From the NCBI RefSeq assembly GCF_024708915.1, contig NZ_JANJXQ010000085.1:1-47537 (forward strand): 47,537 bases of DNA, read 5' to 3'. How positions within the stretch are numbered: position 1 is the first letter of the stretch; each line of letters starts with the position of its first letter. This document shows positions 1 to 47,537 of the stretch, piece by piece. The notes below the pieces were generated by a model. The model worked only from the letters and a program-made list of their open reading frames with translations, was not told where the DNA came from and searched no databases. The translations under genes were made by a program, and so were the position numbers. The stretch is from Thiobacillus sp. (GTDB lineage: Bacteria > Pseudomonadota > Gammaproteobacteria > Burkholderiales > Thiobacillaceae).

Positions 1-965
1 CGGTCGGAGTGCACCTGCAGGCGGACGCCGTCGGGCAGTTCGGCCTCGATGTCCGGCAGCAGCGCGCGAATGCGCTCGGCGACCTCGACCGTGTTGGCGC
101 CCGGCTGGCGCTGCACCGCGAGCACGATGGCGCGGGTGCCGTTGTACCAGGTGCGCGCCTTGTCGTTTTCCACGCTGTCGACCGCGCGCCCGAGGTCTTT
201 CACGCGCAGCGCGGTGCCGTCGTGATAGGCCACGATGATGTCGCCGAAATCCGCCGCGTTGGCGAGCGCCACCGGCGCCTTCACCGTGTAGGCGCGGGTG
301 GCGCCGTCGAGGATGCCGGACGGCAGGTTGGCGTTGGCGCGCTGCACCGCCTCGATCACATCGGCGAACGTCAGCCCGCGCTGTTGCAGCCTGGCGGGAT
401 CGAGATACAGCCGCAGTGCGTATTTCTGCGAACCGAATACCAGCACCTGCGCCACGCCGCTCAGACTGGACAAGCGCTGCGCCACGCGCGAATCGGCGAT
501 GGCGTCGAGCTCGGTCAGCGGCAGCCGTTCGGCCGACAGCGCCAGATACAGAATCGGCGAATCGGCCGGGTTGATCTTGCGCAGCTGTGGCGGATCCATG
601 CCCTGCGGCAGATTGCGCGCCGCCTGCGCGATCGCGGTCTGCACGTCCTGCGCGGCGGCATCGATGTCGCGATCGAGCTCGAACTGCAGGGTGATATTGG
701 TCGATCCCTGGCCCGACTGCGAGCTCATCGACTCGATTCCCGCCACCGTCGCCAGCTGCCGCTCCAGCGGCGTCGCCACGGTGTTGGCCATGGTCTCCGG
801 ATTGGCGCCCGGCAACGACGCCGAGATGCGCAGCGTCGGAAAATCGACCTGCGGCAGGTCGTTTACCGGCAGCATCCGGTAGGCGAGCGCGCCGAACAGC
901 GCCAGCGCCAGAACCAGCATCAGGGTGGCGACCGGGCGCTCGATGAACAGCCGCGACAGGTTCAT
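1..965 (-). CDS. RND efflux pump inner-membrane permease (N-terminal part, runs off left edge)
   Basis: Proton-driven AcrB/MdtBC-type (HAE1) pump that exports hydrophobic compounds through the envelope with the two proteins encoded upstream. Reading the minus strand from the ATG at 965 gives MNLSRLFIERPVATLMLVLA, the classic N-terminus of these pumps, followed by the first transmembrane helix and the start of the porter domain, with a NDLPQVDFPTLRIS stretch and an ATPLERQLATVAGI stretch. About 321 residues of an expected ~1030 are present, so substrate-binding residues and most helices lie outside the window. The start overlaps the stop of the membrane-fusion gene by ATGA, so the two are translationally coupled. 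No disruption is visible in the part seen. Family assignment is secure; substrate is not predictable. Confidence 0.93.
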   Translation of the reverse strand, partial: MNLSRLFIERPVATLMLVLALALFGALAYRMLPVNDLPQVDFPTLRISASLPGANPETMANTVATPLERQLATVAGIESMSSQSGQGSTNITLQFELDRDIDAAAQDVQTAIAQAARNLPQGMDPPQLRKINPADSPILYLALSAERLPLTELDAIADSRVAQRLSSLSGVAQVLVFGSQKYALRLYLDPARLQQRGLTFADVIEAVQRANANLPSGILDGATRAYTVKAPVALANAADFGDIIVAYHDGTALRVKDLGRAVDSVENDKARTWYNGTRAIVLAVQRQPGANTVEVAERIRALLPDIEAELPDGVRLQVHSD

Positions 966-2074
966 CCGCCGGCGCCTTCGAGCCTGACCGCGCCGCCCGC
1001 CTTCAGCCGCTGCGGAATCTCGATCAGCACCGGCTCGCCGGCGGCGAGTTCGCCCTCCACCACATGCTCGCCGTCGAGGCTGCGGATCAGCTTCACTGGC
1101 TGCACCACGGCCTTACCGCCGCGCACCACATAGACATAGCTGCCTTCCTGCGCGTGCTGCAGCGCCGCTTCCGGCACCACCTTGGCGTTCGGCTCGATGC
1201 CCAGCAGCAGACGCACCCGCACCCCCTGCCCCGACAGCAGCGCGGGGGGCGCCATGGTCAGCCGCACCTTGACCGGCACGGCACCGGTGGCGGCGTCGAC
1301 CTGCGCATCGACGAAGACGAGCTCGCCCTGTGCCCGCACCGACGCGTCCGCATCGAGCGCGATCCCGGCCGTCACCTTGCCGCGCGCGCGCGCCGCTGCC
1401 AGTTCGGGCCAGTCCTGCTGCGCCACGCTGGCGCGCACGTCGAGCGTTCCGGGGGCCAGGAGCGTGGTGAGCGGCTCGCCCCCCGCCTGCACCAAGCTGC
1501 CCGGCCGCACCACGATGCGGCCGACGCGCCCGGCAATCGGCGCGCGGATCTGCGCATACGCGACATCCAGCCGCGCCGACTCCAGTTCGGCGCGGGCGCT
1601 GCCGGCGCGGGCACGGGCGGCGTCCAGCGCCAGCTGCGCGTCGTCGAATTCCTGCCGGCTGATGTAGCCCGACTGCAGCAACGGGCTCAGCCGCTCGCGC
1701 TTTTTTTCCGCCTCGGCGGTTTCGGCGCGCGCACCCGTCAGCGTTGCCTGGCTCTGCGCGATGCGCGCCTGCGCCGGCCGCGCATCCAGGCTGAACAGAA
1801 GCTGTCCGGCACGCACACTGTCGCCTTCCTGCACATGCTGCTGCAGCACACTGCCGCTGGCCTGGGCGGCGATGGCGACCTGATGGGCGGCTTCCAGGGT
1901 GCCGGGCAGATCGATCACCCGGGGGAAATCGCGCACCGCCACCGGCACGGTTTTCACGCTGAGCGCGCGATCTCCGCCGGCCTGCCGGTCGCCGCCCGCC
2001 TGGTTCTGGATGCGATACGCCACGCCCGCAATCAGCGCCAGCACGACAAGGACGACAAGAATACGGAGTTTCAT
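962..2074 (-). CDS. RND efflux periplasmic adaptor (membrane-fusion protein)
   Basis: Periplasmic adaptor of the HlyD/AcrA family, 370 residues, a normal family length. An N-terminal hydrophobic anchor (about residues 5-20, LVVLVVLALIAGVAY) is followed by the first half of the lipoyl domain (around 55-85), a Gln/Ala/Arg-rich coiled-coil hairpin (about 95-165), the second half-lipoyl strand (IRAPIAGRVGRIVVRPGSLV) and a beta-barrel and membrane-proximal region. No lipobox cysteine is visible, so it is probably anchored by the N-terminal helix. It is the middle gene of a three-gene minus-strand operon, overlapping the outer-membrane channel gene upstream and the pump gene downstream by 4 bases each. 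Partners are therefore the products at 2071-3471 and 1-965. Confidence 0.93.
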   Translation of the reverse strand: MKLRILVVLVVLALIAGVAYRIQNQAGGDRQAGGDRALSVKTVPVAVRDFPRVIDLPGTLEAAHQVAIAAQASGSVLQQHVQEGDSVRAGQLLFSLDARPAQARIAQSQATLTGARAETAEAEKKRERLSPLLQSGYISRQEFDDAQLALDAARARAGSARAELESARLDVAYAQIRAPIAGRVGRIVVRPGSLVQAGGEPLTTLLAPGTLDVRASVAQQDWPELAAARARGKVTAGIALDADASVRAQGELVFVDAQVDAATGAVPVKVRLTMAPPALLSGQGVRVRLLLGIEPNAKVVPEAALQHAQEGSYVYVVRGGKAVVQPVKLIRSLDGEHVVEGELAAGEPVLIEIPQRLKAGGAVRLEGAGG

Positions 2075-3471
2075 GGCAGGTTCGCAGTAGAGGCAGCGGG
2101 CAGACGGCCCAGGGCATGATTCAAACGGGAAAAGGCCGCCAGCCAGTCGGCGTCGGCCTGCGCGGCGCTTTGCCGGGCGCGCGCCAGGTCGGCCTGCGCA
2201 GTCAGCAGTTCGAGCAGGCTGCCGATCCCGGCGGCGTAGCGCGCCTCGGCGGCGCGCGCCGATTCGCTGGCGCTGTCGAACTGCACCGCCACGCCGTCGC
2301 GCCGCTCCTGCGCGTGGCGCACATCGTGGTACGCCTCGGTCACGCTCAGCGCCACCTGGTTGCGCTGGCCGTCGGCCTCGGCCTGCAGCCGTTCGGCGTC
2401 GCGTTCGGCGGCGCGCGCCTGCGCCGCCAGCCGGCCGCCGTCGAACAGCGGCACGGACAGATTCAGGCCGACGCTGTAAGTGGTGGATGGCGTCCGCTCG
2501 TCTTCGAGGAAAAAGGTGCGGCCGCTGCTGGCGGCCAGCGACAGGCTCGGCCAGCGCGCCGCGCGCGCACGTTCGGCCTCGGCACGCGCGCTGGCCGCGG
2601 CGGCCTGCAAGGCTTGCAGGTCGGGGCGGTTGCGCTGCGCCTCGTGCAGCAAATCGGCCAGCAGGGTGCCGGCTGTCAGCGTATCGGGCAGCGCGGTTTC
2701 CCAGTCCAGTTCCAGCACTTGCGTCTGCGCGATGCCGGTGGCCTGCTTCAATGCGGCCATGGCCTTGGCGTGATCGCGCTCGGCGGTCTGGCGCGCGAGT
2801 TGCGCCTCGCTCAGGGCGGCACGCGCACGCAACTGGTCGGCGCGTGCCGCCAGGCCGCCGCGCACCCTGACCTCGACCGCATCGAGGCTGGCGCGCAGGG
2901 CGGCCTCCTGCTGGGCCTGCGCGGCCTCCTGCGCGCGTGCGGCCAGCACCGCAAAGTAGGCGGCCTCGACCTCGGCGACGGTGTCCTGCAGGGTGCGGTT
3001 GTTGTTCAGCAGGCTGGCGATGAGCTGATAACGCTGGGCGTCGATGCCGGCGGCGCGCGCGCCAAAGTCGACCAGCACGTAGGCCAGACTGAGGCTGGGC
3101 CCGTAGCGATGGAGCGCGGGCACCGACGCCCCCGAACTCGACAGCGCGCGGCTATGGGTGAAGTTGAACTGGCCGGTGAGCGTGGGCCAGTTGGCGGCCG
3201 CGGCGGCATCCAGCCGCGCCGCCTCGGCCTGGATGCCGAACCAGGCGGCGCGCGATTCCGCGCGTTCGCGCAGCGCATGCTCGGTCAGCGCGGCCAGGCT
3301 GGCAAAGCGCACGGCACCGGTTTGCGCGGCCGCAGCGGCTGCAGGCAGCGCGCCGGGCTGCCGCCAGAAGGCGCCGGCGCGCGCGGGCAGGTCGAGTTCG
3401 GCTGCATGGCCCCACGACGGCAGCAGCGCAAGCGGCGCGCACAACAGGAGGCAATACGGAACGGGTTTCAA
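2071..3471 (-). CDS. TolC-type outer-membrane efflux protein
   Basis: Outer-membrane channel of the TolC/NodT (OEP) family, 466 residues, first gene of the RND operon. It has a Sec signal peptide (about 1-23, ending WGHAAE) and two repeated OEP domains rich in Ala/Glu/Arg heptads typical of the alpha-barrel, including a YAAGIGSLLELLTAQ stretch near the C-terminus that matches the second OEP repeat. The likely initiator is TTG at 3471, because an in-frame TAG lies just upstream and no ATG precedes the signal peptide; no clear Shine-Dalgarno sequence is seen. The gene overlaps the adaptor gene by ATGA. The 128 bases upstream (3472-3599) contain no ORF I can support and presumably hold the operon promoter. 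Confidence 0.88.
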   Translation of the reverse strand: MKPVPYCLLLCAPLALLPSWGHAAELDLPARAGAFWRQPGALPAAAAAAQTGAVRFASLAALTEHALRERAESRAAWFGIQAEAARLDAAAAANWPTLTGQFNFTHSRALSSSGASVPALHRYGPSLSLAYVLVDFGARAAGIDAQRYQLIASLLNNNRTLQDTVAEVEAAYFAVLAARAQEAAQAQQEAALRASLDAVEVRVRGGLAARADQLRARAALSEAQLARQTAERDHAKAMAALKQATGIAQTQVLELDWETALPDTLTAGTLLADLLHEAQRNRPDLQALQAAAASARAEAERARAARWPSLSLAASSGRTFFLEDERTPSTTYSVGLNLSVPLFDGGRLAAQARAAERDAERLQAEADGQRNQVALSVTEAYHDVRHAQERRDGVAVQFDSASESARAAEARYAAGIGSLLELLTAQADLARARQSAAQADADWLAAFSRLNHALGRLPAASTANLP

Positions 3472-3599
3472 GGTGGCAAGATTCTAAACGAGTCCCGACC
3501 CGGACCGAGAAAGGCAGGCGCAAGTTCCGCGCCGCGCGGGCCGGACAGGGCCGGCTCATACGGCGGTGAAACAGGCACGACGCATCGGCTCAACAGGAT

Positions 3600-3625
3600 G
3601 CTCCGCAGGCGCAAGCCTGCGGAGC
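3600..3625. terminator. Strong hairpin between metE and the efflux operon
   Basis: A perfect 11-bp stem (GCTCCGCAGGC paired with GCCTGCGGAGC) with a GCAA tetraloop lies 3 bases beyond the metE stop codon. On the plus strand it is followed by CCTTTTA; on the metE (minus) strand no U-run follows. It most likely ends or stabilises the metE transcript, but it is not a textbook intrinsic terminator in the metE direction. Confidence 0.55.
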
Positions 3626-3628
3626 CTT

Positions 3629-5914
3629 TTAGTGCGCCGTCTCTTCCAGCCGGCGCGCCTGCCGCAGGCTTCGGGCCGCCGCCACCATCTGCGAGAGCGC
3701 CGCCTCGGTTTCAGCCCAGCCGCGCGTTTTCAGTCCGCAGTCGGGGTTGACCCAGAGTTTCTCGGGCGCGATCACCTGCGCGGCCTTTTCCAGCAGACGG
3801 ACCATTTCCGCGGCATCGGGAATGCGCGGGCTGTGGATGTCGTAGACGCCGGGGCCGATTTCGTTGGGATAGTCGAAATCGCCGAAGCCGCGCAACAGTT
3901 CCATGTCAGAACGGCTGGTTTCGATGGTGATGACGTCGGCATCCATCGCCGCAATCGCGGGCAGGATGTCGTTGAATTCCGAATAGCACATGTGGGTGTG
4001 GATCTGGGTGGCGTCGTTCACCCCGGATGCGCTGATGCGGAAGGCGCGGCTCGCCCAGTCGAGATAGGCCGGCCAGTCGGCGCGCCGGAGCGGCAGGCCT
4101 TCGCGGTAGGCAGGCTCGTCGATCTGGATGATGCCGATGCCGGCCGCCTCGAGGTCGACCACCTCGTCGCGCAGCGCCAGCGCAATCTGCAGGGCAGTGG
4201 CCGCGCGCGGCTGGTCGTCGCGCACGAACGACCATTGCAGCATCGTCACCGGGCCGGTCAGCATGCCTTTCATCGGCTTCCCGGTGAGCGACTGCGCGTA
4301 GCGCGTCCAGCCCACCGTCATCGGCTGCGGGCGCGACACGTCGCCGTAGATGAGCGGCGGTTTCACGCAGCGGCTGCCGTAGGACTGCACCCAGCCGTTC
4401 TGCGAAAACGCGAAGCCGGCCAGCTGCTCGCCGAAATACTCGACCATGTCGTTGCGCTCGGCTTCGCCGTGCACCAGGACGTCGATCCCCAGGGCCTCCT
4501 GTTTTTCGACGGCATGACGGATCTCGCGCTGCATCGCGGCAGCGTAGTCGGCGGCGCCGATTTCGCCCTTCCTGAAGCGCGCGCGGGCATGGCGGATCTC
4601 CGCCGTCTGCGGGAATGAGCCGATGGTCGTGGTGGGGAAGGCCGGCAGCCTGAAGCGCTCGCGCTGCAGCGCCTGGCGCACCGCGAACGCGTTGTTGCGC
4701 GCATCGTGCAAAGACGTCAGCGCGGCCATCCGCGCCGCCACCGCCGCATCGTGCACGCGCTGCGAGGCATGGCGCGAAGCCAGCGCCCGGGCATGCTCGG
4801 ACAGCGCCGCGGCCGCCGCCGGGCGGCCCGCGTTGAATGCGGTTTTGAGCGTGGCCAGCGCGGCGATTTTTTCGTTGGCGAACGCCAGCCAGCTCTTGAG
4901 TTCCGCATCCAGCCGGTCTTCCCCCGCCAGACTCACCGGCACGTGCAGCAGCGAGCACGAGGGGGCAAGCCAGAGCCGGTCGGCCAGGCGCAGATGCAGG
5001 CCTTCGAAGCGCTCGAATACGGCATTCAGATCGCTCTTCCAGATATTGCGGCCGTCGATCACGCCTGCCGACAGCACCTTGGTGGCGGGCAGCCAGTCGA
5101 TCACCTGGGCCAGTTCGTCGCCGCCGCGCACGCAATCGACGTGCACCCCGGCCACCGGCAGTTTCAACGCCACCAGCAGATTCTCGCGCAGCGGCCCGAA
5201 ATAGCTGGCGAGCAGCAGCTTCATGCCCGCCGCATTCAGATGGTGGTAGGCGCGCTCGAACGCGGCGCGCCAGGCGGACGGCAAATCCAGGCTCAGAATC
5301 GGCTCGTCGATCTGCACCCATTCCACTCCCTGCGCCTTCAGCCGCGCCAGAATCTGCGCGTAGACCGGCAGCAGCCGGTCGAGCAGGTCGAGGCGGTCGA
5401 AGCCGGCGGCCTTTTCCTTGGCCAGCCACAGGAAACTGAGCGGGCCGATCAGCACCGGCTTGGCGTTGAACCCGGCGGTCTGCGCCTCCGCCACTTCGTC
5501 GAACAGCCAGTCGGTGCCGAGCGAGAATCGGCTGTCCGGTTTGAGCTCGGGCACCAGATAGTGATAGTTGGTGTCGAACCACTTGGTCATTTCCATCGCA
5601 TGGCAGGCGGTGTTGCCGCGCGCCAGCTGGAAATACTGCGCAAGATCGAGCGTCTCGCCGAAACCGAAGCGCGCCGGCACGCAACCCAGCAGCGCGACGT
5701 GGTTCAGCATCTGGTCGTAGAACGCGAAATCCCCCACCGTGACGAAGTCCAGTCCGGCCGCATGCTGCCGCTGCCAGTTGGCCTGGCGTATGCCGCTGGC
5801 GACCGCGTTGAGCGCGGCCGCGTCGATCTCGCCGCGCCAGAAGGCTTCCTGCGCGAATTTCAGTTCGCGGTTCGGGCCGATGCGCGGAACCCCCAGTACG
5901 TGTGCCAGTGCCAT
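3629..5914 (-). CDS. metE: Cobalamin-independent methionine synthase MetE
   Basis: Transfers the methyl group of 5-methyltetrahydropteroyltri-L-glutamate to homocysteine, the last step of methionine synthesis, in the cytoplasm. With the start at 5914 the protein has 761 residues, close to E. coli MetE. The zinc and homocysteine ligands are all present at the E. coli numbering: His641 and Cys643 in [11 protein letters not shown], Glu665 in TIETSRSD, and Cys726 in NPDCGLK. The N-terminal half begins [19 protein letters not shown]. The start was chosen because an AGGAG sits 7 bases upstream; the longer in-frame extension to 5965 would add an unconserved 17 residues. It is divergent from metR, the usual arrangement for MetR activation. 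Confidence 0.97.
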
Positions 5915-5975
5915 GTGTGCTCTCCTAATGAACGATGGACGCCATGATGCCGCTGCGGATACCATGAGACAAACG

Positions 5976-5988
5976 AATGTTTTTCATT
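5976..5988. promoter_or_regulatory. Possible MetR operator in the metE-metR divergent region
   Basis: AATG-TTTTT-CATT is a short inverted repeat in the metE-metR divergent region, resembling the MetR pattern TGAA-N5-TTCA in size and spacing but not matching it exactly. It lies just ahead of the preferred metR start at 5995. It is short and AT-rich, so chance is a real alternative. Confidence 0.3.
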
Positions 5989-5994
5989 GACCAC

Positions 5995-6930
5995 ATGAAC
6001 AATCATCATATTGAACTGCGCCACCTGCGCCTGCTGCAGGCGGTGGCGGAAACCGGCGGGCTGACGGCCGCCGCCGAGCGCCTGCATCTCACGCAATCGG
6101 CGGTGTCGCACCAGCTGAAGGCACTGGAGGAAGCCCTGGAACTGCCGCTGGTCGAACGCAGCGTGCGCCCGCTGCAGCTCAGCGCCGCCGGACGGCGCCT
6201 GCTGGCGCTGGCGCATGCCGCGCTACCGCTGGCGGACGCCGCACTGCGCGACCTCGCCAAGCTGAAGGACGGCGACGCCGGCGAATTGCGCATCGCGGTG
6301 GAATGCCACACCTGCTACGACTGGCTGATGCCGGCGATGGACCGTTACCGCGATGTCTGGCCGGGGGTGGAACTCGATCTGCTGGGCGGCTTTCAGGCCG
6401 ACCCGGTGGGGCTGCTGCTGGACGGCCGCGCCGACCTCGTCGTCACCTCGGACAGCGTGCCGCGTGCGGGCGTCGCGTATGCGCCGCTGTTCGGCTTCGA
6501 GATGCTGGCGCTGCTGCCGCCGGCGCATCCGCTTGCCGCCAGGAAATGGCTGGCGCCGGGCGACTTCGCCGACCACACCCTGATCACCTACCCGGTGCCG
6601 GAAGACCGGCTCGACCTGATCCGCCGCGTGCTCGCCCCCGTCGGGATCAAGCCGCCGCGCCGCGAGGCGCAGCTGACGGTGGCGATATTGCAACTGGTCG
6701 CCAGCCGCCGCGGGCTGGCCGCACTGCCCGCCTGGGCAGTCGCGCCCTATCTCGAACGCGGCTACGTCGCCGCACGCCGCATCGGCAAGCACGGCCTGTG
6801 GGCCGAGCTTTATGCCGCGGTGCGTGAGGCCGACGCGACACGCGCCTACGTCGCCGATTTCATCGAAACCGTGAAGCGCGACAGCTTCGCCCGGCTGCCG
6901 GGCATCCGCCCGGCCATCGTTGCACCATGA
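5995..6930 (+). CDS. metR: LysR-type regulator MetR
   Basis: Homocysteine-responsive LysR-family activator of met genes, 311 residues. The N-terminal winged helix (about 5-65) contains LTQSAVSHQLKALEEALELP; the effector domain carries the MetR-specific IAVECHTCYDWLMPAMDRY segment (E. coli has ECHSC at the same place) and LPAWAVAPYLERGYV near the end. Start 5995 aligns best with known MetR N-termini; an in-frame ATG at 5977 would add six residues and would overlap the candidate operator. Neither has a good ribosome-binding site. It is divergent from metE, and its stop overlaps the start of a modE-like gene by ATGA, so the metR promoter may also drive that molybdenum regulator, an unusual pairing. 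Confidence 0.93.
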   Translation: MNNHHIELRHLRLLQAVAETGGLTAAAERLHLTQSAVSHQLKALEEALELPLVERSVRPLQLSAAGRRLLALAHAALPLADAALRDLAKLKDGDAGELRIAVECHTCYDWLMPAMDRYRDVWPGVELDLLGGFQADPVGLLLDGRADLVVTSDSVPRAGVAYAPLFGFEMLALLPPAHPLAARKWLAPGDFADHTLITYPVPEDRLDLIRRVLAPVGIKPPRREAQLTVAILQLVASRRGLAALPAWAVAPYLERGYVAARRIGKHGLWAELYAAVREADATRAYVADFIETVKRDSFARLPGIRPAIVAP

Positions 6931-7283
6931 CACCGCGCCTCGCCTTCCGCCTCATTCTCGGCGACGACATCGCGCTCGGCCCCGGCAAGGTGCAACTGCT
7001 CGAAGCCATCCGGGACACCGGTTCGATCGCGGCTGCGGGCCGCAGCTTGGGCATGAGCTACAAGCGTGCCTGGCACCTGGTCGACACCATGAACCACTGC
7101 TTCAAAAGCCCGCTGGTCGAGGCCAGCAAGGGCGGCGCCCGCGGCGGCGGCGCGCAACTGACCGCACGCGCACTGGAAGTCGTCGCCCTGTATCACCGTC
7201 TGGAAGCCCAGGCACGCAAGGCGACCGATGCCGAGATGACCCGCTTGAGCCGGCATCTGGCGAGCCACGCCGATCGATCCTGA
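6927..7283 (+). CDS. modE: ModE-type regulator, HTH domain only
   Basis: DNA-binding regulator of the ModE N-terminal (LysR-like winged-helix) family, 118 residues. The recognition region AAAGRSLGMSYKRAWHLVDT is the hallmark of ModE, followed by a wing with GGARGGGAQLTARALEVV. Full-length ModE (about 260 residues in E. coli) carries two C-terminal Mop/TOBE domains that bind molybdate; here the protein ends after the dimerisation helix, so it has no visible ligand-binding domain. It overlaps metR by ATGA and lies upstream of a ModE-type palindrome at 7372-7403 that heads the modABC operon. It presumably represses or activates those genes. How it senses molybdate is open; the separate di-Mop protein at 8701-9126 is a possible partner. 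Confidence 0.9.
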   Translation: MTPRLAFRLILGDDIALGPGKVQLLEAIRDTGSIAAAGRSLGMSYKRAWHLVDTMNHCFKSPLVEASKGGARGGGAQLTARALEVVALYHRLEAQARKATDAEMTRLSRHLASHADRS

Positions 7284-7371
7284 GCCCTGGAACCTTGCCT
7301 CCGCAGACGTGGCGGGTTTGGCAGTGCGCTCCGGCCACGACCGCTGCCGGGGTCAATGCTTGCAGAGTTCA

Positions 7372-7403
7372 TTTTCGATATGACACAATGAACATATCGA
7401 AAA
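7372..7403. promoter_or_regulatory. ModE-box palindrome upstream of the mod operon
   Basis: A perfect 11-bp inverted repeat, TTTTCGATATG and CATATCGAAAA, separated by 10 bases. The core CGATATG-N10-CATATCG is similar in layout to the E. coli ModE box (two ATCG-TATATA-like halves 6-7 bases apart). It is the most obvious element in the 261-base gap 7284-7544, which otherwise contains no gene I can support. It stands about 140 bases ahead of the fusion gene that opens the operon ending in modC. A weak promoter (TTGCAG 7360-7365, CACAAT 7384-7389) would be overlapped by the box, which fits repression, but this promoter assignment is tentative. Confidence 0.75.
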
Positions 7404-7544
7404 GAGCATCCATTTACATGCGTCATTCGGCTGGGGGCTTCCATGTTGATCCGCTTGCCGGCCGCACAACGCCGGCGCCATGCCGCGGCGATGCGGCCGC
7501 ATCGCATGCGCTCCGCTGAAGCACAGCTTTTGAAGGCTTACGCA

Positions 7545-8660
7545 ATGAACCGTCTGCATCCCTGCGCCGTGATCCGCGGCACCAACGCCGCGGCCTCGGC
7601 AACGGCGTTGCGTCTGGCCGCGGCAGGCTATGCCGTGCTGCTGGCGGACACGGCCGCGTTCGCCGTCGCCCGGCGCGGCCCGTCTTGCGACGGCACGCTG
7701 TCCGACGGCAGCGTCACGCTGGATGGAGTCGCCTGTCGGCGCGTGGATTCCGCAGCGGACTGGCTGCGCTATGGCGCCCACGACATCGCCCTGACCGCGC
7801 AAGCGCTGGAACAGGTGCTGGCCGATCTTTCACCCGAAGTGCTGGTGGACGCGCGCATGACCAGGCACGGCGTAGCGGATAGCCCGCGCCGCCTCGCACC
7901 CTTGCGGGTCGAACTCGGGCCCGGCTTCGCCGCCGCCGGAAATGCCGGTCTCGTCGTGGAAACGACCCTGGACGATCCGCCGGAAAACCTGAGCGGACAT
8001 AGCCCGGCCCGGGAACCGGTCGGCGCGCCGCAGCCGGCGCGTATCGCCGCCGCCGTGGTCGATGCGCTGCGCCGCCGCCTCGGCCTGCTGCCCTTGGCCC
8101 GCGCCGCCATCGCCGGCGTGCTGCGCAATGCCGAGGCGGGCGAACTGCCGCTGTTCGCGGCCACTCTGGGATTCGATCGGCTGGAATTCAACGCCCTGGT
8201 TGAAACCCTGCAGCCGGGTGCGCGGCTGTCGATGCCCGATCTCGGCGAAGGCTATGCGCTGTGCGCGGTTCAGGAACCCGAGCTGTTCGATCCGCTGGCG
8301 CGAATGTTATGGGAACAGCGCGCGCCGGACCTGTCCGAGCGCCGCGCCCGCTGGCTCGCCCATGCCGTCGCCGCTGCCAGCTTCGGCCACCGGCACCTGT
8401 GGCAGGACCTGGGGCTTGCCGGGCGCGCGGAAACCACGGCCCTGCTGGACCTGCACTTTCCGGCGCTGGCCGCGCGGAATACCGCCGACCTGAAATGGAA
8501 ACGCTATCTCTTTCTCGCGCTGGGCGAGCGGCTGGGTCTGGACGATCTCCAACCACCCGGCTGCGCGGGCTGCGACAGCCATTCGAGCTGCTACGGAGCG
8601 GCGCGGCCTATCCCATCCGGACTGCCGTCCGGCCACCGTCGTCCGGCCCGACCCGCTTGA
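7545..8660 (+). CDS. Fusion of a YqeB/EF2563-like domain with a NifQ-like molybdenum-donor domain
   Basis: A 371-residue protein of two parts. Residues about 5-150 resemble the C-terminal half of E. coli YqeB (EF2563 family, associated with molybdenum hydroxylases): VIRG...ALRLAAAGYAVLLAD is followed by PEVLVDARMTRHG and VELGPGFAAAGNAGLVVET, matching the YqeB order. Residues about 185-350 resemble NifQ, the molybdenum donor for nitrogenase cofactor assembly: HLWQDLGLAGRAE, then ALAARNTADLKWKRYLF, then a cysteine cluster. NifQ has C-x4-C-x2-C-x5-C; here Cys340, Cys343 and Cys349 keep C-x2-C-x5-C but the first cysteine position is Leu335. The N-terminal glycine motif reads RGTNAAAS rather than RGAGDIAS, so its nucleotide site may be altered. 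A GAAGG precedes the ATG at 7545. It opens the mop-modABC operon. Role inferred: molybdenum handling between uptake and cofactor insertion. Confidence 0.8.
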   Translation: MNRLHPCAVIRGTNAAASATALRLAAAGYAVLLADTAAFAVARRGPSCDGTLSDGSVTLDGVACRRVDSAADWLRYGAHDIALTAQALEQVLADLSPEVLVDARMTRHGVADSPRRLAPLRVELGPGFAAAGNAGLVVETTLDDPPENLSGHSPAREPVGAPQPARIAAAVVDALRRRLGLLPLARAAIAGVLRNAEAGELPLFAATLGFDRLEFNALVETLQPGARLSMPDLGEGYALCAVQEPELFDPLARMLWEQRAPDLSERRARWLAHAVAAASFGHRHLWQDLGLAGRAETTALLDLHFPALAARNTADLKWKRYLFLALGERLGLDDLQPPGCAGCDSHSSCYGAARPIPSGLPSGHRRPARPA

Positions 8661-8700
8661 CGGCACCTTTCCCTCTGAACCACGCATCAGGAGGTCCACC

Positions 8701-9889
<1,189 letters not shown>

Positions 9890-9902
9890 TCCGGGCTGAC
9901 TC

Positions 9903-10586
9903 ATGGGTTTTTCCGACGCCGACCTCACCGCGATCTGGCTGACCCTGCGAGTGGCGGGCCTGACCACGATCCTGCTGTTCATCGTCGGCACGCCGATCGC
10001 CTGGTGGCTGGCCAGAACCCGCTCGAAGTGGAAAGCGCCCGTCGGCGCGGTGGTGGCGCTGCCGCTGGTGCTGCCGCCCACCGTGCTGGGGTTTTATCTG
10101 CTGGTGACGATGGGGCCGAACGGCCCCATCGGCCACTTGACCCAGTCGCTCGGGCTGGGGGTGCTGCCGTTCACCTTCTGGGGGCTGGTGGTGGCCTCGG
10201 TGCTCTATTCCATGCCCTTCGTGGTGCAGCCGATCCAGAACGCCATCGTAGCCCTGGGCACGCGCCCGCTGGAGGTGGCCGCAACCCTGCGGGCGAGCCC
10301 CTGGGACCGTTTCTGGAGCGTGGTGGTGCCGCTCGCCCGGCCCGGCTTTCTCACCGCCGGCATCCTCGGCTTTACCCATACCGTGGGCGAATTCGGCGTG
10401 GTGCTGATGATCGGCGGCAACATCCCCGGCGTCACCCGCGTGGTTTCGGTGCAGATATACGATCACGTCGAGGCGCTGGAATATGCCGAAGCGCACTGGC
10501 TGGCCGGCAGCATGGTGATTTTCTCGTTTCTGGTGCTGCTGGCGCTTTACACCTTCAACCCCAACAAGCTTCGGGTCACGCCGTGA
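9903..10586 (+). CDS. modB: Molybdate ABC transporter permease ModB
   Basis: Inner-membrane permease of the molybdate importer, 227 residues, with about five or six hydrophobic segments. It starts [20 protein letters not shown], has [19 protein letters not shown] in the second and third helices, and the cytoplasmic EAA loop contacting ModC reads [40 protein letters not shown] follows, characteristic of ModB. No strong Shine-Dalgarno sequence is visible. It is the fourth gene of the operon; the ATPase follows after a 71-base gap. Confidence 0.96.
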
Positions 10587-10657
10587 CCCGTGTCGCCGCC
10601 GGACCGACCGGCCGGGACACGCCGGGCGGCAGCCAGCGATCTGATGAATCCGCAACC

Positions 10658-11734
10658 ATGAACGACGACATTCAAGCCGGATTCCTCCTGAAATACCCGG
10701 ACTTCACCCTCGATGTCGATCTCCGCCTGCCCGGCCGCGGCGTCACCGCGCTGTTCGGCCACTCCGGTTCCGGCAAGACCACGCTGCTGCGCTGCATCGC
10801 CGGGCTGGAACGCGCGTCCACCGGGCGCCTCGTCGTCAACGGCGAAGTCTGGCAGGACGCCGGCCGCTTCCTGCCGACGCATCGGCGCCCGCTCGGTTAC
10901 GTGTTTCAGGAAGCCAGCCTGTTTCCGCACCTCACCGCGCGCGGCAATATTGAATACGGCATGAAGCGCGCCGCCGAACCGCTGGACCGCGCCGCGCTCG
11001 ATCATGTCGTCGACTTGCTCGGCATCCGCGCGCTGCTGGATCACAAGTCGGACCAGCTCTCCGGCGGCGAGCGGCAGCGCGTCGCCGTCGCCCGGGCGCT
11101 GGCGGTCAGACCCCGGCTGCTGCTCATGGACGAACCGCTGGCCGCACTCGACCTCAAGCGCAAGCAGGAAATCCTGCCCTACCTGGAACGCCTGCACGAC
11201 GAGTTGGACATCCCGATGCTTTACGTCAGCCACAGCCCGGACGAAGTGGCGCGCCTGGCCGATCACATCGTCGTCCTCTCCGAGGGGCGTGCGCTTGCCC
11301 AGGGCGGACTGGCCGAGACGCTGGCGCGCGTCGACGTCCCCATCCAGCTGGGCGAAGACGTTGGCGCGGTGCTGGAAGGCACGGTCGGCGAACGCGACGC
11401 CGCCTGGCATCTGGCTCGCGTCGATTTCGCCGGCGGCGGCCTGTGGGTGCGCGATACCGGCCTGCCGCCCGGCCGCCGGGTGCGCATCCGCATCCTGGCG
11501 CGCGACGTCAGCCTGTCGCTGACGCATCAGGACGGCACCAGCATCCTCAACCTGCTGCAGGGCACGGTGACCGAAATCGCCGACGACAGCCACCCCGCCC
11601 TGGCCCTGGTCCGGGTCGAGGTCGGCGGCACGCCTGTCGTCGCGCGGGTGACCCGGCGCTCCGCCGCCGCGCTCGCACTGGCGCCCGGCCGGCCGGTCTG
11701 GGTGCAGATCAAGTCGGTGGCGCTGATTGGCTGA
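10658..11734 (+). CDS. modC: Molybdate ABC transporter ATPase ModC
   Basis: ATPase energising molybdate import, 358 residues like E. coli ModC. Walker A is GHSGSGKTTLLR (near residue 35), the signature is LSGGERQRVAVARAL, Walker B LLLMDEPLAALDLKRK, and the H-loop YVSHSPDE. The C-terminal region (about 290-358, SILNLLQGTVTEIADDSH) is a single Mop/TOBE domain that can bind molybdate for trans-inhibition, as expected of ModC. The ATG at 10658 was chosen because the protein then begins MNDDIQAGFLLKYPDFTLDV, matching the family; longer in-frame readings run back through modB in a wrong frame. The start has only a weak ribosome-binding site. Last gene of this operon. Confidence 0.96.
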   Translation: MNDDIQAGFLLKYPDFTLDVDLRLPGRGVTALFGHSGSGKTTLLRCIAGLERASTGRLVVNGEVWQDAGRFLPTHRRPLGYVFQEASLFPHLTARGNIEYGMKRAAEPLDRAALDHVVDLLGIRALLDHKSDQLSGGERQRVAVARALAVRPRLLLMDEPLAALDLKRKQEILPYLERLHDELDIPMLYVSHSPDEVARLADHIVVLSEGRALAQGGLAETLARVDVPIQLGEDVGAVLEGTVGERDAAWHLARVDFAGGGLWVRDTGLPPGRRVRIRILARDVSLSLTHQDGTSILNLLQGTVTEIADDSHPALALVRVEVGGTPVVARVTRRSAAALALAPGRPVWVQIKSVALIG

Positions 11735-11818
11735 GATCGCCATCCCGACCGGCTCGGCGTCGCATCGGGCAGCGGCGAAGGAGCCGAACGCGAGGTTCGC
11801 GCGTCGCCCCTGAGCCGC

Positions 11819-11855
11819 GCCGGCTGAACGACTGCCGCGCCGTCGTTCAGCCGGC
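11819..11855 (+). terminator. 14-bp hairpin after modC
   Basis: GCCGGCTGAACGAC and GTCGTTCAGCCGGC form a perfect 14-bp stem around a 9-base loop, about 85 bases after the modC stop and 54 bases before the next gene. No U-run follows, so it is a stable transcript end or attenuation structure rather than a classical intrinsic terminator. The rest of 11735-11908 shows nothing I can name. Confidence 0.55.
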
Positions 11856-11908
11856 CGTCGCAAGCGGGTAAACTCCCCCGCTTTCACGCTTGTCGACAGG
11901 CTGTCACG

Positions 11909-12304
11909 ATGAAACGTAAAACCGGTTCCGGCCCCAGCAAACCGGCCCACCCGCGACTGCGGGTGCTGTTGGGCGAGCGCATCGCCATCGGCCCCGGCAA
12001 GGCCGCCCTGCTGGAGGCCATTGCCCGTTACGGCTCGATCTCGGCGGCGGCGCGCGCAAACAGCATGTCCTACCGGCGCGCCTGGAATCTGGTCGACACC
12101 ATGAACAAATGCTTCATCACCCCGCTGGTGGTCACCAGCGCGGGGGGGCAGCATGGCGGCGGCGCAAGCCTGACGGATTTGGGGCGCGAGGCCCTGACCA
12201 GTTACCAGGCCATGGAAATCAAGGCGGCACGCGCGGTCGCGCGCGAGTTCGAGGCTTTCCAGCGCTTCCTGGCCGCGCCTGAAAAGCCGCCCGCCGACGA
12301 CTGA
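11909..12304 (+). CDS. modE: Second ModE-type regulator, HTH domain only
   Basis: 131 residues, a paralogue of the product at 6927-7283: LLGERIAIGPGKAALLEAIA and GSISAAARANSMSYRRAW followed by NLVDTMNKCFITPLV match it closely in order and spacing. It has a longer basic N-terminus (MKRKTGSGPSKPAHPRLRV) and, like its paralogue, no molybdate-binding Mop domains. A hairpin separates it from modC, so it may have its own promoter. It lies just upstream of two ModE-like boxes and the TonB/FecCD operon, which it probably controls. Whether the two ModE proteins form heterodimers or split the two operators between them cannot be told from sequence. Confidence 0.9.
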   Translation: MKRKTGSGPSKPAHPRLRVLLGERIAIGPGKAALLEAIARYGSISAAARANSMSYRRAWNLVDTMNKCFITPLVVTSAGGQHGGGASLTDLGREALTSYQAMEIKAARAVAREFEAFQRFLAAPEKPPADD

Positions 12305-12325
12305 TCGCCGGGACGGCCGTTTGGG

Positions 12326-12354
12326 TTGACACGGATCGGGGACATCGATATCGT
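12326..12354 (+). promoter_or_regulatory. Candidate sigma-70 promoter of the TonB/FecCD operon
   Basis: A consensus TTGACA (12326-12331) is followed after 17 bases by TATCGT (12349-12354, four of six matches to TATAAT). The -10 region is overlapped by the ModE-like box at 12352-12375, a layout that would let a bound regulator block RNA polymerase. The transcript would carry a leader of roughly 190-220 bases. Confidence 0.5.
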
Positions 12355-12375
12355 TATATACCGTTGTGCATTACG
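12352..12375. promoter_or_regulatory. ModE-like box A ahead of the TonB/FecCD operon
   Basis: CGTTATA-N10-CATTACG, an imperfect palindrome with the same half-site length and 10-base spacer as the perfect box at 7372-7403. Extended by two bases on the left it reads ATCGTTATATA, which agrees with the E. coli ModE half-site ATCGnTATATA. It overlaps the candidate -10 element. Confidence 0.65.
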
Positions 12376-12429
12376 AAAATGATCGGGCCAGCTCCCATCG
12401 GGCGAAAAACCGTCTTTTTTTTGGCCAGC

Positions 12430-12453
12430 CGATATGCACGCACATACATAACG
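12430..12453. promoter_or_regulatory. ModE-like box B ahead of the TonB/FecCD operon
   Basis: CGATATG-N10-CATAACG, one mismatch from the perfect CGATATG-N10-CATATCG. Its centre is 78 bases downstream of box A. It lies in the transcribed leader if the promoter at 12326 is right, so it could act as a roadblock or as part of a looped complex with box A. A run of eight T (12415-12422) lies between the boxes. Confidence 0.6.
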
Positions 12454-12549
12454 ATTCACGGCTGCGCCTTGGCCTGCATCAACACGGGACCGGCATCGAT
12501 CCGGTGGCACTGTCCATGCCGGGCCGTGCTTCACGAACAGGAGATCAAA

Positions 12550-12588
12550 GTGGAAAACGCGTTTCAGAACGGGGTCGCCCATGTCTGA
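12550..12588 (+). CDS. 12-residue leader ORF overlapping the DUF364 gene start
   Basis: GTG at 12550 is preceded by AGGAG with an ideal 6-base spacing and opens a 12-codon frame, MENAFQNGVAHV, that stops at 12588, 8 bases inside the DUF364 gene (ATG 12581). The DUF364 start itself has only a poor ribosome site, so ribosomes may be loaded here and re-initiate downstream. No homologue is recognised. It could alternatively be fortuitous. Confidence 0.45.
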   Translation: MENAFQNGVAHV

Positions 12589-13456
12589 CTTGCTGCGTGA
12601 AATTTCAGACGAAGTGGCCGCGCGGCTGGGCCCGGCCCAGGATCGGCTGAGCATCGAGCGCGCGGTGCTGGGCCTGTTTTTCGTCGGGGTGAAGCTGAGC
12701 AACGGTGCGGGTGGCGTCTGCGCCACCCCGCTGAAGGGCATTCCACAGGCGGTGTGCTGTCCTAGCTCCGCCCAGGCGATGCCGGCACCCGGCAAACTGC
12801 ACGGCCGCTCCGTCGGCCAGGCGCTGGAGGATTTGCATCGCGGCGGCCAGCTGCGGCGGGCGCTGGCCATCGCCACCCTGAATGCGCTGGTCGAGTCGGT
12901 TTGGCAGCAGGACGGCGTGCCCGACGGCGTCAGCCAGAACGGCCGCGATGCCCTGTCCGCCCTGGACATCCAGCCGCACCACCACGTCGTCCTGGTAGGC
13001 GGGTTCCCGCCGTACATGCGCGAGTTCATACGGACCGAACAGTCGTTCAGGGTCCTCGAACTCGACCCCACGGTACTGAAACCCGAGGAACTCCCCTACT
13101 ACGTCCCCGCCGCGCAGGCGGCGCAGACGATTCCCCATGCCCATGCTCTGGTCGTGACCGGCACCACCCTGATCAACGGCAGCCTCGACGCGCTGCTCGA
13201 TCTGGCCCGCCCCGGCACGCAAATCGCGCTGATCGGCCCCAGCGTGCCGCTGCTGCCGGGCCCCTTCCTCAAGCGCGGCGTCGCGGTGCTGGGCGGGGTG
13301 CGGGTCGGCGACCCGGATGCGCTGCTCGATTGCCTGGCCGAAGGCGGGTCTGGCTACCATTTTTTCGGCAAGTCGGCCGAACGGGTCACCTTGCGGGCTG
13401 CGCCGCCGCGGTCCGGCGGGCTGCCCGATTCGACCTTTTGTTCACGTTTCCACTGA
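12581..13456 (+). CDS. DUF4213/DUF364 family protein, putative metal-chelation enzyme
   Basis: 291-residue cytoplasmic protein of the family whose solved member (Dhaf4260 of Desulfitobacterium) combines an enolase-like N-terminal domain with a Rossmann-like domain and was proposed to act in heavy-metal chelation. Here residues about 5-110 form the DUF4213 part (LGLFFVGVKLSNGAGGVCATPL) and about 120-275 the DUF364 part (HHHVVLVGGFPPYMREFIR, ALVVTGTTLINGSLDALLDL, IALIGPSVPLLP). Cysteines at ACC-like spots (GVCATPL, AVCCPSS) could be ligands. It opens an operon regulated by ModE-like boxes and is followed by a TonB receptor after 25 bases, so a role in processing the imported metal or its chelator is plausible. 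Exact reaction unknown. Confidence 0.85.
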   Translation: MSDLLREISDEVAARLGPAQDRLSIERAVLGLFFVGVKLSNGAGGVCATPLKGIPQAVCCPSSAQAMPAPGKLHGRSVGQALEDLHRGGQLRRALAIATLNALVESVWQQDGVPDGVSQNGRDALSALDIQPHHHVVLVGGFPPYMREFIRTEQSFRVLELDPTVLKPEELPYYVPAAQAAQTIPHAHALVVTGTTLINGSLDALLDLARPGTQIALIGPSVPLLPGPFLKRGVAVLGGVRVGDPDALLDCLAEGGSGYHFFGKSAERVTLRAAPPRSGGLPDSTFCSRFH

Positions 13457-13481
13457 TCCAAACCTTCCCCGGAGTCAACGC

Positions 13482-15479
13482 ATGTCCCTCGCCAAACCGC
13501 GCATCCTGCCCGCCCTGATCGCCAGTCTTCTCACCCCGGGCGTCAGCCTGGCAGACGACCCGGTATTCGACCTCGGCACCATCACCGTCACCGCCAGCCG
13601 CCCGCAGCTTGGCGTCGTCGCGCCGGAGCAGGTCGCTTCCGTGGTCACGCGCGACGATATCCAGACGCACAACCGGGAAACCGTGGGCGACGCCGTCAAC
13701 CTGCTCTCCGGCGTCACGGTTTCGACCAACTCGCGCAACGAGCAGACGGTTTATCTGCGCGGCTACGATCCGCGCCAGGCGCCGCTGTTCATCGACGGCA
13801 TTCCGGTCTATGTGCCGTACGACGGCTACGTCGATTTCGGCCGCTTCGACACCGCCGACCTGGCCGCGATCCAGGTTGCCAAGGGCTTCAGCTCGGTGGC
13901 CTACGGCCCCAACACCCTGGGCGGCGCCATCAACCTCATTTCGCGCAAGCCGCGCAAGGCCTTCGAGGGCGACGTCAGCATCGGCTTCGGCGAGGAAGGC
14001 GCCCGCCGCACCGCGGTCAACCTGGGCAGCAACCAGGGCAGCTGGTACATCCAGGCCGGCGCCGCCTACCGCGAGGCCGACGGCTTCAGCCTGTCCGACG
14101 ACTTCACGCCGACCGCCACCGAAGACGGCGGCCGCCGCGACAACTCCTACTACAAGGACAGCAAGGGGACGCTGAAACTGGGTCTCACCCCCGGCGGCGG
14201 CGACGAATACGCCCTCACCTACACCAAGCAGGACGGCGAGAAGGGACAGCCGCCCTCCACCGTGCCCACCGCGCGCTACTGGCAATGGCCGTACTGGGAC
14301 AAGGAAAGCCTGTATTTCGTCTCGCGCACCGGACTGGGCGCCCACGAAACGCTGAAACTGCGGCTCTACACCGACAAGTTCGACAACGAGGTGAACAGCT
14401 TCACCGACAACACCTACACCACGCTCAAAACCAGCGGCTCCGGCAGCGTCGGCACCGGCCGCAGCATCTACCACGACAAGAGCGTCGGCGGCTCGGTTGA
14501 ACTGGAGTCGCGTCGTTTCAGCGGCCACACCCTGCGCGCGGTGGCCCATTACAAGGTCGACCAGCACGAGGAGCGCGACGGCAATGCCTTGCTCAATGCC
14601 GACTTCGAGGACACCCTGCGCTCGCTGTCGGTGGAGGATGGCATCCAGCTGGGCGACAAGACCCTGCTCTCCATCGGCCTTGCCCACCACGAACTGGCCC
14701 CGGACAAGGTTTTCAAATCCGGCCCCGGCCCGGCCTACGCATTGCCCGACAAGCAAAGCTCGACCGATCCGCAGATCGGCCTGTTCCACGACCTCTCGCC
14801 AACGGCGCGCCTGTACGCCACGGCCGCCGAAAAAACCCGTCTGCCCACGCTCAAGGATCGCTACTCCGCACGCTTGGGCAATTTCATCCCCAACCCTGAT
14901 CTCGGTCCGGAACAGGCGCGCAACTACGAAATCGGCTACCAGGGACAAGCCTGGGCTGGCGCCACGGTCGAGTTCACCGTGTTCTGGAACGACATCCAGG
15001 ACAAGATTCAGGAAGTGCGCCCCAACCCGGCGCTGAATTGCTCGGCGACCAACCAATGCCAGATGCAGAACGTCGGCGAGGCGCGCATCAAAGGCGTCGA
15101 ACTGGGTCTCAAGACCCCGCTGGGCAGTCGCTGGGAAGTGGGCGGCAACGCCACCTTCATGGATCTGGAAAACCGCAGCGATCCCACGGTCAGGCTGACC
15201 GGCATTCCGGAAACCAAGATCATCCTGCACGCACTCTGGCGGCCGGCGGATGCCGTGAGCCTGATCGCCTTCGCCGAGCACGACGGCAGCCGCTGGGCCT
15301 CCAACACGGTCAAGCTGGATGGTTTCACCACCCTCAACCTGAAGGCCGCCTGGCGGCCGATGAAAAACCTGTCCGCCGAGGCCGGCGTGAACAACGTCGG
15401 CGACGAGAACTACGAACTCGACCAGGGTTTCCCCGCCGCCGGACGGATGTGGTTCGCCAACCTGAACTACACCTTCTGA
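13482..15479 (+). CDS. TonB-dependent outer-membrane receptor
   Basis: 665-residue TonB-dependent transporter. A signal peptide (about 1-24, ending GVSLADD) is followed by a TonB-box-like stretch FDLGTITVTASR, the plug domain (about 45-160, with DDIQTHNRETVGDAVNLLSG and VYLRGYDPRQAPLFIDGIPV, then YGPNTLGGAINLISRKP), and a 22-strand barrel ending in the aromatic terminus NLNYTF. The internal start at 13482 was chosen for its CGGAG site and signal peptide. Two cysteines in one predicted loop (LNCSATNQCQ) could pair. It imports a scarce solute too big or rare for porins; with ModE-like boxes upstream and a FecCD-type importer downstream, molybdate, tungstate or a metallophore complex is the inferred cargo. 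Confidence 0.93.
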   Translation: MSLAKPRILPALIASLLTPGVSLADDPVFDLGTITVTASRPQLGVVAPEQVASVVTRDDIQTHNRETVGDAVNLLSGVTVSTNSRNEQTVYLRGYDPRQAPLFIDGIPVYVPYDGYVDFGRFDTADLAAIQVAKGFSSVAYGPNTLGGAINLISRKPRKAFEGDVSIGFGEEGARRTAVNLGSNQGSWYIQAGAAYREADGFSLSDDFTPTATEDGGRRDNSYYKDSKGTLKLGLTPGGGDEYALTYTKQDGEKGQPPSTVPTARYWQWPYWDKESLYFVSRTGLGAHETLKLRLYTDKFDNEVNSFTDNTYTTLKTSGSGSVGTGRSIYHDKSVGGSVELESRRFSGHTLRAVAHYKVDQHEERDGNALLNADFEDTLRSLSVEDGIQLGDKTLLSIGLAHHELAPDKVFKSGPGPAYALPDKQSSTDPQIGLFHDLSPTARLYATAAEKTRLPTLKDRYSARLGNFIPNPDLGPEQARNYEIGYQGQAWAGATVEFTVFWNDIQDKIQEVRPNPALNCSATNQCQMQNVGEARIKGVELGLKTPLGSRWEVGGNATFMDLENRSDPTVRLTGIPETKIILHALWRPADAVSLIAFAEHDGSRWASNTVKLDGFTTLNLKAAWRPMKNLSAEAGVNNVGDENYELDQGFPAAGRMWFANLNYTF

Positions 15480-15512
15480 ACGCGAGGCCGCCATGGCTGG
15501 AGATGCAACGAC

Positions 15513-16526
15513 ATGAAGCGACGCGAATTCCTTGGCGCGCTGGCTGCCCTCTCGACTGCGCCCTGGGCCCACGCCCTGGCCGCGCCCGCCAGCGGCCTGC
15601 ATGTCTTCGGCGCGCCTCCCGCGCCGGAGCGGGTGCACCGGGTATTTGCCGCCGGCGCGCCGGCGGCGGTGCTGGTGCATGCCCTTGCGCCGGACACGCT
15701 GCTGGGCTGGCCCTGGCCGCTCGCCGACGAGGCGCTGGCGCTGCTTGCGCCCGCGGCGCGGGCGCTGCCGATGCTGGGGCGGCTGGCAGGACGCGGCAGC
15801 ACCCTGCCGCTGGAAAAGCTCGTCGCACTCAAGCCCGATCTCATCGTCGACGCCGGCACGGTGGATGCCACCTACCTCTCCACCGCCGAGCGGGTGTGGC
15901 GGCAGACCGGCATTCCCACCGTGCTGGTCGACGGGCGGCTGGCCGACAGCGCCCGCCAGTTGCGTGCGACCGGACGGCTGCTGGGCGTGGCCGAACGCGG
16001 CGAGTGGCTGGCTCGATACGCTGAAACGACGCTCGTCGCCTGCGGCGGCATCGCCGCCCAGCGCCGGCCGCGCGTCTATCTCGCCCGCGCCGCCGACGGT
16101 CTGGAAACGCCGCTGCCCCGTTCGGTCAACGGCGAGTGCATCGAAGCCGCCTGCGGCATCAACGTTGTCCAGGGCGGGGGCGGCAGCCTGGCGCGCATTT
16201 CCCGCGAACAGATCCTCGCCTGGTCGCCCGAGGCTATCGTCACCCAGTATCCGGAATTCCATGCGCTGGCCTTGCGGGATGCTTTCTGGAAACGCCTGCC
16301 CGCCGTGCGCGAAGGCCGCTTGTTGCTGGCGCCTGCGGCGCCTTTCGGCTGGCTCGACGGCCCGCCGAGCGTCAACCGGCTGATCGGCGTGCGCTGGCTG
16401 GCCGCGCGCCTGCACGGCAGCGCCGCCCGCGTCGACTGGATCGAATTCGCCCGCGAATTTCACGCGCTGTTCTACGGCCATGCGCCGACCCGCGAGGAAC
16501 TGGCGCGGCTGCCCGGCCTGGGATGA
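15513..16526 (+). CDS. Periplasmic binding protein of a FecB/BtuF/MolA-type ABC importer
   Basis: 337 residues. The N-terminus MKRREFLGALAALSTAPWAH has a twin-arginine pair followed by F-L, a Tat-like signal, with cleavage near ALAAPA. The mature part has the two lobes of class III binding proteins joined by a long helix: LEKLVALKPDLIVDAGTVDA in lobe one, VWRQTGIPTVLVDGRLADSA leading to the helix, and EQILAWSPEAIVTQYPEF in lobe two. The family binds siderophores, cobalamin, haem and, in Haemophilus MolA, molybdate and tungstate. The stop overlaps the permease gene by ATGA. A Tat route would suit a protein that folds before export, perhaps around a cofactor, but Sec export cannot be excluded. 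Confidence 0.88.
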   Translation: MKRREFLGALAALSTAPWAHALAAPASGLHVFGAPPAPERVHRVFAAGAPAAVLVHALAPDTLLGWPWPLADEALALLAPAARALPMLGRLAGRGSTLPLEKLVALKPDLIVDAGTVDATYLSTAERVWRQTGIPTVLVDGRLADSARQLRATGRLLGVAERGEWLARYAETTLVACGGIAAQRRPRVYLARAADGLETPLPRSVNGECIEAACGINVVQGGGGSLARISREQILAWSPEAIVTQYPEFHALALRDAFWKRLPAVREGRLLLAPAAPFGWLDGPPSVNRLIGVRWLAARLHGSAARVDWIEFAREFHALFYGHAPTREELARLPGLG

Positions 16527-17527
16527 ATCTGGTTCGCCACAGCGTCGGCATGCGCTTCGCCATCCTCTCGGCGCCCCTCGTCGCGGCGCTGCTGGCGGCC
16601 TTCGCCTTCGGGCCGTACCCGTTGTCGCCGCAACAAGTTCTGGCCGCCGTGTGGGCCGGGCCGGCGGCCGACAGCGACGCCGCCACCGTGGTCTGGCAGT
16701 TGCGCCTGCCGCGCATCGCCGCCGGGCTGCTGGTCGGCGCGGCGCTTTCCGCCGCCGGGGCGGCCTATCAGGGCATGTTCAGGAACCCGCTGGTTTCGCC
16801 CGACATCCTTGGCGTGTCCGCCGGCGCCGGGCTGGGCGCGGCGCTCGCCATCTACCTCGGCCTGCCGCTGGCGGCGGTGCAGGCCATCGCCTTCGTCGGC
16901 GGACTGCTGGCGGTGGCCGCGGTGGTTTTCGTCGCCGGCCGGGTGCGCCGCCACGACCCGGTGCTGGTGCTGGTGCTCGCCGGCGTCGCCGTGGGCACAC
17001 TGTTTTCCGCCGGCATTTCGCTGGTCAAGGTGCTGGCCGATCCCACCGTGCAACTGCCCGCCATCACCTTCTGGCTGCTGGGCGGACTCAACGCCGTCGC
17101 GGCCGGCGACCTCTGGGTTGCCGCGCCCCTCGTCGTCGCGGGTCTGGTCCCCATGCTGCTGCTGCGCTGGCGCGTCAACCTTCTGTCGCTGTCGGACGAG
17201 GAAGCCGCCGCGCTGGGCGTGAACGTGGCGCGCCTGCGCGGCATTCTGATCGTCTCCGCCACGCTGATGACGGCGGCCGCCGTCTCCATCGCTGGCATCG
17301 TCGGCTGGATCGGCCTGGTGGTGCCCCATGCCGCGCGGCTGCTGGTGGGGCCGGAGTTCTCCCGGCTGTTGCCGGCCTCCCTGCTGCTGGGCGGCGGCTT
17401 CCTCGTCGCCGCCGACACCCTGGCCCGCTCGGCGGCGGCCATCGAACTGCCGCTGGGCATTCTCACGGCGCTGGTCGGCGCGCCGGTGTTCCTGTGGCTG
17501 CTGGCGCGGACGGGGCGGAGCGGATGA
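16523..17527 (+). CDS. FecCD/BtuC/MolB-type ABC permease
   Basis: 334-residue inner-membrane permease of the FecCD family with about ten helices. Family landmarks include LRLPRIAAGLLVGAALSAAG, AYQGMFRNPLVSPDILGVSA and VGWIGLVVPHAARLLVGPEF, the last being the cytoplasmic coupling region that docks on the ATPase. Such permeases carry iron-siderophores, cobalamin, haem or, for Haemophilus MolB, molybdate. It overlaps the binding-protein gene upstream and the ATPase gene downstream by four bases each, so the three products form one importer. Confidence 0.94.
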   Translation: MNLVRHSVGMRFAILSAPLVAALLAAFAFGPYPLSPQQVLAAVWAGPAADSDAATVVWQLRLPRIAAGLLVGAALSAAGAAYQGMFRNPLVSPDILGVSAGAGLGAALAIYLGLPLAAVQAIAFVGGLLAVAAVVFVAGRVRRHDPVLVLVLAGVAVGTLFSAGISLVKVLADPTVQLPAITFWLLGGLNAVAAGDLWVAAPLVVAGLVPMLLLRWRVNLLSLSDEEAAALGVNVARLRGILIVSATLMTAAAVSIAGIVGWIGLVVPHAARLLVGPEFSRLLPASLLLGGGFLVAADTLARSAAAIELPLGILTALVGAPVFLWLLARTGRSG

Positions 17528-18282
17528 ATGTGCTCGAAGCCCGCGGCCTCGCCATCGGCTACCGCCACCGGCCGGTGGGCGAGGACATCGATCTCGTCCT
17601 CGATGCGGGCGAGGTGCTGTGTCTGCTCGGCCCCAACGGCGGCGGCAAGACCACGCTGTTTCGCACCCTGCTGGGCATCCTGCCGCCGCTTTCCGGCACG
17701 GTGCGGGTCGCCGGCCGCGCACTTGCCGACTGGTCGCGGCAGGCGCTGGCGACGCAGCTCGCTTACGTGCCGCAGTCCCACGCCGGGCTGTTCGCCTTCA
17801 CCGTCGAGGAGGTGGTGCTGATGGGCCGCACCGCGCGCCTGCCGCGTTTTTCCACGCCGTCGGTGCGCGACCGTGAGATGAGTCAAGCCTGCCTCGCGCG
17901 CCTCGGCATCGGTCATCTGGCTGACCGCGTCTACACGGAAATCTCCGGCGGCGAGCGGCAGCTGGCGCTGATCGCCCGCGCCCTGGCCCAGGAGGCGGCG
18001 GTCCTGATCCTCGACGAGCCCACCGCCAGCCTCGACTTCGGCAACCAGTTGCGGGTGCTGAAGGAGATCGATGCGCTCAAGCGCCAGGGATTGGCGATCC
18101 TGATGTCCACCCACCAGCCCGAACACGCCCTGCGCGCGGCCGACCGCATCGCCCTGCTCAAGGCCGGCCGCATCGTCGGCCAGGGCCCGCGTGCCCTGGC
18201 GACGGCGGATCGGCTCGCCGAACTCTACGGCGCCGATGCCGGCGATGTGGCGCGCAGCCTGCCGCAACTGGCGGGAGCGTGA
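17524..18282 (+). CDS. ABC ATPase of the FecE/BtuD/MolC type
   Basis: 252-residue ATPase of the importer. Walker A is GPNGGGKTTLFRTL (near residue 36), the Q-loop region LAYVPQSHAGLFAF, the signature ISGGERQLALIARAL, Walker B AAVLILDEPTASLDF, and the switch histidine MSTHQPEHAL. Length and the short C-terminus without a TOBE/Mop domain separate it from ModC and match the FecE/BtuD group. Start overlaps the permease stop by ATGA; its stop overlaps the next gene's ATG by one base. Confidence 0.94.
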   Translation: MNVLEARGLAIGYRHRPVGEDIDLVLDAGEVLCLLGPNGGGKTTLFRTLLGILPPLSGTVRVAGRALADWSRQALATQLAYVPQSHAGLFAFTVEEVVLMGRTARLPRFSTPSVRDREMSQACLARLGIGHLADRVYTEISGGERQLALIARALAQEAAVLILDEPTASLDFGNQLRVLKEIDALKRQGLAILMSTHQPEHALRAADRIALLKAGRIVGQGPRALATADRLAELYGADAGDVARSLPQLAGA

Positions 18283-18821
18283 TGAGGCGCGCCGTACCCG
18301 CAGCGGAAACGCTGGCCGAATCCCTGCGCGACGCGGCGCAGCCTCGCCTGGTTCTGCTCACCGGCGGGCGCGGGTCGAGCAAAACCCGCTGGTGCGGCGA
18401 ACTGGCGCAGGCCGCCCGCGACGCCGGGTTGAGCCTGGCGGGGGTGATCTCGCCGCCGGTGTATGCGGCGGGCAAGATCGCCATCGACCTGCTGGCCGTC
18501 GCCACCGGCGAACGCCGGCGGCTGGCCGAGCGGCCGCCGCCGGGCGAACCCGGCACCGCCGGCCTGGGCTGGCGCTTCGACCTCGCGGTGCTGGCCTGGG
18601 GCAACGCGATGCTGGACAATACTTCCGCTTGCGATCTGCTGCTGATCGACGAACTCGGGCCACTGGAATTCCGCGGCGAGGGCGGCTTTCTCGCCGGCTT
18701 CGCGGCCATCGAAGCGCGCCGTTATCGCCTGGCCGTCGTCGTGGTTCGCCCCGAATTGCTGGACACCGCCCGCGCCCGCTGGCCATGGTTCTCGCTGATT
18801 TACGACAAGGACATTTCATGA
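18282..18821 (+). CDS. THEP1-like nucleoside-triphosphatase
   Basis: 179 residues. LVLLTGGRGSSKTRWCGEL is a P-loop in which the usual Gly before Lys is Ser, LLLIDELGPLEFRGEGGF matches the Walker B and following motif of the THEP1 (NTPase_1) family, and LAGVISPPVYAAGKIAIDLL is the family's strand-loop after the P-loop. THEP1 enzymes hydrolyse nucleoside triphosphates in vitro; their cellular job is not settled. The start can be ATG 18282 or the GTG one codon earlier; GGGAG precedes both. Its place within an importer operon suggests an energy-dependent step after uptake, such as loading or releasing the metal. That role is inference. Confidence 0.8.
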   Translation: MRRAVPAAETLAESLRDAAQPRLVLLTGGRGSSKTRWCGELAQAARDAGLSLAGVISPPVYAAGKIAIDLLAVATGERRRLAERPPPGEPGTAGLGWRFDLAVLAWGNAMLDNTSACDLLLIDELGPLEFRGEGGFLAGFAAIEARRYRLAVVVVRPELLDTARARWPWFSLIYDKDIS

Positions 18822-19252
18822 ACCGCCCGCATCGCCTGCTGCCGCCTGCACCGCGTTTCTTCCCCGGCCAGCGCTGGCTCAATATCGGCCTGCGCTGCGC
18901 CCACCTTGTCGGCATCGCGGGGATGAGCGGCGGCTACCTGTTCGACCTGCCCGAGGCGCAATGGCGACCGTACTGGCACCTGACTCTGGGCACCGGCGGC
19001 TTGCTGATGCTGCTCTATGTCTGGACCGATTTCGCCTGGCTGCTGAAACTGAAAGGCCAGGCCATCCTGCTCAAGCTGGCGCTGCTCGCCCTGGCCCACT
19101 TTTATTTTCCGGACTGGCGCGACGCGGCCTTCATCGGGGTCATCGTCCTGTCCGGATTTTTCGCCCACGCGCCGGATCGGCTGCGTAGTTACGCCTGGGG
19201 CCGCACGGTGCGTCCGTGCGGTTCGGCCCGAATCGGGGAGACCCTGAAATGA
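18818..19252 (+). CDS. Small integral membrane protein of the TonB/FecCD operon
   Basis: 144 residues with four predicted membrane segments: about 22-42 (IGLRCAHLVGIAGMSGGYLF), 53-75 (LTLGTGGLLMLLYVWTDFAW), 82-97 (ILLKLALLALAHFYF) and 103-120 (AAFIGVIVLSGFFAHAP). The order resembles small haem-less members of b-type-cytochrome-like membrane families, but no functional motif is certain. The ATG overlaps the THEP1-like stop by ATGA and its own stop overlaps the methyltransferase start by ATGA, so it belongs to the same translation unit. I do not recognise the family. Confidence 0.8.
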   Translation: MNRPHRLLPPAPRFFPGQRWLNIGLRCAHLVGIAGMSGGYLFDLPEAQWRPYWHLTLGTGGLLMLLYVWTDFAWLLKLKGQAILLKLALLALAHFYFPDWRDAAFIGVIVLSGFFAHAPDRLRSYAWGRTVRPCGSARIGETLK

Positions 19253-20046
19253 ACATTTCCGACATCGACTTCGGCCAGCTCTATCGCGAGCACATGGCCG
19301 CCGCCGGCGGGCGCGAGAAGCCGCCGGAGGAATGGGACGCCCGCGCCGCCTCGATGAATGCGCACGCGGGCGAAAGCGGCTACGTGTCCGAATTCGTCCG
19401 CCGCATGGACCTGTCCGGCTGCGCGACCCTGCTCGATGTCGGCTGCGGCACCGGCGCCATCGGCCTCGCCCTGGCCGACCGCATGACGCGGGTAGTTGGC
19501 CTCGACTACAGCCGCGGCATGCTCGACGCCATGCTGGACAACGCCGCTCAGCGCGGCCTGACCAACGTCGAAGCGATCCGCTGCGCCTGGGAGGACGACT
19601 GGAGCGGCGTGCCCGCCTGCGACATCGTCGTGGCCTCGCGCTCCACCACGGTGATGGACATGGCCGATGCGCTGGCAAAACTGGATGCCAAGGCGAAACG
19701 ACGGGTCTATCTCACCAGCATGGTTGGCGGCCGTTTCATCGATGCCGAGGTGGCCGGGCTGCTCGGCCGCTCGCGGCCGCCGCTGCCGGACTACATCTAC
19801 ATCCTCAATATCCTCTACCGCATGGGGCGGCGCCCCCGCCTCGACTACATCGAAAGCGACAACCGCCTGGCCGGCACGGAGGATCTCGACGCATTCCTGC
19901 GCAAAGTGGCCTTCTCGGTGGGCGAATTGTCCGAGGACGAACGGGCACGCCTGGCCGACTGGCATGCCGCCAATCCGCAACGCGCCCGCCAGGGCGGCGC
20001 GCCCTTCCACTGGGCATTCGTGTCGTGGGACACGCAGCCCGCCTAA
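19249..20046 (+). CDS. Class I SAM-dependent methyltransferase closing the TonB/FecCD operon
   Basis: 265 residues. The SAM-binding motif I is TLLDVGCGTGAIGLALADR (near 62-80), followed by VVGLDYSRGMLDAML (motif II region) and PACDIVVASRSTTVMD (motif III region). The N-terminal helix (DFGQLYREHMAAAGGREKPP) and C-terminal half (about 170-265) are not diagnostic. Start 19249 overlaps the preceding gene's stop by ATGA; a longer reading from 19216 would add 11 residues. In the importer context it might methylate an imported chelator, a metal or a metabolite; the substrate is unknown. It ends 7 bases from the convergent DUF202 gene. Confidence 0.88.
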   Translation: MNISDIDFGQLYREHMAAAGGREKPPEEWDARAASMNAHAGESGYVSEFVRRMDLSGCATLLDVGCGTGAIGLALADRMTRVVGLDYSRGMLDAMLDNAAQRGLTNVEAIRCAWEDDWSGVPACDIVVASRSTTVMDMADALAKLDAKAKRRVYLTSMVGGRFIDAEVAGLLGRSRPPLPDYIYILNILYRMGRRPRLDYIESDNRLAGTEDLDAFLRKVAFSVGELSEDERARLADWHAANPQRARQGGAPFHWAFVSWDTQPA

Positions 20047-20053
20047 TCGACGC

Positions 20054-20419
20054 CTACAGTTCGGAAAATAGATACACCAGCATCGCGATGCCCAATACCA
20101 CCACCGTCAGGTTCATCGCGATCCCCGACCAGGTGCAATAGCGCGCGGGAATTTCGATCGGCTTCAGCGTCGCCAGCACACGTCGGAACTGCACGATGGA
20201 GAACCCGATCGCCGTCAGCGCCAGAACGATGAAGGCAATGCCGATCCAGAACGACAGGTCGCGCCCCGAGTGGCCCGGGTCCTGGCGCAGCAAGTGGAGA
20301 AACAGACCGAAGCGCTCCAGCACGAAGCCGAACGCCATCAGGGTGAGCCCGGTGCGGTTCCACGCCATCAGGGTGCGCTCGGCGGCGAAAAAGACGCGCG
20401 GATCGTTGAGATCGGACAT
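20054..20419 (-). CDS. DUF202 (YidH-like) inner-membrane protein
   Basis: 121 residues. The N-terminus DPRVFFAAERTLMAWNRTGL is the DUF202 signature, followed by three hydrophobic segments (about 23-42, 54-76 and 99-120). The family's function is unknown. Its ATG is directly next to the stop of oxyR, so it is very likely cotranscribed with it and may belong to the oxidative-stress response. Confidence 0.9.
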   Translation of the reverse strand: MSDLNDPRVFFAAERTLMAWNRTGLTLMAFGFVLERFGLFLHLLRQDPGHSGRDLSFWIGIAFIVLALTAIGFSIVQFRRVLATLKPIEIPARYCTWSGIAMNLTVVVLGIAMLVYLFSEL

Positions 20420-21325
20420 TTAGACAGGCTCCACTTCGCCGGGCAGCGCGTTCTTCAGTGTCTGCGCCAGCTGCTCGAAGGTTTCGGGAAACGGCGCCCG
20501 CTTGCGCCACGCCAGGGCGATGGTGCGCCCCGGCGGCGGCGACTTGAAGGGGCGGATTTCGACCGCCTTTTTGCTGACGCGCGGCCCGGCGTCCACCGCC
20601 AGCGCCGGCAGCAGCGTCAGCCCCAGCCCCATCGCCACCATCTGACGCAGCGTTTCCAGACTGGTGGCGCGCACTTCCTCGCGGCCGCGCGAGCCGCTGC
20701 CGCAGACGTCGAGCGCCTGGTCGCGCAGGCAGTGCCCTTCGTCGAGCAGCAGGAGTTTCTCGTTGACGATGTCGGACACCTTCAGGACATCGCGTTTGGC
20801 GAGCGGGTGACCGGCGGGCAGCGCGGCCAGAAACGGTTCGTAGAACAGCGGCTCGACGCGCAGGCTGTCGTCAGGCACCGGCAACGCCAGCAGGCCGGCG
20901 TCGAGCTTGCCGTCGACCAGATGTTCGAGGATCTGCGGCGTCGTTTCCTCGCGCAGCAGCAGGCGCAGCCCGGGATGCTTTTTATGCGCCAGGGTCAACG
21001 CATGCGGCAGGTAATACGGCCCCAGCGTGGGAATCACGCCGAGGTGAAGCGTGCGCGCCATCGGATCCTGCGCGTGCCTGGCCAGTTCCTTGATGCGCTC
21101 CGCCTCCTCGACGACGTTGCGCGCCGCCTGCAGGATTTCGCGGCCGATCGGCGTCGGCGTGACGCGCTTGAGGCTGCGGTCGAACAGCGTGACGCCGAGA
21201 AAGTCTTCCAGTTTCTTGATCTGCGTCGACAGCGTCGACTGGGTGATGAAACAGGCCTCGGCCGCACGCCCGAAGTGGCCGTGATCGGCCAGCGCCACCA
21301 GATATTTGAGTTCCTGCAGGGTCAT
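20420..21325 (-). CDS. oxyR: Peroxide-sensing LysR regulator OxyR
   Basis: 301 residues, colinear with E. coli OxyR. The winged helix holds ITQSTLSTQIKKLEDFLGVT; the redox pair is Cys199 and Cys208 in EGHCLRDQALDVC, at exactly the E. coli positions, so it should form the activating disulfide in response to hydrogen peroxide. HLGVIPTLGPYYLPHAL is the OxyR effector-domain start. Divergent to it lie a ZIP transporter and a ferritin-like gene, which together with the downstream DUF202 gene suggests a peroxide and metal stress locus. Confidence 0.96.
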   Translation of the reverse strand: MTLQELKYLVALADHGHFGRAAEACFITQSTLSTQIKKLEDFLGVTLFDRSLKRVTPTPIGREILQAARNVVEEAERIKELARHAQDPMARTLHLGVIPTLGPYYLPHALTLAHKKHPGLRLLLREETTPQILEHLVDGKLDAGLLALPVPDDSLRVEPLFYEPFLAALPAGHPLAKRDVLKVSDIVNEKLLLLDEGHCLRDQALDVCGSGSRGREEVRATSLETLRQMVAMGLGLTLLPALAVDAGPRVSKKAVEIRPFKSPPPGRTIALAWRKRAPFPETFEQLAQTLKNALPGEVEPV

Positions 21326-21445
21326 GCCGCTTATTCGATTTCATCAATCGGTTCATTCTAGACTATTCACGGGACAGCTTTGCGTTTGTGGTCTTTAATG
21401 CAATTCATCCGCTGTTCGAGCGCCGGTCAAACGCAGGAGAACCCC

Positions 21446-21541
21446 ATGCCGCAATGCCCTTGCATGACCAGCGCCGCCGGCGAGGAGAACAGGCATGACG
21501 AAACGCAGACCGCGCCCACGCGGCCAAGCGTGAACGCATGA
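21446..21541 (+). CDS. 31-residue ORF coupled to the ZIP transporter gene
   Basis: ATG 21446 has AGGAG about 6 bases upstream and opens a frame beginning MPQCPCMTSAAGEENRHDET whose TGA (21539-21541) overlaps the ZIP transporter's ATG as ATGA. The ZIP start has no good ribosome site of its own, so coupled translation from this small ORF is likely. Two cysteines (CPC) and one histidine could bind metal, which would suit a sensor or leader for a metal transporter, but no family is recognised. The rest of the 212-base gap 21326-21537 should hold the divergent oxyR and ZIP promoters; no clear operator is seen. Confidence 0.55.
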   Translation: MPQCPCMTSAAGEENRHDETQTAPTRPSVNA

Positions 21542-22455
21542 ATACCGCCGCCCGCAGTCTGCAGGATTTCCTCGCCGACCCGCGCCATGCCCGCGCGGCG
21601 CGGCGCGGCAGCGGCATGCTGGCGCTTGCCCTGTTGGGCGGGCTGGCGTGGGTGGCCGTGGCGCAGGACGGCGCCCGCATCGATACCCCGATGGGGCAGG
21701 CGCTGGCCGGTTCGGCCATAGCGGCGCTCGCCACTGCCGTGGGTGCCCTGCCCGCCCTGTTCGTCCGCCACATCTCGGCACGCTGGGAAGACATCATGCT
21801 CGGCTTTGGGGCGGGCGTGATGGCGGCGGCCTCGTGTTTCTCGCTGATCCTGCCGGGGGTCGAGGCGGGCTCGGCGATACTGGGCAGCAAGCCAGCCGGC
21901 GCCGCCATCGTTGCCGCGGGGCTGGTGCTGGGCGCGCTGTTTCTGCTGCTGGCCGACAAGGCGGTGCCGCACGAACATCCCGGCGCCGGCCGCCACGGTC
22001 CCGACTGGATGCAGTTGCGCCGTGTCTGGCTGATGGTGTTCGCCATCGCCCTGCACAACTTCCCCGAAGGGATGGCGATCGGCGTCGGCTTCGCCGGGGG
22101 CGACGCCTCGGTGGGCATCCCGCTGACCGCGGCGATTGCCATTCAGGATATTCCGGAAGGCCTGGTGGTGGCGGTAGCGCTGCGCACCGTGGCGTATACG
22201 CCCTGGAAGGCCGCCGGCGCGGCCGCGTTGACCGGGCTGGCCGAGCCGCTCGGCGCCATCGTCGGCGTCGCGTTAACCTCCGGCTTCGCGCCGCTCTATC
22301 CGGCCGGCCTGGGTTTTGCCGCTGGCGCGATGATCTGGGTGGTATCGCACGAAATCATTCCGGAAACCCATCGCAAGGGGCACGAGCAGGCCGCCACGCT
22401 GGGAATCATCGGCGGCTTTGTTGTCATGATGCTGCTGGACACTACTCTGGGGTAA
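21538..22455 (+). CDS. ZIP-family divalent metal transporter
   Basis: 305 residues with eight hydrophobic segments. The fourth and fifth helices carry the metal path: FAIALHNFPEGMAIGVGFAG and AIAIQDIPEGLVVAVALR, where His-Asn-x2-Glu and Gln-Asp-x2-Glu sites are the ZIP hallmarks. The last part includes VSHEIIPETHRKGHEQA and a GFVVMMLLDTTLG end. The loop between helices 3 and 4 is histidine-containing (PHEHPGAGRHG). ZIP proteins move Zn, Fe or Mn into the cytoplasm; direction and metal cannot be read here. Start overlaps a small upstream ORF by ATGA, and a ferritin-like gene follows after 28 bases. Confidence 0.92.
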   Translation: MNTAARSLQDFLADPRHARAARRGSGMLALALLGGLAWVAVAQDGARIDTPMGQALAGSAIAALATAVGALPALFVRHISARWEDIMLGFGAGVMAAASCFSLILPGVEAGSAILGSKPAGAAIVAAGLVLGALFLLLADKAVPHEHPGAGRHGPDWMQLRRVWLMVFAIALHNFPEGMAIGVGFAGGDASVGIPLTAAIAIQDIPEGLVVAVALRTVAYTPWKAAGAAALTGLAEPLGAIVGVALTSGFAPLYPAGLGFAAGAMIWVVSHEIIPETHRKGHEQAATLGIIGGFVVMMLLDTTLG

Positions 22456-22483
22456 GTACTCAACGAATCGAAAGGAATCCACC

Positions 22484-23041
22484 ATGGCCAAGACCTCATC
22501 CGCAACCCAACAACCCTTCCTGACCGACATCAAGACCCTGCGCGCCCGCGCGCGCAAGCACATCGAGGACGGCGCGGTCACCGCGGGCTACCAGGCCGAC
22601 CGCGCCGTCGTGATCAAGCTACTGAACGAGGCGCTGGCCACCGAGCTGGTCTGCATCCTGCGTTACAAGCGGCATTACTTCATGGCCGGGGGCATCAATG
22701 CCGACACGGTGGCGCAGGAATTCCTCCAGCACGCCACCGAAGAACAGGGCCATGCCGACCTGATCGCCACGCGCATCGTGCAGCTGAATGGCGAGCCCAA
22801 CTTCAGCCCCGACGGGCTGGCGATGCGCTCGCACGCCGAGTACGTCGAAGGCGGCAGCCTGATCGAGATGATCAAGGAAGACCTGGTTGCCGAACGCATC
22901 GCGATCGAGAGCTACGGCGAGATGATCCGTTACATCGGCGACAAGGACATCACCACCGGGCGGATGCTGGAGACCATCCTGGCGATGGAAGAGGAGCACG
23001 CCAACGATTTGTCGAGCCTGCTGGAGGATCTCAAGCGCTGA
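22484..23041 (+). CDS. Ferritin-like / bacterioferritin-type protein
   Basis: 185 residues, four-helix bundle of the ferritin-like superfamily. Di-iron ligands are visible as NEALATELVCILRYKRHYF (Glu), ATEEQGHADLIATRIV (Glu-x2-His), VAERIAIESYGEMIRYI (Glu) and AMEEEHANDLSSLL (Glu-x2-His). A good AAGGA precedes the ATG. It resembles bacterial Dps/bacterioferritin-type proteins without the Met haem ligand of classical Bfr being assignable. It probably stores or detoxifies iron, fitting its place beside oxyR and a ZIP transporter. It ends 11 bases from the convergent glucoamylase gene. Confidence 0.88.
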   Translation: MAKTSSATQQPFLTDIKTLRARARKHIEDGAVTAGYQADRAVVIKLLNEALATELVCILRYKRHYFMAGGINADTVAQEFLQHATEEQGHADLIATRIVQLNGEPNFSPDGLAMRSHAEYVEGGSLIEMIKEDLVAERIAIESYGEMIRYIGDKDITTGRMLETILAMEEEHANDLSSLLEDLKR

Positions 23042-23052
23042 GCTGCGCAGGA

Positions 23053-25422
23053 TCAGCCCGGCAGGGCGACGCGGGCCCTTTCCTGCATCGGCAGGCCGCG
23101 CCGGCCCTGCCAGTTGAATTGCAGGCGGCTGCGCCCCGCCAGCCGGGCCGCGTCCAGCCATAGCCCGTGCAGGCCCAGGCCGCAGGCAACGGTTGCCTGA
23201 TCGGCCGGCGTGCTTGCGTCGTCCAGCCACAGCCGGACCGCCGCCGCCTCCGGCAGCACGATCCACAGCGCCTGGCCTTGCGCCACCCGGCGCACCGGGG
23301 CGCCGGGGGTCCAGATGGCGGCCGCCGCACTGGGCCGCTCGCCGCCGTAGCGCCGCCACACCGCAGCCGGGCGATCGAAGGGGTATCCCTGGATGCGCGA
23401 GGCGGCAAGCTTGACGAACTCGGCATGCGCCCACGCCAGCGGCATGGCGCTGCCGGTCGGCCGCCCCGGCCGGAACCGGCCGAGCGCCGGGGCGTCCCAT
23501 ATCTGTTCGGGGATCAGGCCATGGCTGGCCATGGCATTCATCGCCACCAGATACGGCAACGCGTCGCGGCCGGCGGCGAGCTCGTAGTGGCCGCGTTCGC
23601 CGCTGAGCAGCGGCCAGCCGCGCCCGCGTCCAGCTCCGTCGAATGCGCGGCCGTCGTCATGTTCGCCATAGCCGTCGCCGTTGTAACGGTGCCATACCGG
23701 CCCCAGCGGCGTTTCGGTTTTCAGCAGCGCGTCGGCGAGCGCCAGGGTATCGACGATCAGGGCGTCGTCGGCACGGCGCAGGCCGAGCCGCACCAATTGC
23801 AGGAAATCGGTGGCGATCTGCGCGTCGGCTGCAAGCCGGAGACCGTCGCCCCGGTTCTTGATCGGCAATACGCGCTGCATGGCATAGTCGTCGCACAGAA
23901 TGTCCGGCGGCGCTTCGCGCACGTAATACGCAGGCACGCCGTGACGCGCGCCCAATGCGGTACCGCGTGCCACACACCAGTCTTCCAGCCGGGCATTCCA
24001 GAAATCGGCCACCGCCAGCGGCAAGTCACGTTCGGCCTCGGGCAGCAAGCCGGCGCCGGCCACCAGCGCGGCAATGCACACCGCGAGCGTAAACGGGCTG
24101 ACGCCGGCGTCTTCCTCCCAGCGATCCTGCGGGCTGGCGGGACCCGCCTGCACCAGGAATGCCAGCGCGCGGCGCATGCTGGCCGCCACCACCATGCCGC
24201 CCAGCGCATCGCGTTCGGCCAGACTCGCGGCGAGCAGCACGGGAAATGCCGTCTCGTCGAGCTGGATTCCCGCCCAGTACGGCTTGCCGCCGAGCCACTG
24301 GTTCTGGTTCCAGTGGCCGTCGGCATTCTGCGTTGCCAGCAGATAGCCCAGCACCGCCTGCGCTTCGCCGACGCTGCCGAGCGCCAGCAGCGCCTGCGCC
24401 GATTCGACCAGATCGCGCGGCCATACCAGGTGGTAACCACCGCGCTCTTCGCCGTGATTGCCCCACGGCACCGACAGGCTCGCCACCATCGCCCCGAGAA
24501 AAGTCTTGTCGCTGTGGGTTTTCAGCACCTGCGCCGAACAGGCGAGCTGCGCCCGCAGTTCGTCCGGCAAGCCGGCCGACAGGGCTGCGCTATGGCACCC
24601 CTGGTGCCATCCCGTCCAGGCCGCATGCTGCAGCTCCAGCATGCGGGAAAAAGGCTGCATCAACGCCGCGCGTGCCAGTGCGGCGGCGGCCTGCATCGAT
24701 GTCGCCAATCCCAGCGCCAGGGTTGCACGCGGCGCGACTTCCGCCATCAGCGCCACATTGCCCGGCCCGGCTGCGGCGTAATGCCAGGCCATGCGCCCGT
24801 TGGCGGCGAAATCCTGCCAACCGTCGGAAACGCCGACGTAGCCCGCCGACGCCGCGCCCAGCGCATCCTCGCCATCCGCCGTGCGCGCCAGCAGCGCCAT
24901 CCCGAACGCCCCCTGCTCCGCCCACAGCACTCCTTGCCCCAGATGAGTCGCCGCCCATGCGCAATTGTTCCCGCCGGTGCCGCCCAGGTGCGGCGCGAGC
25001 AGGGCGTAGACGCGCAAGCCCGCCTCGCCGTCGAGCGCCAGATCGATCAGCAGCACATCGCGTGCCGCATCCGGACAGAAACACAGGCTGAGCGTGAAAC
25101 GCGGGTGGCGGTGCACGACGGTCGGCAGCGGCACCCCCGGCGCGGGCACGGCCAGCGTGTAATCGGCGCCGCGCTTGACCTCGACCCAGAAACCGGCATC
25201 GTCGGCGACGATGAAGCCGAGGTCGCGAATCTGCGGAATGTCGATGCGCGGGCAATAGATCTCGTTGACGATGCCGTGGCCGAGGGTAAACCACAGCCGC
25301 GACGAGCCGATCGCGGTGCCGACCAGATCCTTGTCGGACGAGGTCCAGCTGGGTGCGATCCCGGGTGCGCCCGGGGCGTGTCCGGCCGCGGCATGCGGGG
25401 GAGGAATCCAGGGCGTATCCAT
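23053..25422 (-). CDS. Glycoside hydrolase family 15 glucoamylase-like protein
   Basis: 789 residues. The C-terminal two thirds form an alpha6/alpha6 barrel with GGYHLVWPRDLVESAQALLA and a later GRGWPLLSGERGHYELAAG, hallmark stretches of bacterial GH15 glucan 1,4-alpha-glucosidases; the N-terminal beta-sandwich occupies roughly 1-270. A C-terminal segment (about 690-789) is not assigned. No signal peptide is evident, so a cytoplasmic role on glycogen or maltodextrin is more likely than secretion. The start near 25422 is preceded by a modest GAAGG. Its neighbours are unrelated; the downstream ferritin gene converges on it. Confidence 0.88.
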   Translation of the reverse strand: MDTPWIPPPHAAAGHAPGAPGIAPSWTSSDKDLVGTAIGSSRLWFTLGHGIVNEIYCPRIDIPQIRDLGFIVADDAGFWVEVKRGADYTLAVPAPGVPLPTVVHRHPRFTLSLCFCPDAARDVLLIDLALDGEAGLRVYALLAPHLGGTGGNNCAWAATHLGQGVLWAEQGAFGMALLARTADGEDALGAASAGYVGVSDGWQDFAANGRMAWHYAAAGPGNVALMAEVAPRATLALGLATSMQAAAALARAALMQPFSRMLELQHAAWTGWHQGCHSAALSAGLPDELRAQLACSAQVLKTHSDKTFLGAMVASLSVPWGNHGEERGGYHLVWPRDLVESAQALLALGSVGEAQAVLGYLLATQNADGHWNQNQWLGGKPYWAGIQLDETAFPVLLAASLAERDALGGMVVAASMRRALAFLVQAGPASPQDRWEEDAGVSPFTLAVCIAALVAGAGLLPEAERDLPLAVADFWNARLEDWCVARGTALGARHGVPAYYVREAPPDILCDDYAMQRVLPIKNRGDGLRLAADAQIATDFLQLVRLGLRRADDALIVDTLALADALLKTETPLGPVWHRYNGDGYGEHDDGRAFDGAGRGRGWPLLSGERGHYELAAGRDALPYLVAMNAMASHGLIPEQIWDAPALGRFRPGRPTGSAMPLAWAHAEFVKLAASRIQGYPFDRPAAVWRRYGGERPSAAAAIWTPGAPVRRVAQGQALWIVLPEAAAVRLWLDDASTPADQATVACGLGLHGLWLDAARLAGRSRLQFNWQGRRGLPMQERARVALPG

Positions 25423-25517
25423 TCGCGGCCCCTTCGTGGCGGTGTCATGACGACACCTTCACTTTACTGCAAACGTCTCCCTACTGCAGTGCCGCCCGGG
25501 AGCGCCGGGCAGCGGGG

Positions 25518-26321
25518 TCATGTCGATTCGACGGCCGGCACCGGGAGCGGTCCCGTTGTCTCGGGCGTCGCATGCTGATGTCCCAGCGCCAGCGCATAAA
25601 TCTTCTGCAAATCCTCTTCGCTGACGTCGACGAAGGTATCGATCTGGCTCAATGCGTAAACCAGGTCGCTGTGCGGGATCATGCACTTTTCCTCGGAACC
25701 GGCGGAGTCCGCCGCCGCAGGCGCGCATACCGCAGGCTGACGCCACCACGCCTGCGGATAACGCCGCCAGGCAAACGGGTAGTTGAACGCCACCGCCACG
25801 ATCAGCAGCACGACGACGCTCAGCAGCACGGGACTGAGCACGTAGCCGTAACCCATCGCATGCATGGCCTCGCCTCCCAGCACGGCATTCAGCGCAGTAG
25901 CCCCGCCCGGGGGATGCAGGCAGCGCAGGCTGTACATGGCCGCGATCGACAAGGCCACCGCCAGCGATGCGGCCAGCATCGGATCGGACAACCAGCGTGC
26001 GCAGGTGACGCCGACCAGCGCCGACACCAGATGGCCGCCGAACACCGACCAGGGCTGCGACATCGCACCATGCGGGGCGGCGAACAGCAGCACGGCGGAA
26101 GCCCCCATCGACGCAATGGTCAGCACACCCGCATTGCCATGCTCGGCCACCCAAAAGTTGCCGGCCCACAACACCGCGAGCAGGCCCAGCAAGCCGCCGA
26201 CCGCCGACACCCAATGCTCGCGCTCCGAAACCGTGTAAGCGATCTTCAGCCCGCTCCAGCCCCGCATCAGGCTGACCTTTCTTCTGAGCGCGCGCTCCGA
26301 CATCCTGTAGACAGTCTTCAT
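25518..26321 (-). CDS. HPP family integral membrane protein
   Basis: 267 residues with four or five predicted membrane segments between about 38 and 175. The HPP motif that names the family is present as LRCLHPPGGATALNAVLGG, and the N-terminal part holds GGLLGLLAVLWAGNFWVAEH. HPP proteins have been linked to nitrite transport in cyanobacteria and chloroplasts. A soluble tail of about 80 residues (YALSQIDTFVDVSEEDLQKI) follows; it has an unassigned amphipathic stretch. A GGAG lies about 9 bases before the ATG. The stop of a DsrC-like gene is 18 bases upstream, so the two are probably one operon. The 95 bases at 25423-25517 show nothing. Confidence 0.85.
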   Translation of the reverse strand: MKTVYRMSERALRRKVSLMRGWSGLKIAYTVSEREHWVSAVGGLLGLLAVLWAGNFWVAEHGNAGVLTIASMGASAVLLFAAPHGAMSQPWSVFGGHLVSALVGVTCARWLSDPMLAASLAVALSIAAMYSLRCLHPPGGATALNAVLGGEAMHAMGYGYVLSPVLLSVVVLLIVAVAFNYPFAWRRYPQAWWRQPAVCAPAAADSAGSEEKCMIPHSDLVYALSQIDTFVDVSEEDLQKIYALALGHQHATPETTGPLPVPAVEST

Positions 26322-26339
26322 CGTATCGGTGTCTCCGCT

Positions 26340-26687
26340 TTACACATCGAGCATCAATTTCAGCGGCTTGCGCATGCCGGCGACGCGGCAGGCCTGCTGC
26401 CCGTAGCCATGCGGAAACAGTTCGTACAAGGCCTGCTTGGCGGCGCGTTTGTCGCTGCCCTGCGCAGCCAGATGCTGAATGACCCGGCGCGCTTCGGGCA
26501 CGCTCTCGTTCTCGGCGTACCAGGCGCGGATGAAATCGAGCACCTGCCAGTGGGCTGCGCTCAAGGTCAGGCCATCCTCGGCCGCCAGCAACGGCGCAAG
26601 CGTCCGGCTCCACTCGGCGGGATTCAGCAAAAAACCTTCGTTGTCGCGTTCGGGCATCAGGACGGCAAGGTCGGCACGGCTGTTCAT
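26340..26687 (-). CDS. DsrC/TusE-family protein lacking the C-terminal cysteine
   Basis: 115 residues. GFLLNPAEWS near the N-terminus, LSAAHWQVLDFIRAWYAENE in the middle and RAAKQALYELFPHGYGQQAC at the end match the DsrC/TusE/gamma family of sulfur-carrier proteins. DsrC has two C-terminal cysteines: the internal one (Cys-B) in GC..AG and the penultimate one (Cys-A). Here only the internal cysteine remains, Cys100 in QQACRVAGMRKP; the terminus is KPLKLMLDV with no cysteine. It therefore cannot make the usual intramolecular disulfide or the penultimate persulfide and may be regulatory. It is divergent to a LysR regulator and probably cotranscribed with the HPP gene. Confidence 0.9.
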   Translation of the reverse strand: MNSRADLAVLMPERDNEGFLLNPAEWSRTLAPLLAAEDGLTLSAAHWQVLDFIRAWYAENESVPEARRVIQHLAAQGSDKRAAKQALYELFPHGYGQQACRVAGMRKPLKLMLDV

Positions 26688-26745
26688 CGCAGGCTCCCGG
26701 TTTGAAGAGGGGCCTAGTTTAGAGATCTCTTATATATCCTTCTAA

Positions 26746-26783
26746 CGATAAATTTTGGTATCTAATATCGGAAAAACCGATAT
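26746..26783. promoter_or_regulatory. Palindromic operator candidate between the DsrC-like and LysR genes
   Basis: The AT-rich divergent gap 26688-26790 contains ATATCGG (26765-26771), AAAAA and CCGATAT (26777-26783), a perfect 7-bp inverted repeat ending 7 bases before the LysR ATG. A CGATA at 26746-26750 lies 15 bases from the TATCG inside the first arm. The layout fits a LysR autoregulatory operator; its half-sites also resemble those of the ModE-like boxes at 7372 and 12352. Confidence 0.5.
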
Positions 26784-26790
26784 CTGAAAA

Positions 26791-27639
26791 ATGGACACCG
26801 AACTCGCCCGTACTTTTCTCATGGTCGCCGCCAACGGCAACTTCGTCGCCGCTGCCAGCCGTCTGCACGTCACCCAGTCGACCGTGAGCGCGCGCATCCA
26901 CACGCTGGAAACCACGCTCGGCGTGCGCCTGTTCCAGCGCGGTCGCAACGGTGCGGAATTGACGCCGGCAGGCAAGCGTTTCCTGCGCCACGCCAAGCAT
27001 CTGGTGCGCACGGTGGAGCAGGCGCGCCACGATGTGGGCTTGCCCGAGGGGTTTCACGACGTACTGACGCTGAGCGGACGGATCGCGGTATGGGAGGGGT
27101 TCCTGCCGCACTGGGTGGCGTGGATGCGCGGGGCGGCGCCGGACGTGTCGCTGCGCCTGGAAGTCGGCTTCGAACCCGACATCATGCAGGGACTGATCGA
27201 GGGCACGGTGGACATCGGCGTCATGTACACGCCGACTTCGCGCCCCGGGCTGGTGGTGGAGCCGCTGTTCGATGAAACCCTGCTGCTGGTGACCAACGAC
27301 CCCACCCGCCCCTGGCCGGATCCCGACTATATCCACATCGATTGGGGAGCGGAGTTCCACGCCTTGTTCAGCGAGCACCATCCCGAGATGGGGGCTCCCA
27401 CCCTGGTTGCCAACGTCGGCTGGCTGGGCGTGCAGCAAGCGCTCATTTATGGCGGCAGCGGGTATTCCCCGCTGCGGCTGGTGCGGCATCACCTCGAAGC
27501 CGGACAGCTGTGGCGTGTCCCGCAAAGCCCGCAGTTCAAACTGACGGCCTACATGGTGTTCCCGCGCGACAGCGACAGCGCCACCCTGAAGCAGGCGCTC
27601 GACGGCTTGCGTGAACTGGCTAAGGCAGAGGAGTCGTGA
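26791..27639 (+). CDS. LysR-type transcriptional regulator
   Basis: 282 residues. The winged helix (about 1-60) contains ASRLHVTQSTVSARIHTLET followed by LGVRLFQRGRNGAELTPAG. The effector domain runs from GRIAVWEGFLPHWVAWMRG to the end, including EGTVDIGVMYTPTSRPGLVV, a periplasmic-binding-like fold. The effector is unknown. It is divergent from the DsrC-like gene, the usual position of a LysR target, so it probably controls that gene and HPP. The lipoprotein gene follows after one base and is likely cotranscribed. Confidence 0.92.
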   Translation: MDTELARTFLMVAANGNFVAAASRLHVTQSTVSARIHTLETTLGVRLFQRGRNGAELTPAGKRFLRHAKHLVRTVEQARHDVGLPEGFHDVLTLSGRIAVWEGFLPHWVAWMRGAAPDVSLRLEVGFEPDIMQGLIEGTVDIGVMYTPTSRPGLVVEPLFDETLLLVTNDPTRPWPDPDYIHIDWGAEFHALFSEHHPEMGAPTLVANVGWLGVQQALIYGGSGYSPLRLVRHHLEAGQLWRVPQSPQFKLTAYMVFPRDSDSATLKQALDGLRELAKAEES

Positions 27640-27640
27640 T

Positions 27641-28054
27641 ATGGGCAGGACATGCCGCATGAACCGGCGCCTTGTACGCGGGTTGGGCCTGCTGGCCGCC
27701 GTGCTTTTTCTGACAGGCTGCTTCACCGATGCCGCGACCCGGCTTGCCTACGACATCGAGTCCGGCGTGAACCGCATGAACCGGCTGAACGAAGCGCGCT
27801 ACAGCATCCGCCACACGCCCGCGGAGTCCAGCGAATGCACCGGTCCTTACACCGTGCAGCTCGACAAGGTCGGGGCCTTGATCGTGTGGTGCAGGGATGC
27901 GGCCGGAAACATCGTCGCAAGCGGCAGCACGTCGTACCACGCGCGCTTCATCGATACGCCGGCAAGCTTCATTCTGGACAAGCCGGCCGGTTCAACTCTG
28001 GCGATAGACCTGGAGCGCCGCGCAGGCCGTGGGGTTGTGACCGGCGTGCACTGA
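27641..28054 (+). CDS. Small lipoprotein of unknown function
   Basis: 137 residues with a lipoprotein signal: a basic n-region (MNRRLVR), a hydrophobic core (GLGLLAAVLFL) and a lipobox ending in FLTGC at Cys27, so the mature protein should be anchored in the membrane. The mature part has three further cysteines (SSECTGPY, VWCRDAAG) and no family I recognise. Start 27641 has GGAG seven bases upstream; an internal ATG at 27659 would also give a complete signal. It follows the LysR gene by one base. Confidence 0.75.
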   Translation: MGRTCRMNRRLVRGLGLLAAVLFLTGCFTDAATRLAYDIESGVNRMNRLNEARYSIRHTPAESSECTGPYTVQLDKVGALIVWCRDAAGNIVASGSTSYHARFIDTPASFILDKPAGSTLAIDLERRAGRGVVTGVH

Positions 28055-28080
28055 CCTCCTTCGCAGGGCTGAAACGAGAT

Positions 28081-28692
28081 TCAACTGCCCGGCTTGCGCG
28101 CCACCAGGTCGATCAGGGCCGACCTGCCGTGATGATGACTGCCTTCGCGGATGACGGACTCATGCTCGGCCAGATGCAGGATGTCCCAGTCGCCGAACCA
28201 GTCGCGCAGCAAATCGGCGGTATACATGTTGGCCGCACTGGGCGGGCCGCCGGTGCCGAACTCGAGTTGCTTCGGCGTGTAGCCCTGCAGAATCAGCAGC
28301 CCGCCCGGCTTCAGGCAGCGGCGGATGCCGGCGATGACATGATCACGCTCGGGCGGCGGCGCGAACTGGATGAAGATGGCGGCCACCAGATCGTAGGCCG
28401 CTTCCGGCCAATTCCAGTCGAGAATGTCGGCCTGCTCGAAGTCCAGCGCCACGCCGCGAACGGCCGCCAGCTTGCGGGCCTTTTCGAGCGCCAGCGGCGA
28501 GACGTCGATGGCGTGCACCGAGGCGCCCTGCTCGGCCAGCCACACGCCGTTGCGGCCTTCGCCGTCGGCCACCGCCAGCGCGCGCATGCCGGGGCGAATC
28601 AACGCCGCCTGACTCGCCAGAAACACGTTCGGCGCGGTGCCGAAGATGTATTCGTCGGTCGCGAAGCGCGCGTTCCAGAAATCGGAACTCAT
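28081..28692 (-). CDS. Class I SAM-dependent methyltransferase (TehB-like)
   Basis: 203 residues from ATG 28692, immediately downstream of dsbC. It starts MSSDFWNARFATDEYIFGTA, typical of TehB-like and related small methyltransferases, followed by MRALAVADGEGRNGVWLAEQ (motif I), VHAIDVSPLALEKA (motif II) and AAYDLVAAIFIQFAPPPERD. The substrate is unknown; thiol or metalloid compounds are typical for relatives. Two bases separate it from the dsbC stop, so it is probably read with dsbC. The in-frame extension to 28917 lies inside dsbC and was rejected. Confidence 0.85.
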   Translation of the reverse strand: MSSDFWNARFATDEYIFGTAPNVFLASQAALIRPGMRALAVADGEGRNGVWLAEQGASVHAIDVSPLALEKARKLAAVRGVALDFEQADILDWNWPEAAYDLVAAIFIQFAPPPERDHVIAGIRRCLKPGGLLILQGYTPKQLEFGTGGPPSAANMYTADLLRDWFGDWDILHLAEHESVIREGSHHHGRSALIDLVARKPGS

Positions 28693-28694
28693 GC

Positions 28695-29408
28695 TTACTT
28701 GGCGTTGGCGGCGAGCAGTCGCTCGAGTTGCGCGGCCGGAACCATACCGGGCACGCGCACGCCGTTGGCGAAGACCAGGGTCGGCGTGCCGTTCACTTTG
28801 AGCTTGTTGCCCAGCGCGATGGTGGCTTCGACCGGGTTGGCGCACTTGCCGTCGTTGTTCGGCACGCTGCCGCGCGTGATGTAGTCGTCCCATGCCTTGT
28901 TGCGGTCGGGCGCACACCAGATCTGCTTCGAGGTCTGCACCGCCTTCGGATGCAGGCCTTCGATCGGGTAGAGGAAGGTGTAGACGGTGATGTTGTCGAC
29001 CTTGGCGAGCTCAGCCTCGAACTTGCGGCAGTAGGGGCAGTCGACGTCGGAGAACACCACCAGCTTGCGCTCGCCCTTGCCTTTGACGGTCTTCAGCGCG
29101 TTGTTGAGCGGCAGCGTGTCCCACTTCACCGCCTGCAGCCGGTTCAGTCTGGCCTGGGTGAGGTTGGTGCGGTTCTTCAGATCGATCACGTCGCCAGTGA
29201 ACACGTATTGCGCCTTGGCGTCGACGTAGATGAGCTGGCCGTCGAGATAGACCTCGAACAATCCGCTGTAGGGCGTCGCCTGCACCGAAGCGATGTTGGC
29301 GCCCGGAAACTGCTGCGTCAGCGCCTTGCGAATGACGGCTTCGTTGGCCTGCGCGGTCGCGGCGGCGAACATCAGGGTGGCGGCCAGCGCCAAGGGGGTG
29401 AATTTCAT
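28695..29408 (-). CDS. dsbC: Periplasmic thiol:disulfide isomerase DsbC
   Basis: Corrects wrong disulfide bonds in periplasmic proteins. 237 residues. A signal peptide (about 1-21, ending TAQANE) is followed by the N-terminal dimerisation domain and a thioredoxin fold with the active site Cys124-Pro-Tyr-Cys127 in DVDCPYCRKFEAEL, and the second, structural cysteine pair in KQIWCAPDRN and NDGKCANPVE. The cis-proline loop is VNGTPTLVFANG. No disruption is seen. The upstream 26 bases separate it from the flavin hydroxylase gene. Confidence 0.95.
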   Translation of the reverse strand: MKFTPLALAATLMFAAATAQANEAVIRKALTQQFPGANIASVQATPYSGLFEVYLDGQLIYVDAKAQYVFTGDVIDLKNRTNLTQARLNRLQAVKWDTLPLNNALKTVKGKGERKLVVFSDVDCPYCRKFEAELAKVDNITVYTFLYPIEGLHPKAVQTSKQIWCAPDRNKAWDDYITRGSVPNNDGKCANPVEATIALGNKLKVNGTPTLVFANGVRVPGMVPAAQLERLLAANAK

Positions 29409-29434
29409 TCAGTGCTCCAGTAAAAAACGAAAAC

Positions 29435-30703
29435 TCAGGACATCGCCTCGCGCACCAGCGCCGCTTTCAGCGACGGCAGGCGGTCGACGAGAGACATTCC
29501 GGCATTGCGCACCCATGCGGCGCGCTCGTCGGCAAACAGATGATGCAGGCCGTGGGTGAGCGCCTGCATGCGCTGAACCGGTTCGGCACGCTCGCGCGCA
29601 TAGCGTTGCAGCACGCGCACATCGCCGCAATTGCCCCGGCGCTGCTGCGCCAGCACGTCGACCAGCGCTTCGGCATCGCCGAATCCCAAGTTGACGCCCT
29701 GTCCGGCCAGCGGATGCACGCCGTGGGCGGCATCGCCGATCAGCGCCACGCCGGGGGCAACGGCAGCCGCCACCCGGATCAGCCGCAGCGGGAACGCCGC
29801 CGCCGGGGTCAGCGCGCGCAATGCGCCGAGCCGGTCGTGGCCCGCTGCCCGCACCTTGTCGGCCAGCGATTCCGCGTCCAGCGCGACCAGTTCGTCGGCA
29901 TGCGCCGTCCGGGTTGACCAGACCATCGACATGCAGTTCCCGCTCAACGGCAGCCAGGCCAGGATGTCGCTGTCGAAAAACCACTGGAACGCGGTTCCGC
30001 GATGCGCGCGTCCACATTCGAAATTCGCCACCACCCCGCTCTGGCCGTAGGGCGTCAGCGTCGAACCCAGCCCCGCCCAATCGCGGATGCGCGAGGCAGC
30101 GCCGTCGGCGCCGACGATGAGCTCGGCCTTGATGGCCGTTCCGTCGGCCAGCGTCAGCTGCGTGGACGCGCCATTCCTGACGAGCGATTCGATCGTCGCC
30201 GGGCAGTGCAGCGTCACGTTGCCGTCGGCCTCGATCGCCTGCCACAAGGCAGATTGCAGGCGTCCGCTTTCGAGGATGGTCGCGAGGCGCGGGACGCCGG
30301 CCTCGTAAGCGTCGAGACGGACCGCGCCGCCGCCGTCGCCCGCCACGTCCATGCGGAACACCGGCTGGATGCGTCCGCCATCGAGACGGTGCCAGGCGCC
30401 GATGCGTTCGAGGAAGCGCTGGCTGGCAGGGCTGATGGCGTAGATGCGGGTATCCCAGGTTTCCTCCGGCAATGGCCCCACAAGGGGAGTCCGACTTTCT
30501 CCCCGCAAGGGGGAGGCCGATGGGGGCCCAACGGCTACGCCGTTACCCATTCGCTCTACGGGCTGAAGCCCGTGAAAGGTCGTATCCGGCAGCTGGCGCT
30601 CGATCAGCGCGACCCGCAACCCTTGCCGCCCGAGCGCCAGCGCGGCGGCGGCGCCCACCAGGCCGGCGCCGACGATGACAGCCTGATAGCGCTCGCCGCT
30701 CAT
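29435..30703 (-). CDS. UbiF/UbiH/COQ6-family FAD hydroxylase with an in-frame repeat insertion
   Basis: Flavoprotein monooxygenase of the ubiquinone-biosynthesis type, 422 residues. The FAD-binding motif is AVIVGAGLVGAAAALALGRQ at the N-terminus, and the second FAD contact is LIGDAAHGVHPLAGQGVNLG in the C-terminal half. Between ALIERQ and WDTRIYAI, which are close together in relatives, lie about 37 extra residues (about 43-79, including HGLQPVERMGNGVAVGPP and SASPLRGESRTPLVGP) encoded by a composite palindromic element at 30467-30577. The frame stays open, so the protein is probably made; whether it is active is uncertain, as the insert lies near the FAD domain. The start overlaps the next upstream hydroxylase stop by ATGA. 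Confidence 0.88.
   Translation of the reverse strand: MSGERYQAVIVGAGLVGAAAALALGRQGLRVALIERQLPDTTFHGLQPVERMGNGVAVGPPSASPLRGESRTPLVGPLPEETWDTRIYAISPASQRFLERIGAWHRLDGGRIQPVFRMDVAGDGGGAVRLDAYEAGVPRLATILESGRLQSALWQAIEADGNVTLHCPATIESLVRNGASTQLTLADGTAIKAELIVGADGAASRIRDWAGLGSTLTPYGQSGVVANFECGRAHRGTAFQWFFDSDILAWLPLSGNCMSMVWSTRTAHADELVALDAESLADKVRAAGHDRLGALRALTPAAAFPLRLIRVAAAVAPGVALIGDAAHGVHPLAGQGVNLGFGDAEALVDVLAQQRRGNCGDVRVLQRYARERAEPVQRMQALTHGLHHLFADERAAWVRNAGMSLVDRLPSLKAALVREAMS
30467..30577 (-). repeat. Composite palindromic repeat inserted in frame inside a coding gene
   Basis: On the coding (minus) strand four short hairpins follow each other: ACGGGCT-tc-AGCCCGT, AACGGC-gta-GCCGTT, CTCCCC-cttg-CGGGGAG and CCCC-ttgt-GGGG. 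Such chains of hairpins are usually intergenic repeats of the REP type. Here the element adds about 37 codons without a stop. No other copy occurs in the window. Its boundaries are set by comparison with the expected protein and may shift by a few bases. Confidence 0.65.
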
Positions 30704-31836
30704 CCGCGCGCCCCGAACATCATGCGCCGCGCGACGAAGGTCTTCAGCGGCGGCAAGGTTTCCAGTGCCAGCAGGCCGAGGCCGCGTGCGTGCCGCAACA
30801 ATCCGATGTCATTGGAGAAGGTGCGCACCAGGAAGTCGGTGAAGCCGAGGCCGCCGAACACGTCGGCGCGCCGCCCGCGGGTATAGGCGGCGAGCATGGC
30901 CGCGCTGCCGATCTCGCGCGCCGCCGTGTCGCCGCACAGACTCGCCAGTTCCCAGGCGTCGCGCAGGCCGATGTTGAAGCCCTGCCCCGCGACCGGGTGC
31001 AGCGTCTGCGCGGCGTTGCCGATGCGCACCACGCGGGCGGCCGCCTCGCTGCCGGTCCAGGCGAGTTTCAGCGGGAAGGTCTTGCGCGGGCTGGCTTGCA
31101 GAAACAGCCCCTGGCGCCCGCCGAAATGGCGGTACAAGGCGGCGAGAAATGCGTCGTCGGGCAACGCGGCAATCCGCTCGGCGTCTTCCCTGCTGGCAGT
31201 CCATACCAGGGCGTAGCGATCACCCTTCGGCAGCAGCGCGGCCGGCCCTTCCGGGGTGAAGCGCTCGAACGCCTGGTTGGCGTGCGGCAGTTCGGTCTGC
31301 ACTTCGCACACCACCGCCATCTGGTCGTAGTCGCGTTCGAGTTTGGGTTTGGGCGCCGCCTCGCCGCGCCCGCCGTCGGCCACCGCCACCAGCGGTGCGG
31401 CATGGACACGGCCGTCTGCCGCATGCAGGCTTGCCATCTCGCTGCCGGATTCGATGCGCGTCACCGCCACGCCATAATCGACTGCGATGCCGGCATCGGC
31501 CAGCACCCGCTTCAGCACCGCGGTGAGCGAGGCGTAGGGCAGCACGTAGCCGAGTGCCGGCACGTTCACCTCCTCTGCCGACAGCCGCGCCACGCCGAGC
31601 GCACCGCGCTGGGAAATGTGAATGCGGTCGATCGGGGTGACGCCATCCAGCCGCGCCCACACACCGAGGCGCTCGAGGATCTGCCGTGAGCCATGCGACA
31701 GCGCCAGCGTGCGGGTGTCGACGCGTGCGTCTTCCGGCTGCGCTTCCAGCACCTGCGCAGCGACCCCCTGCTGCTGCAGCGCCAGCGCGCACACCGCGCC
31801 GACCGGGCCGGCGCCGACGATCAGCACAGGCTTCAT
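30700..31836 (-). CDS. UbiH/UbiI-type FAD-dependent ubiquinone-biosynthesis hydroxylase
   Basis: 378-residue flavoprotein monooxygenase. VLIVGAGPVGAVCALALQQQ at the N-terminus binds the ADP part of FAD; DTRTLALSHGSRQILERLGV is the UbiH/VisC-type substrate-site segment; VVRIGNAAQTLHPVAGQGFN closes the FAD site. It probably hydroxylates the aromatic ring of a ubiquinone precursor; the exact ring position cannot be told from sequence. Start 31836 was chosen because it overlaps the pepP stop by ATGA; a GTG four codons earlier is possible. It is the middle gene of a pepP-ubi-ubi array, the arrangement seen as pepP-ubiH-ubiI in E. coli. Confidence 0.92.
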   Translation of the reverse strand: MKPVLIVGAGPVGAVCALALQQQGVAAQVLEAQPEDARVDTRTLALSHGSRQILERLGVWARLDGVTPIDRIHISQRGALGVARLSAEEVNVPALGYVLPYASLTAVLKRVLADAGIAVDYGVAVTRIESGSEMASLHAADGRVHAAPLVAVADGGRGEAAPKPKLERDYDQMAVVCEVQTELPHANQAFERFTPEGPAALLPKGDRYALVWTASREDAERIAALPDDAFLAALYRHFGGRQGLFLQASPRKTFPLKLAWTGSEAAARVVRIGNAAQTLHPVAGQGFNIGLRDAWELASLCGDTAAREIGSAAMLAAYTRGRRADVFGGLGFTDFLVRTFSNDIGLLRHARGLGLLALETLPPLKTFVARRMMFGARG

Positions 31837-33131
31837 CCGTTCATCCACGCTTCGATTTCATCCACGGTTTTCGGCGGCGAGGTCAGCACCTCGCAGCCGG
31901 ACTCGGTCACCACCACGTCGTCCTCGATGCGGATGCCGATGTTCCACAAGGCCTCGGGCACGTCGTCCGCCGGGCGGATATACAGGCCCGGCTCGACGGT
32001 CAGGGTCATGCCCGGCACCAGCGGGCGCCATTCGCCATGCAGCTTGTATTCGCCGGCATCGTGCACGTCCATGCCCAGCCAATGGCCGGTACGGTGCATG
32101 TAGAAACGCTCGTAGGCTTTCGACTCGATCAGGCCGTCGACGCTGCCGGCAAGCAGCTTGAGATCGACCATGCCCTGCGTCAGCACGCGCACCGCCGCCT
32201 CGTGCGGTGAATTCCAGTGGCTGCCCGGACGGACCGCGTCGATGGCCGCCGCCTGCGCCGCCAGCACCAGTTCATAGGCGTCCTTCTGCGCCGCCGAGAA
32301 GCGGCCGTTTACCGGGAAGGTGCGGGTGATGTCGGCGGCATAGCTGCCGAACTCGGCGGCGGCGTCGATCAGCAGCAGGTCGCCGTCGACGAGCGGCTGG
32401 TTGTTGAAGACGTAATGCAGCACGCAGGCGTTGGCGCCGCTGGCGACGATGGACGTATAGGCCGGCGCCTCGGCGCCGCCGCTGCGGAAGGCGCACAGCA
32501 GTTCGGCCTCGATCTCGTATTCGTGGCGGCCCGGCCGGGTCGCGCGCATCGCGATGCCATGCGCGCGGGTGGATATCTCGGCGGCACGGCGCATCAGGGC
32601 CAGTTCGTGGGCATCCTTGACCAGGCGCATCTCGTCGAGCGCATGCCGCACGTCGACGATCTCGCCCGGCGCGACGATACCCTGCCGCGTCTTCGCCCGC
32701 ACCGCGTTGAGCCAGCCGATCACCCGCGCATCCCATGCCGGGTCCTGCCCCACCGCGTAGGCGAGGCGCGCGCGGTTGCCCATCAGCTCGGGCAGCCTGG
32801 CGTCGAGTTCCGCGACCGAATGGGCGGCATCGAAACCGAACTGCTGCTGCGCCGCCGCCGGGCCATGGCGGAAGCCGTCCCAGATCTCGCGCGTCTCGTC
32901 CTTGTCGCGGCAGAACAGGATCGATTGCGGCGCCGCGCCGCCGACCAGCACCACCACCGCCTCGGGCTCGGCGAAGCCGGTCAGCCAATAGAAATAGCTG
33001 TCGTGCCGGTAGGGATAGTGGGTGTCGCGGTTGCGCGGCACCTCGGGAGCGGTGGCGACGATGGCAATGCCGTCGCCGAGGGCGGCGGCCAGCCGCGCGC
33101 GGCGGTTGGCGTAAACGGAGGCGTCAAACAT
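31833..33131 (-). CDS. pepP: Xaa-Pro aminopeptidase P
   Basis: Releases N-terminal residues next to proline; 432 residues. The N-terminal domain contains RDTHYPYRHDSYFYWLTGFA; the catalytic pita-bread domain has the dimetal ligands in LLLIDAAAEFGSYAADITRT (two Asp), HRTGHWLGMDVHDAG (His), MTLTVEPGLYIRPADD (Glu) and NIGIRIEDDVVVTESG (Glu). Start MFDASVYANRR at 33131 is the family start; a longer reading would overlap murU more deeply. It overlaps the 3' end of murU by eight bases and the next hydroxylase by ATGA. Confidence 0.96.
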   Translation of the reverse strand: MFDASVYANRRARLAAALGDGIAIVATAPEVPRNRDTHYPYRHDSYFYWLTGFAEPEAVVVLVGGAAPQSILFCRDKDETREIWDGFRHGPAAAQQQFGFDAAHSVAELDARLPELMGNRARLAYAVGQDPAWDARVIGWLNAVRAKTRQGIVAPGEIVDVRHALDEMRLVKDAHELALMRRAAEISTRAHGIAMRATRPGRHEYEIEAELLCAFRSGGAEAPAYTSIVASGANACVLHYVFNNQPLVDGDLLLIDAAAEFGSYAADITRTFPVNGRFSAAQKDAYELVLAAQAAAIDAVRPGSHWNSPHEAAVRVLTQGMVDLKLLAGSVDGLIESKAYERFYMHRTGHWLGMDVHDAGEYKLHGEWRPLVPGMTLTVEPGLYIRPADDVPEALWNIGIRIEDDVVVTESGCEVLTSPPKTVDEIEAWMNG

Positions 33132-33813
33132 GGGTGCGCAGGCTTTGGTCGAGTTGGTGCAAACGTTCGGGCGTCCCCACATCGACCCAGCGTCCGGCGA
33201 AACGTTCGCCGCTCGCGCGTCCGGCATCGATCGCCAGCCTCAGCAGCGGGGCCAGCGGCGCCTTCTCGCCCGCCCGGGTATGGGCGAACAGCGCGCGGTG
33301 ATAGACGCCGATGCCGGAGAAGGTGAGGCGTGAGGGGGGAGGCGTAAGGAGTGAGGCAACGATCCGGCTACCGTCGAGCACGAAATCGCCTTGCGGGTGG
33401 TGAGGCGGATTGTCGACCAGCACCAGATGCGCCTGGTCGCGCCCCGCAGCGAGCCGCGCCATCGGTTCGGCCAGACGGCTGAAATCGTATTCGCAGTAGA
33501 TGTCGCCGTTCACCACGGGAAAGACGTCGCCTTCAATCAGCGGCAGCGCGGTGGCGATGCCGCCCGCGGTTTCCAGTGCGCTGACTTCGCGCGAATACTC
33601 AATGGCCACGCCCAGCGCCGCTCCGTTCCCCAGCGCGGTTTCGATCTGCTGGCCGAGATGAGCATGGTTGATAACGATGTGGGTGAAGCCCGCCGCACGC
33701 AGGCGTTCGATATGCCAGACGATGAGTGGCTTGCCGCCGACCGGCAAGAGCGGCTTGGGCGTGTGGTCGGTGAGCGGGCGCATGCGCTCACCGCGGCCGG
33801 CGGCGAGGATCAT
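33124..33813 (-). CDS. murU: MurU-type nucleotidyltransferase (N-acetylmuramate 1-phosphate uridylyltransferase)
   Basis: 229 residues. MILAAGRGERMRPLTDHTPK and PLLPVGGKPLIVWH are the nucleotidyltransferase signature; VVNGDIYCEYDF carries the metal-binding Asp. In the cell-wall recycling route AmgK phosphorylates MurNAc and MurU makes UDP-MurNAc, bypassing MurA, the fosfomycin target. amgK lies about 1.1 kb upstream on the same strand, separated by an insert (33903-34929). Start ATG 33813 is used because the family starts near MILAAGRG; a TTG at 33840 would add nine residues. A block of about 13 residues (around VASLLTPPPSRLT) is coded by a short G-rich repeat at 33323-33358 and looks inserted. 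33814-33902 shows no gene. Confidence 0.85.
   Translation of the reverse strand: MILAAGRGERMRPLTDHTPKPLLPVGGKPLIVWHIERLRAAGFTHIVINHAHLGQQIETALGNGAALGVAIEYSREVSALETAGGIATALPLIEGDVFPVVNGDIYCEYDFSRLAEPMARLAAGRDQAHLVLVDNPPHHPQGDFVLDGSRIVASLLTPPPSRLTFSGIGVYHRALFAHTRAGEKAPLAPLLRLAIDAGRASGERFAGRWVDVGTPERLHQLDQSLRTHV
33323..33358. repeat. Short G-rich near-tandem repeat inside murU
   Basis: The plus strand reads GTGAGGC, GTGAGGG, GGAGGC, GTAAGGA, GTGAGGC, a degenerate tandem of about seven-base units. It sits in the murU coding region and is read in frame as a non-conserved stretch, so it is likely a small repeat insertion rather than part of the ancestral gene. Confidence 0.45.
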
Positions 33814-33902
33814 GGCGGTTTGGGTGTGTTCGGTATTCAATATAAAAAACTCACTGCAATCATCAGCCCTGGTGGCCAAACGAGCCAAGATGAAATTGAC
33901 TC

Positions 33903-34442
33903 TCAACTTACTATTCTGTGATCCCTTGAATCATAAACAAATAGCTCCTCATAGCCGGATTCATACCTAACCCGTATATGGAACCGATTCAACGCGCTTT
34001 TCAATGCTTCTGGGTCATCATGAATGGTGGGAACCATTGCCAGATGCACAATCGTGACTACCTCATCTTTTGCCATCACATGCCCTGGTCGAAGAACCGT
34101 GATATAGCATTCATCACTGATCAACGCGGCTGGTATGGTTTTCGCGACCACAGGAAATAAATCATCAGGCTCATCGGCCTTCAAAGGAACACCATCTAAC
34201 AGCGGTTCAAAGCTTTTAATAATTGCGGGGCCAAGCCCACTATTTGTAATTCTGACTTCAATTAGCCTAACGCCTGCACGCTCCAGGTCTTCTTTGCTAC
34301 CCGTATAGGTGGCAATATGCGGCCTGACAGTCAGACGGTTATGTTTATGTGTTGCTCTAGTTTGGCTGATGGTGAGAAACAAGGCACAAATTGAAATCAG
34401 AAGAGCTGCATAATCCCGTGCTAATTCTGCAAGAAAACTCAT
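33903..34442 (-). CDS. Unrecognised membrane-anchored protein, probably acquired
   Basis: 179 residues from ATG 34442 (preceded by AGGGGGC). One predicted membrane segment (about 11-26, AALLISICALFLTISQ) is followed by a soluble domain with HNRLTVRPHIATYTG, IEVRITNSGLGPAIIKSFEP and a C-terminal half ending in RYESGYEELFVYDSRDHRIV. The RPH-x-NxGLGPA layout is seen in small single-helix proteins of unknown function in many bacteria. The gene is visibly richer in A and T, and in non-GC-ending codons, than its neighbours, and it separates amgK from murU, which are normally adjacent. I infer an insertion by transfer. The ATG at 34535 in the same frame would add 31 residues with no obvious role. 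Confidence 0.72.
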   Translation of the reverse strand: MSFLAELARDYAALLISICALFLTISQTRATHKHNRLTVRPHIATYTGSKEDLERAGVRLIEVRITNSGLGPAIIKSFEPLLDGVPLKADEPDDLFPVVAKTIPAALISDECYITVLRPGHVMAKDEVVTIVHLAMVPTIHDDPEALKSALNRFHIRVRYESGYEELFVYDSRDHRIVS

Positions 34443-34728
34443 ATGCCCCCTATCAACTCTTGTAGGGCGCATAAATCGCAGAGGCAATGCGCCGGATCTA
34501 AGTCCAAATAGTAATCGCAAACCCCCTGTCATCACCGCCTGGTTTTGACTTTCCTCCCCTTGCAGCCCCGCCGAAAATCGGGTCTGCCGGGCGGATCAGC
34601 GGCGAAGGTGTTTGAGCCCCGCTCACGAAAAACAAAATTCAAAACAGCAAAGCGGGGCGAGTTCTTCGCCGCCCGTCCGGCAGGCTCGATTTTCGGGAAG
34701 CCGGGGATGTCGGGGTCGCCTTCTTTTG

Positions 34729-34760
34729 GTTACTTTTCTTGGCGAGACAAGAAAAGTGAC
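34729..34760. repeat. Palindrome of the TTACTTTTCTT type
   Basis: GTTACTTTTCTT and AAGAAAAGTGAC form a 12-bp stem (one G-T pair) around an 8-base loop. Such TTACTTTTCTT...AAGAAAAGT elements recur in genomic islands of proteobacteria. It lies in the non-coding part (34443-34929) of the insert between amgK and murU. No reliable gene is present in this stretch. Confidence 0.55.
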
Positions 34761-34860
34761 TAGCCGCCGGGCTACCCCCGGCCAACGGCCAGCGGTCCTG
34801 CACAGTTTCCGGCTACAGCGTAGAACCCTCTCCCCCAACCCTGATGAAACTACTAAGCAA

Positions 34861-34888
34861 TCGACATAAGCCGCTAAAGCGGCAAGTC
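34861..34888. repeat. REP-like nested hairpin
   Basis: CGAC (34861) pairs with GTCG (34885-34888), enclosing GCCGCT-aa-AGCGGC, a two-tier hairpin. A CCCGCTTGCGGG hairpin follows at about 34898. Together with the repeat at 34729 this marks the insert boundary next to amgK. Confidence 0.4.
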
Positions 34889-34929
34889 GCTGCTTATCTC
34901 CCGCTTGCGGGCGAGGGACTTGATCCCCA

Positions 34930-35943
34930 TCAGAACGTATACCCCACCTTCACTTCCCTGTTCTCCAGCCCATCCAGCAAAAACAGCAGCGGCTTCAACT
35001 CGTCATACCGCTCGCACACCTTGCGCAGGTAATGCATCACCCGCGGCATATCCTTGAGATACCCGTCCTTGCCGTCGCGGTGATACAGCCGCGCGAAAAT
35101 GCCGAGCACCTTGATCTGGCGCTGCGCGCCCATCCATTCGAAATCGCGCCAGAACTCGCCGAAATCCTCGCGCACCGGCAGGCGGGCCGCGCGCGCCTTT
35201 TCCCAGTAGCGGATCACCCAGTCGAGCTGCTGCTCCTCGTCCCACTGGACATAGGCGTCGCGGTAGATCGAGGCGAGGTCGTAGGTGATGGGGCCGTGGA
35301 CCGCATCCTGGAAGTCGAGAATACCGGGATTGGGGTCGGCGACCATCAGGTTGCGCGAATGCCAGTCGCGGTGCACGTAGACCCGTGGCTGCGCCAGATT
35401 GTTGGCGAGCAGGCGCTCGAACACGGTGTCGAGGATGGCCTTCTGGTCGTCCTTCATCGTGACGCCGAGATGTTTCGCCACATACCACTCGGGAAACAGC
35501 ATCAGTTCGCGGGTCAGCAGCGCGCGGTCGTATTCCGGCAGCGCGCCGGGACGGCTCGCCTGCTGGATGCGGATCAGCGCATCGTTCGACGCCAGATACA
35601 GCTCGCGCGCCACGTCCTGATTGAGTGCGGCCTGGTCGAGCGCCGACAGGTAGGTGACGTTGCCCAGATCGCTCAGCAGCAGAAAGCCCTGCTCCAGGTC
35701 CTGCGCCAGCACCTGCGGCACGTGCACGCCGGCGTCGCCGAACAGCCGCGCCACCGCGACGAACGGGCGGCAATCCTCGTGCGCCGGCGGCGCGTCCATC
35801 ACGATATAATCGCGGCCTTTGGCAGTCACGCGAAAATAACGGCGAAAGCTGGCGTCCGCCGACGCCGGGGCGATGTCCAGCGCACCCCCCCCCAATTGAC
35901 GGGCGGCCCAGCCTTGTAATGCTTGCAAACGCTCCACAGCCAC
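34930..35943 (-). CDS. amgK: Anomeric MurNAc/GlcNAc kinase AmgK
   Basis: Aminoglycoside-phosphotransferase-fold kinase, 337 residues. The catalytic loop and metal site are VYVHRDWHSRNLMVADPNPG (His-x-Asp...Asn) and ILDFQDAVHGPITYDLAS, as in AmgK of Pseudomonas, which phosphorylates N-acetylmuramate at C1 for cell-wall recycling. The likely start is GTG 35943 (GGAG 4 bases upstream) or GTG 35937; a longer ATG at 35988 would overlap lptD. TAAAAT (35969-35974 on the minus strand) could be its -10 element. A run of nine G (35885-35893, read QLGGGALD) lies about 50 bases into the gene. It is divergent to lptD, the arrangement known from Pseudomonas. Confidence 0.9.
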   Translation of the reverse strand: MAVERLQALQGWAARQLGGGALDIAPASADASFRRYFRVTAKGRDYIVMDAPPAHEDCRPFVAVARLFGDAGVHVPQVLAQDLEQGFLLLSDLGNVTYLSALDQAALNQDVARELYLASNDALIRIQQASRPGALPEYDRALLTRELMLFPEWYVAKHLGVTMKDDQKAILDTVFERLLANNLAQPRVYVHRDWHSRNLMVADPNPGILDFQDAVHGPITYDLASIYRDAYVQWDEEQQLDWVIRYWEKARAARLPVREDFGEFWRDFEWMGAQRQIKVLGIFARLYHRDGKDGYLKDMPRVMHYLRKVCERYDELKPLLFLLDGLENREVKVGYTF

Positions 35944-35980
35944 ACTGCTCCGAATAACGAACTTCCGGATTTTACATCGC

Positions 35981-38173
35981 TTGTCCATCCTGCCCGGCTT
36001 TGCGCTTGTCGTGTTGTTGCTGACCGCTGCTTCTGCGGCAGCGAACGGACTCGCGCTGAAAAAAGACGTCGAGCTCGCCGGCTCGGCGGCGGCAGGCAAG
36101 GCGGGGCCGCTGTTCGTGACGGCCGATCGCATCGAATCGACCGCCGCCAACGTCATCGAAGCCAGCGGCCAGGTGGAAGCCCGCCAGGCCGGGCAGAACT
36201 TCTTCGCCAACTGGCTGCGCTACGACACCACGCTGAGCCGGGTGGAAGCACGCGGCCAGGTGCGGCTGGAGCAGGCCGCGCTGCAGGTAGCCGGCGACAC
36301 CTTCAAATTCAACCTCGATGACTACAGCGGCGAGCTCACCCAGCCGGTATACCGGTTCCCGTCGCAGCAGGGGCGCGGCAACGCCGACCGCATCGAGTTC
36401 ATCGACGAAAATCACTTCAAGCTACAGGACGCCACCTATACCACCTGTTCGGCGGACAACGACGACTGGTTCCTCAAGGTGAGCGACCTCGACATCGACC
36501 GGACCCGCAGCGTGGGCACGGCGCGCCACGCTTCCCTGCGGTTTCTCGGTGTGCCCATCCTGTATACGCCGTGGGTGGATTTCCCGCTCAGCGATGCACG
36601 CAAGACCGGCATGCTGGCGCCCACTTTCGGTACCACCGAGCGCAGCGGCCTCGATATCCTGGTGCCGTATTACCTCAATCTCGCGCCCAACTACGACGCC
36701 ACACTCTACCCGCGCCTGCTGTCCAAGCGGGGCGTTCAGCTGGGCGGTGAATTCCGCTACCTGCTGGCGGGCGCCCACGGTGAAAATCGCCTCGAATACC
36801 TGCCCAACGACAGCGTGGCCGAACGCACGCGCTGGAGTGTGGCGCTGAAGAACGAAACCGCCCTGAACGCGAACACCCAGGCCGGCATGGTGTTCAATCG
36901 CGTGTCCGACGACGATTATTTCCGCGACCTGTCCAATCTCATTTCCATCACCTCGCTTACCCATCTCAATCGCGAAGCCTGGCTGACCACACAACACGCC
37001 AACTGGCATGCCGAATTGCGCGCGCAAAGCTACCAGACGCTGCAGGACTCCACGTCGACCCTCCCTATTCTCGAACCTTACGCACGGTTGCCGCAGGCCC
37101 GCCTGGGCATGACGAAAACCTTCGGCAACGGGCTCGAGTTCAAGCTGGACAGCGAAGCCACCCGCTTTGCCCACCCCACGCAGACCGAAGGCACCCGCGC
37201 GCTGGCCTACCCGACGCTGCGCCTGCCGCTGACCAACTCGTTCGGCTTTTTCACCCCGCAGATCGGCTGGCACAGCAGCTATTACGACCTGGACGACAGC
37301 GTGGACAAACAGCGCATCTCGCGCAACCTGCCCATCCTCAGCCTCGATTCCGGCGTCACTTTCGACCGCCCGTTCCGCTTTGCCGGCCACGATTTCGAGC
37401 AGACGCTGGAGCCGCGCGCCTACTATGTATACGCTCCGTATCGCAATCAGGATGCGATCCCGGTGTTCGACACCGCGCTGCTCGATTTCAGCTACGCGCA
37501 GATGTTCACCGAGAACCAGTTCATCGGCGGCGACCGCGTCAACGACGCCAACCAGCTGACGCTCGCCGTCACCAGCCGCTTCATCGAGGCCGAAAGCGGA
37601 CTGGAGCGCCTGCAGGTCACCCTTGGCCAGCGCTATTACTTCAGCACGCAGCAAGTCGGCCTGCCCGGCGTGCCCCCGCGCACCAGCAGCGCCACCGATC
37701 TGCTCGCCGCCGTCAGCGGGCAGATCACGCGCGACTGGCGCATCGACACCGCTTGGCAGTTCGACACCCAGAACGGCACCACCATCCGGCAGAACCTGGG
37801 CGCGTCCTATCGCCCCGGGCCCGGCCGCACGTTGAACTTCGGCTACCGTTTCATCGACCAAGCCACCGAGCAGATCGATTTGTCCGCGCAATGGCCGCTG
37901 ACCAGGCGCTGGTACGGCATGTTCCGCTACAACTATTCGTTCCAGGACGACAAGCTGGTCGAAGGGCTGGCCGGGCTTGAATACAATGGCGGCTGCTGGG
38001 CGGTGCGCGGTGTGTTCCAGCGCCTGGCCACCAAGGAAGACCAGTCCACCGATGCGTTTTTCATCCAGCTCGAGTTGAGCGGCATGGGGCGCCTGGGCGC
38101 CAACCCGCTCGACGTTTTGAAACAAAGTGTTCCCGGATACAGGCCAAGCAATGAAATTCTTCAAACACCCTGA
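35981..38173 (+). CDS. lptD: LPS-assembly outer-membrane protein LptD
   Basis: Inserts lipopolysaccharide into the outer leaflet of the outer membrane with LptE. 730 residues. A signal peptide (about 1-22, VVLLLTAASAAANG) is followed by the OstA N-terminal domain (about 40-120, GPLFVTADRIESTAANVIEA, then RVEARGQVRLEQA) and the large barrel (about 200-730, with STLPILEPYARLPQARLGMT and NYSFQDDKLVEGLAGLEYNG). Cysteines are present in ATYTTCSADNDD and YNGGCWAV, the expected inter-domain disulfide partners. Initiation is probably TTG at 35981, as no ATG or GTG in frame lies upstream; the ribosome site is poor. It shares a 37-base gap with divergent amgK and starts the lptD-surA-pdxA-rsmA cluster. 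Confidence 0.94.
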   Translation: MSILPGFALVVLLLTAASAAANGLALKKDVELAGSAAAGKAGPLFVTADRIESTAANVIEASGQVEARQAGQNFFANWLRYDTTLSRVEARGQVRLEQAALQVAGDTFKFNLDDYSGELTQPVYRFPSQQGRGNADRIEFIDENHFKLQDATYTTCSADNDDWFLKVSDLDIDRTRSVGTARHASLRFLGVPILYTPWVDFPLSDARKTGMLAPTFGTTERSGLDILVPYYLNLAPNYDATLYPRLLSKRGVQLGGEFRYLLAGAHGENRLEYLPNDSVAERTRWSVALKNETALNANTQAGMVFNRVSDDDYFRDLSNLISITSLTHLNREAWLTTQHANWHAELRAQSYQTLQDSTSTLPILEPYARLPQARLGMTKTFGNGLEFKLDSEATRFAHPTQTEGTRALAYPTLRLPLTNSFGFFTPQIGWHSSYYDLDDSVDKQRISRNLPILSLDSGVTFDRPFRFAGHDFEQTLEPRAYYVYAPYRNQDAIPVFDTALLDFSYAQMFTENQFIGGDRVNDANQLTLAVTSRFIEAESGLERLQVTLGQRYYFSTQQVGLPGVPPRTSSATDLLAAVSGQITRDWRIDTAWQFDTQNGTTIRQNLGASYRPGPGRTLNFGYRFIDQATEQIDLSAQWPLTRRWYGMFRYNYSFQDDKLVEGLAGLEYNGGCWAVRGVFQRLATKEDQSTDAFFIQLELSGMGRLGANPLDVLKQSVPGYRPSNEILQTP

Positions 38174-39461
38174 ATGGCGCCGCCCGCACTGGGTACTGGC
38201 GCTGCTGATCGCCGCCTCGACCCTGCTGCCGGCCCACGCCGCGGTGCAGCCGCTCGACCATATCGTTGCCGTCGTCAACGACGAAGTCATTACCCGCCAG
38301 GAGCTCGTCAAGCGTTACGACGAAGTCGTGCGCAACCTGTCGCGGCAGAACACCCCGCTGCCGTCACGCGAGATACTGGAAAAACAGCTGCTCGAGCGCA
38401 TGGTCACCGAACTCGCCTTGCAGCAGCACGCCCGCAGCACCGGCGTGCGGGTCGACCCGACGCAGGTCGAACGCGCCCTGCAGCGCATCGCCGCGCAGAA
38501 CAAGCTCGACATGGCCGGGTTGCAGGCCGCGCTGGAAAAGGACGGCCAGAGCCTCGACCACATGCGCAGCACCATCCGCAATGAAATCCTGATTGCACGC
38601 GCCCGTGAACGCGACGTCGACAACCGCATCGCCGTCAGCGACGCCGAGATCGAAGGCTATCTGCAAACCCAGGCACAGCAGGGCGTGGAGACGGAATACA
38701 ACTTCGCCCACATCCTCGTCACCGTGCCGGAGAACGCCTCGCCCGAACAGATCCAGGCGCGCCGCGACCGCGCCGAGGATATCCTCGCCCAGCTCGCCAG
38801 GGGCGCCGATTTCGCCCAGCTGTCGGCCAGCCATTCCGACGCCCCCAACGCGCTGCAGGGCGGCGCTTTCGGCTGGCGCGCCAGCGGCAAGATGCCGGCC
38901 CTGTTCGCCGACGCGCTGAAGCCGCTGCAGCCGGACCAGGTCGCCCCGCTGCTGAAAAGCAGCAACGGCTTTCACATCCTCAAGCTCAACGACAAGCGCG
39001 GGCTGGACGTGGCGCTCAACGTCACGCAGACGCACGCCCGCCACATCCTCATCAAGACCAACGAGCTTACCTCGGAATCGGATGCCCGCAACCGCCTGCT
39101 GCAACTGAAAGAGCGCGTCGACAACGGCGTGAAATTCGACGAGCTCGCACGCCTGCACTCCGAGGACGCCAGTGCCTCCAAGGGCGGCGACCTCGGCTGG
39201 CTCAATCCCGGCGACACCGTGCCCGATTTCGAGAAAGCGATGGACGCCCTGCAGCCCGGCGGGGTCAGCGCGCCGATCCAGTCGCCTTTCGGCTGGCACC
39301 TGATCCAGGTGCTGGAGCGCCGCGAGCAGGACGTCACGCAGGAACGCCAGAAACTGCTGGCGCGTCAGGCCATCCGCGAGCGCAAGGGGGAAGAAGCCTT
39401 CCAGGACTGGGTGCGGCAGATCCGCGACTCGGCCTACGTCGAACTGCGTCCGCTCGATTGA
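38151..39461 (+). CDS. surA: Periplasmic chaperone and peptidyl-prolyl isomerase SurA
   Basis: Assists folding of outer-membrane barrel proteins, including LptD. 436 residues from ATG 38151, which overlaps the end of lptD by 23 bases. A signal peptide (about 1-30, ending LLPAHAA) is followed by the SurA chaperone domain (PLDHIVAVVNDEVITRQEL), a first parvulin domain (NFAHILVTVPENASPEQIQ) and a second one (ARHILIKTNELTSESDA, then DLGWLNPGDTVPDFEKAM). The longer reading from 38127 would add eight residues. Length and domain order match E. coli SurA. Confidence 0.96.
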   Translation: MKFFKHPEWRRPHWVLALLIAASTLLPAHAAVQPLDHIVAVVNDEVITRQELVKRYDEVVRNLSRQNTPLPSREILEKQLLERMVTELALQQHARSTGVRVDPTQVERALQRIAAQNKLDMAGLQAALEKDGQSLDHMRSTIRNEILIARARERDVDNRIAVSDAEIEGYLQTQAQQGVETEYNFAHILVTVPENASPEQIQARRDRAEDILAQLARGADFAQLSASHSDAPNALQGGAFGWRASGKMPALFADALKPLQPDQVAPLLKSSNGFHILKLNDKRGLDVALNVTQTHARHILIKTNELTSESDARNRLLQLKERVDNGVKFDELARLHSEDASASKGGDLGWLNPGDTVPDFEKAMDALQPGGVSAPIQSPFGWHLIQVLERREQDVTQERQKLLARQAIRERKGEEAFQDWVRQIRDSAYVELRPLD

Positions 39462-39477
39462 TCCGGGTACCCCGAGG

Positions 39478-40467
39478 GTGAGCGAAGCCGCGAATCTGCC
39501 CGTTCTCGCCCTCACCGCCGGCGAACCCGCCGGAATCGGGCCCGACCTCTGCATCGCGCTGTCGCAGCAGGCGCTGCCATGCCGCCTCTCGGTATTGGGC
39601 GATATCGGAGTGCTGCGCGCACGCGCCGTCCAGCTCGGCATCGCGCCCGATTTCGTCAGCGGCGACGCCGTCCCCGCGCAGCGGCCGGGCCGCCTGCATG
39701 TGCGCCACATTCCGGCCGCGGCCCCCGTCACCGCAGGCGTGCTCGACCGCGGCAACAGCGCCCACGTGCTCGCCCTGCTCGACGCCGCCCTCGCCGGCTG
39801 CATGGACGGCAGCTATGGCGCCGTCGTCACCGCGCCGGTGCACAAGGGCGTCATCAACGATGCCGGCTTTGCCTTCACCGGCCACACCGAATACCTGGCC
39901 GACCGCAGCGGAACCGAAAAAGTCGTGATGATGCTTGCCGGCGGCGGCCTGCGCGTCGCGCTCGCCACCACCCATCTGCCTTTGCGCGAGGTGGCCGACG
40001 CCATCACGCCCGCGCTGCTCGACGAGGCGATCCGCATCCTGCACGCCGACCTGCAAAGCAAATTCGGCGTCATTCGACCGCGTATCCTGGTGGCCGGGCT
40101 CAATCCGCATGCCGGCGAATCCGGCCACCTCGGGCGCGAGGAAATCGACGTCATCGGACCCGCGCTCGACCGCCTGCGTGGCGAAGGCATGAACCTCGTC
40201 GGCCCGCTGCCCGCCGACACGCTGTTTTCGCGCATCCGCCGCGAGCGCTGCGATGCCGTGCTGGCGATGTATCACGACCAGGGCCTGCCGGTGCTCAAAT
40301 ACGCCAGCTTCGGCGCCGGCGTGAACGTCACGCTGGGCCTGCCGTTCATCCGCACCTCGGTCGACCACGGCACCGCGCTCGATCTCGCCGGCACGGGGCG
40401 GGCGGAAGCGGGCAGCCTGCTTGCCGCGATTGAAATGGCCTTGGAGATGGCGAGCGGCAAACGGTAA
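39478..40467 (+). CDS. pdxA: 4-hydroxythreonine-4-phosphate dehydrogenase PdxA
   Basis: Catalyses an oxidative step of pyridoxal phosphate synthesis. 329 residues. LTAGEPAGIGPDLC at the N-terminus, VVTAPVHKGVINDAGFAFTG, HTEYLADRSGTEKVVM and MYHDQGLPVLKYASFGAGVN carry the substrate and metal-binding residues of the family. Start is GTG 39478, sixteen bases after the surA stop, with a GAGG directly ahead of it. The words GGTGAGCGAAGC at this start also occur at about 41350 downstream of rsmA, so the first few codons may be part of a small repeat. Confidence 0.95.
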   Translation: MSEAANLPVLALTAGEPAGIGPDLCIALSQQALPCRLSVLGDIGVLRARAVQLGIAPDFVSGDAVPAQRPGRLHVRHIPAAAPVTAGVLDRGNSAHVLALLDAALAGCMDGSYGAVVTAPVHKGVINDAGFAFTGHTEYLADRSGTEKVVMMLAGGGLRVALATTHLPLREVADAITPALLDEAIRILHADLQSKFGVIRPRILVAGLNPHAGESGHLGREEIDVIGPALDRLRGEGMNLVGPLPADTLFSRIRRERCDAVLAMYHDQGLPVLKYASFGAGVNVTLGLPFIRTSVDHGTALDLAGTGRAEAGSLLAAIEMALEMASGKR

Positions 40468-40551
40468 GCCGTGAGCGCCAGGGCGTACGCCCGCCCCTTG
40501 CAACGTGGATCTTGCATCCTGAAACTTGCCCCTTGAGTCCAGCCCCCTGAC

Positions 40552-41331
40552 ATGCACCCCCCCCGCAAACGCTTCGGCCAGAATTTCCTCATCGACGACG
40601 GCATCATCCATGCCATCGTCAATGCCATCCACCCGCAGATATCCGACATCGTGGTCGAGATCGGCCCCGGCCTCGGCGCACTGACGCGGCCCCTGCTCGA
40701 GCGCCTGCCGCACCTGCACGCCGTGGAACTCGACCGCGACATCGTCGCGCGCCTGCAAAGAACCTGGCCGGCCGAGCGGCTCAGCGTGCACGGCTGCGAC
40801 GCGCTGAAATTCGATTTCGCCGCGCTGGGCCACGATCTGCGCATCGTCGGCAACCTGCCCTACAACATCTCCACGCCGCTGCTGTTCCACTTGATGGCGT
40901 TCGCCGGGCACATCCGCGACATGACCTTCATGCTGCAGAAGGAAGTCGTCGAACGCATGGTCGCCGCGCCTTCGACCGCCGATTACGGACGCCTGTCGAT
41001 CATGCTGCAGCGCCGTTTTCACCTGGAATGGCTGCTCGACGTCCCGCCTGCCGCCTTCAACCCGCCACCCAAGGTCGATTCCGCAGTCGTCCGCCTGATC
41101 CCCAAAACCCCGGCTGAAATCGCCCCGCTCGACGAGGCGCTGTTCGCGCGCGTCGTCGCCGCCGCGTTTTCGCAGCGTCGCAAGACCCTGAAGAACACGC
41201 TCGGCAGCCTGCTCAAGCCCGCTGACTTTACCGCGCTCGGCATCGACCCCGGCAAGCGCGCGGAAAATCTCGCCGTCGCCGATTACGAAGCCATCACCCG
41301 GCATCTGGCCGGGCAAAACCGCGCAGCGTAA
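40552..41331 (+). CDS. rsmA: 16S rRNA dimethyladenosine transferase RsmA (KsgA)
   Basis: Dimethylates two adenines near the 3' end of 16S rRNA. 259 residues. RKRFGQNFLIDDGIIHAIV at the N-terminus, VVEIGPGLGALTRPLLERLP (SAM motif I), NLPYNISTPLLFHLM (motif IV) and SQRRKTLKNTLG near the end are diagnostic. The second to fifth codons contain an eight-base C run (40557-40564). It ends the lptD-surA-pdxA-rsmA cluster. The 84-base gap before it shows GGGCGTACGCCC and near-repeats of CTTGCA; the 92 bases after it hold no gene. Confidence 0.97.
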   Translation: MHPPRKRFGQNFLIDDGIIHAIVNAIHPQISDIVVEIGPGLGALTRPLLERLPHLHAVELDRDIVARLQRTWPAERLSVHGCDALKFDFAALGHDLRIVGNLPYNISTPLLFHLMAFAGHIRDMTFMLQKEVVERMVAAPSTADYGRLSIMLQRRFHLEWLLDVPPAAFNPPPKVDSAVVRLIPKTPAEIAPLDEALFARVVAAAFSQRRKTLKNTLGSLLKPADFTALGIDPGKRAENLAVADYEAITRHLAGQNRAA

Positions 41332-41423
41332 ACCTCACCTGCAGGCAAGGTGAGCGAAGCGGACTGGCGGCTCAAGCTTGATGGCCCAAATCCGATACTC
41401 AGGTAGTCGCCTGCCCCAACCTT

Positions 41424-43151
41424 ATGGACACCCGCACTCAATACCCACCCTCAGCCTGCCCGCCGGGCCTGGAGCCCGAAATCGAGCGTGAGTTGCTGCG
41501 CGCCTATATCGATAGCGCCAACGACGGCATTTTTGTCGTCTGCGACGAGATGAAATTCCATGTCGCCAACCCGCTCATGGCCACCTGGCTCGGGGTCAGC
41601 GAAACCGAGCTGACCGCGCATGGGCGGCGCATGCCGATTACCGAGCTATTTGGCCTGACCGAGACCGGCGCCCTGTTCCGCGAGCATTTCCGCACCGTGC
41701 TTGAGGGGCGGGCAACGCGCTTCGAAATGGAGATCGATCCGCCGCGCGGCGAGCCGCGCTGGGTTGAAATCAGCATGAACCGCGTACGCCTGAATAGCGG
41801 CGAACTGGTGATCGGCATCCTGCGCGACGTCACCGAGCGCAGGCTGCTGCAAACCGCGTTGCAGCACCATACCCGCCACGACGATCTGACTGGACTGGTC
41901 AACCGGCGCGAATTCCAGCAACGCCTGCATGCCCTGGTCGGCAACGCGAAAACCCGCCGCGGATCGCATGTCCTGGTTTATATCGACCTCGACCAGTTCA
42001 AGCTGGTCAACGACAGCTGCGGCCACCTGGCCGGCGACGAGCTGCTGCGCCAGCTGGGCCGGCATCTGAAGCGGCTGACGAGCCAGCGCGACGTGATCGC
42101 TCGCCTGGGCGGCGACGAATTCGGACTGCTGCTGCATGACCAGTCGATCGAAGAAGGCATGCGGGTGGCGGAAACCTTGCGCGCCGCCATGGCCGGCTAT
42201 CGCTTCGCCTGGAATGGACGCAGCGTCGAGGTGACGGCCAGCGTCGGCCTGTGTTCCATCGGCAGCGACACGGTTTCCGCGGAAGACGCGTTGAGCGCGG
42301 CCGATGCCGCCTGTTACGTTGCCAAGGACCGGGGACGCAACCGCGTACAGGCCTATTCCGGCGGCACCGCCTGCACCGGCAGGCGCCAGGAAATGCAATG
42401 GGTGGCTCGCCTGCAGAAGGCGCTGGACGAAAACCGCTTGCAGATCTGGCAGCAGCAGATTCTCGACCTGAGACACGTTCCAGGGGAGGGAGCCGGGCAT
42501 GTCGAAATGCTGCTGCGCCTGATCGACGAGGACGGCGCGATCGTTGCGCCGGACCGGTTTTTCCCGGCGGCCGAACGCTACGGGCTGATGCCTGCCATCG
42601 ACCGCTGGGTCATCCAGCATCTGCTGCTGGACGGGCAAGGCGGTCGCCTGCAGGCGGAAATGGCGCGCATCCGGGCCACGCATTGCGCCATCAACCTGTC
42701 CGGCGCCAGCCTCAACGACGATACGTTCATGGACTTTCTGGAAGACGCGCTGCGCCGTACAACGCTGGCGGGGGACCGGCTGTGCTTCGAAATCACCGAG
42801 ACCGTGGCGGTGAGCCATTTCGGGCGCACCCGCGAAGTGATGCACGCCATCAAGCGGTTCGGCTGCCAGTTCGCGCTGGACGATTTCGGCAGCGGCATGT
42901 CTTCATTCAGCTACCTGAAGAACCTGCCGGTTGACTATCTCAAGATCGACGGCAGCCTGGTGCGGCATATCGCCGAGGATGCCGCCGATTTCGCCATGGT
43001 CGAGGCCATCAACCGCGTCGGCGCTGCGCTCGGTCTGAAGACGATCGCCGAATTCGTCGAGAGCGAGGCGGCGTTGCGGCGGCTGCGCGAAATCGGCGTC
43101 GACTATGCCCAGGGCTACGCCATCCACCGTCCCCAGCCGCTGTTCGGCTGA
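41424..43151 (+). CDS. PAS-GGDEF-EAL cyclic-di-GMP signalling protein
   Basis: 575 residues. A PAS domain (about 25-140, AYIDSANDGIFVVCDEMKFH) precedes a GGDEF domain (about 150-310) with the intact active site RLGGDEFGLLL, and an EAL domain (about 325-570). In the EAL domain the motif is EML (VEMLLRLID), but the other catalytic residues are present: Asn in CAINLSGASLND, Glu in CFEITETVAV, Asp in ALDDFGSGMSS, Lys in YLKIDGSLV and Gln in YAQGYAIHRP. It could therefore both make and degrade c-di-GMP, or favour one. No membrane segment is seen, so it is cytoplasmic. It converges on the old-yellow-enzyme gene. Confidence 0.93.
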   Translation: MDTRTQYPPSACPPGLEPEIERELLRAYIDSANDGIFVVCDEMKFHVANPLMATWLGVSETELTAHGRRMPITELFGLTETGALFREHFRTVLEGRATRFEMEIDPPRGEPRWVEISMNRVRLNSGELVIGILRDVTERRLLQTALQHHTRHDDLTGLVNRREFQQRLHALVGNAKTRRGSHVLVYIDLDQFKLVNDSCGHLAGDELLRQLGRHLKRLTSQRDVIARLGGDEFGLLLHDQSIEEGMRVAETLRAAMAGYRFAWNGRSVEVTASVGLCSIGSDTVSAEDALSAADAACYVAKDRGRNRVQAYSGGTACTGRRQEMQWVARLQKALDENRLQIWQQQILDLRHVPGEGAGHVEMLLRLIDEDGAIVAPDRFFPAAERYGLMPAIDRWVIQHLLLDGQGGRLQAEMARIRATHCAINLSGASLNDDTFMDFLEDALRRTTLAGDRLCFEITETVAVSHFGRTREVMHAIKRFGCQFALDDFGSGMSSFSYLKNLPVDYLKIDGSLVRHIAEDAADFAMVEAINRVGAALGLKTIAEFVESEAALRRLREIGVDYAQGYAIHRPQPLFG

Positions 43152-43162
43152 GCGAGGCCGGT

Positions 43163-44242
43163 TCAGCCCGGCAGGAAGGGATAGTCGGTATACCCCTTCT
43201 CATCCCCGCCGTAGAACGTTGCGTAATCGGGCGGATTCAAGGCCGCGCCGCGGCGGAATCGTTCCACCAGATCGGGATTGGCCAGCAGCAGACGGCCGAA
43301 CGCAATCGCGTCGGCGGTACCCGACGTCACCGCAGCCTGTGCCATTGCAAAATCGTAATCGTTGTTGAGGATCAGGTTGCCCGAATACAGCGCACGCAGC
43401 CTGTCGTAATCGAATGGCGGCCACTCTTCCCGGGGGGTGCCGCCGGCTCCCTGCAACACGTCCAGAAAAGCGAGTTGCAGCGAATTGAGCTGGCCGACAA
43501 CGTAATCGAACGTCTCCTGTGGATGGTCGTCGCTGATGTCGTTGAATGGCGTCACCGGAGACAGCCGCAGACCGGTGCGGTCGCTGCCGATTTCCCGGCA
43601 CACGGCATCCAGCACTTCCAGCAGCAGGCGCGCCCGGTTTTCCTTGCTGCCGCCGTAGGCATCGGTGCGCCGGTTGGTCGACGAGCGCAGAAACTGATCC
43701 AGCAGATAGCCATTGCCGGCGTGGATTTCCACGCCGTCGAAACCCGCATCGGCGGCATTGCGCGCGGCCTGCCCGAAGTCGGCGACCAGGGCGGGGATTT
43801 CCGCAAGTTCGAGCGCGCGCGGCGTGACGAAATCCTTCATTTCCTGCCCGGTGAACACCTGGCCGGGCGGACGGATCGCCGACGGCGCGACCGGCAGGGC
43901 GCTGCCCGGCTGCAGATCGGGATGCGAAATCCGCCCCACATGCCACAGTTGCAGCGCGATCTTCCCGCCGGCGCCATGCACCGCATCGGTCACCTGCTTC
44001 CAGCCCGCGATCTGTTCGGGCGTATGGATGCCGGGCGTGCGGGGATAGCCGTGGCCCGCCGCGCAGACCGGCGAAGCCTCGGTCAGGATGAGCCCGGCCG
44101 AGGCGCGCTGGCGATAGTATTCGGCCACCTGCGGCGTCGGCACGTTGCCCGCACCGGCGCGGTTGCGCGTCAGCGACGACATCACCACGCGGTTGGCAAG
44201 TTCGATGGCGCCGAAGCGGGCGGGGGAAAAGAGATCGGTCAC
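43163..44242 (-). CDS. Old-yellow-enzyme family NADH:flavin oxidoreductase (NemA-like)
   Basis: FMN-dependent ene-reductase, 359 residues. The start is GTG 44242 (AGAGGA upstream), giving VTDLFSPARFGAIELANRVV, the family start; the longer reading to 44401 adds an unconserved leader. The active-site His-Asn pair is in GVEIHAGNGYLLDQFLRSS, followed by TNRRTDAYGGSKENRARLLL, and the family end GRLLLANPDLVERFRRG. Typical substrates are nitrate esters, maleimides or enones; the physiological one is unknown. It is divergent to the DUF4202 gene. Confidence 0.93.
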   Translation of the reverse strand: MTDLFSPARFGAIELANRVVMSSLTRNRAGAGNVPTPQVAEYYRQRASAGLILTEASPVCAAGHGYPRTPGIHTPEQIAGWKQVTDAVHGAGGKIALQLWHVGRISHPDLQPGSALPVAPSAIRPPGQVFTGQEMKDFVTPRALELAEIPALVADFGQAARNAADAGFDGVEIHAGNGYLLDQFLRSSTNRRTDAYGGSKENRARLLLEVLDAVCREIGSDRTGLRLSPVTPFNDISDDHPQETFDYVVGQLNSLQLAFLDVLQGAGGTPREEWPPFDYDRLRALYSGNLILNNDYDFAMAQAAVTSGTADAIAFGRLLLANPDLVERFRRGAALNPPDYATFYGGDEKGYTDYPFLPG

Positions 44243-44351
44243 GGCGGGATTCCTCTGGGTCGAGTCGGCTGGGGGTTGATGAAACACATTCGACGTATCT
44301 TGGGGCCCGATCCGGAAATGCAAGCTTCGCCGGCGCCGATCGATGGGATAG

Positions 44352-44456
44352 CCGGGCCGCTGGCCCGGATGTTTGAGATAATCGAGGATGGAAACCGACA
44401 CCGGCCGTGCGGCCCAGGAAAATATTCCGGCCTATCCAGGAAACGACTCTGGATAG
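44352..44456. promoter_or_regulatory. Two inverted repeats in the OYE-DUF4202 divergent gap
   Basis: Within the 242-base gap 44243-44484, CCGGGCC-gct-GGCCCGG (44352-44368) is a tight hairpin, and CTATCCAG-N9-CTGGATAG (44432-44456) is an operator-sized palindrome about 29 bases before the DUF4202 start. A regulator of the reductase or of the DUF4202 gene could bind the latter. No other gene-like signal is seen. Confidence 0.4.
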
Positions 44457-44484
44457 CCTACCCCCCAACCCAGGAATGCTAACG

Positions 44485-45078
44485 ATGATCGAGAATCAGG
44501 AACGCTTCAGTCGAGCGATGGCACTGTTTGATGCCGCCAATGCGGAAGACCCCAATCAGGATGAAGGCCAGCCCAAGGAACTGCTTTACGGCCGCCGCAT
44601 GTCGGACATGATCGCCCGCTTTGCACCGCAAGCCTCCGAGGTGGCGCAACTGGCAGTGCGCGCCCAGCACATCCAGCGCTGGAAGGTGCCGCGCAGCAGC
44701 TATCCGATGAACAAGGAGGGCTATCACGCGTGGCGCACCGGGCTTTACACGTTTCACGCCGATACCACGGGCGAGCTGATGCGCCAGGCCGGCTACGACG
44801 ACGCAAGCATCGAACGCGTCAAGAAGGCGGTGAGCAAGCGCGGCATCAAGAGCAATCCGGAAACGCAATTGCTGGAAGACATCGCCGACCTTGTCTTCAT
44901 CGAGCATTACATGCTGGCCTTCGCCCAGGGCAAGCCCGACTACGACGAGGCGAAATGGCTGGATATCATCCGCAAGACATGGCAGAAGATGTCGAAGACC
45001 GCCCAGGGCTTCGCGCTGTCCGGCAAGATCGCATTGCCGGAACCCCTGGTGCCGCTGATCACCAAGGCAATCGGTTAG
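44485..45078 (+). CDS. DUF4202 family protein
   Basis: 197 residues. RFSRAMALFDAANAEDPNQ at the start, LLYGRRMSDMIARFAPQAS, VRAQHIQRWKVPRSSYPMN and YHAWRTGLYTFHADTTGELM follow in the order of DUF4202 proteins, all-helical proteins of unknown function with conserved His and Arg. LLEDIADLVFIEHYM in the C-terminal half resembles HD-like helices, though no HD pair is certain. Start 44485 has AGGA upstream; the longer reading from 44407 runs into the divergent gap. Confidence 0.85.
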   Translation: MIENQERFSRAMALFDAANAEDPNQDEGQPKELLYGRRMSDMIARFAPQASEVAQLAVRAQHIQRWKVPRSSYPMNKEGYHAWRTGLYTFHADTTGELMRQAGYDDASIERVKKAVSKRGIKSNPETQLLEDIADLVFIEHYMLAFAQGKPDYDEAKWLDIIRKTWQKMSKTAQGFALSGKIALPEPLVPLITKAIG

Positions 45079-45115
45079 CGCGCGCTGCGGCGCGGGCGCA
45101 TACCCGTTACTCCGC

Positions 45116-45520
45116 TCATTCCTTCACCCACCCGGCGGTTCCCTTCTGGATGAATTCGATCGGGTAGCCGTCGGGATCTTCGATGAACGCGATCACCGTG
45201 GTGCCATGCGACATCGGCCCGGCCGGGCGCAGCACCTTGCCGCCCCTGGCTGCGACGGCGTCGCACGCGGCGTAGGCGTCGTCGACCTCGATGGCGATGT
45301 GGCCGTAGCCGCTGCCGGTTTCGTATTGGTCGACGCCCCAGTTGTAAGTCAGCTCGAGCACCGCCGCCTTGTCCTCGCTGTCGTAGCCGACGAAAGCAAG
45401 CGTGAACTTCCCACCGGGGTAGTCCTTGCGGCGCAGCAGTTTCATGCCGAGCACGCTGGTGTAGAAATCGATCGAACGGTCGAGGTCGCCGACGCGCAGC
45501 ATGGTGTGCAGGATTCTCAT
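45116..45520 (-). CDS. gloA: Lactoylglutathione lyase (glyoxalase I)
   Basis: Converts the methylglyoxal-glutathione hemithioacetal to lactoylglutathione. 134 residues. The four metal ligands fit the GloA pattern: His in [12 protein letters not shown], Glu in [11 protein letters not shown], His in [13 protein letters not shown] and Glu in [10 protein letters not shown]. Nickel or zinc type cannot be told, but the size matches the bacterial nickel enzyme. DDPDGY-like EDPDGYPIE is present. It stands alone on the minus strand. Confidence 0.96.
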
Positions 45521-45545
45521 GACAGCAGGCCTTTCATTCTGTTAT

Positions 45546-45653
45546 CCGCGAAGGGCGCGAAGAAAATCCAAAAGCAAAGACGAATCCTTGCCGGAAGATG
45601 GGTTCTTCGCTCGACGAGCGATCCTGGTTTTTCCTTCGCGCGCCTTCGCGTCC
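45546..45653. repeat. Imperfect long palindrome with CTTCGCG-rich arms
   Basis: The arm CCGCGAAGGGCGCGAAGAAAA (45546-45566) is complementary, with a few mismatches, to the CCTTCGCGCGCCTTCGCG arm at about 45628-45653, with about 60 bases between. CTTCGCG words of this kind recur as intergenic repeats in beta-proteobacteria. The gap 45521-45674 contains no gene. Confidence 0.45.
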
Positions 45654-45674
45654 TGCGCGGAAGAAAAGTCAAAC

Positions 45675-46358
45675 TCAAACCTGGAACAGCGTTGTACTCA
45701 TTGTGCGCAACTCGGCGCGCCGCGCAAGCGCGTCCGGACACAGCGCCGCGACCTGCGCCCAGAAGCGCGGCGAATGGTCGAGGTGGACGAGGTGGGCGAG
45801 CTCATGCGCGGCAACGTAGTCGATATGCGCGAGCGGCGCCTGCACCAGCCGCCAGTTGAGGCGGATGTGGCCATGCCGGGTGCAGCTGCCCCATTGGGTT
45901 TGCGCGTCGGACAGGGCAAAACGGCTGGGCGTGCGCCCCAGTTTGCGGGCGATGCGTGCGAGCCGCCAGGCCAGCAGGCGTTCGGCGCGAAGTTGCAGCC
46001 AGTTGCGGATCAAGGATCCGGCGTCGGCATCGTACGGCGCATGAATGCGCAGTGTGCCGCCATGGCGGCGCACCTCGCTGAACAATGAAGGCCGGATATC
46101 GAGCGCAAGGACGCGCCCCAGATAACGCACCTCGTTCGCGGCGAGCGCCCCGGGTTGCGCTGCGCGCGCCTGCATCCGTGCCCAGGCGCGGGTGAGCCAG
46201 CCGCGCTGCAGCACGACATAACGCTCGATCTCGGCGCGCGGCGTCCAGCTCGGCGCATGAATGCGCACTTCGCACGACGTCACGGTCAAGCCGAGCGTGC
46301 GGCGGCGGCGCGAGCGCTTGAGCGCAAACGGCACCGCGATGCCGCCGAGCTGCAACAC
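45675..46358 (-). CDS. YgjP/DUF45-type zinc metallopeptidase-like protein
   Basis: 227 residues from GTG 46358, four bases after the plsC stop. The zinc site is visible as YVAAHELAHLVHLDHSPRFW (His-Glu-x2-His and a third His), preceded by TQWGSCTRHGHIRLNWRLV, where WGSC is conserved in this family. The N-terminal VPFALKRSRRRRTLGLTVTS is the family's beta-strand start. The peptidase substrate is unknown. Readings starting further upstream overlap plsC out of frame and were rejected. The start codon is not certain because no clear ribosome site is seen. Confidence 0.85.
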   Translation of the reverse strand: MLQLGGIAVPFALKRSRRRRTLGLTVTSCEVRIHAPSWTPRAEIERYVVLQRGWLTRAWARMQARAAQPGALAANEVRYLGRVLALDIRPSLFSEVRRHGGTLRIHAPYDADAGSLIRNWLQLRAERLLAWRLARIARKLGRTPSRFALSDAQTQWGSCTRHGHIRLNWRLVQAPLAHIDYVAAHELAHLVHLDHSPRFWAQVAALCPDALARRAELRTMSTTLFQV

Positions 46359-46362
46359 CCCG

Positions 46363-47085
46363 TTATTGGCGTGCGGCAGCAGGGGGCAGCCTCGCCATTT
46401 CGGCCTCGATCCAGGCCTCGACCGCGCGGGTGAGTTCGGCCGCACTTTTGCCGGCCGTGTCGATGGCCGGGCCAATGCTGACGGTGATGGTGCCGGGACG
46501 TTTGATGAAGGCATTTTTCGGCCACACCTCGCCCGCGTTGTGCGCCACCGGCACGATGGGCACGCCGCTTTCCGCCGCCAGCCAGCCGCCGCCTATGCCA
46601 TAGCGGCCTTTTTCGCCGGGGGCGACGCGGGTGCCTTCGGGAAACACCAGCACCCAGAATCCCTGCGCGATTTTTTCCTTGCCCCGGGCGACGATCTGCT
46701 TGAGCGCTTCGCGCCCGGCACCGCGGTCGATGGCGATGGGCGAGAGCATGCGGAATGCCCAGCCAAAAAACGGCACGTTCAGCAGTTCCTGCTTGATGAC
46801 CGGCGAGACCGGCGGAAACAGGAACAGGAACGCCACGGTTTCCCACGCCGACTGGTGCTTGGCGAGAACGACGGCAGGCTGATCCGGCAGGTTTTCAGCG
46901 CCCTTCACCACATAGCGGATGCCGAGCACCCAGCGCGCCAGCCAGATCACAATGCGGTTATAGCCGGTAATCATCCGGTAACGCGTATGCGCCGAAAACG
47001 GAAAGCTGAGCAAGGCAACCAGACTGAAGAAAACCGTCAGCACGGTTTGCAGAACCATGAAAATCAGCGAGCGGAGCAAATTCAT
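46363..47085 (-). CDS. plsC: 1-acyl-sn-glycerol-3-phosphate acyltransferase PlsC
   Basis: Adds the second acyl chain to lysophosphatidic acid at the inner membrane. 240 residues. An N-terminal membrane helix (about 6-30) is followed by the acyltransferase block I VVLAKHQSAWETVAFLF (His-x4-Glu, usual for this bacterial group), block II region, and block III VLVFPEGTRVAPGEKG. IVPVAHNAGEVWPKN is block IV. It overlaps gmhB by ATGA; the YgjP-like gene follows. Confidence 0.94.
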   Translation of the reverse strand: MNLLRSLIFMVLQTVLTVFFSLVALLSFPFSAHTRYRMITGYNRIVIWLARWVLGIRYVVKGAENLPDQPAVVLAKHQSAWETVAFLFLFPPVSPVIKQELLNVPFFGWAFRMLSPIAIDRGAGREALKQIVARGKEKIAQGFWVLVFPEGTRVAPGEKGRYGIGGGWLAAESGVPIVPVAHNAGEVWPKNAFIKRPGTITVSIGPAIDTAGKSAAELTRAVEAWIEAEMARLPPAAARQ

Positions 47086-47537
47086 GCCGCCGCCTTGAGC
47101 AGGTAATCGACCACCTCGCTCAGGTTGGCAAATACCGGCGTGTTCTCGGGCAGGCTGCCCGCCGCCAGGGTTTTTTCGCCCTTGCCGGTCCGCACCAGCA
47201 GCGGACGGGCGCCCACGCTGGCCGCCGCCAGCAGGTCGCGCAGCGAATCGCCTATAGCCGGCACGCCGGCGAGATCCCGCCCGTAGCGTGCGGCGATCTC
47301 GTCGAACAGGCCCGGTTTCGGCTTGCGGCAGGCGCAGTTCATGTCGGCCGCGTGCGGACAGTAGAACACCGCCTCGATGCGCCCGCCCGCCTGCGCCACC
47401 GCCTTGTGCATCTTGGCGTGGATCGCGTTCAGGGTCGCCATTTCGAACAGCCCGCGCGCAAGCCCCGACTGGTTGGTCGCCACCACCACGCGCCAGCCCT
47501 CGCGCGTCAGCCGCGCGATCGCTTCCAGGCTGCCGGG
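47082..47537 (-). CDS. gmhB: D,D-heptose 1,7-bisphosphate phosphatase GmhB (5' end missing)
   Basis: HAD-family phosphatase of LPS heptose synthesis, cut off by the right edge so that motif I (Asp-x-Asp) is outside. The part present reads PGSLEAIARLTREGWRVVVA, TNQSGLARGLFEMATLNAIH (motif II Thr), the zinc loop YCPHAADMNCACRKPKPGLF with three Cys and one His, and IGDSLRDLLAAASVGARPLL (motif IV). About 151 residues of an expected ~180 are seen. The stop overlaps plsC by ATGA, so the two are coupled. Confidence 0.93.
   Translation of the reverse strand, partial: PGSLEAIARLTREGWRVVVATNQSGLARGLFEMATLNAIHAKMHKAVAQAGGRIEAVFYCPHAADMNCACRKPKPGLFDEIAARYGRDLAGVPAIGDSLRDLLAAASVGARPLLVRTGKGEKTLAAGSLPENTPVFANLSEVVDYLLKAAA

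What the first reader, a model, noticed from the sequence alone, without database searches (positions are those of the whole stretch)
12305..20046. ModE-controlled TonB/FecCD uptake operon: candidate outer-membrane molybdenum (or tungsten) acquisition system
Seen: an unbroken plus-strand run of eight genes, six of whose junctions overlap by 1-4 bases, encoding DUF364, TonB receptor, Tat-like binding protein, FecCD permease, ATPase, THEP1-like NTPase, membrane protein and methyltransferase. Two ModE-like boxes and an HTH-only ModE gene lie directly upstream, and modABC is next door. Known: FecCD-type MolABC of Haemophilus carries molybdate/tungstate, and TonB receptors normally serve siderophores or cobalamin. 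Inferred: this is a dedicated TonB-dependent route for molybdenum, tungsten or a metallophore complex, with three enzymes of unknown function that may strip, modify or load the cargo.
Basis: partly seen in the sequence, partly recalled or inferred. Interest (0 to 1): 0.87.

Follow-up and report, generated by a model that had tools for sequence, protein, structure and literature searches.

The report
Molybdenum-starvation TonB uptake operon
A bacterial gene cluster switched by molybdenum appears to import molybdenum (or tungsten) through an energised outer-membrane receptor, a route usually associated with iron and vitamin B12, and many relatives of the receptor in other bacteria carry the same molybdenum switch.

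Summary
An eight-gene operon (DUF364, TonB receptor, Tat-like binding protein, FecCD, ATPase, NTPase, membrane protein, methyltransferase) follows modABC and an HTH-only modE; a predicted promoter overlaps the first of two ModE boxes.

A ModE box (at least 14/16) lies within 500 bp upstream in 27 of 37 receptor loci, window included, against 0 of 30 siderophore receptors from the same genomes. Molybdenum genes are within 9 kb in 33 of 37. No Rfam RNA was found in the window or 35 of the 36 other loci, and no Fur match of 14/19.

I read it as a ModE-repressed, TonB-dependent molybdenum/tungsten acquisition system, probably for a chelated form processed inside the cell. Cargo is not shown. Receptors paired with a di-haem protein track nitrogenase (10 of 13 genomes); the rest, including the window's nearest relatives, do not (0 of 13). 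[quoted passage not shown] my searches found no print record of the family, its regulatory signature or its alternative partners.

The parts
6927..7284 (+). second HTH-only ModE-like gene (no TOBE domain)
   Evidence: translation; matched by ModE queries
7376..7399 (+). ModE box, no mismatch to CGWTAT-N12-ATAWCG, before the NifQ-fusion/mod operon
7545..8660 (+). YqeB-like N-terminus fused to NifQ (ORF open from 7443)
   Evidence: PF04891, 113 bits; TIGR03309, 59.5 bits, below its cut-off of 220
8701..9126 (+). di-TOBE molybdate-binding (Mop/ModG-like) protein
9140..9889 (+). modA
   Evidence: sequence; homologues matched beside mod genes; no family scan run on it
9903..10586 (+). modB
   Evidence: sequence; no family scan run on it
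10658..11734 (+). modC
   Evidence: no family scan run on it
11909..12304 (+). HTH-only ModE
   Evidence: (TIGR00637 82 bits, cut-off 98.5)
12326..12354 (+). sigma-70-like promoter overlapping the first ModE box
   Evidence: 10 of 12 matches; mean 0.1 in shuffles of the region
12352..12375 (+). ModE box 1 (one mismatch)
12430..12453 (+). ModE box 2 (no mismatch)
12581..13456 (+). DUF4213-DUF364 protein, head of the operon
13482..15479 (+). TonB-dependent receptor, signal peptide then TonB-box-like DLGTITVTA
   Evidence: the two motifs are read from the sequence
15513..16526 (+). periplasmic binding protein (PF01497), twin-arginine-like signal
16523..17527 (+). FecCD-type permease
   Evidence: 294.8 bits
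17524..18282 (+). ABC ATPase
   Evidence: PF00005 106.1 bits
18279..18821 (+). P-loop NTPase (NTPase_1/THEP1-like), possible counterpart of DUF2478 of related operons
   Evidence: PF03266 37.3 bits, cut-off 23.9; DUF2478 19.1, cut-off 22.3
18818..19252 (+). small membrane protein, no Pfam family
19249..20046 (+). class I SAM methyltransferase
   Evidence: copies 52-64% identical in the closer related operons

Best explanation
A ModE-repressed, TonB-dependent import system for molybdenum (or tungsten), most likely in chelated form. Shown: the genes, the ModE boxes, and the recurrence of both the boxes and neighbouring molybdenum genes across a receptor clade. Inferred: when cell molybdenum falls, ModE leaves the two boxes (the first overlaps a predicted -10) and the operon is transcribed. 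The receptor pulls the scarce metal complex across the outer membrane, the binding protein and FecCD/ATPase bring it into the cytoplasm, and DUF364, the methyltransferase and the NTPase dismantle or modify the ligand. The freed metal goes to the TOBE, NifQ-type and cofactor proteins encoded alongside. In relatives without FecCD near the receptor, a secreted redox-type protein usually stands beside the receptor (21 of 37 loci) and ModA/B is within 9 kb in 14 of those 21, suggesting that the same cargo is opened in the periplasm there.
For: ModE box in 27 of 37 receptor loci (window included) against 0 of 30 siderophore receptors of the same genomes, Fisher 1e-10. In the 26 loci taken by receptor similarity, 19 reach 14/16 and 24 reach 12/16. 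Molybdenum genes: 22 of 35 five-kb receptor loci against 0 of 30 controls; 33 of 37 when up to 9 kb is allowed (no control at that range). The receptors form one clade against the controls, SH-aLRT 98. Window promoter overlaps box 1. Among 80 DUF364 loci from bacteria and archaea, FecCD lies within 6 kb in 45, MoeA in 21, any molybdenum gene in 33 (no control run). Binding protein: MolA is the third-best solved relative by profile, 141 bits, above YiuA (101), haem binders (74 or less) and BtuF (65). Receptors with a di-haem partner occur in genomes with nitrogenase in 10 of 13 cases, others in 0 of 13 (post hoc, related genomes), which fits a molybdenum cargo for that branch.
Confidence: 0.75

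Rival explanations
1. The receptor and transporter carry free molybdate or tungstate, a high-affinity relative of MolABC with an added outer-membrane receptor; the extra enzymes act on the molybdenum cofactor rather than on the cargo.
For: Binding protein related to MolA; MoeA near DUF364 in 21 of 80 loci, which fits cofactor metabolism; ModA/B near the receptor in 20 of 37 loci.
Against: Molybdate is small enough for porins (general knowledge) and modABC is already present in the window; the characterised FecCD molybdate importer MolBC-A is low-affinity; recurring methyltransferase (11 of 37) and redox proteins (26 of 37) have no obvious use for a bare oxyanion.
Confidence: 0.25
2. A siderophore (iron) uptake system borrowed into the ModE regulon because iron is also needed, for example for nitrogenase.
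For: Nearest solved receptor is the catecholate/colicin receptor Cir (84 bits); binding-protein fold tied with iron-catecholate YiuA; A. vinelandii raises three TonB receptor operons when Mo and V are absent (PMC9542535); the di-haem branch tracks nitrogenase, and in four genomes its receptor lies 20-29 kb from nifH.
Against: No Fur match of 14/19 or better in 37 loci, against 3 of 30 controls (difference not significant, p 0.08); below NCBIfam siderophore, haem and B12 receptor cut-offs; ModE, NifQ, ModA/B and DUF2478 neighbours; genomes with the FecCD or cytochrome types and no di-haem type have no NifH (0 of 13).
Confidence: 0.12
3. A cobalamin or other corrinoid uptake operon placed by chance next to mod genes.
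For: Permease and ATPase score best against B12/corrinoid models, below cut-off (234 of 461 and 198.8 of 537 bits).
Against: No cobalamin riboswitch in the window or in 35 five-kb receptor loci; receptor far below the B12-receptor cut-off (135.7 against 599.7); ModE boxes recur.
Confidence: 0.03

Closest known systems
MolABC of Haemophilus influenzae (HI1470-1472)
   Same: FecCD-type (type II) permease, ATPase and PF01497 binding protein; sequence relationship of the binding protein to MolA.
   Different: MolBC-A is described as low-affinity and the word TonB does not occur in the paper (PMC4031551, passages); here there are a receptor, DUF364, NTPase and methyltransferase.
Azotobacter chroococcum cluster Achr_39320-39290
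   Different: One sentence of annotation in a genome paper; no regulatory or comparative evidence in the passages read. I did not have that genome, so homology of its receptor to this one is untested.
DUF364 family (Dhaf4260, 3l5o; PH1506, 3npg)
   Different: Function unknown there; the word TonB does not occur in the text.
MorABC of Rhodobacter capsulatus
   Same: Second, Mo-repressed molybdate-type transporter besides ModABC (PMC6925177, passages).
   Different: ModABC-like, not FecCD; neither TonB nor outer membrane occurs in the text; its deletion did not affect Mo-nitrogenase activity.
VnfA1-dependent TonB receptor operons of Azotobacter vinelandii (Avin_30860, 39890, 47130)
   Same: TonB receptors with ABC genes, activated only when Mo and V are absent (PMC9542535, passages).
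   Different: Activated by VnfA1; ModE control of these operons is not reported in the passages read.

Membership tests
TonB-dependent receptors | Plug and beta-barrel domains | tested here: met
   PF07715 73.1 bits, PF00593 138.9 bits, both above cut-off
TonB siderophore, haem or B12 receptor subfamilies | score above the NCBIfam curated cut-off | tested here: not met
   TIGR01783 162.5 (cut-off 223.5), TIGR01785 152.3 (316.85), TIGR01779 135.7 (599.7)
MolABC-type molybdate importer | FecCD permease with its ATPase and PF01497 binding protein | tested here: met
MolABC-type molybdate importer | binding protein closest to MolA | tested here: inconclusive
   Third by sequence after 4pag and 4ovk, whose ligands I do not know; by fold tied with YiuA and CeuE
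MolABC-type molybdate importer | binds molybdate or tungstate | not testable with these tools
   needs purified protein
ModE regulon | ModE box at the promoter | tested here: met
   comparative
ModE regulon | expression changes with molybdate and modE | not testable with these tools
   needs transcription data
ModE (full repressor) | HTH domain plus di-TOBE molybdate-sensing domain | tested here: not met
   The gene at 11909 has only the HTH; the one at 6927 is as short (no family scan run); a separate di-TOBE gene lies between them
DUF364 / DUF4213 | both Pfam domains and the enolase-Rossmann fold | tested here: met
THEP1 / NTPase_1 | PF03266 above cut-off | tested here: met
   37.3 against 23.9; the NCBIfam NTPase equivalog is not met, 30.7 against 156
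DUF2478 | PF10649 above cut-off | tested here: not met
   19.1 against 22.3; the related-operon protein L013:5685-6281 does meet it, 165.9

The most novel reading that the evidence does not exclude
A widespread family of outer-membrane receptors dedicated to an organic molybdenum or tungsten complex (a molybdophore or pterin-like chelate, perhaps made by other organisms). Alternative ways of opening it have evolved: import by FecCD and cytoplasmic opening by DUF364, methyltransferase and NTPase; or opening in the periplasm by a di-haem protein (the branch of nitrogen fixers) or a cytochrome/Oxidored_molyb protein (with NifQ-like partners outside nitrogen fixation), followed by ModABC. Without the outer-membrane step, the DUF364-FecCD-MoeA version would serve Gram-positive bacteria and archaea.
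Probability: 0.35. Interest if true: 0.9.

Novelty: new variant of a known kind. Interest (0 to 1): 0.74.

Why it matters
How molybdenum bound to organic ligands crosses the outer membrane is, to my knowledge, an open question even in Azotobacter (recalled; the review PMC10669500 discusses TonB uptake for iron in the passages I read). A receptor clade carrying the molybdenum switch, in genomes with and without nitrogenase, gives definite genes to delete and test. It would extend TonB-dependent transport to group 6 metals, give DUF364 and DUF2478-type proteins a pathway, and suggest a ligand to look for.

Tried and rejected

Row accounting. The 37 loci are the window, 26 loci (28 hits, two genomes found twice), and 10 of the 12 other places; two fragments in G009 were left out. 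The 14 genomes were reached through 14 of the 80 DUF364 loci, so those 10 loci are biased towards molybdenum; so is L120 among the 26 (G005, the centre of two of the searches; 18 of the other 25 have a box of 14/16 or better). Several loci are near-copies (L128, L129, L131; L126, L127). Loci without a box of 13/16 or better within 500 bp: L118, L125, L132, L137, L141, L142; L136 and L137 have a box of 15 before an OMT gene ahead of the receptor. Controls: the 30 loci that one search returned, of 98 places listed, from 19 of 26 genomes; control start codons were guessed by a signal-peptide score. Random-stretch controls include the boxes themselves; its shuffles keep single-base composition only.
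Full report
What is there. The window is 67% G+C and its receptor is 96% identical to one from a Thiobacillus metagenome assembly. It carries a molybdenum island of about 13 kb on the plus strand: an HTH-only ModE, a ModE box without mismatch, a YqeB-like/NifQ fusion, a di-TOBE protein, modABC and a second HTH-only ModE; then two ModE boxes and the eight-gene operon of the finding. Five of the seven junctions overlap by 1-4 bases, so co-translation is likely. A good sigma-70 match has its -10 on the first box, the expected geometry for repression.

Is the ModE link more than chance? In the window alone it is moderately strong: three boxes at one mismatch or less, all before the two molybdenum operons, 0.095 expected, though with two mismatches allowed three hits are unremarkable. 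The comparative test is much stronger. I collected receptor homologues from whole genomes (7 of 399, 5 of 187 and 16 of 297 genomes at E 1e-150 or better; 11 of 14 genomes at 1e-60) and took 36 loci of 12-20 kb. With the window, 27 of 37 have a box of at least 14/16 within 500 bp upstream (31 at 13, 34 at 12), against 2.2% of random 500-bp stretches of the same loci and 0.2% of single-base shuffles. The sharper control, siderophore receptors from the same genomes, gives 0 of 30 at every threshold from 12. Fur matches of 14/19 or more: 0 of 37 and 3 of 30. The 37 form one clade against the controls, as expected from how they were chosen.

What surrounds the receptor. In loci of about 5 kb, molybdenum-linked genes occur in 22 of 35 receptor loci and 0 of 30 controls. 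Within 9 kb they occur in 33 of 37: ModE homologues 26, ModA/B 20, DUF2478 12, NifQ 8 (no control at that range). The partner varies. FecCD is within 7 kb in 14 of 37; a redox-type protein (DHOR di-haem protein with an SBP_bac_6-type binding protein, or an Oxidored_molyb protein mostly fused to cytochrome c; families checked on a few copies) within 6 kb in 26 of 37; one or the other in 35 of 37; redox without FecCD in 21, of which 14 have ModA/B. Two of the five Oxidored_molyb proteins printed lack the Cys of the other three, so they need not be molybdoenzymes. This alternation is why I favour a cargo that must be opened, either in the cytoplasm or in the periplasm. It is inference.

Nitrogenase. 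The clade as a whole does not track NifH (10 of 26 against 15 of 42). On recounting, the type of partner does: genomes with a di-haem-type receptor have NifH in 10 of 13, the others in 0 of 13, and in G005, G724, G703 and G456 the di-haem-type receptor lies 20-29 kb from nifH on the same contig. Six genomes with NifQ-like genes near the receptor (G665, G707, G737, G661, G345, G249) have no NifH above cut-off. The pattern is post hoc and the genomes are related and may be incomplete, but it fits one metal served in two physiologies. The window has no nif gene besides the NifQ fusion among those scanned, and its whole genome is not held.

DUF364 beyond this clade. FecCD is within 6 kb in 45 of 80, MoeA in 21, any molybdenum gene in 33; of the 45 with FecCD 26 have a molybdenum gene, of the 35 without 7. 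A group of these pairs an O-methyltransferase with DUF364, and some methanogen members carry a radical-SAM gene fused to a binding protein; their cargo may differ. The 2010 structure paper already saw metal-transport context and proposed a flavin- or pterin-like compound (PMC2954201, passages).

What it is not. It is not tied to isochorismate-derived catechols and shows no riboswitch at Rfam's thresholds. Molybdate control in vivo is untested.

Novelty. Searches and 59 of an open-licence library showed me no paper on a ModE-regulated TonB receptor family ('ModE regulon' with 'TonB': 0 papers); most of the papers listed were seen as listings only. The A. [quoted passage not shown] Most subscription papers are not in that library. 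I therefore call this a new variant of a known kind: a TonB/FecCD importer moved to molybdenum, with an older passing suggestion of the idea and new comparative evidence.

Noticed in passing
L125-L134, L140, L141, L151: The receptors with an SBP_bac_6-type binding protein and di-haem DHOR partner are the ones found in genomes with nitrogenase: 10 of 13 genomes against 0 of 13 for the other types; four such receptors lie 20-29 kb from nifH. Families were checked by Pfam on L131 only.
   Followed up: partly
L119, L121, L122, L124, L135, L138: NifQ-like genes near the receptor in six genomes (G665, G707, G737, G661, G345, G249), none of which has NifH above cut-off. Only L121 was confirmed by Pfam; the others rest on tblastn with the fused query. 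Suggests a molybdenum role for NifQ outside nitrogenase, if the genomes are complete.
   Followed up: partly
window:7545-8660 (+): NifQ fused behind a YqeB-like N-terminal part (PF04891 113 bits; TIGR03309 59.5 bits, below its cut-off), under a ModE box without mismatch.
   Followed up: partly
window:6927-7284, 8701-9126, 11909-12304: Two HTH-only ModE genes with a separate di-TOBE gene between them: possibly a ModE whose sensor is a separate protein.
   Followed up: no
L119-L124, L135, L145, L146: Cytochrome c fused to an Oxidored_molyb domain after the receptor (Pfam-checked in L119, L121, L146 and L001, the same genome as L145); L001 and L146 copies lack the Cys seen in L119 and L121.
   Followed up: partly
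L029:1468-3342; also L030, L049, L075: Radical SAM protein (AmmeMemoRadiSam-like, below cut-off) fused to a PF01497 binding-protein domain in methanogen loci with DUF364, O-methyltransferase and FecCD; families checked on L029 only.
   Followed up: no
window:21538-22455 and 22484-23041 (+): A ZIP-family transporter and a ferritin-like protein shortly downstream of the operon.
   Followed up: no
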